Shown here: positions 1 to 64,000 of the stretch, piece after piece
How the letters are laid out: each line of letters begins with the position of its first letter
Position numbering within the stretch: the first letter of the stretch is position 1
Assembly (NCBI RefSeq): GCF_020097835.1
Contig: NZ_CP083666.1
Location: 2,852,001 to 2,916,000 of the forward strand
Length of the DNA: 64,000 nt
Direction of reading: 5' to 3'
DNA from: Haloprofundus halobius
GTDB lineage: Archaea > Halobacteriota > Halobacteria > Halobacteriales > Haloferacaceae
The notes under the pieces: generated by a model
What the model was told of the DNA's origin: nothing
Databases searched by the model: none
The model's input: only the letters and a program-made list of their open reading frames with translations
Translations under genes and position numbers: made by a program

Positions 1-171
1 TCGGCGGCAGGCGCGGACTACATCCACACCACCGAAGGCGATGGCTTCGCGCCTGCCTTCGGCGACGAGACTCCGACGCTCGCAGACGTCGCCGTCGAAC
101 ACGCCGACGTGCCCGTCGGCGACGAGGAACTACCTGACTCCGACGCCGTCTCCGCGAACGCCGACGACTAA
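1..171 (+). CDS. C-terminal fragment of an unknown acidic protein (5' end outside the window)
   Basis: Frame 1 is open from the first base to TAA at 169-171 and encodes the last 56 residues of a protein. The fragment ends in an acidic, low-complexity tail (ending DAVSANADD), typical of haloarchaeal C-termini. I cannot identify the family from this piece. The stop overlaps the stop of the convergent GNAT gene by a few bases, so the two genes are tail to tail. Confidence 0.6.
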   Translation, partial: SAAGADYIHTTEGDGFAPAFGDETPTLADVAVEHADVPVGDEELPDSDAVSANADD

Positions 172-638
172 TCGGCGGGCCGAAGTCGGTACCGGACGGT
201 TCGCTGGCCGTCGAACACCGGCCCCGACTTCTCCTCCTCGAAGCCGACGCGCTCTGCGGCGTCGCGGAGTTCGTCGTCGTCGGCCCCGACGAGTAGCTTC
301 GTCTCCATCCGCTCGGCCCGGGCGAACCGGAGCGGTTCTTCGAGCAGGCGCTCGACCGCGTCGGCGGTTCCGCCGAACTGCGTGACGTGAACCGTTCGGT
401 CCCTCGCGTCGTAGCTGACGAAGCCGACGACTGACGCTTCGGTCGTCGCGTCCGGTCGGTCGAGGTCGTTCGCGTCGTGCGCGGCGTCGGCGTCCTCGTT
501 CGGCCCCGTCTCGGTGCGCGCTTCGATGGCGACGTGGACGGTCCGGTCGTGGACGAGGTTTCGCATCACGTCGGTCGGCGCGTCGGCGATACCGGCGAGG
601 GCGTCGGCGTCGGCCTCCACCGCGTCGCGTATCTCCAT
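168..638 (-). CDS. GNAT-like N-acetyltransferase, 156 aa
   Basis: The protein begins MEIRDAVEADADALAGIAD, the usual beta1-alpha1 start of GNAT acetyltransferases. A central strand (VVGFVSYDARDRTVHVTQFGG) fits beta4, and the C-terminal part (DELRDAAERVGFEEE) resembles the last helix and strand of the fold. The acetyl-CoA pyrophosphate loop (Q/RxxGxG/A) is not obvious, so it may be a divergent or inactive GNAT. An Asp/Ala-rich linker at about residues 45-65 is typical halophilic insertion. It is convergent with the partial gene before it and divergent from lysC. Substrate unknown. Confidence 0.75.
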   Translation of the reverse strand: MEIRDAVEADADALAGIADAPTDVMRNLVHDRTVHVAIEARTETGPNEDADAAHDANDLDRPDATTEASVVGFVSYDARDRTVHVTQFGGTADAVERLLEEPLRFARAERMETKLLVGADDDELRDAAERVGFEEEKSGPVFDGQRTVRYRLRPAD

Positions 639-781
639 ACCGCAGGTTCCGCGGCGTCGCGCTTAAGCCCGTGGGTATCTCTCGCATGCCTCCGTCGACA
701 TCGCCGCAGCCTGTGCCTGCGGGACCGGCAACCGTTGGGAGAGTGAACACAGTTATGCGTGCTCCACCGCTATCGCTCCCC

Positions 782-838
782 ATGTCTGAGCACCACGGTA
801 CCGACCGCCCACGAGAGGTGACGCTCGTATGCGAGTAG
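782..838 (+). CDS. Possible 18-residue leader ORF overlapping the lysC start
   Basis: ATG at 782 opens an 18-codon frame (MSEHHGTDRPREVTLVCE) that ends at TAG 836-838, overlapping the lysC ATG at 829 in another frame. A TATA-like stretch (about 745-757) lies roughly 30 bases upstream of 782, where a leaderless transcript would begin, so this ORF and not lysC may be the first thing translated. It could couple or restrain translation of lysC, or lysC may simply have a short 5' leader. No homology argument is available; the call rests on position only. Confidence 0.3.
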   Translation: MSEHHGTDRPREVTLVCE

Positions 839-2007
839 TCGCAAAGTTCGGCGGCACGAGTCTCGGTAGCGGCGACCGCATCAACCGCGCCGCCGACTCC
901 GTCGCCGCGGCCGTCGAGGAGGGTCACGAGATCGCCGTCGTCGCCAGCGCGATGGGCAACACGACCGACGACTTGCTGGACGAGATTCAGTTCGAAGCCG
1001 ACGACCGCGACCGCGCCGAAATCGTCAGCATGGGCGAACGGACGAGCGTCCGGATGCTGAAGGCCGCCCTGTCGGCCCGCGGGGTCGACGCGCTGTTCGT
1101 CGAACCCGGTAGCGAGGAGTGGCCCATCGTCACGAACGACCTCGGCGAAGTCGACGTCGAGGAGACGAAACGCCGTGCGGCCGACCTCGCTCGAGAACTC
1201 GACGGCGTCGTCCCGGTCATCACCGGCTTTCTCGCCCAGAACCTCGACGGCGAGATAACGACGCTCGGCCGCGGCGGCAGCGACACCAGCGCCGTCATGC
1301 TCGGCAAGTACATGGACGCCGACGAGGTCGTCATCGTCACCGACGTCGAGGGCGTCATGACCGGCGACCCCCGCGTCGTCGAGGGCGCGCGAAACGTCGG
1401 CCGCATCACGGTCGACGAACTCCGGAACCTCTCGTTCCGCGGCGCGGAAGTCGTCGCGCCGAGCGCGCTCAGCTACAAAGACGACCACCTCGCGGTTCGA
1501 GTCGTCCACTACCAACACGGCGACTTGTTAACTGGCGGCACCCAGATCGAGGGACAGTTCCGCAACCTCATCGACCTCCAGGAGACGCAGTTGGCCTGTC
1601 TCACCGTCGCCGGCCGCGCGATTCGCAACCGGCCGGGCATCCTCGCGGACCTCTCGGAGTCGCTGCGGGAGTCCGACATCAACATCGAAGCCGTCGCCAG
1701 CGGGATGGATTCGGTCACCTTCTACGTCGCAACCGAGGTGGCCGAGGAGGCCGAGAGCCTACTGCACGACGCCGTCGTCGCCGACCAGTCGCTCTCCAGC
1801 GTTACTGTCGACGAGGCCATCGCCGTCATCCGTATCACCGGCGGCGAACTCCCGAACCAACCGGGCATCATCCGCGGCATCGTCTCGCCGCTGGCCGAGG
1901 CGGGCATCAACATCCACGACCTCATCACGAGCGCCACCTCCGTCGCCGTCTTCGTCGACTGGGAGGACCGCGAACGGACGCTCGAAATCGTCCAGCAGGG
2001 TCTGTAA
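829..2007 (+). CDS. lysC: Aspartate kinase
   Basis: Aspartokinase phosphorylates L-aspartate, the first step towards threonine, methionine and (where present) lysine. The N-terminus carries the kinase signature VVAKFGGTSLGSGDRI, followed by VITGFLAQ, TTLGRGGSDTSAV (ATP/aspartate site) and VTDVEGVMTGDPR. Residues about 255-392 contain two ACT regulatory domains (near VAGRAIRNRPGILADL and IRITGGELPNQPGII), implying feedback control by an end product. The length of 392 aa is normal for a monofunctional enzyme. The start overlaps a possible leader ORF. Its products feed the thrC, metX and metY genes later in this window. Confidence 0.97.
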   Translation: MRVVAKFGGTSLGSGDRINRAADSVAAAVEEGHEIAVVASAMGNTTDDLLDEIQFEADDRDRAEIVSMGERTSVRMLKAALSARGVDALFVEPGSEEWPIVTNDLGEVDVEETKRRAADLARELDGVVPVITGFLAQNLDGEITTLGRGGSDTSAVMLGKYMDADEVVIVTDVEGVMTGDPRVVEGARNVGRITVDELRNLSFRGAEVVAPSALSYKDDHLAVRVVHYQHGDLLTGGTQIEGQFRNLIDLQETQLACLTVAGRAIRNRPGILADLSESLRESDINIEAVASGMDSVTFYVATEVAEEAESLLHDAVVADQSLSSVTVDEAIAVIRITGGELPNQPGIIRGIVSPLAEAGINIHDLITSATSVAVFVDWEDRERTLEIVQQGL

Positions 2008-2206
2008 CGCGACTGGACCGGGCCCGAACACGTTCGCGACCCGAACTGCATCGTACTGCCCGGCGCGGACGAACGCGTCGGTTCTCCCGTCGGTCGACCG
2101 TCTCGACAGCCGCCCGCTCGTCGATGCACAGATTCCGGTGTCGGCGGCCAATGTCGGCGTCTCCTCCGCACAGTTAGACAGGAACGAACGGACGGTCTCG
2201 TGGCGG

Positions 2207-2214
2207 TATTAAGA
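2207..2214 (+). promoter_or_regulatory. TATA element of the tnaA promoter
   Basis: The sequence TATTAAGA lies 23-30 bases before the tnaA ATG at 2237, the spacing expected for an archaeal TATA box driving a leaderless transcript. The tnaA promoter of Haloferax volcanii is known to be strongly induced by tryptophan; I infer that the 229-base lysC-tnaA gap plays the same role here. I saw no unmistakable operator palindrome in it. Confidence 0.55.
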
Positions 2215-2236
2215 GTCCCGAGCGACGACGCCGACC

Positions 2237-3583
2237 ATGCGCTCCTACAAGGCGAAGATGGTCGAGCCCATCTCGCTTCCCTCCCGCGAGAAACGTGAGG
2301 CGATTCTGGACGAGGCCGGGTACAACGCGTTCAACATCCCGGCCGAACACGTCTATATCGACCTCCTCACCGACAGCGGCACCGGAACGATGAGCGACGA
2401 GCAGTGGGCCGCGCTGTTCCGCGGCGACGAGTCCTACGCCGGGAGCACGAGTTTCGCGAAACTCCGTGACGCTGTCTCCGACGTGATGGGCTTCCCGCAC
2501 GTTGTCCCGACCCACCAGGGCCGCGGCGCGGAGAACGTCCTCTACGGCTGTCTCGTCGAGGAGGGCGATGTCGTGCTCAACAACGCGCACTTCGACACGA
2601 CCCGCGCGCACATCGCCAATCAGGGCGCGGACCCCGTCGACTGCCCCGTCGAGGGCGCGAAGGACCCGAGCGTCGACGGCCCGTTCAAAGGCGACTTCTC
2701 GGTCGACCGCGCCCGCGACATCGTCGCCGACATCGGCGCGGACGCGATTCCGGTCGTCGTGCTCACCATCACGAACAACTCCACGGCGGGCCAACCTGTC
2801 AGCGTCGAGAACACGCGCGAGGTAGCCGACTTCGCGGCCGAAATCGATGCAACGTTCGTCGTCGACGCCTGCCGCTTCGCCGAGAACGCCTACTTCGTCC
2901 AGCAGCGCGAAGCCGAGTTCGAGGGACGTTCGATCGCCGATATCGTCCGCGAACAGCTCTCGTACGCCGACGCCGTTACGATGAGCGGCAAGAAGGAAGC
3001 GCTCGTCAACATCGGCGGCTTCGCCGCGATGCGCGACCCCGAAATCTTCGAGGCCGCCAAACAGCGCGCCATCCTCTACGAGGGTTTTCCCACGTACGGC
3101 GGAATGGCCGGTCGCGACATCGAGGCGATGGCCGTCGGCCTCCGCGAGGCCGTCGAACCGCCGTACGTCGAAGAGCGCGTCCAGCAGGTCCAGGAACTCG
3201 GTGAACTGCTCGAAGCCGAGGGCGTCCCGGTGTACAAACCGGTCGGCGGGCACGCCGTCTACGTCGACGCCGGTTCGCTGCTGTCGCACCTGCCGAGCGA
3301 CCAGTTCCCCGGCCAGGCGCTCGTCTGCGAACTCTACCGCGAGGGCGGCGTCCGCACCGTCGAACTCGGCAGTTTCGCGTTCCCGGGTGCGAACCGACTC
3401 GAACTCGTCCGTCTCGCCGTGCCGCGCCGCACCTACTCGCGCGAACATCTCGAACACGTCGCCGAGACGGCGGGCGCAGTCGCCGCGCGCCGCGAGGACG
3501 TGACCGGCCTCGAAATCACCGGCGAACCGCCGGTGCCCGAACTGCGACACTTCTCGGCGACGCTCCGTCCCATCACGGAGTAA
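2237..3583 (+). CDS. tnaA: Tryptophanase (tryptophan indole-lyase)
   Basis: PLP beta-lyase that cleaves L-tryptophan to indole, pyruvate and ammonia. It matches E. coli TnaA along its length: IDLLTDSGTGTMS, PTHQGRGAEN, ITNNSTAGQPVS, CRFAENAYFVQQREAE and YEGFPTYGGMAGRD. The PLP lysine is in MSGKKEALVNIGG (about residue 255). That motif also resembles tyrosine phenol-lyase, but the discriminating site reads RTVELGSF, with Leu where phenol-lyase has its substrate Arg and E. coli TnaA has Ile, so tryptophan is the likelier substrate. It lies alone downstream of lysC in an arrangement I also recall from Haloferax. 448 aa, close to the family's usual length. Confidence 0.93.
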   Translation: MRSYKAKMVEPISLPSREKREAILDEAGYNAFNIPAEHVYIDLLTDSGTGTMSDEQWAALFRGDESYAGSTSFAKLRDAVSDVMGFPHVVPTHQGRGAENVLYGCLVEEGDVVLNNAHFDTTRAHIANQGADPVDCPVEGAKDPSVDGPFKGDFSVDRARDIVADIGADAIPVVVLTITNNSTAGQPVSVENTREVADFAAEIDATFVVDACRFAENAYFVQQREAEFEGRSIADIVREQLSYADAVTMSGKKEALVNIGGFAAMRDPEIFEAAKQRAILYEGFPTYGGMAGRDIEAMAVGLREAVEPPYVEERVQQVQELGELLEAEGVPVYKPVGGHAVYVDAGSLLSHLPSDQFPGQALVCELYREGGVRTVELGSFAFPGANRLELVRLAVPRRTYSREHLEHVAETAGAVAARREDVTGLEITGEPPVPELRHFSATLRPITE

Positions 3584-3605
3584 CGTCCTCTAGAGGCCTC
3601 CTTCG

Positions 3606-4265
3606 CTACCGCCCCTCGTACAGTCGCGTTCCGATGCGCTCGGGAAGGCACTCGGCCTCGACGGCGCGGACGACTTCGTCGATGTCGTACGTGACGCGGC
3701 GCTCCTCGACGGTCATCGCGTCCAAATCGACGATAGCGTACGCCGCCCGGGAGTCGCCGTCGCGGGGTTGGCCGACGCTTCCGGGGTTCATCACGATTCC
3801 CTCGTCGTACACCTCGTGGGATTGCACGTGCGTGTGCCCCATCACGAGTACGTCCTCCTCGTCGAGCAGTTCGGGCATGAACTCGTCGGGGTAGGTGTAG
3901 TGGTCGGGGTTGTCGGGGTGGCCGTGGACCAACCGGACGCGCCGGTCGGCGGCGAGTCGCTGCTGCGGCAGACTCGCCAACCAGTCGAGCGCTTCGGCGT
4001 CGAGTCGTTCGCGAGCGTACTCGACGCCCGCACGGGCCATCTCGTTGAAGCGGAACGCCGTCCCCTCGGCGACGGCGCGATCGTGGTTCCCTTGAACCGT
4101 GGGGACCACCCGTTCGCGGAGTCGTTCGACGCACTCGGCGGGCCACGGGTTGTACCCGACGACGTCACCGGCGCACACGATGCCATCGACGGAGGGCATA
4201 TCCGACAGAACCGTATCGAGCGCGACCAAATTACCGTGAATATCGGAGAGGACACCCAGCCGCAT
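3606..4265 (-). CDS. Metallophosphoesterase, YfcE/MJ0936-like
   Basis: A 219-residue calcineurin-like phosphoesterase with every metal-binding block visible: SDIHGN (residues about 6-11), AGDVVGYNP, QGNHDRAV, LVHGHPDN and VMGHTHVQ. This compact form with the HGHPD and GHTH motifs matches the DNA-binding/cAMP-type YfcE/MJ0936 phosphodiesterases. The natural substrate cannot be told from sequence. It lies 112 bases downstream of purO on the same strand and could be cotranscribed with it. Confidence 0.88.
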   Translation of the reverse strand: MRLGVLSDIHGNLVALDTVLSDMPSVDGIVCAGDVVGYNPWPAECVERLRERVVPTVQGNHDRAVAEGTAFRFNEMARAGVEYARERLDAEALDWLASLPQQRLAADRRVRLVHGHPDNPDHYTYPDEFMPELLDEEDVLVMGHTHVQSHEVYDEGIVMNPGSVGQPRDGDSRAAYAIVDLDAMTVEERRVTYDIDEVVRAVEAECLPERIGTRLYEGR

Positions 4266-4377
4266 ACACCCGGATACAACACGAGGGCATTAGTGTTCGA
4301 CGGCCACGTTCACCGCCTCTGATGGGTCGCCGCCGTCTTTGGGCACCACGGTCGCTCGCCTCGACGGGCCGCGGCGC

Positions 4378-4953
4378 TCAGTCGTTGACGACGGCCGTCT
4401 CCACCCTGTCGTCGTCGACAACGATGCCCGCCGCGCAGACGGCGTGCTCGAAGTCGAGGTCGTACGCCTCGCGGGCGGCGTCCTCGGCCGTCGTCGCCGC
4501 GAACTCGAACGTCCGTGGACTGTTCTCCTCGTAGGTTGCGACGAGCGTCGGTTCCTCGACGGCCTCGACGAGCACGGCGTCCTTCCGGACGATGCCGATG
4601 GTCGCCTCGTCGTCGCCGACGACGCCCGCGATTCGCGGCGTCTCGTAGTCGTCTTTCTCGTAGTCGAGCGCGAGCAGACTCTCGACGAGGGCGTCGCGGG
4701 CGGGGTAGCCGAGATCCAGTTTTTCCGTAATCGGGTCGACTTGCGAACCGTTGCCGACGACGATTTGCCCCGTTTCGGCCTCTCGTACGCAGTTGTACGA
4801 TATGTAGGGATTGTCCGTCTCCGGCGCATCCGACGTGGGTGCGACCGTCAGCGCGTCCTCGCGTTCGACGATCTGTCGATTTGGGAACGACCGCGAGGAG
4901 ACGCGATACGCGGCGATACCGGGTCCGACGACGATGAAGCGTCCGACGTACAT
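4378..4953 (-). CDS. purO: Archaeal IMP cyclohydrolase PurO
   Basis: Last step of archaeal de novo purine synthesis: ring closure of FAICAR to IMP by the archaeal-specific enzyme, unrelated to bacterial PurH. The N-terminus [10 protein letters not shown], then [30 protein letters not shown] and [17 protein letters not shown], match the family in order. At 191 aa it is close to the roughly 200-residue family norm. An AT-rich stretch about 26-34 bases upstream (CCTATTTTACC on the coding strand) is a plausible TATA box for a leaderless transcript. Confidence 0.94.
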
Positions 4954-5252
4954 GCACGAAAATGGCTATCTCGCGGTAAAATAGGTGGCGATATATACAC
5001 GAGTGTATACACTATCGAATACGAAACTCACGTAGTCTCCACGAACAGCCATCCGCCTCCGTCGATATGTGCGAATAAATCAGTTGACCTATGAATTCGT
5101 TGAGGCAAGCTCAACCGTCTAAAAGAGACGGCGCACGACAAGCTTCGAGACTTCTCTCACCTGTCTATGACCCACCATTTTCCTCAAATCAGTCCACCAA
5201 CCCTACCGACGCCAAGAGCGCTCCTACGCCCGTGAGCACGCTCCGTCTGATG

Positions 5253-5278
5253 TTCATAATCTGCTCTAATCCCGCAAG
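5253..5278 (-). repeat. 26-bp inverted repeat, left copy
   Basis: Read on the minus strand this matches 5686-5711 on the plus strand at 24 of 26 positions; both begin CTTGCGGGATT and end GATTATGAA. The two copies face each other across about 410 bases. Each ends in a start-codon context (ATG AA), so they may be duplicated 5' ends of related genes, or the ends of a small lost element. Confidence 0.7.
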
Positions 5279-5685
5279 AGCAGTTGGTGACGGCGCTGAC
5301 GGGTCGATTCTGAAGAGCAAAAAAGTGCACAGAAATCTCGATCTGTCGTAGCGAGGGTGGACGACAGCCGACGAGTGCTGCGAGAACAGGACATAGAGAG
5401 TTGATACAGTCGAACGTAGACGACACCGGTGAGCCGAATCGGTGAGCGCTAGTACCGCATTCGTACAGCCACCACACACGGCCAATTCTTCATAATCGGT
5501 TCCAGTCGTGCGGTTTCACCGTTGCTCCTCTCGAAGCGAGGAGATAAAGACGCATAGAGAGATCGAAATTTGGGCAGATTCGGGCTTAGAAAACAGTAAC
5601 GGGCGTTTCAGCGTGTTTCGTGAGTACAGCCTCACCCCCATCGCTTGTCGTTCATACTCGGTTCGCTTCGGCCCGAAGGAGTCTT

Positions 5686-5711
5686 CTTGCGGGATTCGAG
5701 CCGATTATGAA
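5686..5711 (+). repeat. 26-bp inverted repeat, right copy
   Basis: Partner of the copy at 5253-5278, differing by two A/C changes. The copy is followed by ATGAATCGGTGGGTG, with no sustained frame after it. A weaker third copy sharing GGAACCGATTATGAA lies on the minus strand near 5489-5505. Confidence 0.7.
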
Positions 5712-5892
5712 TCGGTGGGTGCCACGTATTCCCCTCAAGCGCGGCTCTTGTGCCTGCTCCGTTACTTTTTGCGAGTATGACTGTCTACGATGTGGTAGCT
5801 AAGAGATGAATACATGCGAACCGAGGAATGTGATACGACCCTTGTCAACAAAAATAGAAATATCAATTAAAATAAGTTTATCAGTCTACGAG

Positions 5893-7250
5893 ATGTCCTT
5901 TATTGGTCCAAACTATCCGCTTACTCGTCCACAGCTCTTGGTCATCTGTGGGTCGTGTATGGGAATCGGTGGTTTCGTCGGTTACGCGTATGGCTCCGAC
6001 GTTCTGCGCGATGAATGTAATCCCACGCCGATGGATGTCGCTCCGATCGACTGGCCTGCATCCAACTACGACCCGGCGAACACGCGAACGACGATTTCTG
6101 AAAGCGCACCCCACGGCGAGCTCACCGAGTGATGGCGCATCTCCTGGGACTTCGAGATGTCTCGTGTCGTACGATCTCTACACGGGCGACGAACAGTAGA
6201 CGTATCTAGGATCTGTGCTCGGCCTCCGACCGTCGTTCGTCTCGGGTGGTGATTTCCGCTTCATCCCACGAGACAGAGACGGTGACGGAACCGTGACGAA
6301 AGCGCTGGCGACGCACGACGGAACCGAGCGATGGACTGCCGAGGTATCTGACTCCACCCCCACGCCCGGATTCGCGACCGGCCATCTGTTCGTTTCCGAA
6401 CGACAGGAACTCATCGCCCTCAACGCCCACACCGGCACCAAATGCTGGCGGACGTCTCTGCGTGATTACCCGCGGTCGAAGGCTACGGACTCCGATATCC
6501 TCGTCGTGAACGTCGGGACGGACGGACTGCTCATCGCTCTGGACGCCGAAACGGGAGCGCTCCGCTGGGAGAGGATGTGTCGTCGCAGTTCCACCCGGAT
6601 ACGGACAACCTCAACGACGCAATCCGAGGAGGGCCCGTTGCCGGCCGGAGTCACGTATTTATACAGAATAGGCGAGAAAACCCACGACTTCAGTCGTGGG
6701 AGGATGTCACCAATACGTTCGGAGGGCGACTGATTGCACTCGACATTGAATCAGGTGACGTAGAGTGGGTAGAGACGCCGACCCCACCCTGTCGAAACAG
6801 CCGAGGGGACGTACGCTCCCGCGGAGCTGGAACCGATCGCTGTGACGGACGACACACTACTTGCGCTCGAAAACCACGCGACGGACGACCCGAGTGTTCT
6901 TCTCACACTCAACCCGACCACCGGAGACGACGCAGGGATGTTCGAACCAGAGGCCGACCACGTCTCTCTACCCGCAGTCGCCGACAAGACCGCCTTTCTC
7001 CCCGTGTCGGACGCGCTCCTGCTATTGGATCTCCTGGATGGTGACGTCGTCGAACGATGCGGTTTCGAGGGGCACTCTCCATCTTTCGCTCTCGCTTCCG
7101 GTATCAGTCTCCTCTCGATGTCGAGGGACTCATCGCACTCGAAGCTGCGTCACATCGAATGTGAGAGGTTCCATCAGCCGCTCTCCTCGTTTCTCACAAG
7201 CCTGTTTCATCCACGTTCGGTAATCTGGCCGAGAGTACCGTTTCCTCCGA
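5893..7250 (+). pseudogene. Frameshifted PQQ-type beta-propeller repeat protein
   Basis: Pieces of one protein are scattered over two frames. Frame 1 from ATG 5893 starts with a hydrophobic signal segment (LLVICGSCMGIGGFVGY) and continues into DWPASNYDPANTRTT, the usual start of haloarchaeal PQQ-propeller proteins. Frame 2 (about 6240-6560) has repeat units such as ALATHDGTERWTAEV and LIALDAETGALRWE. Frame 1 again (6577-6780) has GGRLIALDIESGDVEWV, and frame 2 from 6842 has LLTLNPTTGDD. At least three frame changes and stops break it. A transposon-end relic sits inside at about 6652-6709. A TATA-like stretch (AAAATAAGTTTAT) precedes 5893. The right edge is approximate. Confidence 0.75.
6652..6709 (+). 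mobile_element. Solo right-end relic of an IS200/IS605-family (IS1341-type) element
   Basis: An 8-bp perfect stem with a TTCA loop (CCCACGAC...GTCGTGGG, 6681-6700) is followed by AGGATGTCA. The complete IS at 22-24 kb ends with a different stem but the same tail (GGGAGGATGTCA). No transposase lies beside it, so it is a solo end or a MITE-like fragment inside the PQQ pseudogene, whose frame stays open across it. The left edge is a guess. Confidence 0.65.
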
Positions 7251-7364
7251 CGCGTGATAGTGACTCCCTCATTGTAGGTGGCACTCTCCGAGAGCGTCAA
7301 CGCCCATTTTATCTGCCCCCACAGGGTGCGGGGCACCTCCTGACGACTGCCCCGCGTGAAATAA

Positions 7365-8141
7365 ATGAAATCAGACCACGACTCGAATCTGAACGCTGAG
7401 ACGACGGTATCGACCACTACTGAGAACTCGCACTCGATCACCCGAAGTGGACATCCGAGCGCGGTGAGTGCTGCCGAGAAAACAAATACTACGACTAAAG
7501 ACGCCTGTCTCTCCGCGCTCCGTTCTGCCGCACGCCAACTCGGCCACTCTCCCTCCAAAGCCGACTACGAAGCCCTCGGCCTTACACCTGCATCCGCGAC
7601 CATCATCCGTACGCTTGACGGCTGGAACGCCGCCAAAGAAAAGGCTGGACTAAAGACGAATTCCTCGACCAGCTCCAGTATTACTCCCCCTCCTGCTGAC
7701 GTCGACATCGACGATTCTATTCGCGCCAAGTGGGCGAGCCTCTCGGTTGACCAACGCTGGCACTACCGCAATCGCGAGCAGAATGCGACTCGGACTCTCC
7801 GCCGACGTGACTACATCCGCGCTTGGGTTCACGAGTATAAAGCCGCCTCCAACGGCTGTGCGCAATGTTCTGAACATCATCCCGCCTGCCTCGACTTCCA
7901 CCACCTCGATCCCGATACAAAAGAGAAATCTATCAGCAAAATGATTACCTACGGCTACGGAAAAACTCGACTCCGCGAAGAAATCGACAAATGTGAACTC
8001 CTCTGTGCAAACTGCCATCGGAAACTTCACTACCGCGATCAGAGTGGCTGCTGGAAACGAAGTGAGAGTGAAAGCAATAGCGACCCTGAGTCTGCACCGA
8101 AAGCTGAACGTCCCATACCTGTATCCTCTGACGGCGATTAA
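7365..8141 (+). CDS. HNH endonuclease-like protein with a homing-endonuclease-associated repeat
   Basis: 258 aa. Residues about 45-97 (ACLSALRSAARQLGHSPSK ... TIIRTLDGWNAAKEKAGL) resemble the homing-endonuclease-associated repeat, a small DNA-binding unit. Residues about 165-225 hold a zinc-bound HNH core: CAQCSEHH, CLDFHHLDP, then CELLCANCHRKLHY, with paired Cys zinc ligands and the catalytic His pair in DFHHLD. The Ser/Thr-rich N-terminus and tail are probably disordered. Codon use is visibly more AT-rich than in core genes, consistent with recent gain. It stands alone between a PQQ pseudogene and tRNA-Gln. It is probably a free-standing homing or mobility nuclease; target unknown. An earlier or later start is possible. 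Confidence 0.8.
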   Translation: MKSDHDSNLNAETTVSTTTENSHSITRSGHPSAVSAAEKTNTTTKDACLSALRSAARQLGHSPSKADYEALGLTPASATIIRTLDGWNAAKEKAGLKTNSSTSSSITPPPADVDIDDSIRAKWASLSVDQRWHYRNREQNATRTLRRRDYIRAWVHEYKAASNGCAQCSEHHPACLDFHHLDPDTKEKSISKMITYGYGKTRLREEIDKCELLCANCHRKLHYRDQSGCWKRSESESNSDPESAPKAERPIPVSSDGD

Positions 8142-8193
8142 GTCTGTATCTCTCCTGAGTTGAGGTTTTCGACTCTACAGCCTCTGTCAGTAA

Positions 8194-8234
8194 CCCCCGA
8201 CTGAAGTTGTGGGCTTCCTCTTTGCATCTGTGTG
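8194..8234 (-). repeat. Transposon-end-like hairpin, copy 1
   Basis: An imperfect stem (CCCCCGAC, TGAA loop, GTTGTGGG, 8194-8213) is followed by GGCTTCCTCTTTGCATCTG. The same arrangement recurs at 10242-10281, 19 of 24 bases identical from the GGG onward although the stems differ. On the minus strand it resembles the right ends of haloarchaeal IS1341-type elements. No transposase is adjacent. Confidence 0.5.
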
Positions 8235-8349
8235 AAGGTGTCGATCCACCCGTACGCGACTTCGCAACACTCATATGCATCAGCGCGCAACGAAGGATTG
8301 CTGACTGAGTCACCGTCAACTATGGATGGGGGCAAACATGTCAGAAATC

Positions 8350-8422
8350 AGTCCCATGGGGTAGCGGCCAATCCTGAAGCCTTCTGGGGGCTTCGACCGC
8401 GGTTCGAATCCGTGTGGGACTA
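8350..8422 (+). tRNA. tRNA-Gln (anticodon CTG)
   Basis: A complete cloverleaf can be drawn: acceptor arms AGTCCCA/TGGGACT, a D arm containing GGGGTAGCGG, an anticodon stem AAGCC/GGCTT with loop TTCTGGG giving anticodon CTG (codon CAG), and a T arm CGCGG-TTCGAAT-CCGTG. A is the discriminator base and CCA is not encoded. No intron is visible. It sits at the edge of the decayed island, a common place for integration, although I found no duplicated 3' half that would mark an att site. Confidence 0.93.
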
Positions 8423-8610
8423 TTTTCCTTACTTTCGCAAATACGTACGCACCGGTCTGCGGATACTTCATACCGGATCGAGCGAATGAGCGTTCCGTGA
8501 TGGATATCCTCTGTCTTCAACAGACTGAATGGATGTCCAAACTCGTGACCTATTAGTCATCTTCGGGATTCGCACGATCGGCCGATCCGCCATATACCGC
8601 AATCAAAACA

Positions 8611-8626
8611 TGTTTATTTATAAACA
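8611..8626 (+). promoter_or_regulatory. Perfect palindrome overlapping the TATA box of the 8659 operon
   Basis: TGTTTAT-TT-ATAAACA is a perfect inverted repeat with 7-bp arms. It contains TTTATA, 36-42 bases before the GTG at 8659. A DNA-binding protein held here would block TBP, so this looks like an operator, perhaps for the wHTH protein encoded directly downstream (autoregulation). TATA boxes are AT-rich by nature, but a 16-base perfect palindrome is more than that requires. Confidence 0.5.
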
Positions 8627-8658
8627 ATTAGGCACATCCCTTATCACCTCTCTTCGTC

Positions 8659-9867
8659 GTGAGTCAGTCAATGGAAGAGACGACCGGACGAGAGGAAAGC
8701 TACTCTTTGGATGTCCTCTTCTCGTGCTTGGCAGACCGTGATCGACGGTGCGTCCTGGGGCTCCTCCACGAGCAGGCTCCCGCCTCCGTATCGCGGAAGG
8801 AGCTCGCTGCCGCGATGGCGGCCAGGAAGCAGAGCAAACCGACGGGGGAGGTGGCGAGTGAAGAACTCGAGTGCGTACTGGCTCGCCTCCACCACGTGCA
8901 TTTACCGAAGTTGGACTCAGCGGGACTGATCACCGCGAATTCCGTCGAAAACGGAGTTGCGTTCACCGACCATCCCGCCTATCAGGATACTTGGTTTCTC
9001 GCGGCCATCGACGATGCCGTGTCCGCGGAACCGGCATCGATCGATGCACTCTTTCAATCCCTTGCCGACGCTCGTCGACGGACGATTCTAGACGTACTCA
9101 GTCATCAGTATCACCCGATCAAAGTACAAACCCTGGCGCATGATGTGAGCTCGATTCGACGAGATGTGGACCATCAAGGCGACTCAGCTGACGAAGTTGA
9201 AAACGTCCTCCTGTCACTTCGGCACACGCATCTGCCGCAGCTAGCTGACGCAGGACTCATCAACTATAATACGGACGAGGGGACGGTCATGTACGAGGGG
9301 CATCCCCTCCTGTGCGTTCCATGGATGCACTCCGCGCTCCAACCCGACTTCCGAGAGAGCCTGACTGACACTCCTCCGGACGCCGACATCTGGACTATCG
9401 AGGGACGTGAGAACGTCGTCTCATGTGGACAGTCACTCTGTGAAGAGGCGGACGAGGAACTGTTCTTGATGTTTACGACGACCGGACTGCTGGAGTCGGG
9501 GTGTTTCAGCCGCATTGAGCAAGCTACCGGCCGGGGGGTAGATGTCTACCTCGGGACGGACGATCCGACTGTACGCGAGTTCGTTCAGGAACACGCTCCG
9601 AAGGTCACCCTCTGGAAGCCACAGACGAACTGGCTTGATCTTCCGGTCGAAGCGAGCAACGTCGGACGCTTGGTTTTCGCGGATCGTGAGGCCATCATGA
9701 TCGGCACGCTCGGGGAGAAATCTAGCGCGGGGATCCACCGAGAACGAGCCATCTTCGGCGAGGGTGCTAACAACACGCTCGTCGTTTTGCTCCGGCAGCT
9801 ATTGCACTCCCAACTCGATCAGTTCGGCGACCAGGTCGAGGAGATGGAGGACCAACTCTCGTTCTAA
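8659..9867 (+). CDS. Tandem winged-helix (DUF7344-like) transcription regulator with C-terminal sensor-like domain
   Basis: 402 aa. Two copies of a haloarchaeal winged-helix unit lie in tandem: residues about 15-110 (LFSCLADRDRRCVLGLL ... LHHVHLPKLDSAGLI) and 127-225 (LFQSLADARRRTILDVL ... LRHTHLPQLADAGLI). Each ends with the HLPKL/HLPQL-x-AGLI wing and a Gly-x-V-x-(Y/F) strand. Residues about 250-390 form an alpha/beta domain (ELFLMFTTTGLL, GVDVYLGTDDP, LVFADREAIMIGTL) similar to TrmB/TbsP-type effector domains. The start is GTG 8659; ATG at 8671 is the alternative. It is cotranscribed with the HalOD1 gene 4 bases downstream. The promoter carries a palindrome that suggests self-regulation. 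Confidence 0.85.
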   Translation: MSQSMEETTGREESYSLDVLFSCLADRDRRCVLGLLHEQAPASVSRKELAAAMAARKQSKPTGEVASEELECVLARLHHVHLPKLDSAGLITANSVENGVAFTDHPAYQDTWFLAAIDDAVSAEPASIDALFQSLADARRRTILDVLSHQYHPIKVQTLAHDVSSIRRDVDHQGDSADEVENVLLSLRHTHLPQLADAGLINYNTDEGTVMYEGHPLLCVPWMHSALQPDFRESLTDTPPDADIWTIEGRENVVSCGQSLCEEADEELFLMFTTTGLLESGCFSRIEQATGRGVDVYLGTDDPTVREFVQEHAPKVTLWKPQTNWLDLPVEASNVGRLVFADREAIMIGTLGEKSSAGIHRERAIFGEGANNTLVVLLRQLLHSQLDQFGDQVEEMEDQLSF

Positions 9868-9871
9868 CTAA

Positions 9872-10159
9872 ATGTCAGAAAATACGAATTTACTCAACGG
9901 TAGCTTGGAACCGGTCCACGAACAGTCCTACGACGTATCCCCGAGTGTAGCGGTTATCACCGCAGTTGCCGAGGCGACGAACCGATCTGCCACAGAGATG
10001 CCACCGCTTGCAGAGTGGTTCGATCCCGACGCGTTGGATTCGCTCATCGTCAGCGCTCACGACGATGCATCTGTCCCGACAGTCACCTTCGAATACATCG
10101 GATGGCAGGTCGCTGTCACTCCAAATTACCTACAGATCGCGCCCCAGAACGACGGCTGA
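9872..10159 (+). CDS. HalOD1 output-domain protein, 95 aa
   Basis: The features SVAVITAVAEATNRSATEMPPLAEWFDPDALDSLI and the C-terminal strands VTFEYIGWQVAVTPNYLQI match the haloarchaeal output domain HalOD1, found alone or fused to response regulators. It is a small cytosolic protein of unknown mechanism. It begins 4 bases after the stop of the wHTH regulator, so the two are almost certainly cotranscribed. A GC hairpin with a loop (10216-10230) 56 bases downstream might terminate the operon. Confidence 0.85.
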   Translation: MSENTNLLNGSLEPVHEQSYDVSPSVAVITAVAEATNRSATEMPPLAEWFDPDALDSLIVSAHDDASVPTVTFEYIGWQVAVTPNYLQIAPQNDG

Positions 10160-10215
10160 CGCGTCGACACCTTGAGGTAACGTCTTTACTGTAACTCAGT
10201 CTCCGATCGGGACTC

Positions 10216-10281
10216 TCCCCGCTTAGGGGACGAGGACTCCGCCCGCAAGTAAGCTGCGGGCTTTCTCTTCGCATTTCCGTG
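10216..10281 (-). repeat. Double hairpin with transposon-end-like sequence, copy 2
   Basis: Two stems in a row: TCCCC-GCTTA-GGGGA (10216-10230) and CCCGCA-AGTAAGC-TGCGGG (10242-10260). The second is followed by CTTTCTCTTCGCATTTC, nearly the sequence that follows the hairpin at 8194. The pair bracket tRNA-Gln and the wHTH/HalOD1 operon in the same orientation. They may be solo ends of IS1341-type elements; the first stem may also act as a terminator. Confidence 0.5.
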
Positions 10282-10372
10282 CCATGTGGTGTTCGAGTCG
10301 GTGTGTCGACCTCGGCGTCCGTTTGAAGCCCCGTAACCGAGATGCCGCTTCTCCTCGTCTCACAGTCGGCTC

Positions 10373-11578
10373 TCACTCCGTCTGCGGATTGACGCTCCCG
10401 GTCTTCGCGTACACCCCGCCCAGAAGCACGAACCCCGCGAGCAACGGAATCACCGCGCAAGCCGCATAAACCGGCTCGAAACCCACTGTTTCGACCAGCG
10501 GTAGCGACACCATCGGCCCGATGCCACCTCCGAGGTCGCCGAGGACGTTGTTCGTTCCCGTCGCACGACCCATCCGGTCAGTCGGCGTCAGATCGGCCAG
10601 TAACGCCATGAGCGGGCCGCTGGTGCCGCCCTGTCCCGCACCGATGCAGACACAGGAGACGACGAGCGTCGGCAGCGAGGAGGCTTGCGAGAGGAGGATG
10701 AAGCCGACGAATGAGACGACGAGGAAGACTAAGAGTATCGGCACGCGAGCGCCGTAGTCGTCGCTGACCTTCCCTCCCGCGAGCATGAATATCGAGGCGG
10801 AGACAACGGTCACGGCCATCAGCGCGCCCGAAATCCCCTGCGGACCGTAGCCGAGGAGTCCGATTTCGTTCACCTCGATGAACAACACGAGCGTCGCGAA
10901 CAGCGCCCCGAGATAGGCGAAGAAGAGGCCGAAGTTGACGAAACCGACGGTGAGTGCGGGCGTACTCGTGTCGATCTCCCAGGGCGCGCTCGTCGACGGT
11001 TCGGCCGACACGTGCGTCTCCGGAACCTGCCGGTAGGCGATGACGCCGGCGAACAGCGCGAACGCCGCCGCGACGACGAACGCCGCCTCGACGCCGTAGG
11101 CCTCGCTCACGATTCCGCCGAGGATGAGGCCGGCGGGAAACCCGAGCGTGATGCCGCCGCGGACGACGCCCATGTTCGTCCCGCGAGAACTGCCGTCGCT
11201 GACATCGGCGGCGATGGTGTACGCCGTGGCGAAGACGGCGGCGCTGCCGAGTCCCCAGAGGACGCGTGCGAGGAGGAACCACAGTTCGGGAACCGACGAC
11301 TCGACGGCGACGACGTAGCCGAGCGTCGCGAACCCCTCGACGAACAACCCGGCGACGAACGGCTTTCGGGTGCCGATACGGTCGACGAGCGCCCCTGCCG
11401 GGGCGTTGGCGACGATGCGGGCGAAGCGGTTGGCGCTCAAAATGAGGCCGACGAGAAACGGCGAGATGCCGAGAACGGCCCCCAGATTCGGAAGAATCGG
11501 AAAGATGACGCCGCCACCGAAGCCGACGAAGAACGTGCTGGCAATGACCGCGAGAACGACAGTCTGCGGACGTTTCAC
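10373..11578 (-). CDS. Major facilitator superfamily transporter
   Basis: About 12 membrane segments, beginning TVVLAVIASTFFVGFGGGVIFPILPNLG. The MFS loop 2-3 signature is visible (ANAPAGALVDRIGTRKPFVAG). The best match is to multidrug/tetracycline-type exporters, but the substrate is not predictable. I chose GTG 11578 because the upstream in-frame extension to 11707 is Arg-rich, has no membrane character and precedes the natural first segment; 401 aa is then a normal MFS length. Convergent with the HalOD1 operon. Confidence 0.85.
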   Translation of the reverse strand: MKRPQTVVLAVIASTFFVGFGGGVIFPILPNLGAVLGISPFLVGLILSANRFARIVANAPAGALVDRIGTRKPFVAGLFVEGFATLGYVVAVESSVPELWFLLARVLWGLGSAAVFATAYTIAADVSDGSSRGTNMGVVRGGITLGFPAGLILGGIVSEAYGVEAAFVVAAAFALFAGVIAYRQVPETHVSAEPSTSAPWEIDTSTPALTVGFVNFGLFFAYLGALFATLVLFIEVNEIGLLGYGPQGISGALMAVTVVSASIFMLAGGKVSDDYGARVPILLVFLVVSFVGFILLSQASSLPTLVVSCVCIGAGQGGTSGPLMALLADLTPTDRMGRATGTNNVLGDLGGGIGPMVSLPLVETVGFEPVYAACAVIPLLAGFVLLGGVYAKTGSVNPQTE

Positions 11579-11920
11579 CGCGGACGTCGACCTCCGAGCG
11601 AAGACGGATTCGTCGAGTACATGGCTGACTGTCCGGTCAGTACTTCGGCGACGGAAATACGACTGTCGCTTCTCGCGTCGGTTTCCGGTAGTTCGTCGAC
11701 GGTGCATTCGAGAGCGGATTCTCGCGTGGACTGTACCGGACGGTTTGTTTCTCTTTTGTGCGGTCGACCCGACGTAGTCTATCGGTCTCCAGTCGAAACG
11801 AAGGGGTTGTTCGAAACCGAAATCCTTTACAATCGCTTCCGCACCGAATGTGCAGAAACCGCGTTTTCGACGCCGCTCGGGGAAGTGGTTACAGTCGCGT
11901 AGTGGACGAGTCGGTCGGGC
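11579..11920. other. 342-base stretch without a recognisable gene
   Basis: It lies between the MFS permease start and the end of the halocyanin gene, both on the minus strand. It must contain the MFS promoter. The only long frames are antisense shadows or the unlikely N-terminal extension of the MFS gene. I see no RNA gene or clear repeat. Confidence 0.5.
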
Positions 11921-12403
11921 CTACTCGACGACGACTGCTCCCTTCATTCCCATACCTCGGTGCGGTGTGCAGTAGTAGGGGTAGACGCCGGTCTCGTCGA
12001 ACGTCCGAGCGAACGTCGTTCCCGCTCTGTCGGTGAGCGGAGCCCGAAACGCACCCTCCAGCGCGACTACGTTGTGGGCGCCTCCCTCGCCCGACCACTC
12101 CCATGTGACCGTGGTACCGGGAGAGACCGCGATTGCGGCGGGGTCGAACGAGAAGTACCCGAGCGAGTCTTTCGCCCCGACCGTGACCGTGACCGCGTGC
12201 CGACCGCGTAGGTCGTACGTTCCGCGGTAGGCGTCCGCGTTGTCGAACCAGCCGTCGTAGTTCGGCTCCGTCGGCAGCAACCGGGCGGTTTCGGCGTCGG
12301 TTTCGGCGTCGGCGTCGGCGCTCCCGCATCCCGCGAGGCCTGTCGTCCCGACGACCGCGAGTGCAGCGGTCGCCCGGAGGTAGCTTCGGCGAGTCAACTC
12401 CAT
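11921..12403 (-). CDS. Halocyanin-type blue copper lipoprotein, Tat-exported
   Basis: 160 aa. The N-terminus has a twin-arginine signal (LTRRSYLRATAALAVV) and a lipobox LAGC, so it is expected to be folded before export and lipid-anchored outside. The C-terminal cupredoxin domain has the type-1 copper site in order: the His of GGAHNVV, then Cys, His and Met in YYCTPHRGMGMKG. It is probably a small electron carrier. It begins 8 bases after the broken membrane-protein gene upstream, so they form one transcription unit. Confidence 0.93.
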   Translation of the reverse strand: MELTRRSYLRATAALAVVGTTGLAGCGSADADAETDAETARLLPTEPNYDGWFDNADAYRGTYDLRGRHAVTVTVGAKDSLGYFSFDPAAIAVSPGTTVTWEWSGEGGAHNVVALEGAFRAPLTDRAGTTFARTFDETGVYPYYCTPHRGMGMKGAVVVE

Positions 12404-12411
12404 GGTTTCTC

Positions 12412-12843
12412 TCACCTCCCCGTCGCGCCCCTCGCGACGGAATCGGTCGTGGTGACGGCGTCGTAGACGCGTTTCGCGTGTCGCTCGGCCACGAACAGGT
12501 AGACGAGTGCCGCGATGAGCGCGACCTGTACCGTCTTGTCCGCGACGCCGAGTGCGAACTCGGGCATCCCCTGCAGGAGCCAGACGGCGATCTGCGAGGC
12601 GGTGAACGGAACGCCCACCACTTAGAGGATGCGACGGTTCACCCCGGTCACGAGCAACGCGACGGCACCGAGGAAACCGAGACCGGCCAACAGGAACGGG
12701 ACGAACCCCTGAACCCAGTAGAGGTAGAGGTGGACGAATCCGGTCGTCGCCGCGAGTCCGACCGCAGTCCAGTGTAGTCGGGTCAGCGGTTCGTCGCGAG
12801 AGGCGAGTGCGATACGAGCGATGGAACGAGTGTGTGTCTCCAT
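12412..12843 (-). pseudogene. Four-helix membrane protein gene interrupted by one in-frame TAA
   Basis: Two adjacent frames belong to one protein of about 143 codons. The first (METHTRSIAR ... VALLVTGVNRRIL) has three hydrophobic segments. After TAA at 12622-12624 the same frame continues VVGVPFTASQIAVWLLQGMPE ... VYLFVAERHAKRVYD. Restoring one sense codon (TAC, Tyr, would need one base change) gives an uninterrupted protein of the small haloarchaeal membrane family that often ends in this pattern. It is either a recent nonsense mutation, a sequencing error, or two proteins made by reinitiation at the GTG GTG that follows the stop. Confidence 0.75.
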
Positions 12844-13121
12844 GCTTCACTAAAGGGCGGCGACGATCATAATCTATTTCGTTGACAATTTTTCTAGCGG
12901 TGAACGGCATTTACTTCGTGAAACATTCAGTCTCCTGTCCGACCGGTCGCCGTCCGTGAGTGTCGGCGGCACTCGGCGTTCGTCGACGCCAGACGGCGAT
13001 CAACTGTCGAGACGCCGCAGAGAGGTTCATGCTCTCGTCTGACGTAGTACTGACAGACATACGTGTGGACGGGACGACACAGATCGAACTCGCCTCTCGT
13101 CACCACCGATCTACTCCGTCA

Positions 13122-13931
13122 ATGCCGATACCAACACCGCTCGATGATATCGAGTTTCTAGCTAGTTCGCCCAACCGAGTCGCCGTACTGCGAGCGTTGG
13201 CCGCCGACCCATCCACTCGCGTCCGACTGCACGAGTCGACGGGGATTTCCCAACCGACGCTCGGCCGCGTGCTCGACGGCTTCGAGCGCCGCGGCTGGAT
13301 TGCCAAATCCGGTCGACAGTACGAGATTACGCGACTCGGAGCGCTCCTCGCGGACGAGTTCACGCATCTCTTGGAGACCGTCGAGACGATACAGCAACTC
13401 GCCACCTTCGAACCGCGACTGCCGACCGAACTCATGGCGTTCGACTTCCGACTGTTCGCCGACGCGACGATAACTGTCCCTCACTCTCCGGACGTGTTCG
13501 CCCACGTTCGCCGCGTCGAGGAACTCACCAATAGTGCGAGCGAGGTCAACTACGTGACCCAAAACGTGTATCTCGACTCGATTCCCGAACAGCGCAGACT
13601 CATCCTGGAACACGACCAACGACAGGAGATAATCGTCTCCGAAGCGGCCTTCGCGGTCCTCCTTCAGAACCCGGCCGTAGCCGACATCGTGCGGGACCTC
13701 CTCGACAGCGAGAACATGACGCTGTATCTGCACCGAGGCGCGTTGCCCGTCGCAATCGGACTCATCGACGACGTGGCGACGATTCTCCCCTACGACGAGC
13801 AGGATTTCCCGTGTGCACTCATCGAGACGGAGAACGAGACGATTCGCGACTGGGTCTCGGAGACCATCGACGACTATCGCACCCACTCCGAGTTAGTCAC
13901 TCCGGAGAATTTCCCGGATTCGACGCCGTGA
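13122..13931 (+). CDS. Winged-helix transcriptional regulator (FilR1/MarR-like)
   Basis: 269 aa. Residues about 8-75 form a winged helix (DIEFLASSPNRVAVLRAL, then ESTGISQPTLGRVLDGFERRGWI, then YEITRLGALLADEF). The remainder has the helix-then-alpha/beta layout of the FilR1/methanogenesis-regulator-like C-terminal domain (NVYLDSIPEQ, LYLHRGALPVAIGLID), usually a ligand sensor. I chose ATG 13122 because the in-frame extension back to 12960 is Arg-rich with no domain character. It is transcribed away from the membrane protein/halocyanin unit and might regulate it. Confidence 0.82.
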   Translation: MPIPTPLDDIEFLASSPNRVAVLRALAADPSTRVRLHESTGISQPTLGRVLDGFERRGWIAKSGRQYEITRLGALLADEFTHLLETVETIQQLATFEPRLPTELMAFDFRLFADATITVPHSPDVFAHVRRVEELTNSASEVNYVTQNVYLDSIPEQRRLILEHDQRQEIIVSEAAFAVLLQNPAVADIVRDLLDSENMTLYLHRGALPVAIGLIDDVATILPYDEQDFPCALIETENETIRDWVSETIDDYRTHSELVTPENFPDSTP

Positions 13932-13977
13932 GGGGGTGAGCATCCTCTCCCAGTTTTTCGACGTCACGACGTGACGC

Positions 13978-14472
13978 TCACTTCTCGACGTCGAGCAGCG
14001 CGACCCGTTCTCGGACCGTCTCCGAGAGGGTTCCGTCGGTCGCCGCCAACTCCCGCTCCGTGATACCGAAGAACTCGAAGAGATGCTTCCTGTCGTACTC
14101 TCCGAGCGTCGCTGTGTCGTCGAGGTTCAGGTCTTCGGCGACCGCTTCGGCGGCCACGGATTCCGCGCCGCCGTCGACGAGGACGACGAGCGAAACCTGA
14201 CCCTCGTCCAGACCCATCTCGAACGCCTGGTCGATCTGGCGTCGTCCGGCGGCGTACAGTAGAATCTCGACGGCCCGGTCGTGGGCGACGTTCTCGCCGC
14301 GGGCGATGGCACGGTCGGCGAGTTCGACCGCGCGGTCGAGATGCGCTCGGTCGACGACGTAGCGGGCGTCGAACGCCTGGATGGTCGTCTCGTACTCCGC
14401 TGCGACATCGCCGAGCGTAGCGACGACGGCGTCGACATCCTCGACGTCGGCGACGCCCTCGACGAGTCTCAT
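13978..14472 (-). CDS. cgi121: KEOPS complex subunit Cgi121
   Basis: Cgi121 helps the KEOPS complex make the universal t6A37 modification on ANN-decoding tRNAs; it contacts tRNA and Bud32. The family pattern is seen in [24 protein letters not shown] and [23 protein letters not shown] (the [11 protein letters not shown] block is diagnostic). The C-terminal extension after about residue 110 is acidic. The ATG overlaps the last four bases of hel308 (ATGA), so it is translationally coupled with that helicase. Confidence 0.92.
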
Positions 14473-16871
14473 CCGAAATCACCGAGGCTCGACTGGTCGT
14501 CGTTGCCGTCGCCTCCCCTACTCGCGCCACCCGATACCGAGGCGGTTCCGCCCGCGGGGGTGAACTCGGTGGGTGCGGCCGACTCGTCGGCCTCAACGTC
14601 GTCCATCGAGGGGTCGCGTCGGCCGACGTTTTCGAGCACGGTCTCGGCGGTCTTCCGTCGCCCGCGCAGCGCCGCGAGGACGACGGACTTGTCCACCTCG
14701 CGGAGGTCGGCGCGACTCTCGACGCCCGCCTCGTACAGCCGGCGGGCGCGCTTTCGGCCGATGCCGCGGACGCCCGCCAGGTCGAGCAGTTCCTCGCGGA
14801 CGCCGTACTCGATGCGCTTTTTCGTCTCGCGGATGGCGACGTTCGAGCCCAAATCGAGTTCACCCGCGAGCTGTTCGGCCGCACCCAACAGCCACTCTGC
14901 GGTATCGACCTTTCCACGAATATCGCCGGGTCCGACGCCGTAGCGCTCGGTGATGCGGTCCTCGTCGACCTCCATCGACCAGTCCTCCAGCAGTTTCGCC
15001 GTCTTCAGCGCCGACAGCCAGTCCTCGAAGGCGACGTCGTCGTACTCGGAGGGGACGTTCCCGAGGAACTCGCCCTCGCGCTCGTAGCAGAGTTCCGTGT
15101 ACGTCGAGCGATCGCCGGATTTGAGGTAGAGCTGGTACATGTCCGGCGTGCGCGAGACGAGGTGATAGAGGCCGAGCGCCGTCGGCTTCGGGGCGTCGCC
15201 CGTCGATTCCGGTTCTGGTTCGTCGCGCCGCAGGTCGCTCGCGGAGACGAAGCCGGATTCGTCGCCCGTCTCCTTCGGTTTCGTCTCCGCTGCGCTCCCG
15301 CCTTTGCGCTCCCACTCCCGCAGGCCGTCGATGATCTCGGCAGCGCTCATCGGGTCGAGGTAGAGCCGCGAGACAGTGTGGCCGATACCGGTCGCCCGCA
15401 ACGTGTCGCCGTCGCGTTCGACGAACTCGTTGACCTCCAAGTAGCGGAGTACGGAGTCGGTCACCTGTTTCAACCGCCCTTCGTCGTCGGTCTGCGTCGC
15501 GTACAGCGTCCGGTCGAGGAATTCGAGCAGACCCTCTCGGCTGTTGGCGAAGCCCGAAGCGATGGTCGCGAGGACGTGCGTCCGTAGCGCGGGTTCGGCG
15601 GCGAGTTTCGAGCGGACCGGTTCGGGGTCGGCCCACAGATAGCGCTCGAACAGTTCGTCCATCTCGTCGGTGTTCTTCGCAAGGAGGACGGCCTCGCCGT
15701 AGGGGTCGCGGCCGGGTCGGCCGGCGCGGCCCATCATCTGGTGGACTTCGAGGACGTTCAGCGGTTTCATCCCGCCGAACTCGCCGTCGTAGCGTCGCCA
15801 GTCGCGGACGACGACGCGGCGACTCGGCGTGTTGACGCCCGCGGCGAGCGTCGGCGTCGCACTCACGACCTTGATGAGGCGGTCGCGGAACGCGGACTCG
15901 ACGATGGAGCGGTGGTCGGGCGCGAGTCCCGCATGATGAAACGCCGCGCCTTTGGCGACGGTTCGCGCCAGATCCGCGCTCGTCTCGGTGTCGGAGACGT
16001 CTCGAATCTCGGCGGCGAGGTCGGCGAGGTGGTCGCGCTCTTCGGGGGTGAGTGCCGCGTCGGAGACGTCGGCGAGGCGCTTCGCCGCGGCTTCGGCGTT
16101 TCGTCGGGAGTTGACGAACACGAGCGAAGACCCGCCCTCTTCCAAGGTATCGGCGACGAGCGCGGCGGTCTGTTTCTCGCCGCGCTCGACGCTGACTTCG
16201 CGCTGACTCCCGTCGTCGAAGTTGATGGCGTTGCCGTAGTGGACGCCCGTCTTCAGGTCGATGGGTCGCCAGTCCGAGCGGACGAGGCTCGCGTCGAGCC
16301 AGTCGGCGACCTCCTCGGCGTTACCGACGGTCGCCGAGAGCGCGACAACCTGCAGGCCCGGGTTGATTTTCCGTAACTTCGCGAGCGTCACTTCGAGCGT
16401 CGGCCCCCGGTGGCGGTCGTCGACGAGGTGGACTTCGTCGGCGACGACGCAGGTGAGCTCCGATATCCACGAGGCGTTGTTGCGGACGAGCGAGTCGACT
16501 TTCTCGCTCGTGGCGACGATGATGTCGCGAGTCGCGAGCCACTCGCTCGTCGAGTCGTAGTTGCCCGTCGAGACGCCGATGTCGACGCCGAACTGCTCGA
16601 ATCGCTCGAACTCGGCCTTCTTCTCGGAGGCGAGTGCCCGAAGCGGGACGATGTAGAGGGCTTTTCCTCCCCGTTGGACGCTCGACAGCATCGCGAGTTC
16701 GGCGATGAGCGTCTTCCCCGAGGCGGTGGGGATGGAGGCGACGAGACTCTCGCCGTCGGTGACGCCCGCCTCGACGGCTTCGGCCTGCGGCGGGTACAGT
16801 TCCTCGACGCCCTCCTCGTCGAAGAACTCGGGAACGCCCGTCGGCAGACCGTTCAGGTCCGCTGTCTTCAT
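14469..16871 (-). CDS. hel308: Hel308 DNA repair helicase
   Basis: Superfamily 2 Ski2-like 3'-5' helicase acting at stalled replication forks. Motifs in order: Walker [11 protein letters not shown] (residues about 47-56), motif II ADEVHLV, motif [14 protein letters not shown], motif [15 protein letters not shown], motif [13 protein letters not shown]. The winged-helix and ratchet domains follow, with a C-terminal HhH ([19 protein letters not shown]) and an acidic tail. 800 aa is slightly long for the family because of an acidic insertion near residue 530. A TATA-like GTTTAAAC (16896-16903) lies 25-32 bases upstream of the ATG, so the message is probably leaderless. Operon with cgi121. Confidence 0.96.
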
Positions 16872-16994
16872 TGGACGGAGTTGGCGCGTCCTCCGGTTTA
16901 AACTGTCGGGAGCGAGGCGAAAGCGGAGGCCAACGTTGGTCTTCGGGCGTGGCCGCGTCGTCATTCCTATGTAACCTACTGCCGAACTCCCGGT

Positions 16995-17240
16995 ATGCGA
17001 ATCGAGTTCGACCGCGACACCTGTATCGGGATGTACCAGTGCGTCGACGAGTGGGAGGCGTTCGAGAAGAACATGGACGAGGGGAAGGCGGACCTCGAAG
17101 GGAGCGAGGAGGTCGACGACCAACTGTTCGTCCGTGAGGTGCCCGAAGACGCCGAGTTCGACGCGGAGTTCGCCGCCCGCGTCTGCCCCGTCGACGCCAT
17201 CGTACTGTACGACGACGACGGCGAGCAGGTAGTTCCGTAG
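16995..17240 (+). CDS. Small single-cluster ferredoxin with a CxxMxxC motif
   Basis: 81 aa. The fold of a monocluster bacterial-type ferredoxin is evident ([12 protein letters not shown] near the N-terminus, ARVCPVDAI near the C-terminus). Only three cysteines are present, C10, C16 and C64; the position of the second cluster cysteine (residue 13) is Met. This predicts a 3Fe-4S cluster, or a 4Fe-4S cluster with a non-Cys ligand. An acidic insertion (residues 25-60) separates the halves as in other halophilic ferredoxins. Lies between hel308 (divergent) and hef (same strand). Partner unknown. Confidence 0.88.
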
Positions 17241-17335
17241 GCCGCTTTCGCCCGTCTATCGGTCATCTTCGACGTCCGCTCTACTTTCACCACGGTTCAC
17301 GAACCCTTATCCGAGAGAACGACGAAACCGACTCG

Positions 17336-19756
17336 ATGGCCGCCACCGACGAGGTCGCCTACGTCGAACACCCGCTTCTCGCCCCCAGTTTCATCGAGCG
17401 CCGCCTCTACCAGATACAACTCGCCGGAACCGCCCGAGACGGCCACACGCTCGTCTGTCTCCCCACCGGTCTGGGAAAGACCACCGTCAGCCTCCTCGTC
17501 ACGGCCGAACGCCTTTCGGAGGTCGGCGGCAAATCACTCCTCCTCGCACCGACGAAACCGCTCGTCCAGCAGCACGCCGACTTCTACCGCGAAGCCCTCT
17601 CGATACCGGACGACGACATCGTCGTCTTCACCGGCGACGTTCGCCCGGACGACCGGGCGGCGCTGTGGAACGATGCCCAAATCGTCATCGCAACGCCACA
17701 AGTCGTCGAGAACGACCTCGTCGGCGGCAGAGTGAGCCTCGAACACGTTACCCACCTCACGTTCGACGAGTGTCACCGCGGCACCGGTGACTACGCCTAC
17801 GTCTACATCGCCGAGCGCTATCACCAGGACGCCGGAAACGCGCTCGTCACCGGGATGAGCGCGTCGCCCGGCGGCGACAAGGAGGATATCCTCACCGTCT
17901 GCGAGAACCTCGGTCTCGTCGACGTGACGGTGATGACCGAGGACGACGCCGACGTGGCCGAGTACACCTACGACACCGAGGTGGAGTGGGAGCGAATCGG
18001 CCTCCCCGAGGAGATTCTGACGATTCGCAACGCGCTCAACGAGGTCATCAAAGACCGACTGAGCAAGTTAAAATCGCTCGGCGTGACGCGGGCGACGAGT
18101 CCCGACATCTCCCAGAAGCAACTGAACGGCATCCGCGCCGAGTTGCAGAAGATGATCAACGCCGACGACGGCGACGGCTACAAGGGAATGTCCGTCCACG
18201 CGGAGGTGATGAAACTCCGGCGGGCGGTCGAACTCGTCGAAACGCAGAGCGTCGAATCCGTCCGTCGGTACTTCGAGCGCCAGCGCAACGCCGCCCGCTC
18301 GTCGGGGGCGTCGAAAGCGAGTCAGCGACTCGTTGCTGAACCGAAAGTGCGAGAGGCGATGCGTCTGGCGGAGTCGTTCGACGAACTCCACCCCAAGTTC
18401 TCGAAGACGCGCATCCTCCTCGCCGAGACGCTCGGTCTCGGCGGCGGCGAGCGCGTCATCGTCTTCACCGAGTCCCGTGACACCGCCGAAGCGCTCACCG
18501 AATTTCTTTCACAGAGTTTCGACGCCCGGCGGTTCGTCGGGCAGGGCGACAAAGAGGGGTCGGACGGGATGACCCAGAAGCAACAGCAGGAGACGCTCGA
18601 CGCGTTTCGGGCTGGTGAGTTCGAGGTGCTCGTCTCCACCTCCGTCGCCGAGGAGGGCCTCGACGTGCCGGAGGTCGACCTCGTGCTCTTCTACGAACCC
18701 GTGCCGACGGCGATTCGCTCCATCCAGCGGAAGGGTCGGACCGGACGGCAGACCGAGGGTCGCGTCATCGTCCTCATGGCCGAAGACACGCGCGACGAGG
18801 CGTACTTCTGGATCTCGCGGCGCAAGGAGAGCCAGATGGAGGACGAGTTGAAGAAGTTGAAGGGCGTCGCCGACGAAGTCGAAGACGAACTCGACGACTC
18901 TCAGCAGAGCCTCGACGCCTTCGAAGGGAGCGCGGGCGGAGAAAGCGGACCGAGCGTCCGCGAGAAACGGATGCAACCCGGACTGACGGATTTCTCCGAG
19001 TCGGAGACGAACGACGATGCCGACACAGTCGACAGCGAAGAAGGCCCCGCCACCGACGCCGACAGCGAGGACGGCGTCGTCGCTGCTGTCGGCGGCCGCG
19101 ACGACGAGGAACTCGTCGAAATCGTCGCCGACCAGCGCGAACTCGACTCGACCATCGCTCGCGACCTCTCGACGCGCGAGGGAGTCCGGACCCGACTCGA
19201 AACGCTCGCCGTCGGCGACTACGTGCTCTCGGATCGCGTTGCCGTCGAACGGAAATCCGTCTCGGACTTTCTCGACACGCTCACCGGCGGCGACCGCTCG
19301 CTGTTTGAGCAGGTCGCCGACATGTCGAGACACTACTCGCGGCCCATCGTCGTCATCGAGGGCGACCGACTGTACGAGGAACGAAACGTCCACCCGAACG
19401 CGATTCGCGGTGCGCTCTCCAGTCTCGCCGTCGACTTCGGCGTGAGCGTGCTCCGGACGGAAGACGAGAAGGACACCGCCGACCTGCTGGAGGTCATCGC
19501 GACGCGCGAGCAGGCGAGCGCCGAGCGGTCGGTCAACGTCCACGGCGAGAAGAGCGCGAAGACGCTCGACGAGCAGCAGGAGTACGTCGTCAGTTCCATC
19601 GCCGACATCGGTCCGGTCTCCGCGCGGGCGCTGTTGGAGCACTTCGGCTCCGTCGAGGCCGTGATGACCGCGTCGAAGGACGACCTGCTCGAGGTCCACG
19701 GCGTCGGCGAAGTGACCGCCGACCGCATCCGCGAGGTTGTCGGCAGTACGTATTAG
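17336..19756 (+). CDS. hef: Hef, FANCM-like helicase/XPF-type nuclease
   Basis: Archaeal fork-processing enzyme. The N-terminal helicase has LPTGLGKTTVSLL (residues about 42), DECHRGTGDYAYV, TGMSASPGG and the C-terminal helicase block KGRTGRQTEGRVIVLMA. An acidic linker (about residues 520-585) follows. The XPF nuclease core VAVERKSVSDFLDTL (about residue 635) carries the active-site ERK-x3-D motif, and a tandem HhH (IADIGPVSARALLEHFGS, LEVHGVGEVTADRI) ends the protein. 806 aa, the full-length fusion and not the split form. Probably leaderless (CCTTATCC about 28 bases upstream). Confidence 0.97.
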   Translation: MAATDEVAYVEHPLLAPSFIERRLYQIQLAGTARDGHTLVCLPTGLGKTTVSLLVTAERLSEVGGKSLLLAPTKPLVQQHADFYREALSIPDDDIVVFTGDVRPDDRAALWNDAQIVIATPQVVENDLVGGRVSLEHVTHLTFDECHRGTGDYAYVYIAERYHQDAGNALVTGMSASPGGDKEDILTVCENLGLVDVTVMTEDDADVAEYTYDTEVEWERIGLPEEILTIRNALNEVIKDRLSKLKSLGVTRATSPDISQKQLNGIRAELQKMINADDGDGYKGMSVHAEVMKLRRAVELVETQSVESVRRYFERQRNAARSSGASKASQRLVAEPKVREAMRLAESFDELHPKFSKTRILLAETLGLGGGERVIVFTESRDTAEALTEFLSQSFDARRFVGQGDKEGSDGMTQKQQQETLDAFRAGEFEVLVSTSVAEEGLDVPEVDLVLFYEPVPTAIRSIQRKGRTGRQTEGRVIVLMAEDTRDEAYFWISRRKESQMEDELKKLKGVADEVEDELDDSQQSLDAFEGSAGGESGPSVREKRMQPGLTDFSESETNDDADTVDSEEGPATDADSEDGVVAAVGGRDDEELVEIVADQRELDSTIARDLSTREGVRTRLETLAVGDYVLSDRVAVERKSVSDFLDTLTGGDRSLFEQVADMSRHYSRPIVVIEGDRLYEERNVHPNAIRGALSSLAVDFGVSVLRTEDEKDTADLLEVIATREQASAERSVNVHGEKSAKTLDEQQEYVVSSIADIGPVSARALLEHFGSVEAVMTASKDDLLEVHGVGEVTADRIREVVGSTY

Positions 19757-19860
19757 GAGAACGTAAACTCGACCAGTCCGGGCGCACGACGACAATCGAC
19801 GGTCGAACGACTGCGACCCGTCGAGAAGACGCTTCGACCGACTCGCCGAGACACCACCGA

Positions 19861-20493
19861 CTACCGATTCAGCGCCGACAACGTCTCCGCGGCCTCTCTC
19901 GCGGCTGACAGTAGTTCCGTGGCGCGTCGAGGGTCGTCGGCCGACTCGGCGGCGGTCGCGTAGCGCGTCACCGTCCGGACGAGCGCGGCGCGCGCTTCGC
20001 TCAAGTCGCTCTCTGCGTGTTGTTTCGGCTGATTCGGTACCGTGGACGCGTCTGCCGACTCCGTCGGTGCCGACGCGGTTCCGGTCGCGGTAGAGCGGTC
20101 GGTCTCGGCCGCGGGTGCGCGCTGGGGGGCCTGCGACTCCGACGTCAGTTCGACCTCGGGGTCTCCGTCGTTCTCGGCCGCTTCCTGTCCGGGTTCGCTC
20201 TCGGCAGTTCGCGTCGCGTCGGTGGTCGGTGTCTCGTCGGTCACCCGCTTCGAGTCGCCGGTTTGTGCCGCCCCGTTCGATTCTGCGACCTGCGCGTTCT
20301 GACACGTCGGGCAGAACTCCTGGTCCTGATAGCGGAAGATAGGGTCGCCGCAGGTGTCGCAGTGTCTGTTCGTCATCGTCGCGCCTTTCAACAGGAGTTC
20401 GCTCATCCGCTGGGTGGATTTGCGCTTCTCCTCGTCGCGGGCGAACTTCTTCCGAAGTTTCTCGCGCTCGGCCTCCTTGTCGAACTCGCTCAT
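19861..20493 (-). CDS. Sjogren's syndrome/scleroderma autoantigen 1-family zinc protein
   Basis: 210 aa. A charged helical N-terminus ([24 protein letters not shown]) and [20 protein letters not shown] lead into a zinc knuckle (CDTCGDPI and CPTCQ), the layout of the archaeal p27/SSSCA1 family. An Ala/Thr/Glu-rich disordered stretch (about residues 75-150) links to a C-terminal helical hairpin ([17 protein letters not shown] ... [15 protein letters not shown]). Function in archaea unknown. The start at 20493 sits at the conserved MSEFDKEAE. Convergent with hef, divergent from mdh. Confidence 0.87.
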
Positions 20494-20692
20494 ATCGCGG
20501 CACAAGGGTGCCTGTGCCGAAAAAGTCACCGGGGGCGCTCGTGCGCCTGCGACCTCGACGCGACGTATCACGGTTCCGCGGGAGGTCGGCCGGTCGTCGG
20601 GTCGCCGACCGACCGCTCTCGAATCCAGTTCGTCCGGTTTTACGGAGGGTTCCGAAGCGCTTAATCACGTTCCGCGGTCAGATTTACGTGGT

Positions 20693-21607
20693 ATGACGAA
20701 AGTGAGCGTGGTCGGTGCCGCCGGGACGGTGGGCGCCGCCGCTGGGTACAACATCGCACTTCGGGATATCTGCGACGAACTCGTCTTCGTCGACATCCCG
20801 GACATGGAGGACAAGACGGTCGGGCAGGCGGCCGACACGAACCACGGCGTCGCGTATGACTCGAACACCGTCGTCCGACAGGGCGGCTACGAGGACACCG
20901 CCGGCTCCGACGTCGTCGTCATCACGGCCGGTATCCCGCGCAAGGAGGGTCAGACACGCATCGACCTCGCGGGCGACAACGCGCCCATCATGGAGGACAT
21001 CGGCTCCTCGCTCGCCGAGTACAACGACGACTTCGTCTCCATCACCACCTCGAACCCGGTCGACCTGCTTAACCGTCACCTCTACGAGGTCGGTGACCGC
21101 GACCGCCACACGGTCATCGGCTTCGGCGGCCGCCTCGACTCGGCGCGCTTCCGCTACGTGCTCTCGGAACGCTTCAATGCGCCCGTCAAGAACGTCGAAG
21201 CGACGATTCTCGGCGAACACGGCGACGCGCAGGTGCCGGTGTTCTCGAAGGTCCGCGTCGACGGCCGCGACCCCGAGTTCACCGACGACGAGCGAGAGGA
21301 GATTCTCTCCGACCTCCAGGAGTCGGCGATGGACGTCATCAGCCGGAAGGGAGCGACCCAGTGGGGGCCGGCGACGGGCGTCGCTCACATGGTCGAAGCC
21401 GTCCTCCGCGATACCGGCGAGGTACTGCCGGGGAGTCTCGTCCTCAACGGCGAATACGGGTACGAAGATACCGCCTTCGGCGTTCCGGTCAAACTCGGTT
21501 CGGAGGGTATCGTCGAAGTCGTCGACTGGGACCTCGACGAGTACGAAGAGGACCTCATGGACGACGCCGCCGAGAAACTCCGCGACCAGTACGACAAAAT
21601 CTCGTAA
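20693..21607 (+). CDS. mdh: Malate dehydrogenase (LDH-like)
   Basis: NAD-dependent oxidation of malate to oxaloacetate in the citric acid cycle. The Rossmann loop is [15 protein letters not shown] near residue 8, with D in VFVDIPD (NAD preference). [21 protein letters not shown] holds the mobile loop with the substrate Arg pair, and [14 protein letters not shown] holds the catalytic His. 304 aa is normal for the tetrameric haloarchaeal enzyme. ATG 20693 starts at the conserved MTKVSVVGA; a TTAAT element about 30 bases upstream suggests a leaderless transcript. Confidence 0.96.
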
Positions 21608-21756
21608 CCGCCGCGCTTCACCGCCTGCTTTTTCGCCCGGTATCGAACCGGTACCCATCGAGTCTCGCGTTCGTCCCGGTGGCCCTGCGGGCGTCGGTGC
21701 CGCGAGTGTCGGCGTCGCGAGCGCTGACGCTGCAACCACCGACTCGTCGCACGTCG

Positions 21757-21993
21757 TTACCGCGTGAGTTGGTCCAGCAACCGCGCTTGGCGACGACGGG
21801 CGCGCACGTACCCGACCGCTGTCTGGCCGCACATCAACAGACAGAACACGAGGATGACTGCGCCGAACACCACTCCGAAGTTGGCGGGATCCAGTTCGTC
21901 CAGCGCTACGACGGACCCGAGGAGCGGAACGGCGATGGCCGATTCGAAGGGGGGAATCACACGCTCGGCTACGTGGTCCGGATATAACGACAT
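21757..21993 (-). CDS. Small membrane protein, 78 aa
   Basis: A short protein with two hydrophobic segments (AIAVPLLGSVVALDEL and VVFGAVILVFCLLMCGQTAVGYV) and a basic C-terminus (RARRRQARLLDQLTR), which should face the cytoplasm. No recognised family. The start at 21993 (MSLYPDHVAERV) gives a compact protein; longer in-frame extensions run towards the IS element and are not convincing. Upstream, the IS begins about 55 bases away, so its promoter may have been displaced. Confidence 0.55.
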   Translation of the reverse strand: MSLYPDHVAERVIPPFESAIAVPLLGSVVALDELDPANFGVVFGAVILVFCLLMCGQTAVGYVRARRRQARLLDQLTR

Positions 21994-22178
21994 GTGGCGA
22001 CTACTCGGCGGTAGGCCGACCCAAAGCGCTCGAAGCCGGTGCTTACGGAAAATTCGAGGCGAAAGCCTCGCCCTTCGGGGTGGGGATGAAGCCGACCAAC
22101 AGTATTCAACCGTCGATGACGGCACGGACGGGGTTCCAACGCAATCGTTAAAGCTTCCGACCGTAATAGTATGCATAG

Positions 22179-22606
22179 ATGGTAAAGAGTACCCGTCACG
22201 CGAAATACGAACTCTACTACCACATAGTGTTCGTGCCGAAATCTGGCGGAATCGAAAATTCCGCTGACCTCGCGGAACCGGATTCCGCTCAGTATCGGCG
22301 TTCGTACCTGACGGGGAAGACAAAGGAACGTCTCGAAACCATCTTCGCGGAAATCTGTGAGGACAAAGACCTTGAACTGGCCGAGTGCGAGGTCATGCCC
22401 GACCACGTACACCTGTTCATCGGGAGTCCACCGAAGAACGCCCCGTCACTCATCGTCAACTGGGTCAAGGGCATCTCCGCGCGGAAGTACAACCAACGCC
22501 ACGACGACCGCGTGAAGTGGACTCGTTCGTACTACGTCGGAACAGCGGGAAGTGCTTCGAAAGGCGCTGTCGAACGTTACATCGCTGAACAGGAAGGTAA
22601 CGACAC

Positions 22607-22610
<4 letters not shown>
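22179..22610 (+). CDS. tnpA: IS200/IS605 Y1 HUH transposase
   Basis: 143 aa. TnpA excises and inserts the element as single-stranded DNA. The HUH metal motif is HVHLF (preceded by AECEVMPD), and the nucleophilic Tyr is in [10 protein letters not shown]. The N-terminal strand [12 protein letters not shown] is typical. Between VPK and RRSYLTG there are about 15 extra residues ([17 protein letters not shown] region) not usual in the family; the DNA there holds short near-repeats (GGCGGAATCG, GCGGAACCGG), suggesting a local duplication. Activity may be affected. Overlaps tnpB by ATGA. Confidence 0.93.
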
Positions 22611-23984
<1,374 letters not shown>

Positions 23985-23988
<4 letters not shown>

Positions 23989-25772
23989 GCGAGGTCTTCC
24001 CTGCCCGAGAGACGCTGTTTGAGCGCCGTCGCCGTCTTCTCGCCGACGCCGGGGACGTCGCGGAGGTCGTCCGCCGACGCGGTGCGGACGTTGTCGACGC
24101 TCCCGAACCGTCTGAGCAGATTCCGTCGCGTGGTGGGACCGACGCCGGGGACGTCGTCCAACACCGTCCTCACGTCGTCGCGCAGCGTCTGATGGTAGGA
24201 GACGGCGAATCGGTGCGCCTCGTCGCGGACGCGCTGGAGGACGTGGAGATGCGGCGCGTCGTTCGGCCAGTTGTACACCCCCGAATCGGCGATGACCAGC
24301 TCCTCGTCTTTCGCCAGCGCGACGACGGGCACGTCCCACCCCGCTTCACGGAGTGCGTCCTGTGCCGCGCCCAATTGGCCGTCGCCGCCGTCGATGAGCA
24401 GTAAATCGGGATCCGGTCTGTCGTCGCGGCCCTCGACGGCGCGCTGCGCCCGCCAGCGGATCAACTCGCGCATGTTCGCGTAGTCGTCGTTTCTGTCGGG
24501 GAGCTTCTTTCGCCGATAATCCGCTTTTTCCGCGATAGCTCCGCGGGAGTTCTGTCCCGCTCCGCCACCTCCGTCGACGAAACAGACGTCACTACCGACG
24601 ACGGCTTTCCCTTGCGCGTGGCTCACGTCGAACCCCTCGATTCGCGTCGGCCGCGGAATCCCGAGCGCGTCCGCCAGCGCGCCGAGTTCGTCGCCGCGGG
24701 CGGGACCACGGCGGGCGTTCTTCAGCGCGAGTTCGACCAGTTTCGCCTCCCGTCCCGTCCCGGGAACGCGGACGGCGACGCCCTCTGCTTCGAGCCACGC
24801 GAACAACTCACCGTCGTCCGGTCGCTCCGAGAGCAGCAGCGCGTCTGGCAGTCGCCGCTCGGCGTAGTACTGCGGGATGAACGCCGCCAGCACCTCGGCG
24901 ACTCGGTCCTCGCCCTCGGGCGCTTGCAGGCGGTGTCGCGACCGGTCGACCAACTGTCCACGCTCGCTGTGCAGTCGGGCGACCGTGGCCGTGTCGCCCT
25001 CGATGGCCGCACCCAGCACGTCGACTTCGCGTTCGTGGCTCCGCCCCGACACCGCTTCGCCGCCGCCGCTGTGGAACGATTCGACGGCGTCGAGTTTGTC
25101 GCGGAGGTTCGCCGCGCGCTCGAACTCCTGATTCTGTGCCGCTTCTTCCATTGCCCGTCGGAGCGGGTCGGCGAGCACGCCCGTCTCGCCCTCGAAGAAC
25201 CGAACGACGGAGTTCGCGTCCTCCCGGTAGGTTTCCTCCGAGATCTCGCCGGTACACGGGGCCGTACACAGCCCCATCTCGTAGTCGAGACAGGGGCGGT
25301 CGCGGCCGCTGTACTTGTGATCCGAACAGCCGCGGACGCCGTACGTCTCGCGGAGCGCCTTCACGACGACGTCCACGCGCCCTTTGTCGGTGTACGGGCC
25401 GAAGACGGTCGACCCTTCTTCGGGGTCGCGCGTCACCTCGATGCGCGGGACGGGGTGGTCGGTCAACTGGACGAGCGGGTAGGATTTGTCGTCCTTCAGG
25501 CGGACGTTGTACTTCGGCTGGTGGCGCTTGATGAGGTTCGCCTCCAGCAACAGCGCCTGCGTCTCGGTGTCGGTGACGGCGAAGTCGACTCTCTCTGCTC
25601 GTCGGACCATCCGTCGGATGCGGTCGCTGCGCGGGTCGGCGTACGACCGGACGCGGCTCCTGAGGTCGACGGCCTTCCCTACGTAGAGAACCGTGTCGTC
25701 GGCCAGAAACTGGTAGACACCCGGCTCTCTCGGTAACTCGGTTGCACGTTCGCGAACGCCGCTCGCGTCCAT
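23985..25772 (-). CDS. uvrC: UvrABC nuclease subunit UvrC
   Basis: Incises DNA on both sides of a lesion in nucleotide excision repair. The GIY-YIG nuclease occupies residues about 14-95 ([17 protein letters not shown], then [12 protein letters not shown]). The Cys cluster is CSDHKY...[13 protein letters not shown], and a UVR helix lies near [20 protein letters not shown]. The RNase H-like domain is in [28 protein letters not shown] and [14 protein letters not shown]. Tandem HhH motifs end it ([31 protein letters not shown]). 595 aa. The last base of its Ala codon and the stop come from the adjacent IS, yet the protein is unchanged. Confidence 0.96.
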
Positions 25773-25885
25773 TCGTCTGCGATTGGTGACGAACGGGCTT
25801 GAGGGTGACGCGTTCGATTCTCGACTGGCCTCGACGTTGAGGCCGTCCCGCTACCTACAAACCGCCGTCGGTCGAACGTCCGGGC

Positions 25886-26149
25886 ATGACCGACACCGTC
25901 CGCTGCTGGTTCGTCGAACGCGACTACACCGACCGCGACCTCATCGTCCTCACGTACGCGACGCTCGACGGCGGGCGAAGCTACCGAAAGGAACTCGCGG
26001 TTACGGTCATCGACAAGTACGACGTGACCGCCGCCGTCGACGTCGACCCGGACAACCTCGAAGCGATCGACGACTCCGAGCGACGTGAACGCTACGCGGC
26101 GGAGGCCGAGCGGATGGCCGCCTCGCACGCCCCCGACGACGAGGTCTGA
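25886..26149 (+). CDS. Conserved haloarchaeal hypothetical protein, 87 aa
   Basis: A compact alpha/beta protein (VRCWFVERDYTDRDLIVLTYATLDG, then KELAVTVIDKYDVTAAVDVD), with an acidic helical C-terminus. Good haloarchaeal codon use supports a real gene. No family recognised with confidence. It is divergent from uvrC and 127 bases before the ABC transporter genes on the same strand. Function unknown. Confidence 0.72.
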   Translation: MTDTVRCWFVERDYTDRDLIVLTYATLDGGRSYRKELAVTVIDKYDVTAAVDVDPDNLEAIDDSERRERYAAEAERMAASHAPDDEV

Positions 26150-26276
26150 GCCGCCCGCCCCGCCCGAACCGTCGGCTCTCATTCGGCGCTTCTCTCGGGT
26201 TCGCGCGGAAACAACCGTGACCGATGGTATCATCGAACCCAAAACACTTTATTGCGGAGGGTGGCAACCCCGGGCC

Positions 26277-27203
26277 ATGACCGCCATCGAACTGTCGGAC
26301 GTGACGAAGCGGTACGGCGACGTGACGGCCGTCCGCGACCTCGACCTCACAGTCTCGGAGGGCGAGGTGTTCGGTTTCCTCGGACCGAACGGTGCGGGGA
26401 AATCGACAACGATTAACATGTTGTTGGATTTCGTCCGCCCCACCTCGGGGACGATCCGCGTACTCGGTCACGACGCCCAGCGCGAGAGCGTCACCGTCCG
26501 ACAGCGAACCGGCGTGCTTCCCGAAGGATTCGGCGTGTACAACCGCCTCACGGGACGCAAACACATCGAGTTCGCGCTCCGCTCGAAGGGGGTCGACGTC
26601 GACCCCGACGAGATGCTCGCGCGCGTCGGCCTCTCCGACGCCGCCGACCGGAAGGCGGGCGGCTACTCGAAGGGGATGCGCCAGCGCCTCGCGCTCGGGA
26701 TGGCGCTCGTCGGCGACCCGGATCTGCTCATCCTCGACGAGCCCTCCTCGGGGCTGGACCCCGCCGGGGCCAAGGAGATGCGCGACATCGTGCGCCGCGA
26801 AGCCGGCCGCGGCGCGACGGTCTTTTTCTCCAGTCACGTGCTCGGACAGGTCGAGTCCGTCTGCGACCGCGTCGGCATCATGCGCGAGGGCGAACTCATC
26901 GCCGAGGACAGCATCGAGAGCCTTCGAGAAGCGGCCGGCGGCGACGAGACGCTCGTGCTCACCGTCGACAGCGCGAGTCAGGACGACCTTGACGCTGTCC
27001 GCGCGCTCGACGGCGTCAGCGCCGCGACGACCGACGGCGGCACCGTCACCGTCTCCTGCGACAGCGGTGCGAAGACGACGGTCATCGCCGCGCTCGAAGA
27101 CCAGGGCGTGACGGTGAAGGACTTCGAGACGCAGTCGGCGTCGCTGGAGGACCTCTTCCTCTCGTACACCGAAGACGAGGAGAAACAGGAGGTGTCGGCA
27201 TGA
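26277..27203 (+). CDS. ABC transporter ATP-binding protein (CcmA/NosF type)
   Basis: 308 aa ATPase subunit of an ABC-2 type exporter. Walker A GPNGAGKST (about residues 37-45), Q-loop near VLPEGF, signature YSKGMRQRLALG, Walker B LLILDEPSSGLDP and switch His in FFSSHVL. A C-terminal extension of about 90 residues (from GGDETLVLTVDS) is typical of the CcmA family. I chose ATG 26277 at the conserved MTAIELSDVTKRYG; a TATA-like ACACTTTATT lies about 30 bases upstream. Its stop overlaps the permease ATG (ATGA). Confidence 0.94.
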   Translation: MTAIELSDVTKRYGDVTAVRDLDLTVSEGEVFGFLGPNGAGKSTTINMLLDFVRPTSGTIRVLGHDAQRESVTVRQRTGVLPEGFGVYNRLTGRKHIEFALRSKGVDVDPDEMLARVGLSDAADRKAGGYSKGMRQRLALGMALVGDPDLLILDEPSSGLDPAGAKEMRDIVRREAGRGATVFFSSHVLGQVESVCDRVGIMREGELIAEDSIESLREAAGGDETLVLTVDSASQDDLDAVRALDGVSAATTDGGTVTVSCDSGAKTTVIAALEDQGVTVKDFETQSASLEDLFLSYTEDEEKQEVSA

Positions 27204-28015
27204 GTTGGCAAGCCATCGCGCAGAAGGATTTCGAGGACGCCGTCCGCTCGCGGTGGGTGCTCGCGCTCACCGCCTTCTTCGTGCTGCTCATCGCCGCCGC
27301 CGCGTACTTCGTCCGCCCCGGCCCCGGTCAGACGTTCAGTTCCAACCAACTGCTCGGGATGGTCAGCGGGACCATCGTGACGACGCTCGTCCCGCTCATC
27401 GCGCTCGTGATGGCGTACAGCGCGGTCGTCGGCGAACGCGACTCCGGGTCGCTGAAACTCCTGCTGTCGCTACCGCACTCGCGCGCCGACGTGGTGTTCG
27501 GGAAAGTCGTCGGCCGGTCGCTGGCGCTGGCGGTGCCCATCGTCGTCGGGTTCATCGTCCCGGCGCTGCTGTTAGCGCTCGGCCCGCTGCAGTTCGACGC
27601 CGGTTCGTACGTCGGCTACACCCTCCTCACCGTCTTCCTCGGCGTCGTCTTCGTCGCCATCGCCGTCGGCTTCTCGGCGGCGATGGCCTCGCAGCGCCTC
27701 GCCGTCGGCGGTGCCATCGCGCTGTACTTCCTGTTCGTCCCCCTGTGGGGTGCGGTTCGCTTCCCGCTGCAACTGTACCTGTCGATGGGTGGCGGACCCT
27801 CGTGGCTCCCCATCGCCGGACAGGACCTCTTCACCGCGTTCCAGTTGCTGAACCCGAACGCGGCGTTCAAAATCATCTCGGAGGCGTTCCTCGGCGGACA
27901 GCTGTTCGCCGGCCAGAGCGCACAGCTACAGCTCGCTGCCGTCGGGATGCTCCTGGTCTGGCTCGCGGTGCCGCCGCTTCTCGGTTTCCTCCGGTTCGAG
28001 TCCGCGGACCTCTGA
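27200..28015 (+). CDS. ABC-2 type transporter permease
   Basis: 271 aa with six membrane segments. It opens SWQAIAQKDFEDAVRSRWVLALTAFFVLL and has the diagnostic loop VVGERDSGSLKLLLSLPHSRADVVFGK, followed by LNPNAAFKI in the last periplasmic region. It pairs with the ATPase just upstream through a 4-base overlap. Cargo unknown; NosFY-like transporters of this form are often linked to copper or stress, but nothing here proves that. A paralogue without its own ATPase lies at 35157-35996. Confidence 0.92.
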   Translation: MSWQAIAQKDFEDAVRSRWVLALTAFFVLLIAAAAYFVRPGPGQTFSSNQLLGMVSGTIVTTLVPLIALVMAYSAVVGERDSGSLKLLLSLPHSRADVVFGKVVGRSLALAVPIVVGFIVPALLLALGPLQFDAGSYVGYTLLTVFLGVVFVAIAVGFSAAMASQRLAVGGAIALYFLFVPLWGAVRFPLQLYLSMGGGPSWLPIAGQDLFTAFQLLNPNAAFKIISEAFLGGQLFAGQSAQLQLAAVGMLLVWLAVPPLLGFLRFESADL

Positions 28016-28096
28016 GCACGGTCGGTCGTCGCTACCTCTGTCGCGTTCGATTCTACGGCTACCGCTGTCCGGTCAGGTTACCGCCGTCCCGAACGC

Positions 28097-28312
28097 TCAC
28101 TCGTCGCTGTCTCCTGAAGCGACGCGACGGAACAGCCGAAGACAGGGAAGAGAGAGGACGACGCCGACGAGGAGAAACAGCGGGACGGCCAGCCAGTCCG
28201 GCGCGAACAGCTGAAACAGGACGGCGACGACGAGCAACGTCGCGAAGTAGACGAGCCCGACGGCTCGTAGCGTGCTCGGCTCTGTCGGTCGGGGGTTCGT
28301 CACGCCAAGCAT
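28097..28312 (-). CDS. Small two-helix membrane protein, 71 aa
   Basis: Residues about 17-37 (AVGLVYFATLLVVAVLFQLF) and 41-60 (WLAVPLFLLVGVVLSLPCLRLF) are membrane helices; the tail GDSDE is acidic. Codon usage and a start preceded by an AT-rich region (28325-28350) support it. No family recognised. Convergent with the ABC permease and located just after ligA's end, on the same strand as ligA. Confidence 0.65.
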   Translation of the reverse strand: MLGVTNPRPTEPSTLRAVGLVYFATLLVVAVLFQLFAPDWLAVPLFLLVGVVLSLPCLRLFRRVASGDSDE

Positions 28313-28370
28313 CTTCTAGGTGACCGTTCAACGTCATGATTAATATATCTATTTCCTGGCCTCGTCCGCG

Positions 28371-31857
<3,487 letters not shown>

Positions 31858-31929
31858 ACGGCACCGCTTCCGTTCTTCCCGTTCGCCTTGCAACGCTCGG
31901 TTATCACCTCTCAGGTCGTCCGTTCTAGT

Positions 31930-32325
31930 ATGCAGAGAGCGATAATCGGCCTTCTCGGGCTGACCTTGGCGCTGTTTCCAGAGCGCGTCCGCGAGATTTA
32001 CGAACGCCTCGCACTCGACAACCCCGATGACTGCGTCGCCAAAGCGTCGTTCCATCCCGCCATCCGTACGGAGGGGCTGCTGTTCGTAGCGACCAGTCTC
32101 CTCGGCGGAAGCGCGTACGCGTGGCAGACGAACGCCCTCGGAGCGACGGGTGTCGTCGCGCTGCTGTTCCCGAAGCGGTCGCTCGACTTCAGCGCCGCGC
32201 TCACGTACGAACACCCGGAAGCGGTCGAGTGGAGAGACGGGCTCGTCACCGCCGTCCGCGGATTCGGTATCCTCTACGTCGCCGTTGCGCTCTCCGAGGC
32301 CAAGAAACGCCGGAGCGAGTACTGA
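31930..32325 (+). CDS. Small membrane protein, 131 aa, unknown
   Basis: The start MQRAIIGLLGLTLALFPERVREIYERLALDNP suggests a membrane-entering helix followed by an amphipathic one. Further hydrophobic segments lie at about residues 49-68 (GLLFVATSLLGGSAYAW), 70-85 and 112-125. Codon use is typical of the genome. No family recognised. It is 72 bases after the aminotransferase and 86 before metY on the same strand; it is probably not part of either unit. Confidence 0.65.
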   Translation: MQRAIIGLLGLTLALFPERVREIYERLALDNPDDCVAKASFHPAIRTEGLLFVATSLLGGSAYAWQTNALGATGVVALLFPKRSLDFSAALTYEHPEAVEWRDGLVTAVRGFGILYVAVALSEAKKRRSEY

Positions 32326-32386
32326 CTGCTTCGCGGTGGGTTCGGACGACACCCTGCAGCATTTGCCGTAACTGACGGTTATATCC

Positions 32387-32407
32387 TTCTCAGAGAATAT
32401 GCTTCTC
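32387..32407 (+). promoter_or_regulatory. Overlapping palindromes between TATA box and start of metY (copy 1)
   Basis: TTATAT (32379-32384) sits 28-33 bases before the ATG at 32412. Right after it comes TTCTC-A-GAGAA (32387-32397), a perfect 5-bp inverted repeat, followed by a third TTCTC half-site at 32403-32407. It covers the expected transcription start. A repressor responding to methionine or sulfur is a reasonable guess; nothing identifies it. Confidence 0.4.
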
Positions 32408-32411
32408 GTAC

Positions 32412-33704
32412 ATGACTCGCGGCTTCAGAACCCGGAGCCTCCACGCCGGGCACGCGCCGGACCCTGTGACAGGCGCGCGAGCGCCGCCCATCTACCAGAC
32501 CACGTCGTACGTCTTCGACGACGCCGACTACGCGGCCGACTTGTACGCCTTGGACGCCGAGGGCGACGTGTATTCGCGCATCTCCAACCCTACCGTCAGA
32601 ATCCTCGAAAACCGCCTCGCCGACCTCGAAGGCGGGACTGGTGCCGTCGCAACGGCCTCGGGGATGGCGGCGTTCGACAGCGCGACGAGTATTCTCGCCT
32701 CCGCGGGCGACAACGTCGTCGCCAGCGCCGACGCCTACGGCGGCACGAGCGCCTACCTCTCGAAGATGGCCAGCAGACGAGGAATCGAGACGCGAACCGT
32801 CGAGACACTCGACTACGACGCCTACGCCGATGCCATCGACGGCGACACCGCATACGTCCACGTCGAGACCATCGCCAACCCGTCGCTCGTGACGCCTGAC
32901 TTCGAGCGCGTGGCCGAAATTGCACACGACAACGGCGCGCCGCTGTTCGTGGACAACACCTTTGCCACACCTGCGCTCTGTCGCCCGCTCGAACACGGCG
33001 CGGACATCGTCTGGGAGTCGACGACGAAGTGGCTCCACGGCTCCGGCACGACTGTCGGCGGCATCCTCGTCGACGGCGGCTCGTTCCCGTGGGCCGACTA
33101 CGAGGCGAAATACCCGGAACTCGCGGGCGAGAACCCGGCGTTCGGCGTCGACTTCTCGGAGCGCTTCGGCGACCGGGCGTTTGCGACGGCCGCCCGCCAG
33201 CGTGCCGTCCGCTCGCTCGGCAACCAGCAGTCGCCGTTCGACGCGTGGCAGACCTTGCAGGGCCTCGAAACTCTCCCCTTGCGAATGGACCGTCACTGCG
33301 AGAACGCCCGCATCGTCGCCGAGTACCTCGACGACCACGACGACGTGGCGTGGGTAACCCATCCCGGTCTAGACGACCATCCGACGCACGACACCGCTAC
33401 TCGGTATCTGTCGGACTTCGGCGGGATGGTCACCTTCGGGCTGGAAGGCGGCTACGGGGCGAGTAAGACGTTCTGCGAGGAGACGGAACTCGCCTCCTTC
33501 CTCGCGAACATCGGCGACGCGAAGACGCTCGTCATCCACCCCGCCTCGACGACGCACGCCCAGTTGAGCGAAGACGAACAGCGCGCGGCGGGCGTCCGCC
33601 CCGACATGCTCCGCTTCTCGGTCGGTATCGAGGACCCCGAGGACATTCTGGCCGACGTCGAGCGCGGCATCGACCGAGCGACGCGCGCGAGCGGAGGAAC
33701 ATGA
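32412..33704 (+). CDS. metY: O-acetylhomoserine sulfhydrylase-type enzyme, copy 1
   Basis: Cys/Met-metabolism PLP enzyme, 430 aa. MetY makes homocysteine directly from O-acetylhomoserine and sulfide. The family features are [63 protein letters not shown] and the PLP lysine in [15 protein letters not shown] (about residue 205), ending [16 protein letters not shown]. The long insertion around [17 protein letters not shown] is characteristic of MetY, not of MetB/MetC. It is translationally coupled to metX by a 4-base overlap, which supports use of O-acetylhomoserine. A close paralogue lies at 36330. Confidence 0.93.
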
Positions 33705-34990
33705 CGACAGTCGACCGCGGCACCCTCTCGCTGGGCGAGTTCGAGTTCGAGTGCGGGGAGGCCATCGGCGACCTCCAGATCGCCTACGAGGCGTACGGCG
33801 AGTTCACCGGCGACAACGCCGTCCTCGTCTGCCACGCGCTCACCGGCAGCCAGCACGTCGCCGACGTGGACCGGTCGGCGTGGTCGCGCGACGACGCCGG
33901 TGTCGACGGCGACAGCGACGAAGACGAGGACACCGACTCCGACGGCGGCGCGCAGACTGCGGGCCAGGCCCGCGCGTGGTGGAACGACGTCGTGGGACCC
34001 GGCAAGGCCATCGACACCTCAGGGTACTACGTCGTCTGCGCGAACGTTCCCGGGTCGTGTTACGGCAGTTCCGGCCCGTCGAGCCAGGGTCCCGACGGCG
34101 ACCCGTGGGGAACCGACTTTCCTCCCGTGACCGTCGGCGACTGGACGCGCGCGCAGCGCCGCCTCCTCGATGCCCTCGGCGTCGGCCGCCTGCATGCGGT
34201 CGTCGGCGGCAGCGTCGGCGGGATGAACGTCCTCGACTGGGCGCGGCGCTACCCCGACGACGCGACTCGCATCGTCGTCGTCGCCGCCGCCGCCCGCCTC
34301 GATCCCCAGTGCTTGGCGCTCGATGCCGTCGCCCGCCGCGCCATCACGACCGACCCGAACTGGAACGGCGGCGACTACTACGGGAAATCGGAACCCGAGA
34401 ACGGCCTGGCGCTCGCGCGGCAGTTGGGCCACGTGATGTACCTCTCGAAGTCGTCGATGGCACAAAAGTTCGGACGACGGTCGGCCGGCCGCGATGCCCA
34501 CCGCGAGACGTTCCCCTCGGACCCGGCGGCGTCGTTCTTCCCGTACCGCGACGTGGAGTCGTACCTCGACTACAACGCCGACAACTTCGTCGACCGCTTC
34601 GACGCGAACTCCTACCTGTACCTGACGCGGGCGATGGACGACTTCGACCTCCAGGAGGGGTACGACTCGGACGCCGACGCGCTGGCGGCGTTCGCGGGCG
34701 AAGCCCTGCTGCTTTCGTTTACGGCCGACTGGCACTTCACGACCGAGCAGTCCGAGTCGCTCGCGGAAGCGTTTCGCGCCTCTCAAGTTCCGGTCGCCCA
34801 CCACGTCGTCGACTCCGACCACGGCCACGACGCGTTCCTCGTCGAACCCGAGAACGTCGGCCCACCCGTCGCGGACTTTCTCGAAGACGGCGTCGAGGGC
34901 CGCGCGATCACCGATACAGCCCCGACGGAGAGCGACGGCGGCACCGACACCGAGTTCGCGCCGGTTCACTCCAGTCTGTTCTCGCGGTGA
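33701..34990 (+). CDS. metX: Homoserine O-acetyltransferase
   Basis: alpha/beta-hydrolase that acetylates homoserine for methionine synthesis. The substrate loop [27 protein letters not shown], the nucleophile elbow [13 protein letters not shown] (Ser about residue 172), the catalytic Asp in TADWHF and His in [10 protein letters not shown] give the complete triad. An Asp/Glu/Gly-rich stretch (about residues 66-90) is inserted in the loop before [14 protein letters not shown]; this is unusual and probably a halophilic loop. Overlaps metY by ATGA, forming a two-gene operon that makes homocysteine. Confidence 0.95.
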
Positions 34991-35156
34991 GGCGGTCGGT
35001 CTCGCGACTGCTGTCGACTCAACGTTGTGACGCTGCCGAATCACTCGAATGTTGACAGGAACTACGTGCCGAATATGCGGCGCGAATCGGGCACGAGATC
35101 CTATCGATTTAGAAGACGAGAGTGTAGCTCAAGGAGGGTGGAATACAACACGTAGT

Positions 35157-35996
35157 TTACAGTATGTCCGTTGATTGGAATCGATGATAACCGTATCCGA
35201 GTGAGAGGACGAGCCAGGCCGCGAGAATGGCGAACCCGGCCCACTTCGGGGGGTAGAACGAGGCCGATACCGGATACGACATTATCTCGTCGAACGCGGG
35301 AATTATCGCCCGCGTTGCGTAGCCGACTGCCGCCGTTGGGTTGAGCGCGTGGACGACAATCAGCCAGGGGGGAGCACCGGACTCTGGGGGAACGTATCCG
35401 ACGGTGATCGTCTGCAGAACTGCCGTTACGACATCCCATCCTAACTGAAAGAAGACGTAGAGGCCCGCCGCACCGAAAAACGCCGCATACTGAGACCGCA
35501 TCACCGACGAGAACCCGATGCCGATTGCGACGTAGACCGCACCGTAGAAGACCGTCAGCACGGAGTAGAGGACGAACTTGACGGCCGCGAACGACTCGTA
35601 GGTTGAGAGTGCGATGACGGCAACGACCGAATAGCCACTGAGGATGGCGACAGACAAAACGGCGCATCGGCCGATGAACTTCCCGAGAACGAAATCACGT
35701 CGCGAGTTCGGCAGGCCAAGCGCGAGTTTGATGCTCCCGCTGTCGCGCTCGCGGGCGATGGCGTCGTAGGAGATGCCCAACCCCAGCAGCGGGACGAAGA
35801 ATGCCATCGGCTGGCCCATGCTATTGAGTAGTGCCAGCGTGCTGGTCGGGACGTCGCTGTTGGAATACATCGGAGGGACGTGCTGAATTACCGCCCAGAA
35901 CCCGGCGACGAGGACGAACAACAGCGTGGTAGCGATGAATAATCCCGACCGGAGGGAGTCGTGGACGTCTTTTCTGACGACCGCAGCAAGGGACAT
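35157..35996 (-). CDS. Orphan ABC-2 type transporter permease
   Basis: 279 aa with six membrane segments and the loop YDAIARERDSGSIKLALGLPNSRRDFVLGK, followed by GFSSVMRSQYAAFFGAAGLY and LNPTAAVGY. It is clearly related to the permease at 27200-28015. No ATP-binding gene is adjacent, so it may borrow the ATPase encoded at 26277. The GC content is lower than in neighbours. A TATA-like GTTTATTAAC lies about 25 bases upstream of the ATG. It sits between the metYX operon and the second metY and may have been inserted there. Confidence 0.88.
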   Translation of the reverse strand: MSLAAVVRKDVHDSLRSGLFIATTLLFVLVAGFWAVIQHVPPMYSNSDVPTSTLALLNSMGQPMAFFVPLLGLGISYDAIARERDSGSIKLALGLPNSRRDFVLGKFIGRCAVLSVAILSGYSVVAVIALSTYESFAAVKFVLYSVLTVFYGAVYVAIGIGFSSVMRSQYAAFFGAAGLYVFFQLGWDVVTAVLQTITVGYVPPESGAPPWLIVVHALNPTAAVGYATRAIIPAFDEIMSYPVSASFYPPKWAGFAILAAWLVLSLGYGYHRFQSTDIL

Positions 35997-36329
35997 TTGT
36001 CGAATAATTGTCCAGAGTTGTTAATAAACGTTGAGAATCCGCTGTCCCCGTTGCGCGTCTCATCGGTCGTTCTCGCTCAACGCCGCCTCTGTGTGAACTG
36101 GTTCGACCGATCTCGAAGCCGGCACCGCATCCGCTGGCTGAAAGAGCTCACACAGTAGGCCCACTACTCGTTTGAGCGCGCGCCGGGTAACTTCAGTACC
36201 GTCTCACCAACCGATTACTAATCGAGGCTTTCGAGAGAACCGACACGCCCATCGCACCACGTCACAGTTCTTGGCAGTTCCTGTCTCAGCCACCTCGTTT
36301 TACCCCTGTCGACTGCCAACGCTTCGCGC
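35997..36329. other. 333-base intergenic region with promoter elements and a palindrome
   Basis: It holds two divergent promoters, that of the orphan permease (AT-rich at about 36015-36035) and that of metY copy 2 (GTTTTACCCC at about 36297-36306). A perfect inverted repeat CGATTA-C-TAATCG lies at 36212-36224, 105 bases before the metY ATG. No gene or RNA seen. Confidence 0.5.
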
Positions 36330-37637
36330 ATGACCGACGACAACGAGAGTACCGAAACACCAGGCTTCCGAACGCGCAGTCTCCACGCGGGACAGGACCC
36401 CGACCCGGCGACCGGCGCGCGCGCACCGCCGCTGTACCAGACGACCTCCTACGTCTTCGACGACGCCGACGACGCCGCCGCGCAGTTCGCCCTGGAGAAA
36501 CCGGGCCACATCTACTCGCGGCTGATGAACCCGACGAACGCGATGCTCCAGGAACGGCTTGCGTCGCTCGAAGGCGGTGTCGGCGCGGTCGCCACCTCGT
36601 CGGGGATGGCGTCGTTCGACCTCGCGACGTTCCTCTTGGCCGAATCGGGCGACAACGTCGTCTCGTCGTCGGCGCTGTACGGCGGGACGTACACTTACCT
36701 CACCCACACCGTCGAGCGCCGCGGCATCTCGACGCGATTCGTCGACGCGCTCGACTACGACGGTTATGCGGAGGCCATCGACGACGACACCGCGTACGTC
36801 CACCTCGAAACCATCGGCAACCCGGCGCTCGTCACGCCCGACATCGAGCGCGTCGCCGACATCGCCCACGAACACGGCGCGCCGCTGTTCGTCGATAACA
36901 CCTTTGCCACACCAGCGCTCTGCCGTCCGCTCGAACACGGTGCGGACCTCGTCTGGGAGTCGACGACCAAGTGGATAACCGGCGCGGGGACGACCGTCGG
37001 CGGCGCGCTGGTCGACGGCGGGTCGTTCCCGTGGACGGAGTACGCCGACGACTATCCCGAAATCGCCACGGAGAACCCGGCGTACCACGGCGTCAACTTC
37101 GCCGAGCGGTTCGGCGACGCGGCGTTCACCTACGCCGCCATCGCGCGCGGCCTGCGCGATCTCGGTAACCAGCAGTCGCCGTTCGACGCCTGGCAGACGC
37201 TCGAAAAACTGGAGACGCTTCCCCTCAGGATGGACCGCCACTGCGAGAACGCCCAGATCGTCGCCGAGTACCTCGCCGACCACGCGGCCGTCGAGTGGGT
37301 GAACTACCCCGGACTCGACTCGCACGAGACGCACGCGGAGGCGACCGAGTATCTGGACGGCGGCTACGGCGGCATGATTACGTTCGGGCTCTCGGCGGGT
37401 TACGAGGCGGCGCGCGCGACGGTCGAGAACGTCGAACTCGCCTCGCTCCTGGCGAACGTCGGCGACGCGAAGACGCTCGTCATCCACCCCGCGAGCACGA
37501 CCCACCAGCAGCTCACCGAGGAGGAGCAGGAGGCGGCGGGCGTCACCGACGACATGGTTCGGCTCTCCGTGGGAATCGAGGACCCCGAGGACATCCTCGC
37601 GGACTTAGAGCAGGCCATCGAGGCGGCGACAAACTGA
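36330..37637 (+). CDS. metY: O-acetylhomoserine sulfhydrylase-type enzyme, copy 2
   Basis: 435 aa paralogue of the enzyme at 32412-33704, similar along its whole length. Shared features include [63 protein letters not shown] and the PLP lysine in STTKWITGAGTT. The long MetY insertion is present (NPAYHGVNFAERFGDAAF). It stands alone, with no acyltransferase partner, and has a different upstream region. It may handle another O-acyl substrate (for example O-acetylserine) or be used in other sulfur conditions; sequence alone does not decide. A possible operator palindrome lies 105 bases upstream. Confidence 0.92.
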   Translation: MTDDNESTETPGFRTRSLHAGQDPDPATGARAPPLYQTTSYVFDDADDAAAQFALEKPGHIYSRLMNPTNAMLQERLASLEGGVGAVATSSGMASFDLATFLLAESGDNVVSSSALYGGTYTYLTHTVERRGISTRFVDALDYDGYAEAIDDDTAYVHLETIGNPALVTPDIERVADIAHEHGAPLFVDNTFATPALCRPLEHGADLVWESTTKWITGAGTTVGGALVDGGSFPWTEYADDYPEIATENPAYHGVNFAERFGDAAFTYAAIARGLRDLGNQQSPFDAWQTLEKLETLPLRMDRHCENAQIVAEYLADHAAVEWVNYPGLDSHETHAEATEYLDGGYGGMITFGLSAGYEAARATVENVELASLLANVGDAKTLVIHPASTTHQQLTEEEQEAAGVTDDMVRLSVGIEDPEDILADLEQAIEAATN

Positions 37638-37639
37638 AC

Positions 37640-38287
37640 TCACTCCTCCGACCGCAGCATATTCCGCCCCTCGAACACTTTCCCCAGTCGGTACATCGAC
37701 GCGACGACGGTGTCGCAGGCGGGCCGGACCGCCTCCTTCGGCATGAAGCCGACCGAGAAGCCGGCGACTTCGAGCATCGGCAGGTCGTTCGCGCCGTCGC
37801 CGACTGCGACTGTCTGGCCCATCTCAACGTCGAGTTCGTCGGCGAGCCGTTCGAGTTCGCGGTCTTTCGTCCCCTCGATGAGCGGCCCCTCGGCCTCGCC
37901 GGTCAGTCGCCCGCCCTTCACGGGGAGACGGTTGGCGACAATCTGATCGACCTCGACCCCCTCCGCTTCGAGTGCAGATTCGACGCCGCGCTCGAACCCG
38001 CCGGTGAGGATAGCGGTGTGGTGGCCGTAATCGTTGAGTCGTCGGACGAGTTTCGCCGCGCCGGGTCGGAGTTTCACCTCGTCGTACGCCTCTTGGGCGC
38101 GCTCTTCCTCGAGGCCTTCGAGCAGCGCCGCGCGGTCGTAGAGGCTCTCTGCGTAGCTGATCTCGTCGTTCATCGCTCGTTCGGTGATGTCGGCCATCTG
38201 GTCGGCGACCCCTTTCTGCTTTCCGAGAAGTACCGTCATCTCCGAGTCCGAGAGCGTTCCGTCGAAATCGAACGCGACGAGTTTCAT
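37640..38287 (-). CDS. serB: Phosphoserine phosphatase
   Basis: HAD-superfamily enzyme for the last step of serine synthesis. Motif I is AFDFDGTLSDSE (Asp about residues 6 and 8), motif II ILTGGFERG, with a lysine in GTKDRELERL, and motif III VAVGDGANDLPMLEVAGFSVGF. 215 aa with a helical cap (MADITERAMNDEISYAESLYDRAALLEGL) as in SerB proteins. It is divergent from serA across a 282-base spacer, so both steps of the phosphorylated serine pathway are paired and can share regulation. Confidence 0.93.
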   Translation of the reverse strand: MKLVAFDFDGTLSDSEMTVLLGKQKGVADQMADITERAMNDEISYAESLYDRAALLEGLEEERAQEAYDEVKLRPGAAKLVRRLNDYGHHTAILTGGFERGVESALEAEGVEVDQIVANRLPVKGGRLTGEAEGPLIEGTKDRELERLADELDVEMGQTVAVGDGANDLPMLEVAGFSVGFMPKEAVRPACDTVVASMYRLGKVFEGRNMLRSEE

Positions 38288-38402
38288 GGCGGGTGAGAGG
38301 AACGCCGTGGGTTTGAAACTACCCGAAACAGGCACGGCTCTCCTGGTGACAGTTGATCGACCGCAGTCGAATTTACGTCCGCGTTCGTCGACGAACCACG
38401 CC

Positions 38403-38420
38403 GACCGGCAGACGCCGGTC
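38403..38420. promoter_or_regulatory. Perfect 7-bp inverted repeat in the serB/serA spacer
   Basis: GACCGGC-AGAC-GCCGGTC lies roughly mid-way between the serB start (38287) and the serA start (38570). It could be an operator shared by the two divergent genes or a structured leader. It is GC-rich like the genome, so chance cannot be excluded. Confidence 0.4.
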
Positions 38421-38569
38421 AGCACCGACGCGATGCACGTCGCCGAATCCTTCGCGCGGTTCGACACGTAGAAATAACCACATAGGTGTATAACACACGA
38501 CCCGAACCACCCCTCGCCAAGCATGCCTGTGAAGAAACCCTTAACCAGTATCCGAAGAAGCGTAGAGCC

Positions 38570-40189
38570 ATGAAGGTGCTCGTCACCGACCCGATAGCCG
38601 ACGCCGGCCTCGAACGACTCCGCGAGGCGGGCCACGAAGTCGAAACCGCCTACGACGTCGCGGACGACGACCTGCTCGTCGCCGTCGCCGATGCCAACGC
38701 GCTCGTCGTCCGCTCCGGAACCGACGTCAATCGAGAACTGTTCGAGGCTGCACCCGACCTCGTCATCGTCGGCCGCGCCGGCATCGGCGTCGATAACATC
38801 GACATCGACGCCGCCACCGACCACGGCGTCATCGTCGCCAACGCGCCCGAAGGGAACGTCCGTGCCGCCGCCGAACACACCGTCGCCATGGCGTTCGCCG
38901 CCGCACGCTCGATTCCGCAGGCGCACGTCCGCCTGAAGGCCGGCGAGTGGGCCAAGAGCGACTACCTCGGCACCGAGGTCAACGGTAAAACGTTGGGAAT
39001 CGTCGGCTTCGGCCGCGTCGGCCAGGAGGTCGCCAAACGCCTCGGAAACCTCGGGATGGACCTCGTCGTCTACGACCCCTACATCTCCGAGGAGCGTGCC
39101 GACCAGTTCGGCGCGGACCTCGTCGACGAACTCGACGCCTGCCTCGCTCGCGCGGACTTTCTCACCATCCACACGCCGCTGCTGCCCGAGACGCGCGGGA
39201 TGATCGGCGAAGCGGAACTGGAGACGTTCGGCCACGGCTACGTCGTCAACTGCGCCCGCGGCGGCATCATCGACGAGGACGCCCTCGCGGCGGCCGTCGA
39301 GGAGGGCACCGTCGCCGGCGCGGCGCTCGACGTGTTCGAGGAGGAACCGCTCGCGGCGGACTCGCCGCTCGTCGACGCCGACGACGTCATCGTTACGCCG
39401 CACCTCGGCGCATCGACTGAAGCGGCACAGGAGAGCGTCGCCGTCGACACCGCCGAACAGGTGCTCGCGGCGTTCGACGAGGAACCCGTCCTCAACGCGC
39501 TCAACGCCCCCTCCGTTGACGAGAAGGCGTTCCCGCGAATCAAACCGTACATCGGCCTCGCGGAGACGGCCGGCAAAATCGCGGCGCAGGTGTTCGGCGA
39601 ACGCATCTCCGAGATCGAGGTGGCGTACGACGGCGACATCGCGGCCGAAAACGTCGAACTCGTCACCGCGAGCGGCCTCAAGGGCGTCTTCGAACCGCTG
39701 GAGTGGCAGGTCAACGCGGTCAACGCCCCCCACCTCGCCGAGGAGCGCGGCATCGACGTCACCGAGAGCAAGAGCAGACAGAGCGAGGACTTCCAGAGCC
39801 TCGTCACCGTCACCGTCGGCGACGGCGAGGAGACGCTCTCCGTCAGCGGGACGCTCTTTGCGGGCGAGGAACCGCGTATCGTCCGCATCGACGGCTACCG
39901 CGTCGACGCCGTCCCGCACGGCCACATGCTCGTTGCGCGCAACTACGACAAACCGGGCGTCATCGGCCTCATCGGCACGGTCCTCGGCGACCACGACGTG
40001 AATATCGCGGGGATGTTCAACGCCCGCGAGACCCGCGGCGGCGAGGCGCTCACCGTCTACAACCTCGATTCGGCGGTCCCCGAGGAGGCCGCCGAGGCGC
40101 TGTTGGCCGACGACCGAATCACCGACGTCCGCACCATCGTCCTCAACGGCGACGCGGAGACGCGCCGCCTCGACGTCGCGGCCGAGTAA
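38570..40189 (+). CDS. serA: D-3-phosphoglycerate dehydrogenase
   Basis: First step of serine synthesis from 3-phosphoglycerate. The NAD-binding domain has GIVGFGRVGQEVAKRLGNLGMD (loop about residue 147), with the Arg in NCARGGIIDEDAL (about 230), Glu and His in TPHLGASTEAA (about 280). An allosteric-substrate-binding domain (about 320-450) and a C-terminal ACT domain (GVIGLIGTVLGDHDVNIAGM) follow, so serine feedback is likely. 539 aa is the long SerA form. ATG 38570 matches the conserved MKVLVTDPIADAGLERL. A CTTAA element about 30 bases upstream suggests a leaderless message. Confidence 0.96.
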   Translation: MKVLVTDPIADAGLERLREAGHEVETAYDVADDDLLVAVADANALVVRSGTDVNRELFEAAPDLVIVGRAGIGVDNIDIDAATDHGVIVANAPEGNVRAAAEHTVAMAFAAARSIPQAHVRLKAGEWAKSDYLGTEVNGKTLGIVGFGRVGQEVAKRLGNLGMDLVVYDPYISEERADQFGADLVDELDACLARADFLTIHTPLLPETRGMIGEAELETFGHGYVVNCARGGIIDEDALAAAVEEGTVAGAALDVFEEEPLAADSPLVDADDVIVTPHLGASTEAAQESVAVDTAEQVLAAFDEEPVLNALNAPSVDEKAFPRIKPYIGLAETAGKIAAQVFGERISEIEVAYDGDIAAENVELVTASGLKGVFEPLEWQVNAVNAPHLAEERGIDVTESKSRQSEDFQSLVTVTVGDGEETLSVSGTLFAGEEPRIVRIDGYRVDAVPHGHMLVARNYDKPGVIGLIGTVLGDHDVNIAGMFNARETRGGEALTVYNLDSAVPEEAAEALLADDRITDVRTIVLNGDAETRRLDVAAE

Positions 40190-40218
40190 TTAGCCGCCTC
40201 GCCGTCACGGCCGAGCAG

Positions 40219-40680
40219 TCAGAGGCCGAGCAGTCGCCGGAGCGGGTGTTCGTTCTGCCGATGAACCGAGGTGCTGTCGGTGCGACTGCGCTCCTCGGCC
40301 AGCAGCCCCTCGTAGTGGTCGATGATAGCCTGCCGTTCGGCCTCGACGTGTTCGAGTTCCGCCTCCAGTTGGCGGATTCGCGCCTCCAACGCTTCCGGAT
40401 GCCGCTGGGACTCGGCGGACGACTCGTCCGCGCTACCGGGTCGTGCCGCCGTCCACTGCGTCGAGTGCGCCGAGTCCGCCGACACGTCTCGTGCCGACGA
40501 GTCCCGCGGCAGTCGACTATCCGGTTCGCCGTCGTCGCTTCGCGATGCGCGCGACGAGTTTCCGCGAGCGGACCCACCGTCGGGTCTCGGTACGCGTTTC
40601 GATCCGCGCGGGAGGCCTACGGGATACGTTCGGGAGGTCGGTTCGCTGACTGTTCCAGTCGGGAGGTCGGAGAGCGACAC
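40219..40680 (-). CDS. Coiled-coil protein with LPTGT-SEP-RTYP N-terminus, paralogue A
   Basis: 153 aa. A short conserved N-terminus (SLSDLPTGTVSEPTSRTYP), a Ser/Arg-rich disordered middle, a coiled coil (about residues 93-130: LEARIRQLEAELEHVEAERQAIIDHY), and a hydrophobic C-terminus RRLLGL. I chose GTG 40680 because it makes the start match paralogue B (MPLSGFPTGTISEP); the longer TTG start at 40707 falls inside the shared promoter module. Function unknown. The arrangement suggests a scaffold or partner-binding protein. Convergent with serA (29-base gap). Confidence 0.75.
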   Translation of the reverse strand: MSLSDLPTGTVSEPTSRTYPVGLPRGSKRVPRPDGGSARGNSSRASRSDDGEPDSRLPRDSSARDVSADSAHSTQWTAARPGSADESSAESQRHPEALEARIRQLEAELEHVEAERQAIIDHYEGLLAEERSRTDSTSVHRQNEHPLRRLLGL

Positions 40681-40698
40681 AACTCCAAGTGTGTCATA

Positions 40699-40733
40699 CA
40701 GTACCAAAAGTCTGCGTCAGACTACTGTCACAC
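40699..40733 (-). promoter_or_regulatory. Shared 35-base promoter module, copy A
   Basis: Read on the minus strand: GTGTGAC, 4 bases, GTCTGACGCAG, 2 bases, TTTTG, 2 bases, ACTG. It matches copy B (41377-41411) at 28 of 35 positions and ends 18 bases before the GTG. The TTTTG lies where a TATA box of a leaderless gene should be (26-30 bases upstream). GTCTGACGCAG may be a BRE plus an activator or repressor site. Confidence 0.7.
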
Positions 40734-40797
40734 ACGCTCAGTATTCCGAGAGTCTTCGATTCGTTGGAGCGTCGGCGGACGAACCGTCCGCCGGACC

Positions 40798-41358
40798 TCA
40801 GGGCCAGAACAACTTCCGGAGTAGATTCTCGTTTCGTTTCGGGAGGAGTCGTTCACTCCGTTTCGGAAGGAGGTTCCCACTGCTGTTGTCGTCTCGGAGG
40901 AGGTTCTTCCGGCCGCGTTTCCGTCCGCCCCGTGGGTTCCGGGTGCTCGGTTTCCGCACCGTCCGGTCGGCGGTCGCTCCGCGGTGTCGGTTCGACGGCT
41001 CCTCGCGTCGCTCGACGACGACTGCTTCGCGCTCGGTTCTGAGTTCCTCCAGTTCCGTCTCCAGTCGTCGAATCCGTTCTTCGACCGCGCCGAGACGCTG
41101 GAGCGGCGCACGAGACGACTGTGACGCGGTCGATGGTTCGACCGCGGCCGACGACCGCGAAACGACAACCGGCGTCGAACTCGCCGACGGCGAATCTGTC
41201 GGTCGGGAACGCGAACTCGTCGGTCGTTGGGAGCGATCGGCCGACTCGTCCGCCTCGGTTCGACTCTCGGGAGACGACTCACGCTGGGGGTCGCTGGCGG
41301 GGTACGTTCGGTCGTTCGGTTCGCTGATGGTGCCCGTGGGAAAGCCGGACAGCGGCAT
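40798..41358 (-). CDS. Coiled-coil protein with LPTGT-SEP-RTYP N-terminus, paralogue B
   Basis: 186 aa. Same plan as paralogue A: PLSGFPTGTISEPNDRTYP, a Ser/Thr/Arg-rich disordered region, a coiled coil (GAVEERIRRLETELEELRTEREAVVV, about residues 84-112), and a tail that ends LLRKLFWP. Here the tail is strongly basic, with three related units (NLLRDDN, NLLPKRSERLLPKR, NENLLRKLFWP), suggesting nucleic-acid or membrane binding. ATG 41358 is chosen to match A. It is probably a tandem duplicate, since it has the same promoter module at the same distance. Function unknown. Confidence 0.77.
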   Translation of the reverse strand: MPLSGFPTGTISEPNDRTYPASDPQRESSPESRTEADESADRSQRPTSSRSRPTDSPSASSTPVVVSRSSAAVEPSTASQSSRAPLQRLGAVEERIRRLETELEELRTEREAVVVERREEPSNRHRGATADRTVRKPSTRNPRGGRKRGRKNLLRDDNSSGNLLPKRSERLLPKRNENLLRKLFWP

Positions 41359-41376
41359 GGGCACTTCTAGCCGACG

Positions 41377-41411
41377 CAGTCGCAAAAACCTGCGTCAGAC
41401 CCCCGTCACAC
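41377..41411 (-). promoter_or_regulatory. Shared 35-base promoter module, copy B
   Basis: Second copy of the module described for 40699-40733, with identical blocks GTGTGAC, GTCTGACGCAG, TTTTG and ACTG at identical spacing, ending 18 bases before the ATG at 41358. The differences all lie in the three spacers, which argues that the blocks are under selection. Confidence 0.7.
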
Positions 41412-41449
41412 TCTCTCCGAGCCGGGCGAAACTCACTTTCGTTTGTGAT

Positions 41450-42760
41450 TCAGCGCCCGAATTTATTCTTCACCTTAGACATGATCCCGCCGCTGTCACC
41501 TTCGAGGTGGCGGAGCACGGCGTCGGTGTCGTTGGGGACGGGTTCGGGGTCGTCGCCCGCCTCGAAGGCGGCGTCGGGGTCCTTCAGCAGATGTCCCGTC
41601 GTGAGACAGACGACGTCCTCGTCGGCGTCGACGATGCCCTCGTTGCGGAGTTTCTGCAGGCCGGCGACCGAAGCCGCGGAGGCCGGTTCGACGCCGATAC
41701 CCTCCCGTGCGAGTGCGCGCTGTGCGGACGTGATGGCCGCGTCGGAGACCGAGACCGCGGTGCCGCCCGTCTCGCGGATGCCCGGGAGCGCCTTCGGCGC
41801 GTTAACCGGGTTGCCGATGCGAATCGCAGTCGCCTTGGTCTCCACTTCGTCCCACCGTCGGACTTCGTCGGCGTCGTTCTCGATGGCTTCGACCATCGGC
41901 GCGGCACCCTCGGCTTGCACGCCGGTGAGTTTCGGCACGTCGCGCGGGTGCAGCGCCCCGCTGGCGACGAGTTCGCGGAACGCCTTGTACAGCGCGGCGG
42001 TGTTGCCCGCGTTGCCGACTGGGAGGACGATTCTGTCGGGATACCGGCCCTCCTCGGCGTAAAACCGTTCGAGGATTTCGAGACCGATGGTCTTCTGGCC
42101 CTCTAGCCGGAAGGGGTTCAGCGAGTTCAGGAGGTAGGCTTCCCCGCGTGCGGCGAGGTTCTGGACGATGTCGAGACAGCTATCGAAGTTGCCGTCGACC
42201 TCCAGAATCCGCGCTCCGTGGAGACTCGCCTGTGCAATCTTCCCGGCGGCGACCTTGCCTTCGGGCAACAGCACGAGCGTCTCCAGTCCGGCGCGGGCAC
42301 CGTAGGCGGCGAGGGCGGCGCTCGTGTTTCCGGTTGAGGCGCAGGCGAGACGGTCGACACCTAACTCCTTCGCGACGCGGACGCCGACGGTCATCCCCCT
42401 GTCTTTGAAGCTCCCGGTCGGGTTCATCCCCTCGTGTTTGATGCGGAGGCGGTGGACGCCGACCGACTCCTCTAACCGAGGTACTTCGTGCAGCGGCGTG
42501 TCGCCCTCGGGGAGACTCACGCCCTCCTCGAACGGGAGCGCGGCGCTGTAGCGCCAGACGCCGCGCTCGTCGCTCTCGAACTCGTCCCACGTCGGCAGGT
42601 CGTCGTAGCGGACTTCGAGCAGGCCGTCGCAGTCGTCGCAGGTGTACCGAACCGTCTCGAACGGCGCGAACGTCTCGCCGCACTCGATGCACTCCAGCCA
42701 GATTCCCTCGTCGGCGACTTCCGGGGCCGTCTGCGACCCGTCGGAGAGCTTCAGACTCAT
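41450..42760 (-). CDS. thrC: Threonine synthase
   Basis: PLP enzyme converting O-phosphohomoserine to threonine. The N-terminal zinc-ribbon-like part has CIECGETFAP and CDDCDG (residues about 24-45). The PLP lysine is in NPTGSFKDRGM, followed by ASTGNTSAALAAYGARAG and LPVGNAGNTAALYKA. 436 aa. The tail (HLEGDSGGIMSKVKNKFGR) is basic at the very end. ATG 42760 is preferred to a longer frame. Uses homoserine phosphate from the pathway begun by lysC, competing with metX for homoserine. Confidence 0.95.
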   Translation of the reverse strand: MSLKLSDGSQTAPEVADEGIWLECIECGETFAPFETVRYTCDDCDGLLEVRYDDLPTWDEFESDERGVWRYSAALPFEEGVSLPEGDTPLHEVPRLEESVGVHRLRIKHEGMNPTGSFKDRGMTVGVRVAKELGVDRLACASTGNTSAALAAYGARAGLETLVLLPEGKVAAGKIAQASLHGARILEVDGNFDSCLDIVQNLAARGEAYLLNSLNPFRLEGQKTIGLEILERFYAEEGRYPDRIVLPVGNAGNTAALYKAFRELVASGALHPRDVPKLTGVQAEGAAPMVEAIENDADEVRRWDEVETKATAIRIGNPVNAPKALPGIRETGGTAVSVSDAAITSAQRALAREGIGVEPASAASVAGLQKLRNEGIVDADEDVVCLTTGHLLKDPDAAFEAGDDPEPVPNDTDAVLRHLEGDSGGIMSKVKNKFGR

Positions 42761-42901
42761 TGCTAGGGCGTCAACGCTGGGGAGGGAAAAGTGCGCAGGT
42801 TTGGGGGAATGCTGCCGAACGGACGGTCGCACCCGTCGCGCCGCTCCTGTGCGGTCGATTCGCTGGGGTTGGCCGTCCGCTTGCTAAGGCCGGTCGTCCG
42901 C

Positions 42902-43273
42902 TTACTGTTCGCCGAACTCGTCGATGCGCTCGTGGACGAGTTCGACCCACTCGTCGAGCGCGTCGTGTAGCATCGTCTTCGCCTCAGGGAGCGGTGTCGC
43001 GGTGTACTGGTAGACGTAGCCGCCGGGGTCGAGCAGTCGGCGCTGTCGCTCGGCGAGTCCCTTCTCCAACAGCGTCATGAGCGAGCGGTTGACGTTGCTA
43101 CGGTCTCGGTCGAGTTCCTCGGCGAGTTCGGCGACGGTGCTTCCCGGATACTCCAACAAGACGAGATACGTTCGGCTCTCGTGTTCCTGAATCCCGAAGA
43201 CGCACGCGAGAACCTGCCCGAACCCGGGGTCGTCGGTTCGGACGAGGTCTTCCATCTCGGGTGTGTCGGTCAT
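42902..43273 (-). CDS. TrmB-like winged-helix regulator, 123 aa
   Basis: A single HTH of the TrmB/MarR kind: YLVLLEYPGSTVAELAEELDRDRSNVNRSLMTLLEKGLAERQRRLLDPGGYVYQYTATP. The C-terminal helix (LPEAKTMLHDALDEWVELVHERIDEF) probably dimerises it. There is no separate effector domain. It contains one Cys (LACVFGIQEHE) that might sense redox. Next on the same strand, and possibly cotranscribed, is the 81-residue protein at 43316. Target unknown. Confidence 0.85.
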   Translation of the reverse strand: MTDTPEMEDLVRTDDPGFGQVLACVFGIQEHESRTYLVLLEYPGSTVAELAEELDRDRSNVNRSLMTLLEKGLAERQRRLLDPGGYVYQYTATPLPEAKTMLHDALDEWVELVHERIDEFGEQ

Positions 43274-43315
43274 AACCGATGTATGTCGGTCGCCGATTAA
43301 AGGCCTGCGTTACTG

Positions 43316-43561
43316 TCAGTTCGCGTCCCTGCGGCCGTATCCCATCTTCTCGATGCAGGCGCGCATCTCCGACTCCTCCTCGTGTTTGTGCAGCGTCGTC
43401 GGCGTGTCGCAGTAGTACGTCGCGCCGTCGTGCCGGAGCGTCACGTCGTGGTCGTTGCCCAGCATCTGCGTGGTGACGACGACGCGTCGGCCCTCGCGCA
43501 ACGCGGTCAGAATCTCCTCTGCACTCAGTTCTCCCGCCTCCGCCCGGAGCGGTTCTCCCAT
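43316..43561 (-). CDS. Conserved haloarchaeal hypothetical protein, 81 aa
   Basis: A small protein: LSAEEILTALREGRRVVVTTQMLGNDHDVTLRHDGATYYCDTPTTLHKHEEESEMRACIEKMGY. The His/Glu cluster (LHKHEEE) with two cysteines (YYCDTP, RACIEK) could bind a metal, but no known motif is complete. Codon use is normal for the genome. It precedes the TrmB-like regulator by 42 bases on the same strand. Confidence 0.72.
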   Translation of the reverse strand: MGEPLRAEAGELSAEEILTALREGRRVVVTTQMLGNDHDVTLRHDGATYYCDTPTTLHKHEEESEMRACIEKMGYGRRDAN

Positions 43562-43640
43562 CGTCCGATGCCTCGCACGCTATCGCTATGACTGTTTCCG
43601 GTTTCGGCCGCCACCGATTCAGTACGGGACGAGACCCGCA

Positions 43641-44324
43641 CTAGTTCGTCGTCGACCGCGTCGTCTCCTTCGGTTTCGGCGGTTCGACGCCCTCGACGGC
43701 CTCTACGTTCTCGGTCTCCTTTTCGGTGTCGACGTGCCAGCGGTCGATACTATCCTCGTACTCCCCGAGGCGCTCGGATACCTGCTCTTTCAACTCGTCA
43801 TCGTTGACGTTCACCTCGAAGATGAACCGCACCTCCTCGCCTCGCGTCGTCTTCTGGATGTTCGCGCTGACGAGTTCGTTGTCGAAGTAGTACGGCGCGA
43901 GTTGGGTCATCACCTTCTGGTAGACGGTGCTCTCGACGGCGCGGACCGCCTTCCTGCTCGCCGAGTCCGCCGCCCGCGCGACGTAGCCGATGGAGTCCTG
44001 CCAGCGTTCCATCGCACCCTCGTTGTCGCCCTGTTCGGCTTTTTCGTACGATTCGGACAGTTTCTCGCCCGCCGTGCGGAGGTCGTCGTCCGGATTCTTC
44101 CCGGCCTTCTCGCCTTCACCCTCGCCGACGCTCGCCTGTTCTGCCGTCTTCTGATTCACGTCCTCGCCGAGCCGTTCGTGGGATTTCGGCCGCCACTCGT
44201 CCCACTCGTCGAACGCCTCGCCGGAGACGCCGATATCGTGGAGGGCGCGGGTGATTCGTTCGCCGTGTTCGACGACTTCACCCCATGACCCGTGAAGCTT
44301 GAACCCGGATATGCTTTCTTCCAT
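43641..44324 (-). CDS. Conserved haloarchaeal protein of unknown function, 227 aa
   Basis: It begins MEESISGFKLHGSWGEVVEHGERITRALHDIGV. An acidic, disordered stretch (about residues 55-85) follows, then a helical part (ESYEKAEQGDNEGAMERWQDSIGYVARAADSASRKAVRAVESTVYQKVMTQLAPYYFDNELVSANI) and an alpha/beta end (EEVRFIFEVNVNDDELKEQVSERL). A Thr/Lys-rich tail ends it. I recall such proteins in most haloarchaea as an uncharacterised family. ATG 44324 fits the conserved start; the longer frame is Arg-rich. Function unknown. Confidence 0.8.
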   Translation of the reverse strand: MEESISGFKLHGSWGEVVEHGERITRALHDIGVSGEAFDEWDEWRPKSHERLGEDVNQKTAEQASVGEGEGEKAGKNPDDDLRTAGEKLSESYEKAEQGDNEGAMERWQDSIGYVARAADSASRKAVRAVESTVYQKVMTQLAPYYFDNELVSANIQKTTRGEEVRFIFEVNVNDDELKEQVSERLGEYEDSIDRWHVDTEKETENVEAVEGVEPPKPKETTRSTTN

Positions 44325-44408
44325 CGCCTGCCAGTGTGTACGGCGCCGGACCCTAATAAGCGTCTCCCGGTGAGTACCGCTCACACGGGTCAAGCGCTCC
44401 GTTCGACC

Positions 44409-44645
44409 TCACCGTTTTCCGTACGCGAGTCTCGTCGCGAATTCGTCGAGGCGACGCCGCGTCCCCTCGAACCACGCCGACGGCGAGACGCGACGGAGTT
44501 CGTAGTCGTCTAACTCGATTCGCGCGCCGGAGAACGGCGTTCGTGCCTCTCGGTCCTCCCGTTGCTCCCCCTCTTCTCCCTCGGTCGTCATCGAGACGAC
44601 GGACGTCATCGAACACCGACCGCACGCTTCGGTTTTGCCACCCAT
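44409..44645 (-). CDS. Small protein with a CxxC knuckle, 78 aa
   Basis: MGGKTEACGRCSMTSVVSM at the start offers a CxxC pair that could hold half of a zinc site; the rest is charged (GARIELDDYELRRVSPSAWFEGTRRRLDEFATRLAYG). Haloarchaea make many very small zinc proteins, but this one lacks a second CxxC, so it might pair with another chain. ATG 44660 is an alternative start. Confidence is moderate because the protein is short. Confidence 0.5.
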   Translation of the reverse strand: MGGKTEACGRCSMTSVVSMTTEGEEGEQREDREARTPFSGARIELDDYELRRVSPSAWFEGTRRRLDEFATRLAYGKR

Positions 44646-44753
44646 GGGTGTCTCTATCACAGCCGTTGGGCCACGAAACGATTAAAGCTTCTCCCGGCGG
44701 GGCGCGCTCACCGCTCCCGACGCGTTTTTGTCGTCGTACTGTCTGTCTCCGAT

Positions 44754-45131
44754 ATGAGTTACCGTCTCGTGGACTCGGACGCGGTCGACCCGACGCCCGA
44801 CCGCCCCTGTGAGCTCAGACGGCTCACCGACGCCGCCGAACTGGAGCAGATGGCGATAAACCGGTTCCGGGCCGACCCGGGCGAGCAGATTCCGCTGGTG
44901 TACCACTCTCACGAGAAGCAGGAGGAGGCGTTCTTCGTCCTCTCGGGGACGCTGTTCGTCGAGACGCCCGACGAGACGTTCGAGGTCGGGGAGGGCTGTC
45001 TGTTCGCCGTCTCGCCGGGCGACCCCCAGCGCGCGTACAACCCCGAGGACGCCGACGCGCCCGTCGACGTGCTCGCCGTCGGCGCGCCGAACGTCAGCGG
45101 CGACGCCAGCGCCTACGAACCGGAACCATGA
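44754..45131 (+). CDS. Cupin-domain protein, 125 aa
   Basis: A single cupin barrel. The first metal motif is VYHSHEKQEEAFFVLSGTLFVE (His-x-His-x3-Gln/Glu... pattern) and the second GEGCLFAVSPGDPQRAYNPEDADAPVDVLAVGAP. The first His pair and Glu are present; the usual second His is replaced in SPGDPQRAYN, so metal binding may be incomplete. Substrate unknown; cupins of this size may be sugar isomerases, dioxygenases or stress proteins. Followed 16 bases later by the gene at 45148, probably one transcript. Confidence 0.85.
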   Translation: MSYRLVDSDAVDPTPDRPCELRRLTDAAELEQMAINRFRADPGEQIPLVYHSHEKQEEAFFVLSGTLFVETPDETFEVGEGCLFAVSPGDPQRAYNPEDADAPVDVLAVGAPNVSGDASAYEPEP

Positions 45132-45147
45132 GCCGACGGAGGCAGTC

Positions 45148-45804
45148 GTGAGCGACCGACCGGACGGCCGCGCCGACGGCGGGAGCGACGCCGTCGACGC
45201 CGTCGAAGCCGACGACTCGGATGAACCCCTCTACCCGGACGTCCCCGACTGGGAGGACGAGTATCTCGACCGGGTGAGCGACCGCATCATGTTCAACTAC
45301 GACCTCGAGAAGGACCGGACCGTCCGCGGGCGGACATTCGACCTCTTCGGGACGATGCGGGTCGAGAGTCAGAAGCACTTCTTTCACCAGTCGCTCAACT
45401 ACGCGAACCACGCCTCCGAGGAGTATCTGTTCGCGCAGCGTCGCCCCTCCGTCACCGTCACCGACGTGGAGGCGCTCGTCTCGCTGGCGCACGAACTCGC
45501 CGACGACCCGCAGTGGCTCGTCGCCGACGAGGAACACTACGGTACCGATTTCACCTTCGTGCTCGTCTTGTCCGCGATTCCCGACGACGTGCGCGAGTTC
45601 GTCGCCGACCACCAGAGTCGAAATCTCCTCAAGTACGGCTACTACGGCCACTACGAGGTGAATCTCGCCGTCGTCGCACCCGACGACGAGGACATCGTCG
45701 CCAGCCAGAACGCCGACGTTGCCCGCGCGTTCGCGCTCTGGAGTGATGTGGACCCGACCCAGCGTGGGGGGCTGTTCGCCCGACTGCTCGGTCGACTCCG
45801 CTGA
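45148..45804 (+). CDS. Conserved haloarchaeal protein of unknown function, 218 aa
   Basis: An acidic N-terminus (about residues 1-35) leads to a folded core: LDRVSDRIMFNYDLEKDRTVRGRTFDLFGTMRVESQKHFFHQSLNYANHASEEYLFAQRR, then FTFVLVLSAIPDDVREFVADH and NLLKYGYYGHYEVNLAVVAPD. The core is rich in aromatic residues and His. I cannot name the family with confidence. The C-terminus (RGGLFARLLGRLR) is an amphipathic basic helix. GTG 45148 is used as start. Linked to the cupin gene upstream. Confidence 0.78.
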   Translation: MSDRPDGRADGGSDAVDAVEADDSDEPLYPDVPDWEDEYLDRVSDRIMFNYDLEKDRTVRGRTFDLFGTMRVESQKHFFHQSLNYANHASEEYLFAQRRPSVTVTDVEALVSLAHELADDPQWLVADEEHYGTDFTFVLVLSAIPDDVREFVADHQSRNLLKYGYYGHYEVNLAVVAPDDEDIVASQNADVARAFALWSDVDPTQRGGLFARLLGRLR

Positions 45805-45882
45805 CGCGACGTCCGCCTTTTCGCGTCGGAGTCCGATGCGTCGCTGGCTGCCGCGATAAAAACGGAAAAAGACCGGTCGCGT

Positions 45883-47688
45883 TCAGTCGTCGCCGGGCGT
45901 GAACTCGCCGGTGCTCGGGTCCCCGCGGACCTTCTGGATGTTCTCGTACCCCAACTTCACCAGCGATAGCGCCAGGTAGATGAGGGTGAGCGCGATGACG
46001 ATTTGGGCCACACCGGCGAGAATCTCGAACAGACTCGCGGCGGCCAGCCACTCCGAGTCGAGGAACTTCATGTAGAGGTTGTCGTGGAACGCGATCCACG
46101 ACAGGCCGATCACCGTGATGGTGACCATGAGCACCATCGGGCCGCCGGTGCTCACGAGCTGTTTGGAGTCGCTCCAGTTCGCCAGCCAGACCGTCCCCGT
46201 CAAGAGCGCCAGCGCGGCGAGCAACTGGTTCGCGCCGCCGAACAGCGCCCACAGCGTCTCCCACGACCCGCTCGCGATGAGGATGTAGGCGGGGAGCGTC
46301 TGGACGAGCGCGTTCCCGTACCGGTCGGCCGCGAACGACTGGGCCGACGTTTCGGGCGTGTCGATAATCTCCTCCATCATGTACCGGCCGAGACGGACGG
46401 CGGTGTCGGTCGAGGTGAGCAGGAAGCTCACGAGCACGAGCGCCATGAACGGCCCGCCGAAACTCGTCGGGATGCCGAAGCTCGTGAGCATGATGCCGCC
46501 ACCCGTCGCGAACGTCGGAAGTGCGAGACCGATACCGCCGCCCACGTCGGGCGAGACGAGTGCGACCGCCGACAGCGCGACGACCGCCAACAGTCCTTCA
46601 CCGAGCATCCCGCCGTAGCCGATGAGGCGGGCGTCGGACTCCTTGTTCAGTTGCTTCGAGGTCGTCCCCGAGGAGACGAGCGAGTGGAAGCCGCTGATGG
46701 TCCCGCAGGCGATCGTGATGAAAAGCAGCGGGAACAGCGGCAGGCCGCCGCGGCCGATGAATCCGTAGTACGGTTCGAGGTTCGTCACGAGCGGCTCGCT
46801 CGCGCCGAAGAACGTGCCGACGATGATGGCGAGCAACGCGCCGCCGACGCCGGTGTACAGCAGGAACGACGAGAGGTAGTCGCGCGGTTGCAGGAGCACC
46901 CACACCGGGAGCGCGCTGGCGATCGCGCCGTAGACGAGGATGACCGGAATCCATGCGGCGGAGTTCGCGCCGAACGCCTCCGCGGCCGGGAGCCACGACC
47001 CCTCCATCGAGAGCAGGACGATGGTGCCCGCAGGGTACCCCTCGCCCGGCAGCAGCGCGATGGGGTAGAGGATGCCGACGTAGACGCCGACGAACATCGC
47101 GACGACGAACGCCGCGGTACCTGCCAGGAACGGGAGGTTCAACTGGTACAGGTAGACGCCGAACAGCACCGCGAGCCCGATGTAGATCAGGCTCGCCGTC
47201 GCTGCCTGTGGGTACGCGTTGAACACGATCGCCACGACGAGCGCGAACACGGCGACGACGAGGACGATGGTGAGGAACGCGAACCACAGCAGCATGTTCT
47301 TGCCCCGCTGGCCGACGTACTCGCCGACGATGTAGCCGATGGACTTCCCCTCGTGTCGGAGACTCGCCGACAGCGAGACGAAGTCGTGGGTCGCCCCCAT
47401 CAGCGGGTTACCGATGGCGATCCACAGAAGCGCGGGCACCCAGCCCCACACCACGCCCGCCGTGATGGGGCCGACGATGGGTGCGCCGCCCGCGATGCTC
47501 GAATAGTGATGCCCGAGGAGTACCGGCTTCTTCGCCGGAACGTACTCCTGTCCGTCGTCGTACTTGTGCGCCGGTGTCGTGTTCGCGTCGTCGAGTTCGA
47601 CGAAGCGCGCGAGATACCGCGAGTAGCCGAAGTACCCCACGCTGAACAGTACGAGCACCGTCGCCACCAGCCAGATGATTTGCACCAT
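45883..47688 (-). CDS. cstA: CstA-family peptide/pyruvate transporter
   Basis: 601 aa with about 16 membrane helices. Family signatures: FGYSRYLARFVELDD, NTTPAHKYDDGQEYVPAKKPVLLGHHYSSIAGGAPIVGPI and GWVPALLWIAIGNPLMGATHDF (the NPLMGATHDF block is diagnostic). Members take up peptides or pyruvate in carbon starvation. It lies alone. A clear TATA box (GTTTATAT on the coding strand, about 47724-47731) is 36-43 bases upstream of the ATG, with a short inverted repeat ATGTG-N7-CACAT (47709-47725) beside it, a possible control site. Confidence 0.93.
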   Translation of the reverse strand: MVQIIWLVATVLVLFSVGYFGYSRYLARFVELDDANTTPAHKYDDGQEYVPAKKPVLLGHHYSSIAGGAPIVGPITAGVVWGWVPALLWIAIGNPLMGATHDFVSLSASLRHEGKSIGYIVGEYVGQRGKNMLLWFAFLTIVLVVAVFALVVAIVFNAYPQAATASLIYIGLAVLFGVYLYQLNLPFLAGTAAFVVAMFVGVYVGILYPIALLPGEGYPAGTIVLLSMEGSWLPAAEAFGANSAAWIPVILVYGAIASALPVWVLLQPRDYLSSFLLYTGVGGALLAIIVGTFFGASEPLVTNLEPYYGFIGRGGLPLFPLLFITIACGTISGFHSLVSSGTTSKQLNKESDARLIGYGGMLGEGLLAVVALSAVALVSPDVGGGIGLALPTFATGGGIMLTSFGIPTSFGGPFMALVLVSFLLTSTDTAVRLGRYMMEEIIDTPETSAQSFAADRYGNALVQTLPAYILIASGSWETLWALFGGANQLLAALALLTGTVWLANWSDSKQLVSTGGPMVLMVTITVIGLSWIAFHDNLYMKFLDSEWLAAASLFEILAGVAQIVIALTLIYLALSLVKLGYENIQKVRGDPSTGEFTPGDD

Positions 47689-47855
47689 GTTACGCTACCA
47701 CATCATGGATGTGTGTATCCCACATATAAACATTAGCTTCCATTACGCATGTTACCGTACGCGACAGACGTTGTATTCCGTGTTTTCTCTCGTTGAGTCC
47801 ACAACCAGTCAGTACGGATGTCTGAAATTTCCCTTAATATTTACTGACTCTCCGG

Positions 47856-48824
47856 TCATTCAACAGGTTCTGGACGTACCTCGACGTCGATCTCGGCGGC
47901 CACCTCGACCAGCAGGTCGCCTTTCACCTCCGCGATGCGCGTCACGATTTCGGCGACGACCGGTTTGTCGAACTCCTCGCGCAACGTATTCAGGCGCTCG
48001 CGCTCGGTCCGGACCCTCTCGCGCAGGAAGCGCGCGCCCCGGCCGTTCTCGTCGTCGTCGGGTTCCGGCGTGAGTTTGTTGACGACGAGTCCACGGACGT
48101 CGAGCGTCGCGTCGTCGAGCGAGCTGATTGCCCGTTTGGTCTCGCGAATCGACAGTTCGTCGGGGTTGACGACGAGAAAGAACGCCGCCTCCTCGCGGAG
48201 CAGTTCCCCCGCGAGCGCGAACCGGTCGCGCCGCTCCTCCAACTGCGCGATGACGGGGTCGCCCTCGCGCATCCGTCGGGGCTCTCTCCCGCCGATGGCC
48301 GCGCGCTCGAACAGGCGGACGCTCTGTTTTCGCTTGGCGAGCAGTCGCTCGGCCCATCCCTCCAGAAACTCCGGCAGCGATAAGAGCCGAAGTGTCCCGC
48401 CGGTCGGCGAGGTGTCGAAGACGACGCGGTCGTACTCGTCGGACTCGCGCATCACGTCGACGAACCGGTCGAACAGCGCCGCCTCGTACGCGCCGGGCGT
48501 CTGGTGGGCCATCTCGACCTGCCGGTCTATCTCGTTGACCATCGCCGGACTCACCTGACTCGACAGCGACCGCTTGATGCCCTGGAGGTGGCGACTCACC
48601 TCCTCCTCGGGGTCGAGTTCCATCGCGTCGAGGTTCTCGATACCGTCGACCGGTTTCGGCGAGTCGTCGAACTGCTGGTCGAACACGTCCGACGTCGAGT
48701 GCGCGGGGTCCGTCGAGACGACGAGCGTCCGAAGCCCCGCGTTCGCGCACTTGTAGGCGTACGCGCTCGACACCGTCGTCTTTCCTACCCCTCCCTTGCC
48801 GCCGAAGAAGACGAACTTCCGCAT
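47856..48824 (-). CDS. ArsA/Get3-family ATPase
   Basis: 322 aa, single-domain. The deviant Walker A is KFVFFGGKGGVGKTTVS, the A-loop/switch I DPAHSTSDVFDQQF, switch II FDTSPTGGTLRLLSLPEF, with NKLTPEP near the end of the nucleotide pocket. Such proteins either target tail-anchored membrane proteins (Get3-like) or assist metal/arsenite handling. The Cys pair of eukaryotic Get3 is missing. The gene for a 98-residue partner ends 2 bases upstream. In archaea, function is unclear; Get3-like is my first guess. Confidence 0.92.
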   Translation of the reverse strand: MRKFVFFGGKGGVGKTTVSSAYAYKCANAGLRTLVVSTDPAHSTSDVFDQQFDDSPKPVDGIENLDAMELDPEEEVSRHLQGIKRSLSSQVSPAMVNEIDRQVEMAHQTPGAYEAALFDRFVDVMRESDEYDRVVFDTSPTGGTLRLLSLPEFLEGWAERLLAKRKQSVRLFERAAIGGREPRRMREGDPVIAQLEERRDRFALAGELLREEAAFFLVVNPDELSIRETKRAISSLDDATLDVRGLVVNKLTPEPDDDENGRGARFLRERVRTERERLNTLREEFDKPVVAEIVTRIAEVKGDLLVEVAAEIDVEVRPEPVE

Positions 48825-48826
48825 CG

Positions 48827-49123
48827 TCAGAAGTGGTACTGCGAACCCTTGCGTTCGAGCAGCGACCCCCGGTCCCACATCCGCCGCTCCCACGCCTCGA
48901 ACTCGTCTTCGAGGTAGGGGAGCAGTTCGGCGGTGTAGTAGGACACCGGCGACGGGATGCCGAAGGCGTCGGGGAAGCAGGCGAGCATGAACGCATCCTC
49001 GATGTCCTCGGCCTCGTTCTCGATTTTCTCGTACGCCGGATGGTTTATGAGGCCGTGATAGAGCCCCCGGAGCCACTCCTCGGCGATGTCGCGAAAGGCC
49101 GCGATGCGCTCTGCAAGTGTCAT
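48827..49123 (-). CDS. Small helical protein partnered with the ArsA/Get3 ATPase, 98 aa
   Basis: A mostly helical, acidic protein (TLAERIAAFRDIAEEWLRGLYHGLINHPAYEKIENEAEDIEDAFMLACFPDAFGIPSPVSYYTAELLPYLEDEFEAWERRMWDRGS). It has two Cys-free helices bracketing a PSPVSYY turn. No known family. It ends 2 bases before the ATPase start, so the two are cotranscribed and probably translationally coupled, which suggests a shared job. Confidence 0.8.
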   Translation of the reverse strand: MTLAERIAAFRDIAEEWLRGLYHGLINHPAYEKIENEAEDIEDAFMLACFPDAFGIPSPVSYYTAELLPYLEDEFEAWERRMWDRGSLLERKGSQYHF

Positions 49124-49304
49124 ACGTTCACGTCCTTCGCGGAGCGGCCAAAAGGATGTCGCTCACATCCTCCGTTTCCGGGACCCGGAGTAAGTCGCCG
49201 ACGAGCGCGACGGCCGCTCGCGCACGTCGACCGACGTCGACGCATACCGGCACGCTCCGCCGCACGCCGTAGCTTCATGGTCGTTGGACGGTGAGTGTAC
49301 CCAC

Positions 49305-50564
49305 ATGACGCAGACGATTCCCGTCACTATCCTCAGCGGGAGCCTCGGTGCCGGGAAGACGACGTTGCTCAACCACCTGCTGCGTAACGCCGGAGACCGG
49401 AACATCGCCGTCCTCGTCAACGACATGGGCGACCTCAACGTCGACGCGGAACTGGTGAGCGCGAACTCCGACCTCTCGGTCGGCGACGGCGTCGCCGAAC
49501 TCTCCAACGGCTGTATCTGCTGTGAACTGCAGGACGACCTCGAAACGGCGGTCACCCGACTCGCGCGCAACCGCGACTTCGACGCGCTCGTCGTCGAGTC
49601 CTCGGGCATCAGCGAACCAGAACCGGTCGCGCGCCTGTTCACCACCGGGTCGCGTGCGGCGGCGCTGTACGAGGTGGACTCGCTCGTGACGGTGCTCGAC
49701 TCTCGGCTGTTCTACGACGCCTTCGGGGGAAGCGGCGTCGCCGAGCGCCGCGGTACCGACGAGGACGATAGCCGCCCCCTCTCGGACCTCCTCGTCGAAC
49801 AGGTGGAGTTCGCCAACGTCGTACTGTTGAACAAAGCCGACCTCGTCTCCGAGGCGGAGATGGCCGCTGTCGAGGAGATGGTGCGCGCGCTCCGCCCGGA
49901 CGCCGAGATTCTCCGGACAACGGAGTCGGCGGTCGACCCCGACCGCCTGTTCGGCCGCAACCTGTACGACCCCGCGACGGCCGCCGAGATGGCGGGGTGG
50001 AAACGGGCGCTCGACGAGGACGGCGAGCATCGCGAAGGAGAGCACCACGACGGTCACGAAAGCCACGGTCGCGACGACCACGAAAGCCACGGTCGCGATG
50101 TCCACAACCATCGCCACCCCGACGAGGTGTACGGCGTCTCGTCGTTCACCTACCGCCGACGCCGTCCCTTCCACCCCGAGCGGTTCGCGGCGCTGCTCTC
50201 GGACCTCCCGTCGAACGTCGTCCGCTCGAAGGGAACCTGCTGGGTCGCCGGGCGGGAATCGCCCATCGTCGTCGGCCAGGCGGGGGCGTCGGTGCGCGCC
50301 GAGGCGGTCGGCCGGTGGATAGCGAGTCTGCCGGAACTCGACCAGGAACTCTATCGGTCGAACCACAGGGAGTTGGAGTGGGACGACGAGTGGGGCGACC
50401 GGCGCACCGCGTTCGTCGTCATCGGCACCGACCTCGACGAGGACGCGGTGGCGAGACAACTCGACGACTGTCTGCTCACCGACGAAGAGATGGACGAGGT
50501 GTGGGAGACGTTCGAGAACCCGTTCCCGAGGCAGGGCGAGGAACTCGTCGTCACCGAACCCTGA
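49305..50564 (+). CDS. COG0523 (CobW/ZNG1-type) GTPase metallochaperone
   Basis: 419 aa. The GTPase P-loop is ILSGSLGAGKTTLLNHLL, and the metal-binding CxCC motif is GCICCELQDDL (about residue 73). Switch region NDMGDLN, and NKADL for guanine recognition. A His-rich tract (about residues 243-275: HREGEHHDGHESHGRDDHESHGRD, with a repeated HESHGR unit) separates the GTPase from the CobW C-terminal domain (GVSSFTYRRRRPFHPERF). This family delivers zinc or cobalt to client enzymes; the His tract suggests zinc or nickel storage. ATG 49305 fits MTQTIPVTILSG. Confidence 0.93.
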   Translation: MTQTIPVTILSGSLGAGKTTLLNHLLRNAGDRNIAVLVNDMGDLNVDAELVSANSDLSVGDGVAELSNGCICCELQDDLETAVTRLARNRDFDALVVESSGISEPEPVARLFTTGSRAAALYEVDSLVTVLDSRLFYDAFGGSGVAERRGTDEDDSRPLSDLLVEQVEFANVVLLNKADLVSEAEMAAVEEMVRALRPDAEILRTTESAVDPDRLFGRNLYDPATAAEMAGWKRALDEDGEHREGEHHDGHESHGRDDHESHGRDVHNHRHPDEVYGVSSFTYRRRRPFHPERFAALLSDLPSNVVRSKGTCWVAGRESPIVVGQAGASVRAEAVGRWIASLPELDQELYRSNHRELEWDDEWGDRRTAFVVIGTDLDEDAVARQLDDCLLTDEEMDEVWETFENPFPRQGEELVVTEP

Positions 50565-50592
50565 GTCGCTGTCACCCGACGCTCGAGTCGAC

Positions 50593-51003
50593 CTATTCGA
50601 CGTCCGCCGCCAGCGCGTCGAGCGCACGCTGCAACTCGCCTCGCCGTTTCCACGCCGCGACGCGGTCGGTGACGCTCGACAGCGGGAGGCCGAGACTCAC
50701 CGACGAGCGCATCGTCACCCGCGACCCCTCGTTCTTGGAGGCGACGGTGACCGTCGTCGCCATCGCGTCGAACGGTCCGGCTTCGCCCGCCTGCTCGTAG
50801 TAGAGTCCGTCGTCGAGCGCGTCGAAGCGGAGTGCGAACTGGAAGCGACTCGTCCCGGCGACGACGACGGGACCGTCCTCGGTCTGTTCGACTCCCCGGA
50901 CCTCGAAGCTCCCCTCGTACTCGATTATCGCCTCGGGCGTGAGCGCCCGCCGAACGACGCGCAGCGGCGCGCGGACGAATCGAGAGGCTGTCACCTCGTG
51001 CAT
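50593..51003 (-). CDS. SRPBCC-fold (polyketide cyclase-like) protein, 136 aa
   Basis: Begins MHEVTASRFVRAPLRVVRRALTPEAIIEYEGSFEVRG, the standard beta1-helix start of START-like SRPBCC proteins, followed by strands (FQFALRFDALDDGLYYEQ, AMATTVTVASKNEGSRVTMRSSVSLG) and a long C-terminal helix. A hydrophobic ligand pocket is expected; ligand unknown. Convergent with the COG0523 gene. Confidence 0.85.
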   Translation of the reverse strand: MHEVTASRFVRAPLRVVRRALTPEAIIEYEGSFEVRGVEQTEDGPVVVAGTSRFQFALRFDALDDGLYYEQAGEAGPFDAMATTVTVASKNEGSRVTMRSSVSLGLPLSSVTDRVAAWKRRGELQRALDALAADVE

Positions 51004-51164
51004 GCGTCGTCGTTATCCTCCCGAATGATAAGTGTCCGCGGGTCGACGGCCCGCCGACCGGTCTCCGACGACTACAACGGCGAGAGGGGCGAGAGGCCGC
51101 CGTCGCCGTCCCGCGGGAGACGACAGCACAAAGAAGCTAAGTGACGGGCCGAAACAGATGCGCC

Positions 51165-51341
51165 ATGCAGTCCCAAGGGGACCCGCGGGTCCTGTTCGTG
51201 ATGAATCTGGTGTTGTCTCTCGCGTTCGCGTCGGTCGTCCTCTACGGCCTCGATTTCGCCGGAATCGCCTCGTTCACGTGGCAACGCCTCGTCGGCGCGA
51301 CGGCGGCGCTGATGGTGCTGACCTACCTCGTCGTTCGGTGA
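51165..51341 (+). CDS. Very small membrane protein, 58 aa
   Basis: Two membrane helices (VLFVMNLVLSLAFASVVLYGL and LVGATAALMVLTYLVV) joined by a short loop (DFAGIASFTWQR). The charge pattern puts both ends in the cytoplasm. Short but with good codon use and a plausible ATG (51165). No family recognised; an unnamed haloarchaeal small membrane protein. Confidence 0.62.
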   Translation: MQSQGDPRVLFVMNLVLSLAFASVVLYGLDFAGIASFTWQRLVGATAALMVLTYLVVR

Positions 51342-51372
51342 ACTCCGCCGGCGTCCGGTGAACTCCGCGGCG

Positions 51373-52299
51373 TCACTCGCCGGTCGAAGCGTCGTCGCCG
51401 TCGGAGGCCCCAAGCAGTTCGTCGCCGTACGCTCCTGCGCCCCGCTCTTCGACGCGCTCGAAGCCGTCGAGCGCCGGGTCCTTGACGACGTAGCCGAGCA
51501 GACTCCCGAACCCGTTTCGCTGCGGGTGGAGACCGACGCCGCTGCCCGCGCCGACCAACCCCGGTGCGTCGCGGTGGAGGTGGTCACGCCACCACCCCTG
51601 GTCGAAGAACAGCGACGAAATCTCCATGTGCTTCACGTCGTGTGTGAAGAGGTAGCCCTCCCGCCGCAGCAGCGGCCAGAGTTCTTCGAGACACGTCTCC
51701 GCGGAGCGCCGAAGCCCGACGTCCAGAAACACCAGCGCGACCGGTCGGTCGAACGGGGGCAGCGTCTCCTCGAAGTAGCCCTTCCGGAACTCGCAGGCCT
51801 CCAAGTCGCCGTACGTGGCGACGTTGTCCCGGACCGCGCTGAGCGACCCTCGCCACGACCCGGCTTCGTACGTGTGCACCTGCTTGGACTGCATGAGCAC
51901 GTGCGCTCTGTCGGCCTCGTCGGGTTCGGGCATTCCCTCGAAGGAGTCGAACACGACGAGCGTCCGGTCGCAGAGACCCGCGACCAGCGAGAGGTTCGCC
52001 GTGCTCCCGCCGAGGTAACAGCCGCACTCGACGACGACGCCGCCGTCGTCTACGGGTATCTGGAGTATCTGGGTCGCGACGACGAGATGTTCGACGAACG
52101 ACGACCCCGTCGGCAGGCGGAGGTTGTTCCAGAGCATCCGCGCGGCGAGGCGACACTTCGTCGGGAAGTCGACGCCGTATGCCGCACCGGTGTCGGTGTC
52201 GAAGTACTCCCCGAGAACGATGGGCGCACTCGCCACGAGCAGTCCGAGTCTGTAAACGCGTGCGAGGGTCGCCGCTGCACGCCTTCGAGCGGTTGTCAT
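51373..52299 (-). CDS. TylF/MycF-like class I methyltransferase
   Basis: 308 aa. SAM-binding motif I is VVVECGCYLGGSTANLSLVAG, and DSFEGMPEPDEAD and VALVFLDVGLRRSAETCLEELWPLLRREGYLFTHDV match the macrocin O-methyltransferase (TylF) family. The metal ligand Asp of the family is in HDVKHMEI. An N-terminal hydrophobic helix (VYRLGLLVASAPIVLGEYF) may place it at the membrane. In non-antibiotic makers such proteins act on surface sugars or lipids; the actual substrate is unknown. Confidence 0.85.
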   Translation of the reverse strand: MTTARRRAAATLARVYRLGLLVASAPIVLGEYFDTDTGAAYGVDFPTKCRLAARMLWNNLRLPTGSSFVEHLVVATQILQIPVDDGGVVVECGCYLGGSTANLSLVAGLCDRTLVVFDSFEGMPEPDEADRAHVLMQSKQVHTYEAGSWRGSLSAVRDNVATYGDLEACEFRKGYFEETLPPFDRPVALVFLDVGLRRSAETCLEELWPLLRREGYLFTHDVKHMEISSLFFDQGWWRDHLHRDAPGLVGAGSGVGLHPQRNGFGSLLGYVVKDPALDGFERVEERGAGAYGDELLGASDGDDASTGE

Positions 52300-52515
52300 C
52301 GAGGTTGGCTCAACACTCTCCGGTTTCGTTATCCGGCGACTATCTCCCTTTCATCGACTGTTCCCCGACGCTCCGAGTCGGCGAACGGTTTGAACTCGAC
52401 GAACGCAGACGAACGCGGGAGAGCGCCGTTCTACACCCACATCGATCCGACTCCGCGACCGTCGGGACGGAGAAATATTCGATTGAACGCGTCCGTGGTC
52501 GAAACGTTCCTCCCG

Positions 52516-52595
52516 CTCGGGTCACATCCGGGTCTCGAATTCGGACCGCATCCGGGTCTCACACCCGGGTTGCACCCGGGTCTCGCACTCAGGTC
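52516..52595. repeat. Degenerate tandem repeats built on a CACCCGGGTCTC unit
   Basis: At least five related units of 11-16 bases lie in a row: CACATCCGGGTCTCG, GCATCCGGGTCTCA, CACCCGGGTTG, CACCCGGGTCTCG, CACTCAGGTCG. Each CCCGGG is itself a palindrome, so they can fold on themselves. They overlap the last codons of the GNAT gene at 52589 and fill the spacer to the methyltransferase gene. Function unknown; they may be a terminator for GNAT or a slippage-prone array. Confidence 0.6.
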
Positions 52596-53746
52596 GTATC
52601 CCGTTCGAGGAACGAGACGTACCAGCTTTTGCGCTCGTCCAGCGGGACGCCGCCGAACTCCCACGGTCCGTCGTCGGTCGTCGGACGGGCGACGACGGTA
52701 GCGCGACTCCGCGTCAGCAGCGAGAGCGGTCGCTCGTCGTCGGCCAGGAAGCCGTGTTCGGCCAGAAACTCCCGTGGGAGTCCGCTCCCGGCGGCCGCGA
52801 CGATGTCGGAGTCGGCGTGTTCTTCGAGCGCGGCCTCGAACAGTCGAGAGACGCCGGCCAACCACTCGTCGCCGCCGACCAGCGGCGTGAGTTCGGCGAA
52901 CTGCGTGATGGTGACGCCGTCTTTCGTCGTGCGCGTCCGCGCGACGAGACCGACGAGCGCTCCGTCTTCGTCCTCGACGACGTAGGTGATGCGTCGCCAG
53001 AGCGGACTCGACAGCCGCCAGCGGTAGAACCGCTCGTCGCGGTGGGCGTGGAGTCGGTCGGGCACCGACCGTTCGTAGAGGTCCGCGAGGCGCTCGACCG
53101 GCAGCGTTCGATGTCGGTGGACGACGAAGCGCCGGTCGGTCCGGGCGGCTCTGTCTCGGGTGCGGTAGTAGCGTCGGGCGACGGGCGTCGTCAACCGCGC
53201 GAACGACTCGCCGACCTCGTTGAGTCGCGTTCCAACGAGCGCGCTCGGGTTCTGTACTCGATAGAACGTCGTCCGGCGGCCCGCGTTTCGCCACCCGAGC
53301 TTCTCGTAGCCCGACCGGGACATGTCGTTCGGGAAGTTGAAGTAGAGGTCGGGACCGTCGGCCGCGTCGGCGTAATGTGAGAGCGCCGCCGCGGTCATCC
53401 GCGTGAACAACCCCTGCCGCCGGTGGTCGGGGTGGACCATCGTGTCCGCCGGTTGGAAGGCGATACCAGTCGCGCTCGGCGCGCGCAGCGGCAGGACGAG
53501 AAACGGCCGCGCCCCGACTATCTCGCCGTCCCGCTCCGCGACGAAGATGGGGACGTGGTCGACGTACGGACTCTTCGCGTACTTCCAGTCGAACCACTCC
53601 CGGCCGCGCGGGCGGTTCCACACCGCCCGATCGAGCGCTAACAGCCCGTCCCTGTCGCCCGCCTCGTAACCCCGGATTCGGTACTCGCCTTCGCGTTTCG
53701 TCTCGGCGCCCGGTCCCGTCCGTGTGGATCCTCTCGTCGGGGACAT
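52589..53746 (-). CDS. GNAT N-acetyltransferase (Eis-like, two-domain)
   Basis: 385 aa. The N-terminal GNAT domain has YRIRGYEAGDRDGLLALDRAVWNRPRG, the acetyl-CoA loop HPDHRRQGLFTRM (RxxG-x-(F/L)) and FNFPNDMSRSGYEKLGW. A second GNAT-like domain is at about residues 225-370 (ERFYRWRLSSPLWRRITYVVEDEDGALVGLV). It resembles Eis/GNAT-fold enzymes that act on surface components or aminoglycosides. The adjacent TylF-like gene, on the same strand 289 bases away, hints at a shared role in surface sugar or lipid modification, but this is only context. Confidence 0.85.
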   Translation of the reverse strand: MSPTRGSTRTGPGAETKREGEYRIRGYEAGDRDGLLALDRAVWNRPRGREWFDWKYAKSPYVDHVPIFVAERDGEIVGARPFLVLPLRAPSATGIAFQPADTMVHPDHRRQGLFTRMTAAALSHYADAADGPDLYFNFPNDMSRSGYEKLGWRNAGRRTTFYRVQNPSALVGTRLNEVGESFARLTTPVARRYYRTRDRAARTDRRFVVHRHRTLPVERLADLYERSVPDRLHAHRDERFYRWRLSSPLWRRITYVVEDEDGALVGLVARTRTTKDGVTITQFAELTPLVGGDEWLAGVSRLFEAALEEHADSDIVAAAGSGLPREFLAEHGFLADDERPLSLLTRSRATVVARPTTDDGPWEFGGVPLDERKSWYVSFLERDTT

Positions 53747-53929
53747 CGTGGTAGCGCTCCGTAACTGGAGGCTTTGTTATTCATCGCCGAACCTCGCTCG
53801 AATCGGGCCCCCCGACGGTTTCACCGAGTAAACGTTCGCTTGTCGCCGAGGGTCACCCACGGACTGGGTCGCTCGCCCCTCCGAGAGGCGATGAGGTTCT
53901 TTATGTCGTTCGGCGTTTCCGCTCTACAC

Positions 53930-54607
53930 ATGCCCATCGAAGACCGTGACGACGCGTACCTCATCACCCACGCGCTCGCCAAGGACACGCTCTCGAAGCT
54001 CCGCGACGTCGAGACCGAACAGGTCGCGTTCCGCAAAGGCCTCGTGAAACTCGGCCGCATCTGCGGTTACGAGATAATCGACGGCGCGATGGAGACCGAG
54101 TTCGTCTCCATCGAGACGCCGATGGCTGAGACGACCGGCGAGCGCGTCAAAGGCCTCGACGACGTCGTCATCGTCAACGTGCTCCGCGCCGCCACGCCGT
54201 TCGTCGAGGGGCTACTGAAGGCGTTCCCGCGCGCGAAGCAGGGCGTCATCAGCGCCGGCCGCGACGAGGAGGCCGGCATGAACGACGCGGGGGAGTTCCC
54301 CATCTCCATCGACTACGTGAAGCTCCCCGAGATAACCGAGACGGACACCGTCATCGTCGCCGACCCGATGCTCGCAACCGGCAGCACGATGTGTACGGTT
54401 CTGGGCCATGTGCTGGAGGAAGCCGACGGCTTCGAGAACCTGTTCGTACTCTCTGCGGTCTCCGCGCCCGACGGCCTGCTCCGCGTCGGCAGCCAGTTCG
54501 CCGAGGCGGACCTGCTCACCGTCGCCATCGACGACCACCTCGACGAACACGGCTACATCATCCCCGGCCTCGGCGACGCCGGCGACCGCGCGTTCCGCAC
54601 GAAGTAG
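53930..54607 (+). CDS. upp: Uracil phosphoribosyltransferase
   Basis: Salvages uracil to UMP with PRPP. The family blocks are [62 protein letters not shown] (PRPP-binding DPMLATG) and [15 protein letters not shown] (uracil-binding). 225 aa. A TTTATG element at about 53898-53904 is 26-32 bases before the ATG, so the transcript is probably leaderless. Confidence 0.96.
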
Positions 54608-54770
54608 CGACTCTCAGCTCGATTTCTGGTTCGTTCGTTTCCCTTCGCCGCCCGACCCCCTCTCTTCGACTCGAAACCGCCCACAGCGAGCACGTCTGAC
54701 GCGGAGGCGTTCCTGTGGAAACGGTCCCGTAGAGCGCTCCGGACGGCTCCGAAGCGCTCTGTGTTTCCTG

Positions 54771-56792
54771 TTACTCCTCGTCGTTCTCGTCGCCTCCAGC
54801 CGAGAGGCCGTCGTCGCCGCGCTCCAGCGCGGGCGGCACGTCGTGGTGGTCCGAGTAGCCGTCGAACCAGCGGGTGATGCGCTCTATACGGTCGACCACG
54901 TGGCCCGGTTCGCCCGACCGCGAGAGTTCGTGGCCCTCGCGCGGGTAGCGCACGAGGCGGGTGTCGACGCCGTTCTTCTTCAGGAAGAGGTAGAACATCT
55001 CGCCGTTGTTGACCGGGACGCGGAAGTCGTTGTCCGAGTGGACGACGAGCGTCGGCGTCGTCGCGTTCGCGGCGTGGGCGACCGGCGACTGCTCCCAGAG
55101 GAACTCGGGGTCCTCCCACGGCGTCGCGCCGAAATCCCACTCGACGAGTTTGAACGCGTCGGTCGATCCGTAGAACGACGAGAGGTCGTAGACGCCGCGC
55201 TGGGCGACCGCACCCTCGAAGAAGTCGGTGTGGCCGACTATCCAGCCGGTCATGAAGCCGCCGAACGAGCCGCCGGTGACGAACGCGTTCTCCGCGTCGA
55301 CGTAGTCGCGGTCGGCGACGAGCTCCGCGCCCGCCATCACGTCGGTCATCGTCACGTCGCCCCAGTCGCGCTCGATGGCCATCGCGAACGACTCGCCGTA
55401 GCCGGTCGATCCCCGCGGATTCGACCAGAAGACGACGTAGCCGCGCGCGGCGAGCGTCTGGAACTCATGCCACATCGTCCCCGTAGTCGACCACATCGCA
55501 TGCGGGCCGCCGTGAATCTCGACGGCGAGCGGATACGTCTCCTCGGGGTCGAAATCGGGCGGCGTGAGTACCCATCCCTGCACCTCGACGCCGTCGTCGG
55601 ACTCGAACCGGAGTTCTTCGGGTTCGCCCACCTCCACGTCGGCGAGGTAGTCGGCGTTGAGTTCGGTGAGTCGCGTCGTCTCTTCGCCACGTGCGATAAA
55701 CACGTCGCCGGGGTGGTCCCACTCGCTCTTCGCGAAGGCGACTGCCTCGTCGCCCGCCGAGATGTCGGTGATGTGGCCGTCGCCCGCGACGACTTCGACT
55801 GCCGCGCCCGCGTCGTCGACCCGACGGCAGACGAAGTCGCCCTCGTCGGGCGTGACGAAGTGGACGAACTCCTCGGCGGGGTCCCACTGGAAGCCGACCG
55901 CGCCGACGGTGCGGTCGAGGTCGGCCGTCAGCACCGTCGTCTCTCCCGACTCGGGGTCGAACAGTTCGAGGTCGGTCTGTCGCATCGAGGTGCGGTCCTC
56001 GGGCGTCCGCGCGTAGACGACGCGGCCGTCACCGGCGACGGCGAGGTCCGTGCCCCACCCAGTCGTCTGGAGGACGCGCTCCTCCTCGCCGGCGTCGGTG
56101 TCGTAGGCGAACACGTCGACGTAGACGTTGTCGTCCGGATCCTCGGTGCGCTTCGACGTATAGTACAGCGTCGTCTCGTCGCTCCAGGAGGGGCTACCGT
56201 GGTCGTAGTCGCCGTCGGTGAGGCGTTCTACGTCGCCCGATTCGACGTCGGCGACGTAGACGTGGCCGCGCGTGCCGTCGATGTATCGCGCGAGTTGCCG
56301 GTAGACGAGGCGGTCGACGACGCGCGGATCCGGTGTCTCGCGTTCGTACTCCTCCTCGTCGGCGATGCTCAGGTCGAGTTCCGCCTCCCGTTCCTCTTCG
56401 GTCGTCGCCTGCACGAACGCGATTCGCTCGCCGTCGGGGCTCCACACGGGTGCGCTGACGCCGCCGGGAACCTCCGTGACCTGCCGGGCCTCGCCGCCGT
56501 CGGCTGGCATCACCCACAGCTGCGGCCGGTCGTCGTCCTCGCCGCGCGTCGAGACGAACGCGAGTCGGTCGCCGCTCGGACTCCAGCGCGGGTCGCTGTC
56601 GACGCCCTCGTCGACGGTGAACCGCCGCGGCTCGCCGCTGCCGTCGGCGGGAACGACGTGCACTGTCGCCTCGTAGGACTCGTCGTCCTTCGGCACTTTG
56701 CGGACGAAAGCGACCCGCTCGCCGTCGGGAGAGAGCTGGGGATGTTCGGGTCTGGCGATGTCGTGGTAGTCAGTGGCGCTGACGTGTCGCAT
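54771..56792 (-). CDS. S9-family serine peptidase (acylaminoacyl-peptidase type)
   Basis: 673 aa. The N-terminal seven-bladed propeller carries WD-like TolB repeats (QLSPDGERVAFVRKVPKDD, PRWSPSGDRLAFVSTRGED, PVWSPDGERIAFVQATT). The C-terminal alpha/beta-hydrolase has the nucleophile in GGSFGGFMTGW (Ser about residue 517), the acid in HSDNDFRVP and the His in YPREGHELSRSGE. The usual role is release of N-acylated or short-peptide residues. An acidic tail (ERGDDGLSAGGDENDEE) follows. Start chosen at MRHVSATDYHDI; longer upstream frames are shadows of the TRAP genes. Confidence 0.94.
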   Translation of the reverse strand: MRHVSATDYHDIARPEHPQLSPDGERVAFVRKVPKDDESYEATVHVVPADGSGEPRRFTVDEGVDSDPRWSPSGDRLAFVSTRGEDDDRPQLWVMPADGGEARQVTEVPGGVSAPVWSPDGERIAFVQATTEEEREAELDLSIADEEEYERETPDPRVVDRLVYRQLARYIDGTRGHVYVADVESGDVERLTDGDYDHGSPSWSDETTLYYTSKRTEDPDDNVYVDVFAYDTDAGEEERVLQTTGWGTDLAVAGDGRVVYARTPEDRTSMRQTDLELFDPESGETTVLTADLDRTVGAVGFQWDPAEEFVHFVTPDEGDFVCRRVDDAGAAVEVVAGDGHITDISAGDEAVAFAKSEWDHPGDVFIARGEETTRLTELNADYLADVEVGEPEELRFESDDGVEVQGWVLTPPDFDPEETYPLAVEIHGGPHAMWSTTGTMWHEFQTLAARGYVVFWSNPRGSTGYGESFAMAIERDWGDVTMTDVMAGAELVADRDYVDAENAFVTGGSFGGFMTGWIVGHTDFFEGAVAQRGVYDLSSFYGSTDAFKLVEWDFGATPWEDPEFLWEQSPVAHAANATTPTLVVHSDNDFRVPVNNGEMFYLFLKKNGVDTRLVRYPREGHELSRSGEPGHVVDRIERITRWFDGYSDHHDVPPALERGDDGLSAGGDENDEE

Positions 56793-56954
56793 ACCGCGAG
56801 ACTCGCATCCTCCATGGAATAGCCTTCGGAAGCAGGAACGCTGCGCCGGTGACTGGCGACGACCGTCTTCGACCGAATATGTTCGTTTATGCGTGACATT
56901 CGTTATCATTGGCGGACAGGTACTGATATATATCTCTGGACGACATTCTGAGGT

Positions 56955-58100
56955 ATGGCTCGCTATCTCAATCGGCGGAAGTTCATTACTGCAACTGGTG
57001 CGGCCGGACTCGTCGGTCTGGCCGGCTGCTCTCAGGGCGGCAACGGCGACGGTGACGGCGGTAACGACACCGACGGCGGGAACGGTGGCAACGGCGACGG
57101 CGGGAACGGTGGCAACGGCGACGGTGACGGCGGTAACGACACCGACGGCGGTAACGGCGACGGCGGCGACACCCAACTCACGTGGCACGCCGGCGGCACC
57201 GGCGGCACGTACTACCCGCTGTCGAACCAGTTCAAGAGCGTCGTCGAGGCGAACACCGACTACACCCTGCAGGTGCAGTCGACGGGTGCCAGCGTCGAGA
57301 ACGCCGGCAGTCTCGGCAGCGGCGACGCCGACTTCGCGCTCCTGCAGAACGACGTCGCGTACTTCGCGGTCAACGGCGAAGGTATCGAGGCGTTCGAGGG
57401 GAACGCCATCCCGAACATCCGCGGCGTGGCGACGCTCTACCCCGAGACCATCCACGTGGTGACGCCCGGTAACTCCGACATCGAGTCGGTTCAGGACCTC
57501 GAAGGCGCGACCATCAACACCGGCGACCTCGGCAGCGGCACACAGGTCGACGCGCGACAGATCCTCGAAGCGGTCGGCATTCAGGACTACACCGAGCAGA
57601 ACACCGACTTCTCGCAGGCCGCCGAGCAGATCCAGAACGGCGACGTCGACGCGGCGTTCGTCGTCGGCGGCTGGCCCGTCGGCGCCATCGAGGACCTCGC
57701 GAACAACAGCAACATCCGCATCGTCGAGATCTCCGGTGACGCGCGCGAGCAGGTCAAAGAGGCCGGCTCGTACTTCGCCGACGACGAGATTCCCGCCGGC
57801 ACGTACAGCGGCATCGACGAACCGGTCCAGACCGTCGCCGTGCAGGCGATGATCGCGACCAACGAGGAACAGTCCGAGGAGGTCGTCCAGTCGGTCACCG
57901 AGGCGATCTTCGAGAACACCGACGAGATCAACATCAAACAGGAGTTCATCACCGTCGAGAGCGCCCAGGACGGGATGTCCATCGACCTGCACCCCGGCGC
58001 GCAGGCGTACTTCGACGAGGCCGACACCGGCGGCAGCGGCAACGAAACCGGCGGTAACGAGACCGACGGCAACGAGACGAGCGGCAACGAATCGAGCTAA
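56955..58100 (+). CDS. TAXI-family TRAP transporter substrate-binding lipoprotein
   Basis: 381 aa. The N-terminus has a twin-arginine signal (YLNRRKFITATGAAG) and lipobox LAGC. A Gly/Asn/Asp-rich linker (about residues 27-73) follows, encoded by a perfect 41-bp DNA direct repeat. The binding domain starts LTWHAGGTGGTYYPLSNQFKSVVE, typical of TAXI proteins. The C-terminus carries four N-glycosylation sequons in a Gly-rich tail (GNETGGNETDGNETSGNESS), suggesting a glycosylated surface tether. First gene of an operon with DUF1850 and the fused permease. Confidence 0.93.
   Translation: MARYLNRRKFITATGAAGLVGLAGCSQGGNGDGDGGNDTDGGNGGNGDGGNGGNGDGDGGNDTDGGNGDGGDTQLTWHAGGTGGTYYPLSNQFKSVVEANTDYTLQVQSTGASVENAGSLGSGDADFALLQNDVAYFAVNGEGIEAFEGNAIPNIRGVATLYPETIHVVTPGNSDIESVQDLEGATINTGDLGSGTQVDARQILEAVGIQDYTEQNTDFSQAAEQIQNGDVDAAFVVGGWPVGAIEDLANNSNIRIVEISGDAREQVKEAGSYFADDEIPAGTYSGIDEPVQTVAVQAMIATNEEQSEEVVQSVTEAIFENTDEINIKQEFITVESAQDGMSIDLHPGAQAYFDEADTGGSGNETGGNETDGNETSGNESS
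57039..57151 (+). repeat. Perfect 41-bp direct repeat in the binding-protein linker
   Basis: Bases 57039-57079 recur at 57111-57151 without a mismatch (72-base offset). Both encode Gly-Asn-Gly-Asp-type linker residues, so the frame is kept (72 is divisible by three). The array can expand or contract by slippage or recombination and change linker length between strains. Confidence 0.85.
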
Positions 58101-58205
58101 TCCGAACTCCTCCGAGCGAACAACGCTCGGACGGCCGCACTCCGACGCGGTCCACCCACCTGTACAGATGCACGTTCGACCCACTGTCCGTTCTCCGCAC
58201 TCGCG

Positions 58206-58709
58206 ATGAGCGACGGCCTCGGCCGACGGTCGGTCGGTCTCGCGCTCGCGTCGGTCGTCGTGCTCGCACTCGTTCTCGCCGGTGGCGCGGCGGCCGTCCA
58301 GTCCGAGCGCGTCCTCGTCGTCGAAGACGCCGAGACGGGCGAGCGACTGCTCGCGACGCCCGTCGAGAACGGCACAACGGTGACGCTCGCGTACAACCAC
58401 AGCGTCGAGGGCAGTCCCGTCCGCGACGTGTACGCCGTCCGCGGCGACGAACTCGTGATGACGCGCATGGAGTTCGCGTCGTACGGTTGGGGGTTCCCCG
58501 CGCAGGCGAACGTCACCCGTGAAAACGGTAGTTTCGTCTACCGTCCCGACGACGTTCGACTGTCGGAACTGCACGTCTCGCCCGGCGGCGTCGCTGAACA
58601 TAGACTCCACGTCGACGACAAGACGTACGACCTCGTCGCGCGCTCGGACGGTGAGACCGTCCGAGTTCACCTCGAACACCGAACGAAACTACAGCGAATG
58701 ATGCCATGA
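58206..58709 (+). CDS. DUF1850 protein linked to TAXI-TRAP transporters, 167 aa
   Basis: An N-terminal membrane segment (VGLALASVVVLALVLAGGAAAV) places the rest outside. The folded part (LATPVENGTTVTLAYNHSVEGSPVRDVYAV, then MEFASYGWGFPAQANVTRENGSFVYR) matches DUF1850: conserved HSVEGSPV and SYGWG/PA blocks. These genes accompany TAXI-TRAP permeases in many prokaryotes; their job is unknown, perhaps assembly or substrate hand-over. It is 105 bases after the binding protein and overlaps the permease start by 4 bases (ATGA). Confidence 0.88.
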   Translation: MSDGLGRRSVGLALASVVVLALVLAGGAAAVQSERVLVVEDAETGERLLATPVENGTTVTLAYNHSVEGSPVRDVYAVRGDELVMTRMEFASYGWGFPAQANVTRENGSFVYRPDDVRLSELHVSPGGVAEHRLHVDDKTYDLVARSDGETVRVHLEHRTKLQRMMP

Positions 58710-61411
58710 CTGTCGACGATACACCCCAGGACGAGGAACTCTCCGAGGAGGAGAAACAGGAACTCATCGACGAACTCGAACGGAAACGGAACCTTCGCGG
58801 CGTCGCCGCCGTCGTCGTCGCGTTCATCGGAATCGCGTTCTCGGCGTTTCAGATGTGGCTCGCCGCGCGCGGGTTCATCTTCGAGGTAACGTTCCCGTTC
58901 GTCGGGACGGTGCGTCTCGCCGCGCTCCAGCAGCTACAGATTCGCGCGATACACGTCGTCTTCGCGCTCATCCTCGCGTTCATGCTCTACCCGGCGACGT
59001 CGGGCGACGGCTTCTTCTCGCGGCGACTCTCGCGGGTCGTCCCCGGCCTCGAACGGAGATACGGGGTCGAACATCCAATGACGCGGGCGGCGACGCGTCT
59101 CCGCTCGGGCGTCCGCTGGGCTATCGCCGACCCGCACCGTCGGCGAGTGACGCCTGTCGACGTCGTGCTCGTGTTGTTCTCGGCGCTGACGGCGGCGTAC
59201 ATGATAACCGACTATGACGAGATTCAGACGCTGCGCGCGCTCGGACTCGGGTCCGGACGCACCACCGCCGAAGTGTACTCCTTCCTCGCGCCGCTGGTCG
59301 ATGCCGTCTCGGCGCTCGGCGTCCCGCTCGACGAGGTGTCGTACGCGTTCGTCCTCGGCGCTATCGGCGTCCTGCTCGTGCTCGAAGCGACGCGGCGAAC
59401 CCTCGGGACGCTGCTCATGGTCATCGTCTCGACGTTCATCCTCTACGCGCGGTACGCGGGCAACATCCCACAGGACCTGCCGTATCTCGGTATCCTCTCG
59501 ACGCCGTCGGCGTCGTGGGACTCGGTCATCCAGAACCTCTGGTACAACACCGCCAACGGCGTCTTCGGCGTCCCCGTCGAGGTGAGTGTCCGCTACATCT
59601 ACATCTTCGTCCTCTTCGGGGCGTTCCTGGAGATGAGCGGCGCGGGCCAGTGGTTCATCGACCTCGCGTACTCGATGACCGGCTCTCGGAAGGGCGGCCC
59701 GGCGAAGGCGAGCATCCTCTCCAGCGGCTTCATGGGAACCATCAGCGGTTCCTCCATCGCCAACACCGTCACCACGGGCGCGTTCACCATCCCGCTGATG
59801 AAGCGCTCGGGCTACCGGCCGGAGTTCGCCGGCGGCGTCGAAGCCTCCGCCTCCTCCGGCGGGCAGATTCTCCCGCCGGTGATGGGCGCGGCGGCGTTCC
59901 TCATCGTCGAGTTCGTCGGCGTCTCCTACGACACCGTCATCGTCGCCGCGGCGATACCCGCCATCGTCTTCTTCTTCGGCGTCTGGGTGATGGTCCACCT
60001 CGAAGCGTCGCGCGAGGGCATCGGAGGCGTCGACCCCTCCGAACTCGTCGCCGTCGGCAGTCACCTGCGGAGCGGCTGGTACTACCTCGCACCTATCGCG
60101 CTGCTGCTCGTCTACCTCATCGGCATTCGCTACTCCGTGTCGCGGTCGGCGTGGTACACCATCGTCGCCATCATCGCGCTCATAGCGCTCGTCGCCACCT
60201 ACAACGAACGGACGCGCGTCCCGCTGCTCGGCACCATCGCCGCGCTGTTCGCTGCCGAGGCAGTCGCGCGCCTACTGACAGGGGCGGGCATCGTCGGCGC
60301 GATGACCGGCGCGGGAACCGGCGGGATGGCCCCCCGCGCCGCGCTCGACGCGGCGGCCGGACAGCTCGGCACCATCATCATTCTCGTGAGCGCGGCGTTC
60401 CTCCTCGCGCGGCCGCGCGCCGCCTCGCCGCTTCTGGAGTACGACCCCGCCGTCGACGAGTCCGCCGCGAAAACCGCCGACGCGTTCGGCCGCCGCTCGC
60501 TCGCCGACAACAACGCCTACCGCTTCGGGACGTTCATCCTGAAGTCGATGGAGTCGGGCGCGCGCACCGCGACGGTAGTCGTCGTCGCCGTCGCCGCCGC
60601 GGGCGTCATCCCCGGCGTCATCAGCGTCTCCGGTCTCGGTCCGAACCTCGTCGCGCTCATCGAGGCCGTCTCCGGCGGGTCGCTCATCTTGCTGCTGCTC
60701 ATCACCGCCATCTCCTCTATCATCCTCGGGATGGGGATGCCGACGACGGTGACGTACATCATCCTCGTCGCGCTGCTCGGCGGCGCGATCTCCGAGCTCG
60801 CGAACATCCCGCTGCTCGCGGCGCACCTCTTTATCCTCTACTTCGGCGTCATCGCCGACATCACGCCGCCGGTCGCGGTCGCGGCGTACGCCGCCTCCGG
60901 CGTGGCGAAGTCCGACCCGTTCAAGACGGGCGTCGAGGCGTTCACGCTCTCGTTGAACAAGGCGGTCGTCCCGTTCGCGTTCGTCTTCTCGCCCGGCATC
61001 CTGCTCATCCGCGGCCAGAGCACCGAACAGTACCACATCATCAACTTCGCTGATGTCGCCGACCTCGGCTACTTCGTCCCCGAGGTGGTCGTCCCCATCG
61101 TCGGGCTGTTCCTCGGCGTGTTCGCGCTCGGCCCGACCATCATCGGCTACCTCTACTCGCCCGTCGGCAGCGTCGAGCGCTCGCTGTTCGCCCTCTCCTC
61201 GATTCTGCTCATGGCACCGCAGATGCTCTTGAATCCGCTGTTCACGATTCTCTCCGGGGCCGGGATGAGCGTCGGCGTCGAGATACTGACGCTCGACCTG
61301 CTGCTCCGTCTCGTCGGCGGCGTGCTGTTGGGAGCGCTGACGCTACGGAACCGACGGCAGATGGATGGCGCGCGCGCCGAACCGTCGTCGTCGGCGACGA
61401 CGACCGACTGA
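58706..61411 (+). CDS. TRAP transporter fused permease (4TM/12TM)
   Basis: 901 aa with about 18-20 membrane helices. The cytoplasmic N-terminus is acidic and helical (ELSEEEKQELIDELERKRNLRG). The small 4-TM DctQ-like part and the large DctM-like part are fused, as is usual for TAXI-type systems. The large-subunit blocks are present: SILSSGFMGTISGSSIANTVTTGAFTIPLMKRSGY, GQILPPVMGAAAFL and ILGMGMPTTVTYIILV. Uptake is driven by the ion gradient (Na+ likely in a halophile). Cargo of the system is unknown; TAXI systems often take dicarboxylates or glutamate. Confidence 0.94.
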   Translation: MTVDDTPQDEELSEEEKQELIDELERKRNLRGVAAVVVAFIGIAFSAFQMWLAARGFIFEVTFPFVGTVRLAALQQLQIRAIHVVFALILAFMLYPATSGDGFFSRRLSRVVPGLERRYGVEHPMTRAATRLRSGVRWAIADPHRRRVTPVDVVLVLFSALTAAYMITDYDEIQTLRALGLGSGRTTAEVYSFLAPLVDAVSALGVPLDEVSYAFVLGAIGVLLVLEATRRTLGTLLMVIVSTFILYARYAGNIPQDLPYLGILSTPSASWDSVIQNLWYNTANGVFGVPVEVSVRYIYIFVLFGAFLEMSGAGQWFIDLAYSMTGSRKGGPAKASILSSGFMGTISGSSIANTVTTGAFTIPLMKRSGYRPEFAGGVEASASSGGQILPPVMGAAAFLIVEFVGVSYDTVIVAAAIPAIVFFFGVWVMVHLEASREGIGGVDPSELVAVGSHLRSGWYYLAPIALLLVYLIGIRYSVSRSAWYTIVAIIALIALVATYNERTRVPLLGTIAALFAAEAVARLLTGAGIVGAMTGAGTGGMAPRAALDAAAGQLGTIIILVSAAFLLARPRAASPLLEYDPAVDESAAKTADAFGRRSLADNNAYRFGTFILKSMESGARTATVVVVAVAAAGVIPGVISVSGLGPNLVALIEAVSGGSLILLLLITAISSIILGMGMPTTVTYIILVALLGGAISELANIPLLAAHLFILYFGVIADITPPVAVAAYAASGVAKSDPFKTGVEAFTLSLNKAVVPFAFVFSPGILLIRGQSTEQYHIINFADVADLGYFVPEVVVPIVGLFLGVFALGPTIIGYLYSPVGSVERSLFALSSILLMAPQMLLNPLFTILSGAGMSVGVEILTLDLLLRLVGGVLLGALTLRNRRQMDGARAEPSSSATTTD

Positions 61412-61436
61412 GAGCGGTTCTCTTTTTCCCTCGTCG

Positions 61437-61817
61437 TTACGACCGCTGTCGACTCGCCAGCGACCGCTCGAACCGATAGACGACGCCCGCGAGGACGACG
61501 ACACCGCCGACGCCGATAAGCGAGAACAACACTTGGAAGCCCCCGAACCCGGTGATACCGAGCCCCGTCGATACCGCGACGAGAAACGCGAACGCCTTCG
61601 CTGCGGTCGTTCCGAGAGCTCCGAGACGTGGCCGTCCGTCGCGCATCGTCCACCCGACGAACGTCACGAGAAGCGCTCGAACGACGAGATACGTCGCCGC
61701 GGACGCGACCAGTCCGAGGAGGACCACGAACGCCAGTTGTGACGCGTATTCGGGCAGCGACGGTCCGCTTCCCGCGACTTGGAGGAGCATACGCACCGCT
61801 ACTGGGAGAGTCGACAT
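61437..61817 (-). CDS. Membrane protein, 126 aa
   Basis: Three hydrophobic segments: LAFVVLLGLVASAATYLVVRALLV, AFAFLVAVSTGLGITGFGGFQVLF and LIGVGGVVVLAGVVYRFE. The order (two helices, a Gly-rich third) resembles the N-terminal region of small MscS-type channels, but no pore-lining or soluble domain follows, so the likeness may be only general. Unknown function. Convergent with the TRAP permease. Confidence 0.7.
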   Translation of the reverse strand: MSTLPVAVRMLLQVAGSGPSLPEYASQLAFVVLLGLVASAATYLVVRALLVTFVGWTMRDGRPRLGALGTTAAKAFAFLVAVSTGLGITGFGGFQVLFSLIGVGGVVVLAGVVYRFERSLASRQRS

Positions 61818-61852
61818 ACGTTTTCAGACGAGTAACTAACCGTTCCGAGAAC

Positions 61853-62998
61853 TCAGAACCGCTCGACCCCGAACGGTTCGAGTTCCCCGGCCACGTCCTC
61901 GCCGCGGACCGCGTCGGCGACGAGTTTCCCGCTGTATGGACCCAGCTGTAGACCGGTCGGGCCGTGGCCCGCCGCCAGAAACGCCCCGTCGACGCCGGGC
62001 ACCTCGCCCAGCACGGGCAGCCCGTCCTCGGCGAGCGGTCGAAGCCCCACCCGCACCTCCCGAAGCGAGGCGTCGGCGAGCCCCGGCGCGACGCGAAGAA
62101 CCTCGCCGAACACGTCGTGGAGTCCCTCGACGGTCGTCTTCGGCTGGAATCCTGCACCCGTCTCGCGGGTCGCGCCGACGGCGACGCGGCCGTCGTCCCA
62201 CGACACCATGTACTTGTGTCGGTAGGGGCTGACGATGGGCCAGCCCTCCGTGTCGGCGTCGAGGTCGAGGTGAACGATCTGGCCGCGCTGGGGTTCGACC
62301 GGGATCTCGACGCCCAACTGCGCGCCGAAGGCGTTCGACCACGCGCCGCCCGCGACGACGACGGCGTCGGCGGCGATTTCGTTTCCATCGACGGCGACGC
62401 CGCGAACCTCGCCGCCGTCGAGGACGAGCGACTCGACGCTCGCCTCCAGCGTGTCGAGTCCGTGCGCCTCGCCGGCCCGGCGGAGCGCTCCCTCGAACGT
62501 CTGTCCGTCGACGCGGGCGGCGTCGTCGTAGTAGAACGCGCGCTCCGTCTCGCCGAGCGGCGGGAAGCGCTCGCGCGCCTCCGCGGTGGTGAGTTCGTGA
62601 ACCGTCCCCTCGGCGGGCGGTTCGCCGCTCGCCTGTCGCTCGCGGATGCGGTCGAGCACCTCGTCGTACTGTTCGGCCTCCTCGGCGTCGAACGCGACGT
62701 TCAGAAGCCCCCGCTTCGCGTAGCCGTGCGGGCCGTCCTGCGCCGCTTCTAGCGCCGCGACGAGTTCGTCGTAGTAGTCGACGGCCGTCGTCGCGAAGTC
62801 GAACCAGACGCTGTCGCTGCCGCGACTGCTCGTCGCCGCCGAGAGGATGCCCGCGCCCGCGTCGGTCGCTCTGCCCTCGTCGCGTCGGTCGACGAGCAGC
62901 GTGTCGACACCCTCGCGGGTGAGGTGGTAGGCGGTCGACGCGCCGACGATGCCGCCGCCGACGACGATGGCCTCGTACGCCTCGTCTCGTTCGGTCAT
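61853..62998 (-). CDS. FAD-dependent oxidoreductase, DAO/glycine-oxidase type
   Basis: 381 aa. The dinucleotide-binding loop is AIVVGGGIVGASTAYHLTREGVD, with the acidic partner in LLVDRR. Substrate-side blocks: GAGILSAATSS (flavin contact), TFEGALRRAGEAHGLDTLEA, VVVAGGAWSNAFGAQLGVEIPVEPQRGQIVHLDL, and the C-terminal PVLGEVPGVDGAFLAAGHGPTGLQLGPYSGKLVAD (GHGPTGLQLGP is the usual FAD end-loop). It oxidises an amino acid or amine such as glycine, sarcosine or a D-amino acid; the substrate cannot be told. It is 58 bases before the IMPACT gene, same strand. Confidence 0.93.
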   Translation of the reverse strand: MTERDEAYEAIVVGGGIVGASTAYHLTREGVDTLLVDRRDEGRATDAGAGILSAATSSRGSDSVWFDFATTAVDYYDELVAALEAAQDGPHGYAKRGLLNVAFDAEEAEQYDEVLDRIRERQASGEPPAEGTVHELTTAEARERFPPLGETERAFYYDDAARVDGQTFEGALRRAGEAHGLDTLEASVESLVLDGGEVRGVAVDGNEIAADAVVVAGGAWSNAFGAQLGVEIPVEPQRGQIVHLDLDADTEGWPIVSPYRHKYMVSWDDGRVAVGATRETGAGFQPKTTVEGLHDVFGEVLRVAPGLADASLREVRVGLRPLAEDGLPVLGEVPGVDGAFLAAGHGPTGLQLGPYSGKLVADAVRGEDVAGELEPFGVERF

Positions 62999-63056
62999 GT
63001 GGGGGCTGACGCAATCGCCCGCCGTGAGTGTGTCGTTGCCGGAAGCGTGTGAGCGC

Positions 63057-63686
63057 TCACTTCCCGATTCCGACCCGCCCGCTCGTCGCGTTGCGCAGTC
63101 GCTCCCGAAGCGCGTCGGCGTCGTCGACCGGGACGCGGACCTCGAAGCTCACGCTCTCTTCGTACGCGGCGTCGAACTCGACGCCTGTGCTCTCCAAAAT
63201 CCCCCGAACGGTGCCTGAATCGTCGTACTCGACCTCCACGGAGAACGTCTCGTGGGGCAGTTCCTCGACGACGCCCGCCGCCTCGACGGCCTCCTTGACC
63301 GCGCGGGAGTACGACCGTGCGAGGCCGCCGACGCCGAGGTTCGTCCCCCCGTAGTAGCGCGTCACGACGGCGACGACGTTCCTGATGTCCTGCTGGACGA
63401 GCACGTTCAGCGCCGGCTTGCCCGACGACCCGGTCGGTTCGCCGTCGTCGCTCTGGTACTCGCGGAGCATCACGTCGCCCGGGTTCGACGCCGATGCGGG
63501 ACCGGCGGGGACGCGGTAGGCGGGGACGTTGTGGGTGGCATCGGGGTGCTTCTCCTCGATTTCGGCGACAAACGCCTCCGCGGCGTCGACGCCGTCGGCG
63601 GGGGCGACGTAGCCGATGAACTCCGAACCCCTCACCTCGAACTGCGCGCTCGCCCGCCCGGCGACGGTGCGATAGGCGTCGGTCAT
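63057..63686 (-). CDS. IMPACT/YigZ-family protein
   Basis: 209 aa. The conserved core is VRGSEFIGYVAPADGVDAAEAFVAEIEEKHPDATHNVPAYRV, then DGEPTGSSGKPALNVLVQQDIRNVVAVVTRYYGGTNLGVGGLARSYSRAVKEAVEAAG, the family signature (GEPTGSSGKP and YYGGTNLGVGGL). Related bacterial proteins bind nucleic acids or influence translation; eukaryotic IMPACT inhibits Gcn2. The C-terminus (VEYDDSGTVRGILESTGVEFDAAYEESVSFEVRVP) is the second domain. Next on the same strand is the oxidoreductase. Confidence 0.92.
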   Translation of the reverse strand: MTDAYRTVAGRASAQFEVRGSEFIGYVAPADGVDAAEAFVAEIEEKHPDATHNVPAYRVPAGPASASNPGDVMLREYQSDDGEPTGSSGKPALNVLVQQDIRNVVAVVTRYYGGTNLGVGGLARSYSRAVKEAVEAAGVVEELPHETFSVEVEYDDSGTVRGILESTGVEFDAAYEESVSFEVRVPVDDADALRERLRNATSGRVGIGK

Positions 63687-63731
63687 GGTCGAGTGCGCGG
63701 GACGCTGGAAGAAAGGGTTGTCTCTCCTCGG

Positions 63732-64000
63732 TTAGCGGTCGAGTCCGAGCAGCGCTGCGAACGCCCCGAGGCCGACCAGTTCGGCGAACATCGACACGAA
63801 GTCGCGCGGTTCGGCCAGCAGGTGTTCGAGGATGGTCGCGAGCGGCCCCTGCGCGTGGCCGCCGGGGACGAGGCCGCCGTGGTCGCCGAGGTGCCACCAG
63901 ACGTAGCCGAGGACGTACGCCGCCAGCACCGCCGCGGCGACGGCGTACAGCGCCTTGTCACGCCGGCCGAGGAGCATCGCGCCGACGACGCCGAGAAGCA
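63732..64000 (-). CDS. Membrane protein, partial, runs past the window end
   Basis: At least 89 residues, with frame open to the window edge. Hydrophobic segments: the incoming LLGVVGAMLLG and AVAAAVLAAYVLGYVWWHLG, then FAELVGLGAFAALLGL. A His/Gly loop (LGDHGGLVPGGHAQG) lies between. ATG 63977 could be a start, but it falls within what looks like a membrane helix, so the gene probably begins upstream of the window's right edge. Family unknown. Confidence 0.6.
   Translation of the reverse strand, partial: LLGVVGAMLLGRRDKALYAVAAAVLAAYVLGYVWWHLGDHGGLVPGGHAQGPLATILEHLLAEPRDFVSMFAELVGLGAFAALLGLDR

Follow-up and report, generated by a model that had tools for sequence, protein, structure and literature searches.

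Two neighbouring small genes of Haloprofundus halobius (genome of 3.95 Mb in 5 contigs), here called A and B, are each preceded by the same promoter block, which raises the question of what controls these genes and what their products might do. The pair is flanked by serA on the plus strand and thrC on the minus strand within the window, that is, the whole 64-kb stretch of DNA that was analyzed and to which all positions below refer. The likely starts, at positions kept in other species, are a GTG at 40680 for A and an ATG at 41358 for B, not the upstream TTG codons at which the program-listed open reading frames (ORFs) of both genes open. The features of the locus are:

38570..40189, plus strand: serA (D-3-phosphoglycerate dehydrogenase), convergent neighbour; ORF, named from sequence and H. 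volcanii synteny
40219..40680, minus strand: gene A, 153 aa from a GTG start; a canonical HVO_2968A-type coiled-coil gene that carries the family core
40222..40251, minus strand: C-terminus of A (EHPLRRLLGL), basic and hydrophobic; conserved, a weak short helix in the model
40267..40425, minus strand: coiled-coil helix of A with the family core ERQAIIDHYEGLLAE; AlphaFold2 helix (pLDDT mostly >90) and alignment
40621..40680, minus strand: N-terminal signature of A (MSLSDLPTGTVSEPTSRTYP); conserved, predicted to be disordered
40706..40709, minus strand: T-rich TATA-like box of A; at a fixed distance from the operator and kept in family promoters
40716..40733, minus strand: putative CdrS-type operator of A, GTGTGAC-AGTA-GTCTGAC; pattern scan, kept across genus and order
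40798..41358, minus strand: gene B, 186 aa from an ATG start; a diverged paralogue that lacks the family core
40801..40914, minus strand: basic tail of B, with NLLPKR/RLLPKR repeats, ending in NLLRKLFWP; genus-conserved
41384..41388, minus strand: T-rich TATA-like box of B; direct reading, TTTTT kept in other species
41394..41411, minus strand: putative CdrS-type operator of B, GTGTGAC-GGGG-GTCTGAC; pattern scan, half-sites kept in other species although the letters differ
41450..42760, minus strand: thrC (threonine synthase), upstream neighbour on the same strand as A and B; ORF, named from sequence and synteny

The shared promoter block and its conservation

The original prediction described a 35-base module upstream of both genes, and a pattern scan recovered it at each without mismatch: GTGTGAC-N4-GTCTGACGCAG-N2-TTTTG-N2-ACTG occurs at 40699-40733 and 41377-41411, both on the minus strand, with no occurrence in the shuffled window, and these are the only two occurrences in the whole 3.95-Mb genome at up to 3 mismatches. 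Direct reading likewise bore out that 28 of the 35 bases agree between the two blocks, that the seven differences all fall in spacers, and that exactly 18 bases separate the block from the start in both cases. The block resolves into a predicted 18-bp palindromic operator, GTCNGAC-N4-GTCNGAC, with half-sites one helical turn (11 bp) apart, adjoining a T-rich TATA-like box. By direct count, the 10th nucleotide of the operator lies 44 nt before the start codon at both genes, and the placement of the T-box implies a probable near-leaderless start; short leaders are common in haloarchaea.

The order thrC, B-like gene, A-like gene, serA is the same in all five of the Haloprofundus genomes examined, and the ORF of A and its start position are kept in all five species. 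In the other four, A is 56–67% identical to the protein encoded in the window, with the N-terminus MSLSDLPTGTVSEPTSRTYP, the coiled coil and a C-terminus reading HPIRRLLGL near-invariant, and the block upstream of A is almost invariant across the genus. The corresponding B blocks read GTATGAC-N4-GTCTGAC in three species and GTCAGAC-N4-GTCTGAC in H. marisrubri; thus, they differ in letters but keep two half-sites 11 bp apart, which indicates that the paired half-sites are the real unit. A search for B across 60 genomes matched only Haloprofundus, apart from one marginal match in another family of the order, and no relative was found in the viral contigs searched. The A/B duplication is older than the genus, and B is a Haloprofundus-specific diverged copy that kept the operator, while its protein no longer has the coiled-coil core and has acquired a basic tail.

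Beyond the genus, a profile of A identified a single-copy homologue in the genus labelled g28, which we infer to be Haloferax, with an N-terminus reading MSLSSMPTGTVSRDG..SRTYP and a promoter that carries GTCTGAC[AG][CT]A-N3-TTTT at the same place as in A. The gene order there is thrC-X-serA, where X is the operator-bearing homologue of A; homologues lie beside thrC and/or serA in genera g22 and g18 as well, and in most g13 loci the gene lies away from both, with the operator still kept. Across Halobacteriales, the family profile matched 205 of 392 genomes (E up to 1e-4). From about 30 genera, we retrieved 39 loci, with the protein match as the sole criterion of choice, and found the operator followed by a T-rich box in 28 of them, compared with 0.06% of dinucleotide-shuffled regions, under a rule that allowed up to 2 mismatches at the 12 fixed positions of the 18-mer, then required the T-box, within a span of −250 to +45 nt of the match start. 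Four further loci have an operator with 3 mismatches, at another (L166) the site has 2 mismatches and no clean T-box follows it, and in L163, L167, L171, L174 and L175 a site is visible by eye outside the box rule or the search span; L178, which lacks an operator, looks like a false protein match.

Per-position information content in such a set is circular at the 12 fixed positions, and only the T-box, A21 and G8/C11 are informative; in a set of 50 promoters of the family, conservation extends to the T-box and to an A located three bases past the 18-mer, both of which lie outside the selected positions. Using tblastn on the fetched stretches, we detected thrC at 25 and serA at 15 of the 39 loci, and reading the list row by row showed that thrC and/or serA adjoin the gene in 34 of 39. 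The gene, its operator and its neighbourhood are therefore old and shared across the order. A second coiled-coil subtype with a different N-terminus (e.g., MI.DLPV...) is found at L045, L050, L148, L155 and L176 (g13, g68, g65 and g52), and its left half-site is degenerate in most loci.

A coiled-coil family with a diverged paralogue

The N-terminal signature, the coiled coil and the hydrophobic ends ascribed to the two proteins are all present. The signature, PTGTVS, proved to be only the form seen in members from Haloferacaceae in our alignment, and the family-wide signature is instead the coiled-coil core (R)RQxVIDxYExLL, a consensus derived from g28 and other genera. In family members, the coiled coil ends in this core; a variable linker then leads to a C-terminus that is short, basic and in many cases amphipathic. 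A carries the core, which reads ERQAIIDHYEGLLAE, whereas the corresponding segment of B reads TEREAVVVERREEP and departs from the consensus, making B a diverged paralogue and not a canonical member. The basic repeated tail of B, also part of the original prediction, was confirmed and is conserved in the genus, and the protein has a net charge of +10 and a pI of 11.0. An AlphaFold2 model of A built on 31 sequences (mean pLDDT 67) shows residues 1-84 as low-confidence and helix-free, then a single confident helix spanning model residues 85-137 (pLDDT mostly >90), and finally a short helix that is weakly predicted.

The family is not covered by any model in Pfam or NCBIfam, searches of these collections returned no homologue with a known function, and B matched nothing in them above cut-off. 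Coiled-coil matches of A to Cep57, DUF7310, Med21, ZapB and IS3 models were all below threshold and were rejected as family assignments. The resemblance to PF06657 (Cep57_MT_bd; E 5.9e-5, 23.9 bits against a cut-off of 31.3) and to PF23991 (DUF7310; E 0.014, 16.3 bits against a cut-off of 40) amounts to weak coiled-coil likeness without membership, and among 31 family members searched at E up to 0.001, Cep57 was matched by A only and DUF7310 by none.

Target genes and probable membership of the CdrS regulon

CdrS is a ribbon-helix-helix (RHH) cell division regulator of Haloferax volcanii, for which ChIP-seq has yielded 18 binding sites and a symmetric motif (PMC8406309). Among the promoters bound in vivo is that of HVO_2968A, with the motif at −42 from the transcription start site (TSS), compared with −50 for ftsZ1 and −47 for dacZ; further targets include proteasome genes, the genes for a PRC-domain protein and threonine ammonia-lyase, and hisB together with HVO_2987, which is divergent to it (PMC8406309). 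HVO_2969 is annotated as thrC3 (PMC4300041), so the numbering puts HVO_2968A next to thrC3, the position that the homologue occupies in g28.

A scan of the H. halobius genome for GTCNGAC-N4-GTCNGAC with at most 1 mismatch returned 42 places, compared with 1 site per strand for the reversed pattern, a ratio that at first sight suggests strong enrichment. Among the sites at gene starts are those of ftsZ1, a PRC-barrel gene, the threonine ammonia-lyase gene, a divergent pair of hisB and a small-membrane-protein gene, and A and B themselves; for ftsZ1, the PRC-barrel gene, threonine ammonia-lyase and the hisB pair, the CdrS ChIP-seq table has a corresponding entry. About 26 kb separates the hisB pair from A and B, which agrees with the numbers HVO_2968A and HVO_2986. 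In the 64-kb window, however, dinucleotide shuffles lead one to expect about 1.6 matches to the bare 18-mer at up to 1 mismatch, so that it shows no over-representation there; because it is thus not a rare sequence, we claim no genome-wide enrichment; what is informative about the operator is its promoter position, the T-box at a fixed distance, the identity of the target genes and conservation across genera.

The ftsZ1 promoter has the same operator architecture as those of A and B, with GTCAGAC-GACC-GTCCGAC in Haloprofundus and GTCGGAC-AGAT-GTCTGAC in g28. Upstream of g28 dacZ, one genome has GCACGAC-AAGC-GTCAGAC ahead of a T-box, and the site in another is weaker; no such operator was found in the Haloprofundus dacZ promoter, so the regulons differ in part. 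In g28, by our count, the ATG of the HVO_2968A-like gene lies 45 nt, that of ftsZ1 58 nt and that of dacZ 50 nt downstream of nucleotide 10 of the 18-mer; as the motif is reported at 42, 50 and 47 nt before the respective TSS, the implied leaders are 3, 8 and 3 nt long. For a CdrS-regulon promoter, the operator is expected 41-110 nt upstream of the TSS. On synteny and promoter geometry, HVO_2968A is the counterpart of A and B, and the operators, judged by target genes and spacing, are almost certainly CdrS sites. The regulator itself is present, in the form of an intact cdrS encoding a 62-aa RHH protein that ends just upstream of the ftsZ2 start. CdrS very likely binds the A and B promoters in H. 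halobius, and probably activates both genes. In H. volcanii, HVO_2968A is not marked as down on cdrS repression (PMC8406309 Table 1), so the regulation may be weak or conditional.

Several further sites were recorded in the same genome. Perfect 18-mers lie just 5' of a DUF7139/DUF7140 membrane protein gene, where a TTTT box accompanies the site (C1:1985387-1985404, plus strand; L056/L076), and 129 nt before a gene resembling that of a single-stranded-DNA-binding (RPA-like) protein (C1:2577048-2577065; L077), and a one-mismatch site lies 44 nt before a DUF7093 protein gene (C1:2434895-2434912, plus strand; L103); the DUF7139/DUF7140 and DUF7093 genes are predicted CdrS targets. Of three additional near-matches to a shorter pattern, the one at L056/L076 is a promoter site, and the other two (L055 and L057) were rejected by eye as sited at gene ends. 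The cdrS-ftsZ2 promoter of this genome (L068, about 1090-1250) contains GTAAGAC-N4-GTCTTAC, with the same spacing as the CdrS-type operator and different inner bases, and a further GTCTTAC near the start; a similar arrangement is seen in L069-L074. CdrL acts on cdrS-ftsZ2 and is reported to bind only that promoter in Halobacterium (PMC7439475), and GTAAGAC-N4-GTCTTAC is a candidate CdrL site.

Alternative readings, possible role and comparison with known systems

The tandem arrangement of A and B, together with the agreement of their blocks at 28 of 35 positions in H. halobius, might suggest that the blocks are a mere remnant of recent tandem duplication without regulatory meaning. We reject this reading, to which we give almost no credence: the duplication is older than the genus, in other species, the B sites retain both half-sites despite their different letters, and the site is conserved upstream of single-copy orthologues in many genera, which refutes it. 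Absence of the block upstream of orthologues had been named in the original prediction as grounds for dismissing the module as such a remnant; because the block is conserved there, it survives that test. The GTCTGAC block could also be a CdrS-independent element shared by housekeeping genes, for instance, the site of another RHH regulator with a similar operator, given that several RHH regulators exist in haloarchaea, that CdrL acts on cdrS-ftsZ2 (PMC7439475), and that the operator is tied to CdrS by target genes and spacing, not by a published logo. However, the genes with the site recur on the CdrS ChIP list, among them HVO_2968A itself and the divergent hisB pair, an unusual target, and the operator distances agree with the published ones, making this explanation quite improbable.

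Somewhat less improbable, although still unlikely, is a metabolic role, in which the protein would serve serine/threonine metabolism by modulating ThrC or SerA, with CdrS coupling metabolism to the cell cycle. The adjacency of thrC and/or serA in 34 of 39 loci speaks for such a role, as does the presence of threonine ammonia-lyase and hisB among CdrS targets, but the gene is served by a promoter of its own, the position of the operator does not suit control of thrC or serA, most g13 loci lie away from both genes, so that the neighbourhood is dispensable, and a coiled coil joined to a disordered half is unlike an enzyme regulator. The explanation that we favor, and consider likely overall, is that A and B are CdrS-regulon genes with CdrS operators, with a possible role of the A-type protein as an accessory adaptor.

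Under this model, CdrS would act on the 18-bp palindrome directly upstream of the T-rich TATA-like box and a nearly leaderless start, the usual working position of archaeal activators. A represents, in Haloprofundus, a gene found throughout the lineage beside thrC and serA (HVO_2968A in H. volcanii), and its product would be made together with FtsZ1 and the PRC-barrel protein under CdrS control. That product could be a dimeric coiled-coil adaptor that presents a short binding motif on its disordered N-terminal tail and, through a basic, amphipathic C-terminus in contact with the membrane or a binding partner, joins the tail-bound protein to the membrane or the division assembly, serving as an accessory of cell division or envelope growth. 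We advance a division-linked adaptor role as a tentative hypothesis. A more specific proposal, which we regard as speculative and rather unlikely as it stands, is that the HVO_2968A family is a missing haloarchaeal division component, a lineage-wide coiled-coil adaptor coexpressed with FtsZ1 via CdrS that would link FtsZ/SepF/PRC-barrel assemblies to the membrane, with a second, basic-tailed form evolved in Haloprofundus. To our knowledge, few haloarchaeal division proteins are known, and a lineage-wide gene wired to a division regulator is thus a direct candidate, with a reasonable chance that the family leads to a new division component.

Small coiled-coil adaptors of bacterial division of the ZapB type offer an analogy only, A likewise being a small coiled-coil protein, placed beside FtsZ by its regulation. 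No homology of A to ZapB was detected (Pfam E 0.13, far below cut-off), and its disordered N-terminal half and basic C-terminus set A apart. The close comparison is with the CdrS regulon of H. volcanii (PMC8406309) and with CdrS of Halobacterium (PMC7439475), where the predicted operator architecture recurs at the same targets and at the same place upstream of the TATA box. HVO_2968A lies beside thrC3 as A and B lie beside thrC, and the distance of 42 nt between its CdrS site and the TSS agrees with the geometry of the g28 promoter; unlike H. volcanii, Haloprofundus has two copies, one of them diverged. The notion of a small regulon with its own regulator was thus right in that a real, conserved control site places the genes in a regulon, but the module is not private, because the regulator is almost certainly the known CdrS. 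Nor is the module undescribed, given that its operator matches the CdrS operator as we reconstruct it and the orthologue HVO_2968A already stands on the ChIP-seq list (PMC8406309). The literature on that regulon gives HVO_2968A solely as a conserved hypothetical protein, and in the literature searched, mainly open access, HVO_2968A appears in a single paper and we found no description of the B duplicate, the order-wide conservation of gene and operator, or the predicted DUF7139 and DUF7093 targets. Thus, the regulon is already known, and the order-wide family, its operator in many genera and the basic-tailed B form appear to be undescribed. An orphan-looking block thereby gains a regulator, and a line in a ChIP-seq table becomes a conserved, unmodelled protein family, with operator and position kept across Halobacteriales, whose inferred operator allows the CdrS regulon to be predicted in other haloarchaeal genomes.
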